From a virus, in IMG/VR virus record IMGVR_UViG_3300034107_000625, positions 1 through 24,591 of that record: DNA of 24,591 nucleotides. One strand, 5' to 3'. Positions 1 through 24,591 of this stretch are shown here, one piece after another. The notes under the pieces are model-generated. The model was not told where the DNA came from, searched no databases, and was given only the letters and a program-made list of their open reading frames with translations. Each line of letters begins with the position of its first letter. The stretch's first letter is position 1. The position numbers and the translations under genes are program-made.

Positions 1-107
1 TTGCTATTCGCTACCTTGGCCCCCAACGCATGACCGGTGGCACTTACTCGCTTGTTGGCGGCTATTCAATCCACGTCTTTAACACTTCAGCGAGTTTGCA
101 AACATGA
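1..107 (+). CDS. C-terminal end of a glycine-rich tail-type protein (partial)
   Basis: The reading frame is open from base 3 and stops at 105-107, so only the last 34 residues are in the window. The visible end holds a GGTYSLVGGYSIHVFNTS stretch. Short Gly-Gly-Thr-Tyr/Ser beta-type repeats followed by a Tyr-Ile-His-x-Phe strand are typical of glycine-rich ends of phage tail fibre or receptor-binding proteins. That assignment is an inference from a very short fragment. Its stop overlaps the start of the next gene in an ATGA junction, which places it in the same late transcript. Confidence 0.6.
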   Translation, partial: AIRYLGPQRMTGGTYSLVGGYSIHVFNTSASLQT

Positions 108-442
108 GTTATTTTGCAAAGGTCACCGCGTTTACAGACGGCAAAGGTTTGGTTGAAGACGTTATTCGCGCAGACCAAGCGTTTATTGACACCGGTCTTG
201 TAGGCGACCCAACCGATTGGTGGGAAACGTCGTATAACACCCGTGGCAACATCTATTACATACCCGACACCGACGTACCTGACCCTGACCAATCAAAGGC
301 GCTCAGAGCCAATTACGCGGGGATTGGGTATACGCTAGACACAACCGTTGTGCAAAGCGGTGTAGTGGGTGTGTTTTACGCCCCTGACCCTGGTGCCGGT
401 TGGGTGTTGAATACGCAGACATGGTTGTGGGTAGAAGCATGA
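104..442 (+). CDS. conserved hypothetical phage protein, 112 aa (tail-region)
   Basis: The start ATG at 104 overlaps the preceding stop (ATGA), and its own stop overlaps the next gene the same way, so translation is probably coupled. The protein is acidic and rich in aromatic residues, with DWWETSYNT near residue 40, an asparagine/tyrosine/aspartate-rich centre, and a C-terminus containing paired tryptophans (GWVLNTQTWLWVEA). No signal peptide, membrane segment or catalytic motif is visible. Proteins of this look occur beside tail genes of environmental phages, so a small virion or tail-associated role is likely. I do not recognise a named family. Confidence 0.75.
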   Translation: MSYFAKVTAFTDGKGLVEDVIRADQAFIDTGLVGDPTDWWETSYNTRGNIYYIPDTDVPDPDQSKALRANYAGIGYTLDTTVVQSGVVGVFYAPDPGAGWVLNTQTWLWVEA

Positions 443-912
443 AAGTGACCTTTGACCTTGACTTTTTAAAGCCAACCTTGCAGCAGAAGATTGACGTGCT
501 GCAAGACGAACTTTTGAAAATGCCACAGGCTGACATTGTTACAACTCACGTTTTTAAAGACGGGCAATACATCCGCACGATGATTGTGCCGCCCAACACG
601 GTTATCGTGGGCGCGGCGCATAAATCACCCTATAAAGTTAGACTTGAAAAAGGTACAATTTCAGTCAACTTAGGCGATGACATCCACACCTTGACCGCAC
701 CGCTAGAGTTAGATGCGCCAGCGGGAACACGGCGTGTTGGATTGGTGGGCGATGAAGAACTTATATGGGTTGATATTTACGACAACCCTAGTGGCTGCAC
801 CGACATAGACGAAATAGAAGAACTACTTTATGTCATTCCTGAATGTGGTTTGTTAGATAAAAGATTGGCGTTGGCAAACAATAATGCTAGGCTAGTCTTA
901 ACGGAGAATTAA
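439..912 (+). CDS. cupin-like small phage protein, 157 aa
   Basis: The ATG at 439 overlaps the upstream stop in an ATGA junction. An in-frame ATG at 400 lies deep inside the previous gene and was not chosen. The middle of the protein (about residues 43-115) reads as successive beta strands: a 'THVFKDGQYIRTMIVPPNTVIVG' type segment, an AAHK turn, an 'EKGTISVNLGDD' segment and an 'APAGTRRVGLVGDEE' segment. This is the pattern of a small single-domain cupin or jelly-roll fold found in many phage genomes. The end carries NPSGCTDIDEIEELL. The usual cupin metal-binding histidine cluster is not obvious, so a structural role is as likely as an enzymatic one. Fold assignment is inference. Confidence 0.75.
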   Translation: MKVTFDLDFLKPTLQQKIDVLQDELLKMPQADIVTTHVFKDGQYIRTMIVPPNTVIVGAAHKSPYKVRLEKGTISVNLGDDIHTLTAPLELDAPAGTRRVGLVGDEELIWVDIYDNPSGCTDIDEIEELLYVIPECGLLDKRLALANNNARLVLTEN

Positions 913-913
913 C

Positions 914-1945
914 ATGGCTGGAGTTATCGTTGGGTCGGTAATTAGTGCGGGCGCGGGCTTGCTCGGTGCGGCAAACAGCGCAAGCGCGGCAAAATCGGCT
1001 GCAAAAACGCAAGCCGACGCTGCAAGAGAGTCCGGTCAACTGTCGTATCAAATTTCGCAGCAACAGCTTGCCGCGCAAAAAGAAGCGCTTGACCGGCAGA
1101 TTGCAGCCTCGGGCGCAACCGTTGACAAGCAACTGCTTGCCCAACGTGACTCGCTTGACCAACAGTTAGCTTTTCAAAAACAAGTATACGAACAACAGCG
1201 CGCAGACTTTGCGCCTTATCGCGAGTCAGGCGTTGCTAACCTTAACCAACTCAATACGTTGTTGGGTATCGGTGGCAACACAGGCGCAGCAAACTACGGT
1301 CGTTTTGCTACGGCTGATTTTACGCCCGCCAATTTTGCGGCTAACCAAGACCCAGGCTACGGTTTCCGTATGTCCGAGGGCTTAAAAGCCGTTGATCGCC
1401 AAGCCGCTGCGCGTGGCGGTTTGATTTCAGGAAATGCTCTCAAAGCCTCACAAGCGTTTGGTCAGGACATGGCGTCGCAAGAATACCAAAATGCGTTTAA
1501 CCGATTTCAAACCATCCGCGGCAATACCCTTCAGCCCTTCCAAATGGGCGCAGCAGCCGGTCAAAGTGCTGCGGCGATGCAAGGTCAAGCAAGCGCCAAC
1601 TACGGCAGCGCCGGTGGCCAAGCTATTGGGCAATTTGGTCAAGGCGCATCAGGCATCTACGGCAACGCCGGTAACGCTTTGAACACGGCGTATGGCAACT
1701 ACGGTCAAGGCACAACCGGTGTGTTAGGCGCCTACGGTACGAACGCCACCAACGCGTTGACCGGCGGTGCTAACGCTACGGCGTCAGGTATTGTCGGCGG
1801 GGCCAATGCGTTTAACCAAGGGTTAGGCGGCATCAGCAATCTTGCCAACACTTACTACGTTAATAGTTTGCTGAATAGAAGAACTCCCGCATCAACACCG
1901 TTAACCGGTTATGGTGATTTGCCACAAGACACCCGTTTCATGTGA
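914..1945 (+). CDS. internal virion / DNA-transfer (ejection) protein, Ala-Gly-Gln-rich
   Basis: This is a 343-residue protein with a GGAGA ribosome-binding site before ATG 914. The N-terminus is a short hydrophobic Gly/Ala segment (VIVGSVISAGAGLLGAANSA), followed by a Gln/Ala-rich helical region (residues about 20-105) likely to form a coiled coil. An 'ADFAPYRESG' motif then precedes 'NQLNTLLG' and a conserved block with 'FRMSEGLKAVDRQAAARGG'. The last third is low-complexity Gly/Asn/Ala/Tyr repeats. This arrangement is typical of proteins annotated as DNA-transfer or ejection proteins in P22-like and related phages, where they are injected with the genome. It is followed directly by two more probable ejection proteins, which supports the call. 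Confidence 0.75.
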   Translation: MAGVIVGSVISAGAGLLGAANSASAAKSAAKTQADAARESGQLSYQISQQQLAAQKEALDRQIAASGATVDKQLLAQRDSLDQQLAFQKQVYEQQRADFAPYRESGVANLNQLNTLLGIGGNTGAANYGRFATADFTPANFAANQDPGYGFRMSEGLKAVDRQAAARGGLISGNALKASQAFGQDMASQEYQNAFNRFQTIRGNTLQPFQMGAAAGQSAAAMQGQASANYGSAGGQAIGQFGQGASGIYGNAGNALNTAYGNYGQGTTGVLGAYGTNATNALTGGANATASGIVGGANAFNQGLGGISNLANTYYVNSLLNRRTPASTPLTGYGDLPQDTRFM

Positions 1946-1963
1946 TTGGCTAAGGATTAAATA

Positions 1964-3436
1964 ATGGCACTCGACACCAACATTGCGCTAGGCGTAAAAC
2001 CTATTGAGCAACCCAATATGCTTGCCCAAATGGGGCAGATGATGCAGTTGCGGCAAATGCAACAGGGTTATGAAAGCGAAAATGCGTTGCGTGATTTTTA
2101 CGCTCAAGGTGGAGATTTGTCTACCGCCGAGGGCAAGCGTCAATTGATGTCGCGCGCGCCCGCGGCGGGCATGAAACTTATTGGACAGCAAAGTGAGATT
2201 AGCGCCCGTGACATAAACACGGCTGAAAAATCTTTGGCTATGATGAAAAATCAAGCGGGGATGATTAGAACGCCGCAAGACGCAGCCAACTGGCTAACTT
2301 CGTTTTATAAAAATCCGCTTACACGCCCTTACGTTGAATCTATTGCGCCAATGGATCAAGCGTTAGCCGCAATCCCAAATGATCCTGCTGGACTTGAAAC
2401 TTGGTTAAAACGTTCGTCGTTAAAAGCTGATCAAATATTTACTTCTGCTGATGCAGAATTAGCGGCAAAAACGCGTATCCAAGCGGCGGGTATTAGCGCT
2501 GCACCTGGCTTTCAGCAAGCTGAAACTGCACGACAACGTTTAAAAATGGAACAAAGTGGTACTTGGACTAAAGGTATTATTGGGGATCGTGTAGTGTTGG
2601 TAAATAACCGCACCGGCGAAATAAAAGATGCGATGATGCCTGAACCTGAACCTGAACCAAGCGGTACGGTTACTGTTGGTCCTATCACTACCATACCCGA
2701 GCCAACAGGTGGTGGAGCGGCGCCAATAAACGCTTTAGCGCCTCAGCCTGCTGCGGGCGCGGCGCCTGTAACTAACGCTTTGGTACAGCCACCGGCAACG
2801 GCAACGCCTGCGCGGCAACCTTTAACTACGTTTAACCCACAAAAAGTAGCGAAAGAAACCGTTAACGCTGCTGGCGATGTTACGCAATTTAATGAACGCG
2901 GCGAAACCATACGCGTGGTGCCTAAAGCTGGTAAACCTAGCGCTGCGGTTGAAAAAGAACAAGCCGCAATACAAAAAGTACCTGAAGCAATTGCAATGAA
3001 CAACGACGCTATTCGTAAAATTGATGAGATGATTGGCGGCGTAGACGCAAGAGGCAATCCGTTAGAAGGTGCAAAAGGCCAGCCTCACCCAGGGTTAAGC
3101 AAAGCTACCGGTTTAGGCGGCGGCGTTATGCGATTCTTCTCCGGCACCGAAGGTAAAAACTTTGAAATTAGGCATAAAGAAGTTTTGTCACAAGCTTTCT
3201 TAGATGCGTTTGAAGCCCTTAAAGGCGGCGGCGCTATCACCGAGAAAGAAGGTGATAAAGCTACGGCCGCGCGCACCCGTATGGATTTGGCACAATCTAA
3301 AGAGGAATATATAACCGCCGCGCGCGAATACCAAGGTGTGCTAAAACGTGGTGTAGAGAACGCTCGAGCCCGTATGCAACGATCAGGCACAGCGCCCCCT
3401 GCGGGCGCACCGGAAGACCCATTGGGAATTAGATAA
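1964..3436 (+). CDS. putative virion ejection protein, 490 aa
   Basis: ATG 1964 is preceded by AAGGATTAAATA, a reasonable ribosome-binding site. The N-terminal 60 residues are Met/Gln-rich (QPNMLAQMGQMMQLRQMQQ), a feature of several phage internal virion proteins. The middle (about residues 225-290) is a Pro/Ala/Thr-rich linker. The last 150 residues are charged and helical, with 'GGGAITEKEGDKATAARTRM' near the end. There is no membrane segment and no recognisable enzymatic motif. Its position between the DNA-transfer-type protein and the very large ejection protein, with a TAATG junction to the latter, suggests that the three are co-expressed and enter the particle together. This matches the three-gene ejection set of P22 in position only; the family is not certain. 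Confidence 0.7.
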   Translation: MALDTNIALGVKPIEQPNMLAQMGQMMQLRQMQQGYESENALRDFYAQGGDLSTAEGKRQLMSRAPAAGMKLIGQQSEISARDINTAEKSLAMMKNQAGMIRTPQDAANWLTSFYKNPLTRPYVESIAPMDQALAAIPNDPAGLETWLKRSSLKADQIFTSADAELAAKTRIQAAGISAAPGFQQAETARQRLKMEQSGTWTKGIIGDRVVLVNNRTGEIKDAMMPEPEPEPSGTVTVGPITTIPEPTGGGAAPINALAPQPAAGAAPVTNALVQPPATATPARQPLTTFNPQKVAKETVNAAGDVTQFNERGETIRVVPKAGKPSAAVEKEQAAIQKVPEAIAMNNDAIRKIDEMIGGVDARGNPLEGAKGQPHPGLSKATGLGGGVMRFFSGTEGKNFEIRHKEVLSQAFLDAFEALKGGGAITEKEGDKATAARTRMDLAQSKEEYITAAREYQGVLKRGVENARARMQRSGTAPPAGAPEDPLGIR

Positions 3437-5961
3437 TGGCAACAATTGCTGAAGTTCGCGAAAAGTATCCGCAATATGCAGATATGCCGGACGCGGCGCT
3501 AGCCGACGCATTGCATAGCAAATTCTATGCAGATATGCCAAAAACGGATTTTTACACCAAGATTGGGTTAACGCCTAGCAATGGTATGCCCGCGCCTCGG
3601 CGAGAAGAGCCTAGCATGGCTACGCAATTTGGCCGCGCTACAGCATCCGCGCTTGATACGACCGTGGGCAGCGTTATTCCTTTTGTCGCCGGTCAAGTAG
3701 CCTACCCGTTTATCCGCGCGGCAAACGTGTTGCCTGGCGTTAATATGCCCGCCAAACGCGCTGAAGAGATTACCGGCAAAATCACCGGCGCCCTTGACCA
3801 GCCTTTTGGTAAAGCCTTTGGTGTTACTGAAACGCCCGAATACAAAGGCGAGGCCAGTAATCAAGTCATGCAGTTTATCAGCGAAAACATTAACAAGGGC
3901 GCTGATTGGGTGTCTGAAAGGACAGGTATCCCTGCGCCTGACGTTGTCAACATGGCGCAAACGCTTATGGTTGGCGCGCCTAAAGGCGTCAAGATGGCTA
4001 CGCCTTACGTCCAAGAAGGCGCGGCGGTAGTTAAAGGTGCAATTAAAGACATCCCGCCGATCAAAGCCGCCATTGAACGATCGACAGAAAAGAAAATTGC
4101 GCAAAGTTGGGAACGCGCGCCTCAGATTGAGGCTGCTCAATTAGCCCAAAAGTACGGTATTGCGCTCGACCCTGCGCTGTCAAACCCTACGGCGGGCAAT
4201 CGTTTAAAGTCGGCCATTGTTGGCGAAACAGGTTTAGATACCAAACTAGCTGTGTTCAATGAACCTAAATGGGCCGCGATTGTAAAAGACGACCTAGGGC
4301 TTGGGCAGAACAGCGTACTAGATAAGAAAGCGTTTGATAAAGCTCGCGCAGCGCCCGAAGTAGCGGGGCCCTATGAGGCCGTGCGTAACATCCCGTCGGT
4401 AGTCATCCCCGAAACAACTTTACAATCGCTTGACCGGCTGTATGTCGAGCCGTTGTACGGCGACACCGGTCAAGCTGCCAAATCCAACGCGTTTGTGGAC
4501 AAATTAAAAACTGATTTGGCACAAGGTGGCAATGGCACAAAACTGTTAGATAGCATCCGCAGTTTGCGCCAAGACGCGCAAGCTATCTATCACGCTGAGA
4601 AAGCGGGTAATCCAATTACGCCCGAGCAGCGCGCCAACGCCAACGCTAAGATGGGTGCGGCCACCGCGCTTGAAGACGCCATCACGGCTAGTCTTGAATC
4701 ACCTAAAGCGCGCAGTGATTTTAACCGCGCGCGTACGCGCATGGCGCAAATCTATGACCTAGAGTCGGCGACCAACTTTGCGACAGGTAAGGTTGACCCG
4801 TCAGTACTTGGCAAGATGGCCGCCGAGGGCAAACCCATGTCAGGTGTGGTGGGCGACCTTGCTGCAATTGCAGCAAATTATCCTGAAGTCAGTCGGTTAG
4901 GCGCAACCAACAAAACCATCCTACCGCGTATGTCACGCGCCACAGTAGGCGGCTTGGTAGGTAGTGTTGTGGGCGGCTTGGCGGGGCCTGTAGGCGCTGC
5001 TGCCGGTATGGGCATAGGCGCGCTAGGTAGCGACATTGCGGGGCGTATTTCAGCCAAACGCATGACGTCACCAAGCTACCAAGCCTCGCGGGCCATCCCT
5101 ACGGATTACCGGCCACCGGTCAATAACTTGCGCCCTGTCGAGCCTGGTCAATCCAACATTGTGCCGTTTGATCCGCGCAACGGTCCAAACTTTGTATTCC
5201 CCTCCGGCGAAACCGTGCGGATGCCTTTTGATCCCAACAGGCCTGACGCGCGTCAGCCAATGGCACAAGGTCAGGCGCCCGCACCGGTCAACGCTTTGCG
5301 TCTTGGTTTAGATCAGGCGCCTGAAGTTACGGCTAGACTGCGTGCAGAAGACGCAAGGCGCGCGCGTATGGCTCAAACGGCTGAAGCCCAAGGGTTGGCT
5401 GCTGAAGCTAGCGCCCGCGCGCCTACGCGCGGCGGTACGATTCTTGACTTGGACCCTGTAAGCGGCAAACTGACGCCAGCAAGTCAAGGCATTCGCGGTG
5501 CTACGCCCGAAACCTTCCAAAACTATATGTCATCGCTTAAAACCGCTGTTGACAAAGTAACGTCCAAGCAAACCTTTAACTTGACCGCCGCTGAAAAGAT
5601 TGCGTGGGAAAGGACCAAGTTTGACATTGCCGAGATTGACCCAGGCTTTAGAGCCTTGGGCGACAAGGCTATCGCCGAACGCATGATGGACCGTAAGTGG
5701 GTCGATGGTGCGGTTGTCAAAGCGCGAGAGCAAGCACGGGCGTTTGAAGAGATTGCCAAACGTGCAAAGACCGACGCCGATATTCGCGCCGCTCAAGCCT
5801 CACGCGAGAAAATGCTTGATGTTGCTGAGATGATGGAGGAAAATCTACGGGCGCCTCGCGCTGACGCATCACGCAAGCAACAAGGCCCCAAGACGCGCAC
5901 CGCGATTCAGAACAACATGATCACCAACCGCGCCAACCGTAATGCATTGAGGGAAGACTAA
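3436..5961 (+). CDS. large internal virion / ejection protein, 841 aa
   Basis: The gene begins in a TAATG overlap with its upstream neighbour. Residues 1-45 carry the motif 'TIAEVREKYPQYADMPDAAL', then 'LHSKFYADMP'. This N-terminal element recurs at the start of large phage virion proteins, some of which carry lytic transglycosylase domains. No transglycosylase catalytic signature could be identified here. A Gly/Ala/Val-rich hydrophobic stretch (about residues 495-530) could insert in a membrane. The C-terminal third is helical and strongly charged. Size, position before the lysis genes and the N-terminal motif support a role in genome ejection through the cell envelope. Confidence 0.72.
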   Translation: MATIAEVREKYPQYADMPDAALADALHSKFYADMPKTDFYTKIGLTPSNGMPAPRREEPSMATQFGRATASALDTTVGSVIPFVAGQVAYPFIRAANVLPGVNMPAKRAEEITGKITGALDQPFGKAFGVTETPEYKGEASNQVMQFISENINKGADWVSERTGIPAPDVVNMAQTLMVGAPKGVKMATPYVQEGAAVVKGAIKDIPPIKAAIERSTEKKIAQSWERAPQIEAAQLAQKYGIALDPALSNPTAGNRLKSAIVGETGLDTKLAVFNEPKWAAIVKDDLGLGQNSVLDKKAFDKARAAPEVAGPYEAVRNIPSVVIPETTLQSLDRLYVEPLYGDTGQAAKSNAFVDKLKTDLAQGGNGTKLLDSIRSLRQDAQAIYHAEKAGNPITPEQRANANAKMGAATALEDAITASLESPKARSDFNRARTRMAQIYDLESATNFATGKVDPSVLGKMAAEGKPMSGVVGDLAAIAANYPEVSRLGATNKTILPRMSRATVGGLVGSVVGGLAGPVGAAAGMGIGALGSDIAGRISAKRMTSPSYQASRAIPTDYRPPVNNLRPVEPGQSNIVPFDPRNGPNFVFPSGETVRMPFDPNRPDARQPMAQGQAPAPVNALRLGLDQAPEVTARLRAEDARRARMAQTAEAQGLAAEASARAPTRGGTILDLDPVSGKLTPASQGIRGATPETFQNYMSSLKTAVDKVTSKQTFNLTAAEKIAWERTKFDIAEIDPGFRALGDKAIAERMMDRKWVDGAVVKAREQARAFEEIAKRAKTDADIRAAQASREKMLDVAEMMEENLRAPRADASRKQQGPKTRTAIQNNMITNRANRNALRED

Positions 5962-6215
5962 TGGATTGGCAAAACTTCATCAACGTAGGCGCCGGTGGTT
6001 TACTTGCTATCGGCGGGTGGTTTTGTCGTCAGTTATGGGATTCGGTTAAAGAACTCAAGACTGACATCTCTGACTTGAAACTGCACGTCAGCGACGCGTA
6101 CGTCAAGAAATCCGAGATCGACACAATTAAGTCCGAGATGGACAAACGCTTTGACCGCGTTGAGATGCTGCTCGACCGCTTGTTTGATAAACTTGAAGCC
6201 AAGGCAGACAAATAA
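5961..6215 (+). CDS. small membrane/coiled-coil lysis-region protein, 84 aa
   Basis: It starts in a TAATG junction with the ejection protein and ends in another with the holin-like gene. Residues 6-26 (INVGAGGLLAIGGWFCRQLW region) form one hydrophobic segment. Residues 27-84 form a charged heptad-patterned helix (KELKTDISDLKLHVSD...), probably a coiled coil. One membrane segment plus a coiled coil in a lysis cassette resembles the XhlA-type haemolysin/holin accessory architecture, although in XhlA the membrane segment lies at the other end. A role as holin partner or membrane anchor is inferred from position and topology. Confidence 0.7.
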   Translation: MDWQNFINVGAGGLLAIGGWFCRQLWDSVKELKTDISDLKLHVSDAYVKKSEIDTIKSEMDKRFDRVEMLLDRLFDKLEAKADK

Positions 6216-6631
6216 TGTTTCCACTCATGGATATTCTTGGCATTGGCATGAAGGTGCTGGACAAGTTTTTTCCCGATCCTGAACAAAAAGCCAAAGCGCA
6301 GTTAGAGTTAATGCAGATGCAGCAGAATGGCGAACTCGCCAAGATGCAAGCTGATATGCAAGAGCAACGCGAGCTCACCAAGCGTCAAGAGAACGACATG
6401 AGGTCTGACTCATGGCTCTCCAAAAACATTCGCCCTATGACCCTTATAGCGATCCTAATAGGCTATTTTATCTTTGCCATGATGTCAGCGTTTGATCTTG
6501 ATACAAACGAGAAGTATGTTGAGTTGCTTGGGCAATGGGGAATGTTAATTATGAGCTTCTACTTTGGTGGCAGAACGCTTGAGAAGATCATCGACATGAA
6601 AAGCAAAACGTTCGAAAAGAGCGACAAGTAA
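6215..6631 (+). CDS. holin-like protein, 3TM / GTA-holin family
   Basis: This is a 138-residue protein with a short amphipathic N-terminus (DILGIGMKVLDKFFPDPEQKAKAQLELMQM), a Gln/Glu/Met-rich helical linker (residues 25-65), then 'DSWLSKNIRPMTL' leading into hydrophobic segments at about 75-92 and 107-118, and a C-terminal 'GGRTLEKI'. This order, including the S-W-L-x-K-N-I-R-P-M/L motif before the first strong membrane segment, matches the family known as 'holin of 3TMs' from gene-transfer agents and phages. Holins form lesions in the inner membrane that release or activate the endolysin. The endolysin gene lies two genes downstream in the same operon. Confidence 0.82.
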   Translation: MFPLMDILGIGMKVLDKFFPDPEQKAKAQLELMQMQQNGELAKMQADMQEQRELTKRQENDMRSDSWLSKNIRPMTLIAILIGYFIFAMMSAFDLDTNEKYVELLGQWGMLIMSFYFGGRTLEKIIDMKSKTFEKSDK

Positions 6632-7293
6632 TGGTAACGGCTAAAAAGCCTGCGGTTAAACGAGCGCCAGTAAAACGGGTTGCAAAGCCTGCGCCCGTCA
6701 AAAGCCCAGACTTTACCGATAAAGTCATTGATCTTATCAAGTGGGTGGACAGCCCGTTTAAGCTAATCTCGGTGGTGCTAATTGCATTTGTTGCGTTTGC
6801 TGGTTACTTTGCTTGGGATTCACGGCAAGTCATTCTGGGTGCAATTAGTAGCAAAAAAACAGAGTTAAAAGAACCGTTGTTGGTTGAAGCTATTGCCAAG
6901 TCTTTAATTTACGATCTGAGCGCAGACGTGGTGGTTGTTAACTCTGTCAATCTTCAGTCAAATAGCCGCACAACCATCTTGGCAATGAGCAATCAGGGTC
7001 GTGAAAAATCGCTTGAAGGCGTAATCAACGCCTTGTTTACCAGTTCGCCTGAACGCAACCGTGCAGTCATCACAATGTTTCAAGGCGAAGTAGCTTGCGA
7101 TCCGTTTGTGCCAAGCTCAAAGCTCGGTGAGTACGCTGTCAAGCATGGCGTGACGTATATGTGCCGTGGTTCCGTGCCGCCCGAACAAGGCAGGTTTGTA
7201 GGCTACATAGCGGTGGGTTTTAAGATACCGCCCAAAGACATTTCACAAGCGAAGACTCGCATTAACTTAGCAAGCACGGAGATGAGTAAATGA
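6631..7293 (+). CDS. membrane-anchored protein of the lysis cassette, unknown function
   Basis: This 220-residue protein starts in a TAATG junction after the holin-like gene and overlaps the endolysin start (ATGA). Residues 1-26 are Lys/Ala/Pro/Val-rich and strongly basic, suggesting that the N-terminus stays in the cytoplasm. One membrane segment spans about 44-61 (KLISVVLIAFVAFAGYF). Residues 85-200 form a mixed alpha/beta domain with two cysteines (C156 and C178) and 'VTYMCRGSVPPEQGRFVGYIAVGF', a pattern resembling small PAS/GAF-like sensor folds. The topology predicts a periplasmic domain, so a disulphide is possible. It is neither a typical spanin (no lipobox partner visible) nor an endolysin. 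A holin-regulating or envelope-sensing role is inference. Confidence 0.72.
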   Translation: MVTAKKPAVKRAPVKRVAKPAPVKSPDFTDKVIDLIKWVDSPFKLISVVLIAFVAFAGYFAWDSRQVILGAISSKKTELKEPLLVEAIAKSLIYDLSADVVVVNSVNLQSNSRTTILAMSNQGREKSLEGVINALFTSSPERNRAVITMFQGEVACDPFVPSSKLGEYAVKHGVTYMCRGSVPPEQGRFVGYIAVGFKIPPKDISQAKTRINLASTEMSK

Positions 7294-7802
7294 TTAGTAA
7301 TTGGCAAAAATCGTTCGAGCTGATGCTCAAGTCAGAAGGTGGTTACGTTAATAATCCCGCAGACCCTGGCGGCATGACTAACCTTGGCGTGACCAAAGCA
7401 ACTTGGGAAAACTGGGTAGGCCGTGAGTCCGATGAAGCTGAAATGCGTGGGCTAACACCGGAAAAAGTTGAGCCTCTGTACAAAAAGAAGTATTGGGATG
7501 CCGTGCGCGCTGATGATCTGCCTGTCGGGCTTGACTACCTTATGTTTGATTTTGCGGTAAACGCAGGGCCAGGGCGCGCAATCAAGCTATTGCAATCTGC
7601 CGTGGGTGTGACACCCGACGGTGGGTTTGGCCCCCTGACGCTTGCCGCTGTGCAAGCCATCGACCCTGTTGAACTGATTGAGAAGTTTAGCCAAGCCAAG
7701 GAAGACTTCTACCGCTCCCTTGGCACCTTTGCAACTTTTGGCAAAGGCTGGCTAAACCGTGTGGCTGACGTTAAAGTCAAAGCCAATTCAATGCTCGCAT
7801 AA
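7290..7802 (+). CDS. endolysin, glycoside hydrolase family 108 (N-acetylmuramidase) with peptidoglycan-binding domain
   Basis: This 170-residue protein has the GH108 signature 'SEGGYVNNPADPGG' at residues 15-28, with E16 as the expected catalytic acid, then 'TNLGVTKATW' and 'DAVRADDLPVGLDYLMFDFAVNAGPGRA'. From about residue 95 to 165 it has a PG-binding-3 type domain with 'LLQSAVGVTPDGGFGPLTLAAV'. The family cleaves the glycan backbone of peptidoglycan. There is no N-terminal signal or SAR segment, so export should depend on the holin. The start ATG overlaps the upstream stop (ATGA). It is the last gene of the rightward late block before a convergent junction. Confidence 0.93.
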   Translation: MISNWQKSFELMLKSEGGYVNNPADPGGMTNLGVTKATWENWVGRESDEAEMRGLTPEKVEPLYKKKYWDAVRADDLPVGLDYLMFDFAVNAGPGRAIKLLQSAVGVTPDGGFGPLTLAAVQAIDPVELIEKFSQAKEDFYRSLGTFATFGKGWLNRVADVKVKANSMLA

Positions 7803-7829
7803 GCACACGACGCCACAGAGGGATGTACG

Positions 7830-7871
7830 GGGGCGAGTAGCAGTCTTTAAGTCTGCGCTCGACTCGCCCCG
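7830..7871. terminator. stem-loop at the convergent junction, possible bidirectional terminator
   Basis: GGGGCGAGT (7831-7839) pairs with ACTCGCCCC (7863-7871). A smaller nested stem GCAG/CTGC lies within the loop. It sits 28 bases after the endolysin stop and 27 bases before the end of the convergent leftward operon. There is no T tract on either side, so a classical intrinsic terminator is not certain. The rest of 7803-7897 shows no gene. Confidence 0.5.
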
Positions 7872-7897
7872 TCCAGTTCGCCCCGCTTCGGTCAACA

Positions 7898-8092
7898 TTA
7901 TTGGGCCAGTTTTTTGACGCAGTATTCACAGTACCCTCCTAAAAGATCACTACAGACTTGACCGCACCCGTCGCAAATTAACTCGCGGGGAAATGGTGGC
8001 GGGGGTTTCTCGCGTGTGTTAAACAGCCACAGAAGCGCCGCTACCATCAGCGCCATCGACGCGTAGAACCACATTATTATGTCGTATACCAT
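7898..8092 (-). CDS. small membrane protein with C-terminal zinc-ribbon-like cysteines, 64 aa
   Basis: I chose the ATG at 8092 because it has a clear GGAGA ribosome-binding site about 6 bases upstream; the longer upstream in-frame extension lacks one. Residues 5-24 are a hydrophobic membrane segment. A Pro-rich hinge (KPPPPFP) follows, then C40xxC43, C47 and C55xxC58 (ICDGCGQVCSDLLGGYCEYC), a zinc-ribbon or knuckle arrangement. A membrane-tethered cytoplasmic zinc domain is expected. It is the last gene of the leftward operon and overlaps the upstream coiled-coil gene by 74 bases in another frame. Function unknown. Confidence 0.7.
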   Translation of the reverse strand: MVYDIIMWFYASMALMVAALLWLFNTREKPPPPFPRELICDGCGQVCSDLLGGYCEYCVKKLAQ

Positions 8093-8219
8093 TTCGTTTC
8101 TCCAATAGAATTTGAATATCAACCCGTAGCATAAGGTGTTGATGTTTAAGTCTAGCAATGTCATCGTCGATCTGTGCAAGGTTCTCAATGATCTGTTTGT
8201 ATACCTGGCTCTCGGTCAT
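8019..8219 (-). CDS. small coiled-coil protein, 66 aa
   Basis: The ATG at 8219 overlaps the stop of the upstream gene in an ATGA junction, the same junction type used through this operon. Residues 1-45 are a charged helix with regular hydrophobic spacing (QIIENLAQIDDDIARLKHQH), probably a coiled coil. The last 15 residues are a Gly/Ala/Ser/Val-rich tail that overlaps the next gene in a different frame. No enzymatic motif is visible. The tail may reflect selection on the overlapping gene rather than on this one. Function unknown; the coupling supports it being real. Confidence 0.58.
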   Translation of the reverse strand: MTESQVYKQIIENLAQIDDDIARLKHQHLMLRVDIQILLEKRNGIRHNNVVLRVDGADGSGASVAV

Positions 8220-8749
8220 GTGTTTTTTTCCTTGAGTTTGGCTGCTGCTTGACAGATAGCACTTTGCACAGATTTACCAAGATGGCATCCCGCCGAAAAA
8301 TCGTTTATTTCATCGTTAGTTAGCCCGACCCACGGCTTGCGTGGTGCTGCGGTGTAGAGTGGTTTTGATTCACCGTTTATCGAACCAGCAGGATTTTTTA
8401 AAGCTGACGGATACCGACATCCATCCACTTGATCTCTAACCATCCACGCAACAGGCTCTTGCTCAAACTGTGCGAGTGGTTCGCCAAAATTATTTGGGTC
8501 AACGGGTATTGACCATTTAACAATGTGTGACTCAGACTTGACTATTTCTTGCTCTGCCAACCAGCGACCTCTTGGTGTACAAGCCTTCCAACATTTTTCG
8601 TAATCGCCGCAACATACTTGTGGTTCAGGATTCTCTAATGCTTGGCGTAACGAATCCCACGCCTCGCCTTGCAATTGTCTATGCACAAAATTGTCAGGCT
8701 TTAACATCCCAATAATTTGAAACGCTTTTTGCATTGCTTCACGGCTCAT
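8216..8749 (-). CDS. hypothetical phage protein with PVAW...PLYT module, 177 aa
   Basis: ATG 8749 and the stop at 8216 both lie in ATGA overlaps. The N-terminal half is helical with a cysteine cluster (QVCCGDYEKCWKAC). The C-terminal half carries 'EPVAWMVRD' followed about 30 residues later by 'KPLYTAAPRKPWVGLTNDEI'. The PVAW-to-PLYT-to-WVGLT order recurs in many phage early proteins of Burkholderiales-type phages and is usually annotated only as hypothetical. The next gene upstream in the operon carries a shorter version of the same module. Function unknown. Confidence 0.75.
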   Translation of the reverse strand: MSREAMQKAFQIIGMLKPDNFVHRQLQGEAWDSLRQALENPEPQVCCGDYEKCWKACTPRGRWLAEQEIVKSESHIVKWSIPVDPNNFGEPLAQFEQEPVAWMVRDQVDGCRYPSALKNPAGSINGESKPLYTAAPRKPWVGLTNDEINDFSAGCHLGKSVQSAICQAAAKLKEKNT

Positions 8750-8970
8750 TTCGTCACCTGATCCAATTCATAAAGTGGTCGTATGGTTGGCGCATCAATT
8801 GCCCAGCCAGTAGGGTCAAATTGATGCAAATTACCGTTGTAAAACCACGCCACAGGCTTTAACGCAGCCAACGAATCAGCAGCCTGGCGGTAAGCGCATG
8901 GGTTGTACTCGGCGTTGCATTTGCCACCGCAAGCCTCTTTGAGCAAGTGAACGTAATCTTGTTTAGTCAT
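8746..8970 (-). CDS. small hypothetical phage protein with PVAW...RPLY module, 74 aa
   Basis: It is ATGA-coupled at both ends. Residues 1-30 contain a Cys pattern (EACGGKCNAEYNPC). 'KPVAWFYNGN' begins near residue 38 and 'IRPLYEL' near residue 62, so it has the same PVAW/PLY arrangement as its downstream neighbour but without the WVGLT extension. It is likely a paralogue or a shared domain. No catalytic motif or membrane segment is seen; the function is unknown. Confidence 0.72.
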   Translation of the reverse strand: MTKQDYVHLLKEACGGKCNAEYNPCAYRQAADSLAALKPVAWFYNGNLHQFDPTGWAIDAPTIRPLYELDQVTK

Positions 8971-9242
8971 GGTCGTAATCCAAAAGGGTTGTGGGCGTGG
9001 GCAATAATAAGATTGGCGTTGTCTATCAGCACAACAGGCGCTGGGCGCAGCGTAACGAACGTTGCTTGTACGCCATTACGCTTGTCATCACCCTTCTTCT
9101 CAAGCCGTTTGCGGCGCTGTAGGCCGCTTAGATAACCGTAGACAGAAGATGGGTGAAGCCCTAAGTGTTCGGCAATGGCTCGAGAGGTTTTAGGTGTAGC
9201 GCAAAAGCGTTCAATGGCGTCGAAGGTATCTTCTCTTGTCAT
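8967..9242 (-). CDS. small helix-turn-helix DNA-binding protein, 91 aa
   Basis: I chose the ATG at 9242 because it has AAGGTGG 6 bases upstream and forms an ATGA overlap with the preceding gene. A GTG three codons earlier is possible but lies inside that ribosome-binding site. Residues 4-48 (AIERFCATPKTSRAIAEHLGLHPSSVYGYLSGLQRRKRLEKKG in order) have the layout of a winged-helix/MarR-like HTH: a helix, a 'TSRAIAEHLGL' helix, a turn, an 'SSVYGYLSGLQ' recognition helix, then a basic wing. It is probably a phage-encoded transcriptional regulator or DNA-binding accessory protein. Confidence 0.78.
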   Translation of the reverse strand: MTREDTFDAIERFCATPKTSRAIAEHLGLHPSSVYGYLSGLQRRKRLEKKGDDKRNGVQATFVTLRPAPVVLIDNANLIIAHAHNPFGLRP

Positions 9243-9433
9243 TTCTGCCACCTTGCGCGGATTGCTGCGGCAGCATTTTTTAATTGACCAAGGTAAAACG
9301 ACTCAGATTCAAATTCTTCTATTAACCGCGCGCAAGCCTCGCGCTCCATCAGGATGGCATTTTCAACAGCCGCAACCATTGCAACCTTGACTTGCTTTTT
9401 GCAATCTTCAAAACCTTTTTGGTAGGGGGTCAT
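9239..9433 (-). CDS. small helical phage protein, 64 aa
   Basis: ATG 9433 has a strong GGAGG site and overlaps the upstream stop (ATGA). The protein is almost entirely helical, with 'LMEREACARLIEEF' and an 'NAAAAIRARWQK' end. The E-R-E-A-C-A ... A-I-R-A-R pattern is frequent in small early proteins of proteobacterial phages. No function is assigned to that group. It may be a short coiled-coil adaptor or inhibitor, but nothing in the sequence decides this. Confidence 0.7.
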   Translation of the reverse strand: MTPYQKGFEDCKKQVKVAMVAAVENAILMEREACARLIEEFESESFYLGQLKNAAAAIRARWQK

Positions 9434-9729
9434 TTCAACACCTCCGCTGATTTAAGTCTGCCCTTGCTATCAATAACAATTTTGATGCAATCATGCCCGA
9501 TTTGATCGTCAACCTCTACCCACGACTTCAAACCACAGATTAAATACTTCACCACATCAGGCTTAGGCTCAGGCTTGATGCGAAAATCTGCTTTATCCGC
9601 AAATTCTGACCTTATAAACCATAAAAAATCTTCTTGCGGATACCAATCGCTATCAGCGTTTTTCCATTTGGTTTCAATTTCAGCCCCATCAGCCCAAGCT
9701 TTAATTATTTCTGCGTGTTTGTGTTTCAT
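9430..9729 (-). CDS. conserved phage protein, 99 aa (KHAEIIKAWADG family)
   Basis: It is ATGA-coupled to both neighbours. Residues 3-20 read KHAEIIKAWADGAEIETK, followed by 'WKNADSDWYPQEDFLWF' and a 'DFRIKPEPKPDVVKY' segment. This 'H-A-x-x-I-x-x-W-A-D-G-A-x-I-E' start and 'F-R-I-K-P' centre occur in a widespread phage protein group without a demonstrated role. The C-terminus forms a beta-rich segment containing DCIKIVIDSKGRL. A role in early host or DNA metabolism is possible but unproved. Confidence 0.75.
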   Translation of the reverse strand: MKHKHAEIIKAWADGAEIETKWKNADSDWYPQEDFLWFIRSEFADKADFRIKPEPKPDVVKYLICGLKSWVEVDDQIGHDCIKIVIDSKGRLKSAEVLK

Positions 9730-9872
9730 TTTGCTTCCAACCCAGTCTTAACCAGGTGAATGATCTGACGGCTCACCGAGCGCGTCTGACCATCGGCAAG
9801 GGCCTTAACCACCTTGAACAACTCAATTGGCATACGGATGGTTACAAAGTGGTCTTTTGGTTCTTTATTCAT
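9726..9872 (-). CDS. ribbon-helix-helix (Arc/CopG-like) DNA-binding protein, 48 aa
   Basis: I chose the ATG at 9872 because a GGGAG site lies 7 bases upstream. The longer in-frame extension back to 9935 runs deep into the upstream gene. The 48-residue product has a short beta strand 'HFVTIRMP', then helix 'IELFKVVKALADG', then helix 'SVSRQIIHLVKTGLEAK'. This is the Arc-type ribbon-helix-helix layout, in which a strand from each monomer sits in the DNA major groove. It overlaps its upstream gene by 8 bases and the next gene by an ATGA junction. It is probably a small repressor acting on phage promoters. Confidence 0.75.
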   Translation of the reverse strand: MNKEPKDHFVTIRMPIELFKVVKALADGQTRSVSRQIIHLVKTGLEAK

Positions 9873-10077
9873 CACACATCTCCCTACGGTCACGCCGATC
9901 TTCGACAATAAGTTCTGCAATTTCCCACGACTCAACCTTGGCTTCTAACCAAGGGGCGTGATAGCCTTTGCGGTCAAGCACCGAGTACAGCTCGCGGTTC
10001 CAATACGCAATTTGGCAGGGAATGTTTTTCAGCCGACAGTCAAAGACTGTGGCGCCTTGCAAGTTTTGTTGTTTCAT
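9865..10077 (-). CDS. hypothetical protein, 70 aa
   Basis: ATG 10077 has AAGGATCC as its ribosome-binding site. The N-terminal half looks beta-rich (ATVFDCRLKNIPCQIAYWN), and the C-terminal third is a highly charged helix ending in RRDRREMCDE. It may be a small basic/acidic adaptor, but no family is recognised. It overlaps the ribbon-helix-helix gene by 8 bases and lies 9 bases after the stop of the 42-residue gene. Confidence 0.65.
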   Translation of the reverse strand: MKQQNLQGATVFDCRLKNIPCQIAYWNRELYSVLDRKGYHAPWLEAKVESWEIAELIVEDRRDRREMCDE

Positions 10078-10086
10078 GTCGGATCC

Positions 10087-10215
10087 TTAGATGCTAGTGA
10101 TTTTGGTAGCCAACAACTGGCGCGCTTTGATTGCCGCTTCAGACTTTGGGTCAGCGTCACGCAAAAGTGCTAAAACGGCTGAAAGTAACTCCATGCTCCA
10201 TTCTTGTAGTGCCAT
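10087..10215 (-). CDS. small helical protein, 42 aa
   Basis: The frame runs from ATG 10215 to the TAA at 10087 and is preceded by an AGGAGA ribosome-binding site 5 bases upstream. The product begins MALQEWSMELLSAVLALL and continues with an Ala/Lys-rich helix ending in 'ATKITSI', so it should be two helices. It fills what would otherwise be a 170-base gap in a tightly packed operon. The start signal and packing support it. There is no recognised family. Confidence 0.62.
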   Translation of the reverse strand: MALQEWSMELLSAVLALLRDADPKSEAAIKARQLLATKITSI

Positions 10216-10227
10216 GATGCTCTCCTA

Positions 10228-10243
10228 GCCCCCCGCAGGGGGC
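10228..10243 (-). other. GC-rich hairpin just upstream of a ribosome-binding site
   Basis: GCCCCC (10228-10233) and GGGGGC (10238-10243) form a 6-bp stem with a 4-base loop. On the leftward transcript it lies after the stop of the cysteine-rich gene and immediately before the AGGAGA of the 42-residue gene. No T tract follows, so it is more likely an RNA-processing or translation-modulating hairpin than a terminator. Confidence 0.5.
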
Positions 10244-10250
10244 AGTTGAT

Positions 10251-10544
10251 TTAATGTTCAAAAGCTACGCAAACGGTGCAGCCGCTGCGTTTGCAATCGT
10301 GGGTCTTTTTGTATTTGTCGTACTCAGGATCAACTGGCGGGTCTACTATGTCGTAGTCTTCGTCTTTGATTTCAAAGTACTTGGCGTCAGTACCGCAGCC
10401 AGTAGTGTTTAAAGTACGCTCAAGTTCAGCAGGTGTTTTGCGGAATTTAGGTAAGCCTGTCACCAGGCTGATACCCATAGGGCGTTTGCACTCTAACCCT
10501 AGCTTGCTGTTGTCAAAGTGCTTGCAGTCTTTGCATAATTTCAT
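10251..10544 (-). CDS. cysteine-rich, probable zinc-binding phage protein, 97 aa
   Basis: ATG 10544 has a GGAGA ribosome-binding site and overlaps the VRR-NUC gene by 32 bases. The start, MKLCKDCKHFD, gives C4xxC7, with C19 and C50 further on and C84, C89 and C92 near the end. The spacing suggests one zinc site at the N-terminus and possibly another at the C-terminus. The 'CKDCKHF' start is seen in many small phage early proteins. The middle is acidic (KDEDYDIVDPPVDPEYDKY). It may be a nucleic-acid- or protein-binding accessory factor; function unknown. Confidence 0.72.
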   Translation of the reverse strand: MKLCKDCKHFDNSKLGLECKRPMGISLVTGLPKFRKTPAELERTLNTTGCGTDAKYFEIKDEDYDIVDPPVDPEYDKYKKTHDCKRSGCTVCVAFEH

Positions 10545-10875
10545 GGTATTTCTCCGTTAGTTGATTGATGGCGTCTTCTGCACCATGACCCACAATAACA
10601 CAATAATTCACACTTTGTAAATATTTAATCATTAATTGTTGTTCTTCTGACAATTTTCCACCTTTTGCTTTCTTCATCTCCACCCATACGCGCCATGCCG
10701 GTATGAAAAGATCGGGGATGCCAGGCACAACGCCCTCGACTTTTAACTTCATGGCCTGTGACTTAGAGCGCAAACCACCATTCGGGATTGCAAAGATTAA
10801 TGTATCCGGATAGGTGCGCCTAAACCACATCACAACTCGGGCTTGCTCCATGTGTTCTGATACGGCGGTCACCAT
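10513..10875 (-). CDS. VRR-NUC domain nuclease, 120 aa
   Basis: The protein matches the stand-alone VRR-NUC fold of the PD-(D/E)XK nucleases. An N-terminal helix carries E7/E10 (SEHMEQARVVMWFRR), then 'IPNGG', then the motif 'GVVPGIPDLFIP' with D55, then 'WVEMKKAKGGKLSEEQ' with E66 and K68 as the expected catalytic E-x-K pair, and finally 'YCVIVGHGAEDAI'. Family members act as structure-specific DNases, often on branched DNA or flaps. Here it follows the SF2 helicase, overlapping it by 7 bases, suggesting a joint role in replication fork or recombination intermediate processing. Confidence 0.9.
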   Translation of the reverse strand: MVTAVSEHMEQARVVMWFRRTYPDTLIFAIPNGGLRSKSQAMKLKVEGVVPGIPDLFIPAWRVWVEMKKAKGGKLSEEQQLMIKYLQSVNYCVIVGHGAEDAINQLTEKYHEIMQRLQAL

Positions 10876-12461
10876 AGTCGCTTCACCACCTTATAAAATT
10901 TGCCATCACGTTTGTACGAGATTTTTTTGGGGGGTTTAGATTCATTCATTTGCACAACCAAGTACGTCAATGGCTCTGCGGCTTGATTAATGCCCGCTAG
11001 GAAAGCGTCTGCAAGATATGCTATGTCATGTAACAACTGCATGGCCTTTTGCCCTGCATAGCCTTGATTCAGAACCGGCAAGTATTCTGTAATTGGAGGG
11101 TCAGTTAAGCCACCGTAGTAAGTAAGTGCAATCATTTCGTTGCCCGAGGCACGGCTAACGTGCTTGCGCCAATGCCAGTCTGTGATCGGCATATCCACAC
11201 CCTCAAGCCCCATGATGTCGTCATGGCGCAACACTAACTTTTTCTCAGGCGCCGGGGGGAATGGTGTGCCGCAGTTGGGGCAGGTGTGCGCCGAGATGTG
11301 AACAATCTCATGACACACGTCGCACACTTTGACGGGTGCCTCACCCTCACCCGACCCACCTTTCTTTGGTGGCTGCACGTTGGTGATTGGCCCGTGCATC
11401 TCGACTACGCCTGCAAAGTCCAACACCAAGCAATGATCGGTGTGACTCTTGGGGCGCATCCCACGCCCTGCCATCTGCACATAGAGTGACGCTGACATGG
11501 TTGGGCGCAGCATGGCAATCAGATCAATGTCGGGATAATCAAATCCAGTTGTTAGCACGTTGGCGTTAGTCAGCGCACGGATACGCCCCGCTTTAAACTC
11601 TGTCAGGATCCGATCGCGCTCGGCTTTCGGTGTGTCGCCGGTCACACACGCCGCGGTTACGCCTTGGTGGTTGAGCTCAACGCAAACGTGCTGCGCGTGT
11701 TTGACGCCCGCGCAAAAGAATAGCCAGGCGCGCCGATTGCCCGCAAGCTTGATAACTTCCCGCACAACTGCAATATTCTTGTCGGCGTTATCGACCGCGG
11801 CTTGCAACTCCGAGTCAATGTACTCGCCACCACGCTTATGCACACCGCTGACGTCAAGCCGTTCTGTTGTTAATTTGCTACGCAGGGTTGCCAAATATTT
11901 TTTATGTACCAACTCCTCAATGCTGACCGGTTCAATCAGCGCATCAAACAATGCGGGTTTGTCGGTGATTAAACCGTGTCCAAGGCGGTACGGCGTGGCA
12001 GTCAAGCCTACGACCCTAAGATTAGGATTAATCGCTTGTAGGTCGTTTAAAAGGCTGCGGTATCCACCCTCATCTTTGTGGCTCACTAGGTGACACTCAT
12101 CGATAATCACCAGGTCAATGTGACCAAGCAGCGGTGCCTTGGTTCTTACCGACTGGATCCCTGCAAACGTGATCGGCTCACCCAACTGACGCTTACCGAT
12201 ACCTGCCGAGTAAATACCCAAGGGGGCGTTTGCCCAATGCAAGCGCATCTTCTCGGCATTCTGCACAATTAATTCTTTGACGTGGGTGAGCATCAGGATG
12301 GTGGTTTCAGGCCACTCTTGTAGGGCATTTTTACAAAGTGCAGCCACAATGTGGCTTTTGCCCGAGCCGGTGGGCAACACCAAACATGGGTTGCCGATCG
12401 GGTGCGCGTTGAACCAGGCGTACAGCTGGTCGATCGCGCGTTGTTGGTAATCGCGCAACAT
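10869..12461 (-). CDS. superfamily 2 DEAD/DEAH-type helicase with C-terminal zinc ribbon
   Basis: This 530-residue protein contains all core SF2 motifs: 'LRDYQQRAI' Q-type motif at the N-terminus, Walker A PTGSGKS at 30-36, motif II DECH at 121-124, motif III TATP at 154-157, and motif VI QMAGRGMRP at 329-337. A zinc ribbon follows (C380xxC383 and C394xxC397), then a 130-residue C-terminal extension. It resembles phage helicases of the RecQ/RAD25-like 'helicase C-terminal plus zinc' type. It should unwind DNA using ATP, during replication or recombination. The ATG overlaps the upstream nuclease stop (TAATG), consistent with a helicase-nuclease pair. Confidence 0.92.
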   Translation of the reverse strand: MLRDYQQRAIDQLYAWFNAHPIGNPCLVLPTGSGKSHIVAALCKNALQEWPETTILMLTHVKELIVQNAEKMRLHWANAPLGIYSAGIGKRQLGEPITFAGIQSVRTKAPLLGHIDLVIIDECHLVSHKDEGGYRSLLNDLQAINPNLRVVGLTATPYRLGHGLITDKPALFDALIEPVSIEELVHKKYLATLRSKLTTERLDVSGVHKRGGEYIDSELQAAVDNADKNIAVVREVIKLAGNRRAWLFFCAGVKHAQHVCVELNHQGVTAACVTGDTPKAERDRILTEFKAGRIRALTNANVLTTGFDYPDIDLIAMLRPTMSASLYVQMAGRGMRPKSHTDHCLVLDFAGVVEMHGPITNVQPPKKGGSGEGEAPVKVCDVCHEIVHISAHTCPNCGTPFPPAPEKKLVLRHDDIMGLEGVDMPITDWHWRKHVSRASGNEMIALTYYGGLTDPPITEYLPVLNQGYAGQKAMQLLHDIAYLADAFLAGINQAAEPLTYLVVQMNESKPPKKISYKRDGKFYKVVKRLW

Positions 12462-13480
12462 TACCCCACCACCTTCGCACCAAATATCTCGCGCGCTTCA
12501 TCCACAAATTTGTCGCGACTTGCACACGCAGGGGCATTCGCCACAATCTCACGGCTTGTAAAGGTTTCCCAGTCACTTACGCCATTCTTGATGTCACCAT
12601 GCGGCGTCATCCAAATGATTGCTTTGCCTTCAACTTTATGTTGCCACGGCACTAGATCTGGATGCAGAACGTGCGCCTCGCAGCCCTGCTTCTGGTTCTC
12701 AAAGTCCAATGCCACGTCATATTGCTCACAATGCCAAGTGCCGTCCTCACGCGCCGTAGAGTTGGTGCAAGTGCGACAGTTCACTTCTTTGGTTAGCTTA
12801 GTCTTATGGCAAAACTCATGCGCGGCGCAAAACCGGCACTCAAACCAAGTGGGGTCGGTGCTAATGGGTGGTGGCATACGATCGGCTTTGACCAAGCGAT
12901 AACCCCGGTCGATCGCCTTTTGTGCCACGGCCTTATCAAAGCGCACCCTCTCGGTGTAGATACGATCGTCGTCTTTGCAGATAGCGTAGTACAAAGCGCG
13001 GTCAACACCAGCACCCATCATGTACGCTTGCATCTGCACAAAATGCTGAGGCTTAGACTTCTCAACCCCGTTCTTTTCAAGATCATCAAACGATTTCTTG
13101 CCGTGCGTCTTAATTTCCAAGACGTGGCGGGCGTTAGGCGACTCCGGCACCCCTGATTCAATGATGCCATCCATGCTGCCTGACACATGGCAACCAAAGT
13201 CTACGCGCGACTGGTTCTCACCCGTCTTTTGCACGTTCAGCCCAATGGCGCGCAAGTCGGACACAACCTTGGCCTCTTCGTCTTGACCACGTCTAAACAA
13301 ACGCAAAATGCGCCCAGGGAACCTTTCAACCACAGCCATGCGAAACGATAGCCACAACCACCGATCGCAGACATGGCCCAACACCGAGGCACCCATGTGG
13401 GGGCGTGGCTCGCTCTGAATCGACTCATGGTGCTTGTCAATCAGGGCTGAAATGGTGTATTCTGATTCCGGTATCTTCAA
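12461..13480 (-). CDS. Cas4/RecB-like PD-(D/E)XK nuclease with probable iron-sulphur cluster, 339 aa
   Basis: The start is TTG 13480, preceded by AAGGAGA at good spacing; no ATG occurs before residue 29. The nuclease core is 'SGSMDG' with D104, 'LEIKTHG' with E122 and K124, and 'QMQAY' with Q149 and Y153. C38 near the N-terminus and C215xxC218x5C224 after the core match the four-cysteine iron-sulphur arrangement of Cas4/AddB-type exonucleases. A second cysteine group (C235, C238, C251, C267) follows and may bind zinc. Lying among a Sak4-like ATPase, a DUF669 protein and a helicase, it is probably the exonuclease that resects ends for single-strand annealing. Confidence 0.86.
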   Translation of the reverse strand: MKIPESEYTISALIDKHHESIQSEPRPHMGASVLGHVCDRWLWLSFRMAVVERFPGRILRLFRRGQDEEAKVVSDLRAIGLNVQKTGENQSRVDFGCHVSGSMDGIIESGVPESPNARHVLEIKTHGKKSFDDLEKNGVEKSKPQHFVQMQAYMMGAGVDRALYYAICKDDDRIYTERVRFDKAVAQKAIDRGYRLVKADRMPPPISTDPTWFECRFCAAHEFCHKTKLTKEVNCRTCTNSTAREDGTWHCEQYDVALDFENQKQGCEAHVLHPDLVPWQHKVEGKAIIWMTPHGDIKNGVSDWETFTSREIVANAPACASRDKFVDEAREIFGAKVVG

Positions 13481-13498
13481 TGGTATCTCCTTAGTTTT

Positions 13499-13533
13499 AT
13501 GCCCCCAACCGTAAGGTCAGGGGCATTTTTTTT
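13499..13533 (+). terminator. intrinsic terminator facing rightward (antisense to the early operon)
   Basis: ATGCCCC (13499-13505) pairs with GGGGCAT (13520-13526), with a short inner stem ACC/GGT and loop GTAA, and is followed on the + strand by a run of eight T. All genes here are on the - strand, where the hairpin would be preceded by A and followed by no T tract. It therefore best fits termination of rightward transcription. Confidence 0.7.
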
Positions 13534-13684
13534 ACTCTTTTGGCTCAACTTCAGGTTTTGGCAATTGTGGAATGCCTTGTGCGCGGATCTTGGCAATTAA
13601 GCCTTCGACCTGTTCGTAAGGCTGACGTCCAAGCATTGTGATAATGGAATTCACTTCTGCTACGGTTAGATTTAAATCAATCAC
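13532..13684 (-). CDS. small conserved phage protein, 50 aa (LTVAEVN family)
   Basis: The start is a GTG at 13684 in a GTGA overlap with the upstream stop, with AGGAG 6 bases before it; the stop is TAA at 13532. The product has 'DLNLTVAEVNSIITMLGRQPYEQVEGLIAKIRAQ' in order, followed by a Pro/Glu/Lys tail. The L-T-V-A-E-V-N ... L-x-x-x-P-Y-x-x-V-x-x-L-I-x-K-I pattern is a widespread small early protein of proteobacterial phages, function unknown. Two helices are predicted, consistent with a small helical fold. Confidence 0.8.
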   Translation of the reverse strand: MIDLNLTVAEVNSIITMLGRQPYEQVEGLIAKIRAQGIPQLPKPEVEPKE

Positions 13685-13935
13685 TTTAAGCTCCTAGTGC
13701 TGTTAAAAAAACGTGCTGCACGGTCTGCTGCCCAAACATCAGTCAGCTTGCGGTACTCGGGAGAACCATCTACCCAAAAATCATTTGGGTTTTTGGCTTT
13801 CATTTTTACAACTATTTCGTCAATCTTTTCGACTGCCTTAAAATGGGCTTCTTCATCTTCTTGATCAATCGATAAATCAGGATTTCTAAAAGCGCGCGCT
13901 GCGCGTCCGGCATTAATTAGGTCTTGTGTGTACAT
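13681..13935 (-). CDS. hypothetical early protein, 84 aa
   Basis: ATG 13935 has AAAGGA 5 bases upstream. The protein is charged and helical: an N-terminal 'QDLINAGRAARAF' helix, an acidic centre (DQEDEEAHFKAVEKIDEIV), then 'KNPNDFWVDGSPEYRKLTDVW' and a basic C-terminus. No membrane segment or known motif is seen. It lies in the recombination module between the DUF669 protein and the Cas4-like nuclease and could be an accessory to them, but nothing proves that. Confidence 0.72.
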   Translation of the reverse strand: MYTQDLINAGRAARAFRNPDLSIDQEDEEAHFKAVEKIDEIVVKMKAKNPNDFWVDGSPEYRKLTDVWAADRAARFFNSTRSLK

Positions 13936-13960
13936 GGCAATCCTTTAAGTTGATAAATTT

Positions 13961-13990
13961 GCACCAAACCCTAAGGTTTGGCGCTTTTTT
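13961..13990 (+). terminator. second rightward-facing intrinsic terminator inside the early operon
   Basis: GCaCCAAACC (13961-13970) pairs with GGTTTGGcGC (13975-13984), with one mismatch and loop CTAA, followed on the + strand by six T (13985-13990). On the coding - strand it is preceded by the A run and followed by only a weak AAATTT. Like the hairpin at 13499, it is oriented to stop rightward transcription. Confidence 0.66.
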
Positions 13991-13997
13991 GATGGTG

Positions 13998-14468
13998 TTA
14001 CTTCTTAACCCAAGGTGGTGCTGCTTTGGTGCTTGCTGCTGCTACTGGCGCGGCTTTGGGTGGCGCCGAGCCATTAGATTTGAACCCTTTGACGTCGTTG
14101 GACGCGCCATACTGCTCACTCTCGCGCACGTCCAGCTTGATCTGCAACTGACCACCAATCAACTGATCCGTGTCTTGCACAGTTGACAGTCCAATTGCGC
14201 GCATCAGTTCGCCGAGTTGCTGGCGACCGATCTCTTCGGCCTTGGGGTTTGGGTTTTTGATGTTCAAGTTGCCAAAGACAACCCTGCCCTGGTGCGTTGG
14301 GCCGGTGATGTCATAGCGCACGGCAATGTATTGACCCGTGCCGGCTTTGGTGTTTTTGATCTCTGCACCATTAACCACCGCGGTGTACCAACCCGCGGGC
14401 AAAGGCTCAAAGTTGCGATCGGATACGGGGAGCGCGTCAACGCTGAAGGTTTCGTTTAACTGTGCCAT
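13998..14468 (-). CDS. DUF669 family protein, probable ssDNA-binding/recombination accessory
   Basis: The 156-residue protein has the family layout: 'FEPLPAGWYTAVVNGAEIKNTKAGTGQYIAVRYDI' near residues 20-54, then 'GPTHQGRVVFGNLNIKNPNPKAEEIGRQQLGELMRAIG', then 'DTDQLIGGQLQIKL' and 'EQYGASNDVKGFK'. It ends with an Ala/Pro/Lys tail, PPWVKK. DUF669 proteins are encoded beside Sak4-type ATPases and are thought to act like phage single-strand DNA-binding proteins. Here the Sak4-like gene is two genes upstream. AAGGA lies 9 bases before ATG 14468. Confidence 0.88.
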   Translation of the reverse strand: MAQLNETFSVDALPVSDRNFEPLPAGWYTAVVNGAEIKNTKAGTGQYIAVRYDITGPTHQGRVVFGNLNIKNPNPKAEEIGRQQLGELMRAIGLSTVQDTDQLIGGQLQIKLDVRESEQYGASNDVKGFKSNGSAPPKAAPVAAASTKAAPPWVKK

Positions 14469-14473
14469 GATAT

Positions 14474-14845
14474 TTATTCCTTAGTAATGGTAAAAGATGG
14501 GCGACCGTTGGTGCTTGTGATTGCATCAAGCAACGGCTCGGTGATGCGTGGGTCTGCTGATTTCCATGCCGAAGCATTGATCTCAGGCTTCCAACGAAAC
14601 AGGCTCGACAGGTGTTCAGTCAGGCCATACTCAGCGGCAAGATCCTGCAACTTGTCGCTGTTTACTTTGCGGTCAAGGCGACCAACGATCTTGACCTTGT
14701 AGCCCTCGACCTCAACGTTTTGTGTGCCGTCTAGAGTCTTGGCAATACCCAAGTCTGCAACCAGTTGGTCTTCGATCGCGCGACGATCATCCATCGCTTT
14801 CTTTTCTGCTGCTTTGGCGTCAAGCCATTGTTGATAAAGTGTCAT
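14474..14845 (-). CDS. hypothetical protein of the recombination module, 123 aa
   Basis: I chose ATG 14845, which lies 2 bases after the stop of the Sak4-like gene; a longer frame would overlap that gene. The N-terminal helix 'LYQQWLDAKAAEKKAMDDRRAIEDQLVADLG' is coiled-coil-like. A beta segment 'GTQNVEVEGYKVKIVGRLDRKV' follows, then a mixed C-terminus with 'LFRWKPEINASAWK' and 'SFTITKE'. The order Sak4-unknown-DUF669 recurs in phages, so this is probably a recombination or replication accessory. No catalytic residues are evident. Confidence 0.75.
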   Translation of the reverse strand: MTLYQQWLDAKAAEKKAMDDRRAIEDQLVADLGIAKTLDGTQNVEVEGYKVKIVGRLDRKVNSDKLQDLAAEYGLTEHLSSLFRWKPEINASAWKSADPRITEPLLDAITSTNGRPSFTITKE

Positions 14846-14847
14846 GA

Positions 14848-15519
14848 TCAACCCCCAATCTTTGCAATAATGGCGCTGAGATCCGGCGCCTCCCAAGTGT
14901 CAAGCTTGCCCGAGCGATCTTTGGCTTGCCAAATGCCGTCTGAGTCACACATCAACGCACGTTGTGCCACACCCTCTGCATCTTTCTCAACGCGTAATGC
15001 CAACACTTCATCAAAGAAGTAAGGCAGCGCTTGACCAGTTTTGTTGCCTGGCATCGACGGCGCGTAGAGAATGCGCCCCGACTCATCAGCAGTCTTCTCA
15101 CACTTCGCTGTGAAATATATATGCTTGCCAGGTATATCGCGAAAGGCGCGAATAATGTCATACATCTGCTCTTGCATGGCGCCATAAGCCTGCCTCGGAT
15201 CTTTTGCAATTTTCTTCTCATGGTTCAGCACCACCTCGGCGATCTCTGAAATCGAATCAAGTGCAATCGACTCAAACTGTTTTGCTTCGTCTGATTCAAT
15301 CAACCAACGATACGCTTCCATCAGGGTGTCGTAAGATGACACCTCGACAAAAGGTAGGTCTGCATCGACAATTGATAACAACCCACCTTCAGCCGATAAC
15401 ACAACAGGGTTTGGCAGGGTGGGGATCAGGCTTGTTTTACCGGCGCCTGCTTGTGCGTAAACCAACAACTTCACACCATTGGCGTGTAGACCTTTGGTAC
15501 TGCGTAGATTGATAGCCAT
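14848..15519 (-). CDS. Sak4-like RecA-fold ATPase (AAA_24), single-strand annealing recombinase
   Basis: This 223-residue protein is a lone RecA-like ATPase core. Walker A is QAGAGKTS (residues 23-30), and Walker B is 'SIALDS' with D89. 'LSAEGGLLSI' lies between them, and 'HIYFTAKCEKT' and 'NKTGQALPYFFDEVLAL' follow. These are features of phage Sak4/AAA_24 proteins, which bind single-stranded DNA and promote annealing or strand exchange with an SSB-like partner. It is the first gene of the leftward operon, with AGGAGA before ATG 15519 and a promoter about 50 bases upstream, so it is probably the earliest and best expressed of the set. Confidence 0.88.
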   Translation of the reverse strand: MAINLRSTKGLHANGVKLLVYAQAGAGKTSLIPTLPNPVVLSAEGGLLSIVDADLPFVEVSSYDTLMEAYRWLIESDEAKQFESIALDSISEIAEVVLNHEKKIAKDPRQAYGAMQEQMYDIIRAFRDIPGKHIYFTAKCEKTADESGRILYAPSMPGNKTGQALPYFFDEVLALRVEKDAEGVAQRALMCDSDGIWQAKDRSGKLDTWEAPDLSAIIAKIGG

Positions 15520-15536
15520 GTGGCTCTCCTAAGTTG

Positions 15537-15564
15537 ATCGCTTGTCGGGGCTCCGTTTAGCGAT
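15537..15564 (-). promoter_or_regulatory. stem-loop in the 5' leader of the early operon
   Basis: ATCGCT (15537-15542) and AGCGAT (15559-15564) are inverted and enclose a second small stem, CGG/CCG. In the leftward RNA the hairpin would lie between the predicted start near 15565 and the AGGAGA site of the Sak4-like gene. It might protect the 5' end or affect translation; this is inference. Confidence 0.4.
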
Positions 15565-15567
15565 TGA

Positions 15568-15614
15568 TTGAATTATTGCACGATAAATGTTATTGTGTCA
15601 ACAAGATAATTCAA
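15568..15614. promoter_or_regulatory. dyad-symmetric candidate operator
   Basis: TTGAATTAT (15568-15576) is repeated inverted as ATAATTCAA (15606-15614), centred on about 15591. The half-sites flank and overlap the leftward promoter elements, and the dyad lies just upstream of a 57-residue HTH gene. This is the expected layout for an operator through which that protein controls the early operon and its own gene. The wide spacing would suit looping or two dimers. Confidence 0.55.
15572..15601 (-). promoter_or_regulatory. sigma-70-type promoter for the leftward early operon
   Basis: On the - strand, a consensus -35 TTGACA (15601-15596) is followed after 18 bases by AATAAT (15577-15572), one mismatch from consensus. 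The predicted start is near 15565, giving a leader of about 46 bases before the Sak4-like gene. It is the strongest promoter match noticed in the window. Confidence 0.72.
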
Positions 15615-15636
15615 TTTAATTTAAAAAGGTGCAAAA

Positions 15637-15810
15637 ATGTTGACGATTGAACAGATTCGGGAGTTGATGCACGACAGGTCGGTGCCTATTGTTGCGGAGT
15701 TGGCGGGGGTGCATTACAACACCTTGCTGAACATCAAAAACGGTGCAAACAAGAATCCTTCCTATGAAGTGATTAAAAAGTTGTCTGAGTATTTTGATCC
15801 CAAACCATGA
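15637..15810 (+). CDS. small Cro/XRE-like helix-turn-helix regulator, 57 aa
   Basis: ATG 15637 is preceded by AAAGGTG at good spacing. The stop overlaps the primase-polymerase start in an ATGA junction. The product begins MLTIEQIRELM and contains 'PIVAELAGVHYNTLLNIKNG' at residues 17-36, a classical HTH of the XRE/Cro type, with helix 2 'VAELAGV', the turn and recognition helix 'YNTLLNIKNG'. It ends with 'SYEVIKKLSEYFDPKP'. It is short for a repressor and lacks a dimerisation domain, as Cro-type proteins do. It probably binds the dyad at 15568-15614, controlling both the leftward operon and its own transcript. Confidence 0.85.
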   Translation: MLTIEQIRELMHDRSVPIVAELAGVHYNTLLNIKNGANKNPSYEVIKKLSEYFDPKP

Positions 15811-17783
15811 GCCTCCATATGACAACAACAACAAAGTTAGAGGCCGCACTTACTTATGCGTCTTGGGGTTGGCACGTCTTACCGCTAATTCCAAACGATA
15901 AGCGCCCAGCGTCAGCGCATGGGGTGCATGATGCGACTACCGATCCCGAGCAGATCAAAGCTTGGTGGTCTGCTAATCCAGAGTTTAATATTGGTATTGC
16001 AGCAGGTGAAAAGAGCGGTATTGTGGTGTTTGACATTGACCCGCGCAATGGTGGAAGCGAGTCTTGGGATGATTTTACAGCAGAGCACGGCGCCGTACCT
16101 GACGGAATATGCCAACTGACTGCGGGAGGCGGGCAGCATTACATCGCCCAAGCCCGCGAGAATCTAAAAAGTTGTGAGTTGCGCCGTGGCGTTGATTTTC
16201 TAGCCAATGGGCGGTATTTTGTTGTCACCCCGTCAAGTGTGAACGATCGTGAGTACGCATGGGAAGCGTCAGGCGACCCTACAGATGGGATTAGCCCCTT
16301 TGCGATACCAGAAACGTGGTTAGCAGCGATGGCAGTACGCAAAGTCATTGTGACGGCAACAGATGGTGAGTTGATCACCGGTAATCGTAATGCGGGATTG
16401 GCGTCTATGGCGGGTTCTATGCGTCGTAATGGCTTCTCAAGCAGCGAAATATTTGCAGCCATTAGCGCAGCGAACGCCGAGCGGTGCGATATCCCGTTAC
16501 CCGCGTCCGATGTTAAGCGTATTGCCGAGAGTATCGCCCGCTACGCCCCCGAGCATGACATCGGCGCCTCCGCAGCACTTGGTGATGCAGCAGCCGAGAA
16601 CTTGATCCGTGAGCAATCGCCTCACCCCTTATCAACCTTCGTACATTACGATCTAGACAATATCCCCCCCACCGAGTACGTGTTAGACGGCATTATGGAA
16701 GCAGGCGTGGTGTTGGTGGTTGGCTCAGCAGCATCGGGCAAGACCACCCAATTGTTGCCCCTTCTTACCCGTGTCACCCATCTCTGCGACCCTGACGATC
16801 CCCTTAAACCTCTCCTTCGTCGCAAGTTGATCTGGGTATCTGAGGATCCTAAACAGGCTTTGCGTATTTTGCGATCGATGCGTGAGGCAGGGCATTTTGG
16901 CACCCACAGCGCCCGCGAGGTGTCCGAATGGATCAAGGTGGTCGCAGCCGCCCGCTTGGCGCCCGAGATAGTCGCCCAGGTCGCACCATTCTATGAAACT
17001 ATGGCAGTTGATAACATCAGTGCAGACGGTGAGGTATACCGCACTAACCCCGTTGTAGTGTTTGATACCAATAACAGCGTATTTGATCTTGAAAATGAGT
17101 CCGACAACAGCGAGGTCGGACGCGCCATGGCAGTCCTTAAACAGAAGTTTAGGGGCATCCCACTTGTATTGGTCGGTCATATTGCCAAAGCACTCAAGCG
17201 CGCCGATGTGGTCGATTTCAGCGCCAGGGGGGCAGGCGCTTGGGAGGCTGACGCTAACCAAGTCATGTACATGATCAAAGAAGATGACGGTAAGCGGTGG
17301 CTTGAGATCGTATCTGCTAAGCATCGATTCTTTGCCCGCGCGGACGGGATCCTGTTTGGCGCAAGCATTAACGTGATTCAGACGCATGACATCTTGGGCA
17401 ACAAAATAACCGAAACCCTGATCCATGGGGTGCCTGAAATCGTTGAAGCTGGGGGTAAAAGTGAGATAGCAAAGGTAAAAGAAAAGAACCGAAAGGATGC
17501 AGATTTAGCAGCCCGACAATTATTGTTAAAGCAAAAGGAGGAGGCGGTTATATCGGCGCTGAATTTACTTAATAAAACTGAATACCGCACTAAAACTGAA
17601 CTCGCCGAGCGTATTGGTGGCAACAAAAATCAAGCCCTTGAGGTGATCGATGCCATGGTTGCGCGTGGCATGATTAACGCCATTTATACGCCATTTGAAG
17701 CCCCAATTGAGAAGCGTGCAGGTCGCCATGATTCGGGTTATGTGATGCCGAAATCGTACAAAAAAGAGTCGGATGGGGAGTAA
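15807..17783 (+). CDS. bifunctional primase-polymerase / helicase fusion with C-terminal winged helix
   Basis: This 658-residue protein starts in the ATGA overlap with the HTH gene. Residues about 10-180 form an AEP prim-pol domain: 'WHVLPLIPNDKRP', 'GIAAGEKSGIVVFDIDPRNGG' with the metal-binding pair D76/D78, 'TAGGGQHY' with H111, and 'LRRGVDFLANGRYFV'. Residues about 192-250 resemble a PriCT domain (NAGLASMAGSMRRNG...). A RecA-like ATPase follows, with Walker A GSAASGKT at 306-313 and Walker B 'VVVFDT' with D420. The last 100 residues look like a winged helix ('LNKTEYRTKTELAERIGGNKNQALEVIDAMVARGMI' in order). It should prime and unwind DNA at the origin; the repeat array follows directly. 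Confidence 0.9.
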   Translation: MSLHMTTTTKLEAALTYASWGWHVLPLIPNDKRPASAHGVHDATTDPEQIKAWWSANPEFNIGIAAGEKSGIVVFDIDPRNGGSESWDDFTAEHGAVPDGICQLTAGGGQHYIAQARENLKSCELRRGVDFLANGRYFVVTPSSVNDREYAWEASGDPTDGISPFAIPETWLAAMAVRKVIVTATDGELITGNRNAGLASMAGSMRRNGFSSSEIFAAISAANAERCDIPLPASDVKRIAESIARYAPEHDIGASAALGDAAAENLIREQSPHPLSTFVHYDLDNIPPTEYVLDGIMEAGVVLVVGSAASGKTTQLLPLLTRVTHLCDPDDPLKPLLRRKLIWVSEDPKQALRILRSMREAGHFGTHSAREVSEWIKVVAAARLAPEIVAQVAPFYETMAVDNISADGEVYRTNPVVVFDTNNSVFDLENESDNSEVGRAMAVLKQKFRGIPLVLVGHIAKALKRADVVDFSARGAGAWEADANQVMYMIKEDDGKRWLEIVSAKHRFFARADGILFGASINVIQTHDILGNKITETLIHGVPEIVEAGGKSEIAKVKEKNRKDADLAARQLLLKQKEEAVISALNLLNKTEYRTKTELAERIGGNKNQALEVIDAMVARGMINAIYTPFEAPIEKRAGRHDSGYVMPKSYKKESDGE

Positions 17784-17790
17784 TAATATT

Positions 17791-17992
17791 TGTACCGTTA
17801 ATGTACCGCTAATTGTGGGTTATTGGGGTTAACCCTTAAAATATGATCAAAAAGTGATCAAAAATTAGCAGTACTGCGGTACCGGTACACCTAAGGATAC
17901 ATACCCTGTACCGCTAACCTTGGGGGGTTAGCAGTACATATACAGATTTCACTTGTACCGCTATGTACCGCTGTGTACCGCTGTACCGCTAA
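17791..17992. repeat. iteron-like array of an 11-bp repeat (candidate replication origin or packaging site)
   Basis: The unit TGTACCGCTAA, or a close variant, occurs in direct orientation at 17791-17801 (one change), 17802-17812, 17907-17917, 17954-17963, 17964-17973, 17974-17983 and 17982-17992. The last four are spaced by 10, 10 and 8 bases. Inverted variants TTAGCAGTAC lie at 17865-17874 and 17928-17938, and a partial inverted copy at 17876-17882. The region also holds a palindrome GGGTTAACCC (17826-17835) and two TGATCAAAAA units 11 bases apart (17844, 17855). It occupies the whole gap between the convergent primase-polymerase and terS genes. Multiple short repeats beside the replication initiator are typical of iteron origins. 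Small-terminase binding is the main alternative. Confidence 0.8.
17907..17938. repeat. long inverted repeat within the iteron array
   Basis: TGTACCGCTAACC (17907-17919) pairs with GGTTAGCAGTACA (17926-17938), 12 of 13 positions, around a 6-base loop of T and G. It could extrude as a cruciform, bind a protein dimer, or terminate either convergent transcript. Confidence 0.65.
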
Positions 17993-18480
17993 TCTAGAGT
18001 TTTAGATTCGTTTGGGGTGATATCGGTCACATCCAAAAGCCTAGCCTCGGCCTGCTCCAAAGCTTGCACAATGGATATTTGTGTGTGTGTAACACTCACA
18101 TCGATTTTGTCGCCCCATTGTTTTGGTCTGAGTTTTGAGGCGCTCCACTTACGAGCATCGATCCTAAGCCTTTGACGATTCACCCAGGCGTTGATTAAAG
18201 CGGGATCAAGGTCTGGTGGTGGCATCTCATCGGCAAGATCAACTAACTCATCTGCTAGGTAGTCGCCACGCTCTTCTATAGCTAAGTAATACTTCTTTTT
18301 TAAATCTTCGTTTTGTCGCAAGTGATATTTGGCTTGAGCATAGGGGATCTGGAGCGATTTAGCGGCACCCACTAAGCTTTGACCGCTTGAGATGCGTTCG
18401 AGGATCTGAGGCCATATCTCGCGTTCGGTGTAAGCAAGATTATGCAATCCTCTTCTTTTCTTTTCAATTACTTGTGACAT
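17989..18480 (-). CDS. terS: terminase small subunit
   Basis: I chose ATG 18480, which has AGGGA 7 bases upstream; the extension to a GTG at 18498 has no such site. The 163-residue product has an N-terminal HTH region (about 20-57, 'REIWPQILERISSGQSLVGAAKSL' then 'PYAQAKYHLRQNEDLKKKY') for DNA recognition. A helical oligomerisation centre follows, with 'RQRLRIDARKWSASKLRPK' then 'WGDK' near residues 103-125, a signature shared by many phage small terminases. It recognises the packaging site and delivers DNA to the large subunit. It is unusual in being on the opposite strand to terL and separated from it by a GP88 gene. Its stop codon lies inside the last copy of the repeat array. Confidence 0.88.
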   Translation of the reverse strand: MSQVIEKKRRGLHNLAYTEREIWPQILERISSGQSLVGAAKSLQIPYAQAKYHLRQNEDLKKKYYLAIEERGDYLADELVDLADEMPPPDLDPALINAWVNRQRLRIDARKWSASKLRPKQWGDKIDVSVTHTQISIVQALEQAEARLLDVTDITPNESKTLD

Positions 18481-18544
18481 GGTTTGTCCCTGATACACGT
18501 TAGCGCATTTTATGGTTAATTGAGGGTGAATGTATAGGGGGCGT

Positions 18545-18567
18545 AAAAAAACCCGCCTAAGCGGGTT
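18545..18567 (-). terminator. intrinsic terminator of the GP88/micro-peptide transcript
   Basis: On the - strand, AACCCGC and GCGGGTT form a 7-bp stem with a 4-base loop (plus coordinates 18550-18567), followed by seven T (18551-18545). It lies after the micro-peptide genes and before terS, so it separates the GP88 transcript from the terS gene. terS would then need its own promoter or antitermination. Confidence 0.82.
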
Positions 18568-18586
18568 CTGATGCGTTTTAGATGGG

Positions 18587-18649
18587 TTATAGGTCGAAGA
18601 CTAATATTGCTAGTATGACTAGACCTGCTGCAATCAGGGAAATGGTCAT
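18587..18649 (-). CDS. micro-membrane peptide B, 20 aa
   Basis: The frame is ATG 18649 to TAA 18587, starting 8 bases after the stop of micro-peptide A. The product is MTISLIAAGLVILAILVFDL, almost entirely hydrophobic and long enough for one short membrane helix. The upstream GAG core is a weak ribosome-binding site, so translation may depend on coupling to A. A terminator follows its stop by about 20 bases. Random sequence rarely gives two adjacent hydrophobic frames like this, but the length makes the call uncertain. Confidence 0.5.
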   Translation of the reverse strand: MTISLIAAGLVILAILVFDL

Positions 18650-18657
18650 TGTGGATC

Positions 18658-18732
18658 TCAAATAAAATTGAAAAGGATTAGGGCAATGAACATTAGTACG
18701 AGCCCTAGCGCTGCGTGGATTTTCTCTGACAT
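18658..18732 (-). CDS. micro-membrane peptide A, 24 aa
   Basis: ATG 18732 has an AAAGGA site 6 bases upstream; the stop is TGA at 18658. After a polar start (MSEKIHA) the remaining residues, ALGLVLMFIALILFNFI, form a single hydrophobic helix. It follows the GP88 gene and a hairpin on the same strand and is followed at once by a second hydrophobic micro-peptide. Holin-like, superinfection-exclusion or membrane-protein-regulating roles are all possible. No family is recognised. Confidence 0.58.
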   Translation of the reverse strand: MSEKIHAALGLVLMFIALILFNFI

Positions 18733-18751
18733 GGTTAGTCCTTTAAATAAT

Positions 18752-18767
18752 GGCCACTCGCGTGGCC
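18752..18767 (-). terminator. GNRA-loop hairpin after the GP88 gene, possible attenuator
   Basis: On the - strand GGCCAC and GTGGCC form a stem closed by the tetraloop GCGA, followed by ATTATTT. It lies 8 bases after the GP88 stop and before micro-peptide A. The T tract is weak, so partial termination or RNA stabilisation is more likely than full termination. Confidence 0.48.
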
Positions 18768-18775
18768 GTGGGGGT

Positions 18776-19513
18776 TTATGCTGCTAATTTAATGGGGATA
18801 ATGCGACGCAGGGTATCAACTACAAAAGGGCCTGTATCCTTTTTGGCTTGGCCTTTGGCATATAAGGCCACTATTCTATTTTTTGGTTCTACGTGACGGA
18901 TATCCGAGTTATCGCCAGGTATCACGCGCAAACCCAAAAAGCTTTTAGGGATATCGGCCACGGTTCTAAACACTACAGCAATACGCATTTTGTTAGCAAT
19001 TGCTTGCTGGACATACTTTTGGTATGCCAGCGCGCCACTATAGGAAAATGTCAGATCGTAATTGCTTGGTACGTTTTTACGGTTTGCAAGCTTGGTGTAG
19101 TCGTAAAACTGTACTTGGGGAAATAGGGCAAAAATACTTGTGTATGTAATGCCGCGGTAAGTGACTGGTATGCTTTCCCATCTAATGTCGCTAGTGCCGT
19201 TTAGGCGTACCACTGGCGTTAAATCCTGACGCATGGCCTGACGGATTAAAGCAAAAACACTATCGATCAATTCGAGCATAAACGATTCACGATCGTTAAA
19301 AAACCAATCTGTTTTAGATAGCCTGGCGATCTGCACGCTAGTAAACGCGCCACGGCCAGCACTAAACAAGCATGGCGCCTCGCATTCTGCAAGCTTGGCC
19401 ATAGGGCAAACCTGTTGGCCTGATAGGTCGCTAGGTGTTAGATACAGTATGCCGGTAAGAAAACCAAGTTTTAAACCTTTTACTGTTTTTGCGTCGCTAG
19501 ATATTGATAGCAT
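18776..19513 (-). CDS. GP88 family phage protein, 245 aa
   Basis: ATG 19513 is preceded by GGAG at 8 bases. The layout matches the family called Gene product 88: 'KLGFLTGILYLTPSDLSGQQVCPMA' with C36, then C44 and C48 (AECEAPCLFSAGRGAF), then 'VVRLNGTSDIRWE' at residues 101-113, 'FPQVQFYDYTK' near 131-141 and 'NYDLTFSYSG' at 151-160. The clustered cysteines suggest a metal or iron-sulphur site. The function of this family is not established. Here it is transcribed away from terL, with two micro-peptides and a terminator behind it and a repeat-rich region in front of it. Confidence 0.85.
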   Translation of the reverse strand: MLSISSDAKTVKGLKLGFLTGILYLTPSDLSGQQVCPMAKLAECEAPCLFSAGRGAFTSVQIARLSKTDWFFNDRESFMLELIDSVFALIRQAMRQDLTPVVRLNGTSDIRWESIPVTYRGITYTSIFALFPQVQFYDYTKLANRKNVPSNYDLTFSYSGALAYQKYVQQAIANKMRIAVVFRTVADIPKSFLGLRVIPGDNSDIRHVEPKNRIVALYAKGQAKKDTGPFVVDTLRRIIPIKLAA

Positions 19514-19568
19514 GTAATGCTCCAGGTGTGATAAATCAGATTAGGGAATACATACAATAGCACACTTT

Positions 19569-19596
19569 TGCTCACAATGCTCACAAATGCTCACAA
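19569..19596. repeat. three tandem TGCTCACAA repeats
   Basis: TGCTCACAA occurs at 19569-19577, 19578-19586 and 19588-19596, with 9- and 10-base spacing. They lie 55 bases upstream of the GP88 start and could be binding sites for a regulator of that gene or part of the neighbouring packaging-site candidate. Confidence 0.65.
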
Positions 19597-19612
19597 TAAA
19601 TCAATATATCGA

Positions 19613-19729
19613 TGTTGCATCGCACAATGCTTGAGCTGTGAATGTTGCATTGCATCATGTCATGTTGCATTGCACTATGTTGCAGCGCACCATAGTCGTG
19701 CCGCAGTGCAGCAATGCTGCAACGCAACA
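19613..19729. repeat. TGTTGCATYGCA repeat cluster (candidate cos/pac or terS binding site)
   Basis: Direct copies of TGTTGCATYGCA lie at 19613-19624, 19643-19654, 19663-19674 and, with changes, 19678-19689 (TGTTGCAGCGCA). An inverted copy lies at 19718-19729 (TGCAACGCAACA). The spacing is 30, 20 and 15 bases. There is no gene in this 320-base gap between GP88 and terL. Repeats immediately upstream of terL are a common place for small-terminase recognition sites in cos and pac phages. A regulator operator or a second origin is also possible. Confidence 0.7.
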
Positions 19730-19732
19730 GCC

Positions 19733-19768
19733 AGGGGGTAGGGGGGGGGAGCCCTGCCGAGGAGCCCT
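19733..19768. other. G-rich tract and GAGCCCT repeat upstream of terL
   Basis: The + strand reads five G, TA, then nine G (19734-19749 region), followed by GAGCCCT at 19749-19755 and again at 19762-19768. An AT-rich stretch follows at 19788-19822. A GC-rich block beside repeats and then AT-rich DNA is the layout of some cos sites and could also form a G-quadruplex. Nothing else in 19514-19834 looks coding. Confidence 0.5.
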
Positions 19769-19821
19769 AGCTAGCGGAGGATTCACCCCAAAAATTTATT
19801 TTTTATTATTATTTCTTCATT

Positions 19822-19827
19822 TACAAT
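19822..19827 (+). promoter_or_regulatory. candidate -10 element for a leaderless terL transcript
   Basis: TACAAT differs from the -10 consensus at one position and ends 7 bases before the terL ATG, so transcription would begin at or next to the start codon. No Shine-Dalgarno sequence precedes terL, which fits leaderless initiation. The -35 region is only T-rich, so support is moderate. Confidence 0.45.
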
Positions 19828-19834
19828 CAGCCTC

Positions 19835-21355
19835 ATGCAAACCCCCCTCTACTCCCCAGACGAAGAGATGGCTCTAATGAGCCGCCTCTGGGCGCCTAAG
19901 ATCAAAGACGATCCCCTATCTTTTGTCTTGTACGCATTCCCCTGGGGGCAAAAAGGTACGCCGCTTGAGAACTTCTCCGGCCCACGCCGTTGGCAACGCG
20001 AGGTCTTGTCTGACCTGACCGCCCATATTAAAGCTAACAATGGCTTGGTGGATTTCAACACCTTCCGCATGGCGACATCATCCGGTCGCGGTATTGGCAA
20101 ATCGGCGTTAGTCAGTTGGCTAACCCTATGGATGTTGTCCACACGCATTGGCTCGACTACCATCATTTCAGCCAACAGCGAATCGCAGCTCCGGTCAGTC
20201 ACCTGGGCAGAGATTACCAAGTGGTTGGCGATGTCTTTGAACTCACATTGGTTTGAGGTCAGCGCAACGCGACTCATGCCCGCTAAGTGGATTACCGAAC
20301 TAGTCGAGCGTGACTTAAAGAAAGGCACACGCTATTGGTCGGTGGAAGGACGGCTTTGGTCAAGCGAGAACCCTGACGCGTACGCGGGGGTTCACAACTA
20401 CGACGGTGTGATGGTGATCTTTGATGAAGCAAGCGGTATTGACGACGCCATTTGGGCGGTGACTGCTGGCTTTTTTACCGAGAACACGCCCAACCGTTTT
20501 TGGTTGGCGTTTTCTAACCCGCGTCGCAACACCGGTTACTTCTACGAATGCCACAACTCTAAGCGTGACTTTTGGAATACCAAGATTGTAGATGCGCGCA
20601 CGGTCGAGGGTACGGACAAGGCGGTCTATCAGCAGATCATTGACGAATATGGTGCTGACTCTAGCCAAGCTGCGGTTGAGGTCTATGGTGACTTTCCCTC
20701 TGCGGGTGATGATCAGTTCATATCATCATCAATCGTTGATGAAGCCATGCGGCGCCCACGGCTTAAAGACTTGAGCGCCCCCATTATTGTGGGCGTTGAC
20801 CCAGCGCGCTTTGGTTCTGACTCGACCGTGATCGCCATCAGGCAAGGGCGTGACATTATTGGCATTAAACGCTTCAAAGGCGACGATACGATGACCGTTG
20901 TAGGGCACGTTATTGAGTGTATTGAGGAATATAAGCCCGCGTTGGTGGTAATCGACGAAGGCGGCGTGGGTGGTGGGGTTGTAGACCGCCTAAAAGAGCA
21001 GCGGTACAAGATTCGGGGCGTGAATTTTGGAAATAAATCAAAAAACCCGCTTATGTATGGTAATTTAAGGGCACAAATGTGGGGCGATATGCGAAATTGG
21101 TTGAAAACCGCGTCGATTCCTAGTGACAGGATACTTAAAACTGATTTAATATCACCAGTAATGAAACCCGACTCTAAAGGTACGATCTTTTTAGAGTCTA
21201 AGAAAGACATGAAAGCGCGGGGCCTAGCCTCGCCTGATGCAGCAGATGCTATATGCGTGACGTTTGCATTCCCCGTCGCGCACCGAGAGTACGCAGAACC
21301 AAAGCGCCGTAGTCAATCAACTAATAGTTTACAAACTTCTTGGATGGGAGCTTGA
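19835..21355 (+). CDS. terL: terminase large subunit
   Basis: This 506-residue protein has an N-terminal ATPase with Walker A SGRGIGKS (residues 83-90), the adenine/coupling 'TTIISANSESQLRSVTW', and Walker B 'VMVIFDEAS' at 192-200. A C-terminal RNase-H-like nuclease follows, with 'IIVGVDPARFGSDST' (D322), 'VVIDEGGVGGGVVDRL' (D374) and 'LASPDAADAICVTFAF' near the end. It pumps DNA into the prohead and cuts concatemers. The ATG at 19835 gives an N-terminus (QTPLYSPDEEMALMSRLW) of normal length for this terminase type, although no ribosome-binding site is seen. An internal ATG at residue 12 is the alternative start. Confidence 0.95.
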   Translation: MQTPLYSPDEEMALMSRLWAPKIKDDPLSFVLYAFPWGQKGTPLENFSGPRRWQREVLSDLTAHIKANNGLVDFNTFRMATSSGRGIGKSALVSWLTLWMLSTRIGSTTIISANSESQLRSVTWAEITKWLAMSLNSHWFEVSATRLMPAKWITELVERDLKKGTRYWSVEGRLWSSENPDAYAGVHNYDGVMVIFDEASGIDDAIWAVTAGFFTENTPNRFWLAFSNPRRNTGYFYECHNSKRDFWNTKIVDARTVEGTDKAVYQQIIDEYGADSSQAAVEVYGDFPSAGDDQFISSSIVDEAMRRPRLKDLSAPIIVGVDPARFGSDSTVIAIRQGRDIIGIKRFKGDDTMTVVGHVIECIEEYKPALVVIDEGGVGGGVVDRLKEQRYKIRGVNFGNKSKNPLMYGNLRAQMWGDMRNWLKTASIPSDRILKTDLISPVMKPDSKGTIFLESKKDMKARGLASPDAADAICVTFAFPVAHREYAEPKRRSQSTNSLQTSWMGA

Positions 21356-21356
21356 A

Positions 21357-21815
21357 ATGCCTAATACACAAGCAATCGGTGTCGCTTTTAGCGATCAAAT
21401 TATCTCTGGCGGTACCGTTGACAATTCGCCTATTGGCTTAACAACACCTAGCACAATCGAAGGTACAACTGTTTACGCAGACACAGAGATTGGTTACGCC
21501 GCTATCGCCCAAGGTGCGGTCACTCAGCTTACAAGCAAATCTACCGGTGTGACGCTAAATACGTCAGCCGGTCAGATTACGCTAAACGCCGCCTCTTTGG
21601 CTGCAACCACCAACGTCACCTTTACGCTGACCAACAGCTTGTTATCCGCTAAAGACGTACTGATTCTGAACGTCACCAACGGCACGTCAGGCGCGTACAA
21701 CGCTTGGGTGTCAAGCATGGCGGCGGGCTCGGCTACCATTACCTTGCGTAATATCAGCGCAAGCCCACTCGCTGAAGCTGTTGTCCTTAACTTTGCAATC
21801 ATTCATTGTGCATAA
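21357..21815 (+). CDS. beta-rich small virion-type protein, 152 aa
   Basis: I chose ATG 21357, which lies 1 base after the terL stop and has GGGAG 7 bases upstream; a longer frame into terL has no such signal. The product is Thr/Ala/Ser/Asn-rich, with 'STGVTLNTSAGQITLNAASL', 'TNVTFTLTNSLL', 'DVLILNVTNGTSGAYN' and 'GSATITLRNISASPLAEAVVLNFAIIHC'. This is a repeated-beta-strand pattern found in many phage genomes near head genes. A head decoration or fibre-like role is likely but inferred. Its stop overlaps the next ATG by one base (TAATG). Confidence 0.8.
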   Translation: MPNTQAIGVAFSDQIISGGTVDNSPIGLTTPSTIEGTTVYADTEIGYAAIAQGAVTQLTSKSTGVTLNTSAGQITLNAASLAATTNVTFTLTNSLLSAKDVLILNVTNGTSGAYNAWVSSMAAGSATITLRNISASPLAEAVVLNFAIIHCA

Positions 21816-21964
21816 TGGCTAAGACCGGACTCTACTCAAATATCCACGCCAAACAAGAGCGCATTAAAGCAGGATCGGGTGAGAAGATGCGTAAGCCTGG
21901 CGCCGCCGGTGCGCCGACCGCCAAAGATTTTAAACAATCAGCCAAAACTGCAAAGAAGAAATGA
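21815..21964 (+). CDS. small basic phage protein, 49 aa (AKTGLYSNIHAK family)
   Basis: ATG 21815 is in a TAATG junction, and its TGA overlaps the co-chaperonin ATG at 21961. The product starts MAKTGLYSNIHAKQERIKAG, then 'GSGEKMRKPGAAGAPTAKDF' and a Lys/Ala-rich end. It is strongly basic and glycine/alanine-rich. Proteins of this form are common next to portal genes in tailed phages but have no assigned function; a small DNA-binding or head-associated role is possible. Confidence 0.85.
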   Translation: MAKTGLYSNIHAKQERIKAGSGEKMRKPGAAGAPTAKDFKQSAKTAKKK

Positions 21965-22206
21965 TCCAACCACTACACGACAATATTGCGGTGCGCCCTG
22001 ACCCGTTTGTGCAAAGCGGGCTGATTATTATGCCCGAGGAAGACACCCGCACAGGCGTGGTGGTGGCAGTTGGGCTAGGCAAGAAAGACTCCAAACGGCC
22101 CTTAATGGTTGCCGTAGGTGATCATGTCATGTACAGCGGTACAATTGACCGCAAGTACGAAGATTTGATCCTGATGAAAGACAAGGACGTAATCGGATTG
22201 GTATGA
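21961..22206 (+). CDS. phage GroES-like co-chaperonin (Cpn10)
   Basis: This 81-residue protein has the Cpn10 layout: 'IQPLHDNIAVRPDP' first strand, 'SGLIIMPEEDTRTGVVVAVG' covering the mobile-loop/GroEL-contact region and the following strand, 'PLMVAVGDHVMYSG', and 'KYEDLILMKDKDVIGLV' at the end. It is shorter than bacterial GroES (about 95 residues), with the mobile loop compressed to a G-L-I-I-x-P core. T4 gp31 is a known precedent for a phage co-chaperonin that replaces host GroES to fold the major capsid protein. Its place between terL and portal, ATGA-coupled to both neighbours, supports a role in head assembly. Confidence 0.88.
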   Translation: MIQPLHDNIAVRPDPFVQSGLIIMPEEDTRTGVVVAVGLGKKDSKRPLMVAVGDHVMYSGTIDRKYEDLILMKDKDVIGLV

Positions 22207-24392
22207 AAGACAAAGACATCATAGAAACCGCATTGCATCGCATGACAATGGCGATTGCCGCCTATTCTGATAGCCGTGAGGATGAACTTGATGACCTTCG
22301 ATTCTACGCAGCAAGCCCTGACAACCAGTTCCAATGGCCAGCCGACGTACTCGCTACGCGAGGTTCAGTCCAAGGGCAAACCATCAATGCGCGCCCCTGC
22401 CTTACCATCAACAAGCTTCCCCAGCACGTCAGACAAGTCACCAACGACCAACGCCAAAATCGACCAAGCGGGAAAGTAATCCCCGCTGACGACAAGGCTG
22501 ACATTGAAGTGGCTGAGATTTTCAACGGCATGGTGCGTCACATTGAGTATATGTCTGACGCAGATGTGGCGTATGACACCGCTTGTGAAAACCAAGTGGC
22601 GTATGGTGAGGGCTATATTCGGTTGCTTACCGAGTACGAAAGCCCCAATTCGTTTGACCAAAACATCAAGATCGGGCGTATTCGCAACTCTTTTTCAGTC
22701 TACATGGATCCAACGATCCAAGACCCGTGCGGCTCGGACGCTCAATGGTGTTTTGTGACCGAAGACCTGATGCTTGAAGACTTTGAGCGTATGTTTCCCG
22801 ACGCACAACCTGTGTCGTCCTTACAGGCGCAAAGCGTGGGTAACGAATCCTACGCACCTTGGTTAAGCGTAGATACTATTCGGATTGCCGATTATTACTA
22901 TGTTGAACACGAAAAAGCTACACTAAACCTGTATTACGGAAATGTTAGTGCCATGAAAGGCTCACCTGAAGACCAGCAAATGGTTCAGTTGGGTATGAAG
23001 CCAATCAAAAGTCGCTTGGTTGACATTAAAAAAGTCAAACATTGCAAGATTAACGGCTTTGAAGTGCTTGAGCATAACGATTGGGCGGGCGATTGGATTC
23101 CGGTTGTGCGGGTGGTTGGCAACGAATTTGAGATTGACGGGCGCATTCATGTGTCGGGCATTGTTCGTAATGCCAAGGACGCACAGAGGATGTACAACTA
23201 TTGGGTAAGCCAAGAAGCTGAGATGTTGGCTTTGGCGCCCAAAGCACCGTTTATCGGCTATGGCGGTCAGTTTGAAGGCTACGAAACACAATGGAAAACT
23301 GCCAACACGACCAACTGGCCGTATTTGGAAGTTAACCCTGATGTGACCGACGGTGCGGGTAGTGCATTACCGCTCCCCCAACGCGCCCAACCCCCTATGG
23401 CGTCAAGTGGCTTGTTGCAAGCCAAAGCGGGCGCTAGCGACGATATTAAATCTACGACAGGACAATATGACTCAAGCCTTGGGCAAACGTCCAATGAGCG
23501 TTCTGGCAAGGCTATCATGGCGCGTGAGCGTCAGGCTGATACCGGCACATACCACTACGTTGATAACTTGGCGCGCGCCGTGCGCCACATTACACGCCAA
23601 ATCATTGGCTTAGTGCCTAAGATTTACGACACACAGCGGGTAGCTAGAATCATGGGCGAGGACGGTGAGCCTGACTCGGCTAAGATCGACCCCATGCAGC
23701 AAGAGCCGGTCAAACGAATTGTTGACCAAAACGGTATTGAAATCGACAAGATTTACAACCCTGGTGTCGGCACTTACGACGTGATGGTCACGACCGGCCC
23801 AAGCTACATGACCAAACGCCAAGAAGCGTTGGAATCTATGGGTCAATTACTCCAAGGCAACCCACAACTGTGGGCGGTTGCGGGCGATCTGTTTATCAAG
23901 AACATGGATTGGCCTGGTGCGCAAGAGATGGCTAAACGCTTTGCCAAAACCATTGATCCAAAATTGATGGACGATGGCGACAAAGACCCCGCCTTGCAGG
24001 CCGCCGAGCAGCAGATGCAAGCCATGGCTAAAGAGATGGAACAGATGCACTCCATGCTGCAAAACGTGGCTAAGTCTATGGAAGTTCAAGAGTCTGAGCG
24101 CAAAGACTATGAGGCGCAGATCAAAGCCTTTGATGCGGAAACCAAGCGTATCTCAGCAGTCCAAGCCGGTATGACCTTTGAGCAGATTCAAGACATTGTG
24201 ATGGGCACGGTTGCAGCCGCTATGGATACGGGTGACCTAATTGGCGGCGCACCGCAGCGCCAGCAATTTGAGATGCCACCTATGGAACAAGACATGATGC
24301 AGCCACCTATGGATCAAGGCATGATGCCGCCTGACCAAGGCATGATGCCGCCCGATCAAATGCAACCACCAATGATGGAACCACAACAATGA
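22203..24392 (+). CDS. P22-like portal protein, 729 aa
   Basis: It starts in an ATGA overlap with the co-chaperonin. The N-terminus has 'LHRMTMAIAAYSDSREDELDDLRFYA', then 'QFQWPADVLATR', then 'ARPCLTINKLPQHVRQVTNDQRQNRP' in order, and 'GEGYIRLLTEYESPNSFDQNI', all typical of the P22 gp1 portal family. Later blocks include 'SFSVYMDPTIQDPCGSDAQWCFV', 'DDIKSTTGQYDSSLGQTSNERSGKAI' and 'YDVMVTTGPSYMTKRQEALE'. The last 45 residues are a Met/Pro/Gln/Asp repeat tail with PPM and MMPPDQ units. The portal forms the dodecameric channel for packaging and ejection, and its long helical C-terminus may form a barrel as in P22. Confidence 0.93.
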   Translation: MKDKDIIETALHRMTMAIAAYSDSREDELDDLRFYAASPDNQFQWPADVLATRGSVQGQTINARPCLTINKLPQHVRQVTNDQRQNRPSGKVIPADDKADIEVAEIFNGMVRHIEYMSDADVAYDTACENQVAYGEGYIRLLTEYESPNSFDQNIKIGRIRNSFSVYMDPTIQDPCGSDAQWCFVTEDLMLEDFERMFPDAQPVSSLQAQSVGNESYAPWLSVDTIRIADYYYVEHEKATLNLYYGNVSAMKGSPEDQQMVQLGMKPIKSRLVDIKKVKHCKINGFEVLEHNDWAGDWIPVVRVVGNEFEIDGRIHVSGIVRNAKDAQRMYNYWVSQEAEMLALAPKAPFIGYGGQFEGYETQWKTANTTNWPYLEVNPDVTDGAGSALPLPQRAQPPMASSGLLQAKAGASDDIKSTTGQYDSSLGQTSNERSGKAIMARERQADTGTYHYVDNLARAVRHITRQIIGLVPKIYDTQRVARIMGEDGEPDSAKIDPMQQEPVKRIVDQNGIEIDKIYNPGVGTYDVMVTTGPSYMTKRQEALESMGQLLQGNPQLWAVAGDLFIKNMDWPGAQEMAKRFAKTIDPKLMDDGDKDPALQAAEQQMQAMAKEMEQMHSMLQNVAKSMEVQESERKDYEAQIKAFDAETKRISAVQAGMTFEQIQDIVMGTVAAAMDTGDLIGGAPQRQQFEMPPMEQDMMQPPMDQGMMPPDQGMMPPDQMQPPMMEPQQ

Positions 24393-24591
24393 AAGTTGCA
24401 GATTTCGTAGGAATGTTTTTCTTAGCGCGCGATGTTACGCACAGCGTACATCTGAACACACGCAGCTATTCCAAGCACAAAGCGTTGCAAAAGTTCTATG
24501 AGAATATCATCGACTTGGCTGACAATTTTGCCGAGGCCTATCAAGGTCGCAACGGCATGATTGGTGCAATCACTTTGCAGTCTTCTAAAAA
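24389..24591 (+). CDS. Dps/ferritin-like or DUF5856-type small phage protein (partial)
   Basis: It starts in an ATGA overlap with the portal gene and is cut by the end of the window after 67 codons. The visible start is MKVADFVGMFFLARDVTHSV, followed by 'HLNTRSYSKHKALQKFYENIIDLADNFAEAYQGRNGMIGAITL' in order. The helix-turn-helix pattern with 'ARDVTHSVHLNT', 'HKAL..FYE' and 'AEAYQGR' resembles a phage protein group with ferritin-like helices often placed just after the portal. Its role is not established; scaffold or capsid genes should follow outside the window. Confidence 0.75.
   Translation, partial: MKVADFVGMFFLARDVTHSVHLNTRSYSKHKALQKFYENIIDLADNFAEAYQGRNGMIGAITLQSSK

Follow-up and report, generated by a model that had tools for sequence, protein, structure and literature searches.

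The replication proteins (Reps) of PICIs and SaPIs are SF3/AAA+-type initiator helicases, and the elements that carry them are satellites; P4 has an SF3 helicase and an ori/crr arrangement. The origin of the PICI pri-rep-ori module lies immediately 3' of the gene and has been tested as an origin (PMC6092414), and in SaPIs, the C-terminal domain of Rep acts on iterons downstream of the Rep gene (PMC7581432). In the scheme described for plasmid RSF1010, RepC binds, RepA unwinds, and RepB' primes at ssi hairpins, while pRN1 has a stem-loop origin 3' of its PrimPol-SF3-wH gene (PMC4234260). The DNA-binding domain of Vibrio PLE RepA covaries with its iterons, and replication is supported by cognate pairs only (PMC8263062).

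Here we describe a locus in a 24,591-nucleotide stretch of viral DNA (IMG/VR record IMGVR_UViG_3300034107_000625; the whole stretch is called the window below) that combines features of these systems. We consider it very probable that a gap in this window is a phage replication origin whose iterons are bound by the winged helix (wH) of a PrimPol-RepA-type helicase.

An iteron array downstream of the PrimPol-helicase gene

The gap is noncoding and 205 bp long (positions 17784 to 17988), reaching from the stop of the PrimPol-helicase gene (17783, + strand) to the stop of terS (17989, - strand), and the two genes are convergent on it. The initial annotation had described repeats of a TGTACCGCTA-like unit in this gap, and we confirmed seven direct and three inverted copies. 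The features of the region are as follows.

15807 to 17783, + strand: PrimPol, PriCT-1, RepA-type RecA-fold (AAA_25) helicase, and C-terminal winged helix; proposed initiator/helicase/primase
17484 to 17780, + strand: C-terminal winged-helix domain, residues 560 to 658; proposed iteron-binding domain
17625 to 17666, + strand: predicted recognition helix, residues 607 to 620
17791 to 17991, no strand: iteron array (proposed origin), seven direct and three inverted TGTACCGCTA-like copies
17791 to 17811, + strand: first pair of direct iterons (17791 to 17800 and 17802 to 17811)
17826 to 17835, no strand: GGGTTAACCC palindrome
17844 to 17860, no strand: inverted repeat TGATCA-AAAAG-TGATCA, candidate DNA-unwinding element
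17866 to 17889, - strand: two inverted iterons (17866 to 17875 and 17880 to 17889)
17890 to 17896, no strand: CCTAAGG, the window's form of a unit-independent CCTWWAGG core
17907 to 17938, no strand: central hairpin of one direct and one inverted iteron
17954 to 17991, + strand: four tandem direct iterons with spacing 10/10/8, the last overlapping the terS stop
17989 to 18498, - strand: terS (Sf6-type), neighbor of the array

The direct copies start at 17791, 17802, 17907, 17954, 17964, 17974, and 17982 and the inverted copies at 17866 (two mismatches), 17880, and 17929. From 17954 onward, the tandem iterons are spaced by 10, 10, and 8 nt, in agreement with the phasing of 8 to 10 bases noted before. 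With at most one mismatch, TGTACCGCTA has 11 matches in the whole window, nine of them inside the gap; shuffled windows had a mean of 1.07 and a maximum of 4 matches. The gap was also the peak of a 260-bp sliding scan for repeats across the whole window. It contained no DnaA box.

The most AT-rich part of the gap (∼17834 to 17864, 73 to 77% AT) has iterons on either side, at 17791 to 17811 and from 17866 onward, and contains the TGATCA inverted repeat, a candidate DNA-unwinding element. Two extra units had been reported here; both exist (TGATCAAAAA at 17844 and 17855), but they are not separate elements, as in relatives, they are the two arms of a single inverted repeat, TTTGCTCA-AAAAG-TGAGCAAA. 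The 10-bp palindrome reported in the gap is GGGTTAACCC; it is kept in L008, L009, and L013, partly kept in L027 to L029 and L118 to L119, and absent from L002 to L007. The central hairpin and the CCTAAGG core had been missed by the initial annotation. Beyond the array, terS (-) and terL (+) are divergently oriented with a gp88-like gene between them (17989 to 19835), and a small GroES-like (Cpn10) gene lies between terL and the portal gene (21961 to 22206).

The array in relatives and cultured phages

Relatives of the PrimPol protein were gathered from IMG/VR by five protein scans and one pattern scan. Their contigs are metagenomic, many are partial, and the loci are not phylogenetically independent. 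An array was counted if the 260 bp downstream of the PrimPol stop contained at least three copies of an 8-mer, and the control count was made downstream of the other ORFs in the same contigs that were at least 150 aa long. Sought at the same position in related phages, such repeats were present in 80 of 86 relatives versus 17 of 592 other ORF ends, and the array follows the PrimPol-helicase gene regardless of the adjoining gene. In the window's own group, it is kept down to 80% protein identity and lower, and the order of elements is mostly constant: direct copies, AT-rich inverted repeat, inverted copies, CCT(W)AAGG core, iteron hairpin, and tandem direct copies. This order largely persists at 54 to 58% identity (L015, L016, and L030), where the unit is now ATACCACATG-like. 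The relatives use at least a dozen unit sequences; by group, these are TGTACCGCTA, AATACCGCTAA, CATACCGC, ATACCACATG, TGGGACA, CGGGACA, GGGGACA, CCGTAAC, CGTAGC, CGTCACA, CGTAC(T/C), GGGAAC, ACCCCCT, GCCCC(C)T, and TGACCCT. A scan of GTDB genomes for hosts confirmed no relative. A pattern match in L021 was rejected as a chance tandem at a locus without a PrimPol, wH, or TerS relative.

One contig carried similar repeats next to a different gene. In L025 (10229 to 10360), four TGTACCGCTTT-like direct repeats start ∼5 nt past the stop of another PrimPol gene, whose product has a DUF5906 match, is probably SF3/D5-type, and showed no similarity to the window protein by BLAST. A unit close to the window's seems to have been adopted convergently here, a case that qualifies the suggestion that PrimPol-SF3-wH replicons have stem-loops rather than iterons (PMC4234260).

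In six cultured phages, too, an array that exceeded every shuffle lies immediately 3' of the helicase gene: Idiomarinaceae phage 1N2-2 (CGGTACA, 8 copies), Alteromonas PB15 (TGAACCA, 8 copies), Salicola CGphi29 (GGGGACA, 5 copies), Roseobacter CRP-821 (GTATAAA, 10 copies), Rhizobium 16-3 (CGTGACA, 14 copies), and RHph_X2_25 (16 copies). A CCTWWAGG-type core lies within the array hairpin of PB15, 16-3, RHph_X2_25, and CRP-821, and its place is taken by CCTATATAGG in 1N2-2 and by CCCTGTAGGG in CGphi29. Since the primase domain of 1N2-2 and PB15 is TOPRIM, not PrimPol, the array and core follow the RepA-type helicase and C-terminal reader rather than the primase. The distant helicase relatives MW202475, Quesadilla, Mae-JY30, and MW202711 had no significant array. 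Among the literature matches listed, none stood out as describing an origin in phage 16-3.

The C-terminal domain is a predicted winged helix

Modeled alone with AlphaFold2 (18 homologues), residues 560 to 658 were predicted to form a winged helix (pLDDT, 77), with helices at positions 37 to 44 and 48 to 61 of the fragment and a wing of two strands. In this model, the GGNKNQ segment lies where the putative recognition helix begins. A model of the full-length protein was of low quality (pLDDT, 42) and was left unused. Foldseek matched the C-terminal model to the wH domains of MarR, Fur/Zur, PapI, and TubR with modest scores (best E value, 7.7e-3). On the C-terminal domains, no Pfam family scored above its curated cutoff, with weak DnaD_N/TrmB/RepA_N similarity only, and a PDB sequence search with A1 or with the C-terminal half of the window protein gave nothing useful. 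Judging from their sequences, the non-A C-termini are probably winged helices as well.

Over the helicase domain, a profile of 18 family members matched RSF1010 RepA (PDB 1g8y; E = 3.5e-12); the window sequence alone had no match to 1g8y in the PDB. At least two mosaic types of the PrimPol half exist, distinguished by the presence or absence of a PTKDGTIES-like insert (L011 to L014, L029, and L031 versus the window), and these have been exchanged independently of the helicase and wH parts.

The repeat unit covaries with the predicted winged helix

For 43 nonredundant loci, we compared repeat-spectrum similarity with the identity of each protein region using partial Mantel correlations. The raw correlation with unit similarity was 0.70 for residues 560 to 658, 0.59 for the helicase, and 0.40 for PrimPol, while the partial correlation was 0.47 for the C-terminal domain (permutation P = 0.001), -0.01 for the helicase, and 0.05 for PrimPol. 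In the non-A class (n = 33), the best 24-residue segment was the predicted recognition helix (raw, 0.83; partial, 0.77), with the lowest attainable permutation P value. The C-terminal coding sequence adjoins the array, and physical linkage could be the source of part of the covariation; however, the non-A correlation declines again toward the C-terminal end, nearest the array, which argues against linkage alone. In the window's class (n = 11), the signal was broader: the C-terminal tail/wing was highest, and some PrimPol segments scored too. The statistic is not sharply localized in this class; the case there rests on allele swaps.

The sequence GGSKNT at the start of the recognition helix goes with AATACCG-type units in L004 to L007 and L031, independently of the remaining protein, which is of the window type in L004 to L006 and of another type in L007 and L031. 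GGNKNQ proteins have GTACCGC units, and GGNKNQ changes to GGSKNT where the iterons change from TGTACC to AATACC. Further, L037, L039, and L096 keep a closely related PrimPol half (∼85% identical over residues 1 to 250 for L037 and L096) and the same terS neighbor together with a different helicase and C terminus and ACCCCCT units. There are exceptions: the central hairpin of L004 to L007 retains TGTACC, and L065 and L062 break the helix-to-unit rule.

From this covariation and the structure prediction, we infer that the wH binds the TGTACCGCTA iterons. As far as sequence can tell, the locus has the directly repeated units near a proposed initiator gene, conserved and cognate to its product, by which an iteron origin is recognized. 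Comparison strongly supports the iteron origin with the wH as initiator that the initial annotation put forward: relatives keep the array, and its unit changes with the wH allele. AlphaFold2 predicts a winged helix for the C terminus.

Hairpins and the CCTWWAGG core

When folded, the central hairpin (17907 to 17938) had an energy of -9.1 kcal/mol (z score, -4.2) and a loop of 4 nt, which is 6 nt as drawn. In both stems of the class A gap, compensatory changes affect 6 of 21 pairs (16 cells versus 3.7 in shuffles). These changes are consistent with hairpins; a pair of inverted binding sites evolving along with the protein would give an identical pattern. At A4 columns 153/175 of the central hairpin, 16 of 18 distinct sequences have the same-position C-A mismatch because the right arm reads CAGTAC, not CGGTAC.

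A CCTWWAGG-type core was present in 52 of 69 arrays, versus 3.9 expected from dinucleotide shuffles. In most arrays, a CCT-W(1-2)-AGG core lies ∼66 to 136 nt past the PrimPol stop, whatever the unit, and in several groups, the CCTWWAGG core caps a strong hairpin with a stem built from the local unit (for instance, -19.4 kcal/mol and a z score of -6.1 in L079). Nothing linking CCTTTAGG with iterons was found in the open papers searched. Downstream of the PrimPol stop, the non-A arrays of L079, L117, L131, and L141 have two additional unit-independent boxes in common: the hairpin is preceded by GGCAAAGGCGAG (or GACAAGGCG) and followed by CGATGCGG (or CGATGTGG). Neither box was seen in the window.

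Alternative explanations for the array

The initial annotation had offered as its alternative a packaging (pac) site bound by the adjacent TerS. In the window, the end of terS does fall within the array, and in class A and D relatives, terS lies just past it. However, the TerS of L004 is 94% identical to that of the window, yet the unit has changed, while the TerS of L009 is only 57% identical and the unit is the same; L037 to L042 combine 69 to 77% TerS identity with ACCCCCT units. At the class A and D loci as a whole, TerS is 53 to 97% identical to that of the window, with no relation to the unit. Moreover, L015 and L016 lack an adjacent terS but still have the array, and class B TerS matches lie hundreds of bases or more from the array. 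This uncoupling of TerS identity from the unit contradicts the pac-site explanation, to which we attach almost no weight.

We also regard as very unlikely that the gap is a partition (centromere-like) site for plasmid-prophage segregation, with the wH on the iterons in the manner of TubR/tubC or parS. The wH fold also occurs in TubR, which was among the Foldseek matches, and mycobacteriophages can have parS repeats beside repA (PMC7157519), but no ParA, ParB, or TubZ was found among the window proteins searched, and the covarying DNA-binding domain belongs to a primase-helicase, not to a segregation protein. The stability of the central hairpin and the convergent genes would fit an operator array or a bidirectional terminator, but we found no promoter-like site in 17600 to 18200 and no iteron copy in the PrimPol promoter region (15500 to 15810). 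The one weak terminator-like site (versus 0.5 expected) is not the central hairpin, and termination would not require 10 copies of a unit that varies along with a protein's DNA-binding domain. We regard an operator or terminator function as very improbable.

A proposed mechanism of initiation

For a replication origin read by the wH, we propose that the C-terminal domain would bind the TGTACCGCTA iterons immediately 3' of its own gene and that several copies of the protein would assemble on the direct and inverted iterons flanking the AT-rich segment, which the RecA-fold helicase ring would open. The exposed strands would then fold at the iteron hairpin and the CCTAAGG core, where the attached PrimPol domain would lay primers to be extended by a host or phage polymerase. 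We infer melting, priming, and origin activity at the gap. The GC skew of the window largely tracks gene orientation and offers no usable switch at the array, and the circular MW202867 is without a clear switch.

More tentatively, the locus may represent a swappable replicon in a broad group of tailed phages, an idea that we hold as possible rather than probable. One polypeptide, consisting of a primase, a RepA-type helicase, and a variable wH reader, would be paired with matching iterons and with a near-constant CCTWWAGG hairpin core acting as a unit-independent strand-opening or priming element. This would amount to IncQ initiation fused into a single polypeptide whose natural recognition code spans a dozen or more unit types. 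The unit could predict compatibility between co-infecting phages or satellites.

Comparison with known systems

The initial annotation treated the combination of an iteron origin with a winged-helix fusion protein as not known to be described. This holds in part: PICIs/SaPIs and P4 already offer a primase-helicase-DNA-binding fusion with an iteron origin directly 3' of it, and a stem-loop counterpart exists in pRN1. What appears to be new, judging from the open papers searched, is the RepA-type (RecA-fold) helicase, the occurrence in complete phages, and the range of units across the family.

The IncQ plasmid RSF1010, with its oriV, shares with the window a RepA-family helicase (matched by the family profile) and a DNA-binding function on iterons, proposed for the window. 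Priming of exposed hairpins by the primase is the suggested parallel, and the hairpins hint at equivalents of ssiA/ssiB in the window. In RSF1010, however, RepA, RepB', and RepC are separate, whereas PrimPol, helicase, and wH share one ORF in the window, and the RSF1010 iterons are longer. ORF904 of pRN1 likewise joins a PrimPol, a helicase, and a C-terminal winged helix, and its gene is followed directly by the origin; in pRN1, however, the helicase is SF3 and the origin is a 100-nt stem-loop that has no iterons, in contrast to the RecA-fold helicase and iteron array here. The P4 alpha protein also combines a primase, a helicase, and a repeat-binding C-terminal wH in a single polypeptide; unlike in the window, the primase is TOPRIM-type and P4 is a satellite phage.

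PICIs and SaPIs resemble the window in having a primase and an initiator helicase, sometimes fused, and a C-terminal Rep domain that recognizes iterons (PMC6092414, PMC7581432). The layout is similar too, with the array immediately 3' of the replication gene and iterons flanking an AT-rich segment. They differ in that the window helicase is of the RecA-fold RepA type (AAA_25), not SF3/AAA+, and in that the window element, unlike these satellites, has its own terminase, a P22-like portal, and endolysin-like genes. The Vibrio PLE RepA-ori pair shares covariation of the initiator's DNA-binding domain with the iterons, but its initiator is of the RepA_N type with no primase or helicase part described (PMC8263062), and it has two allele groups, versus a dozen unit types in the window's family.
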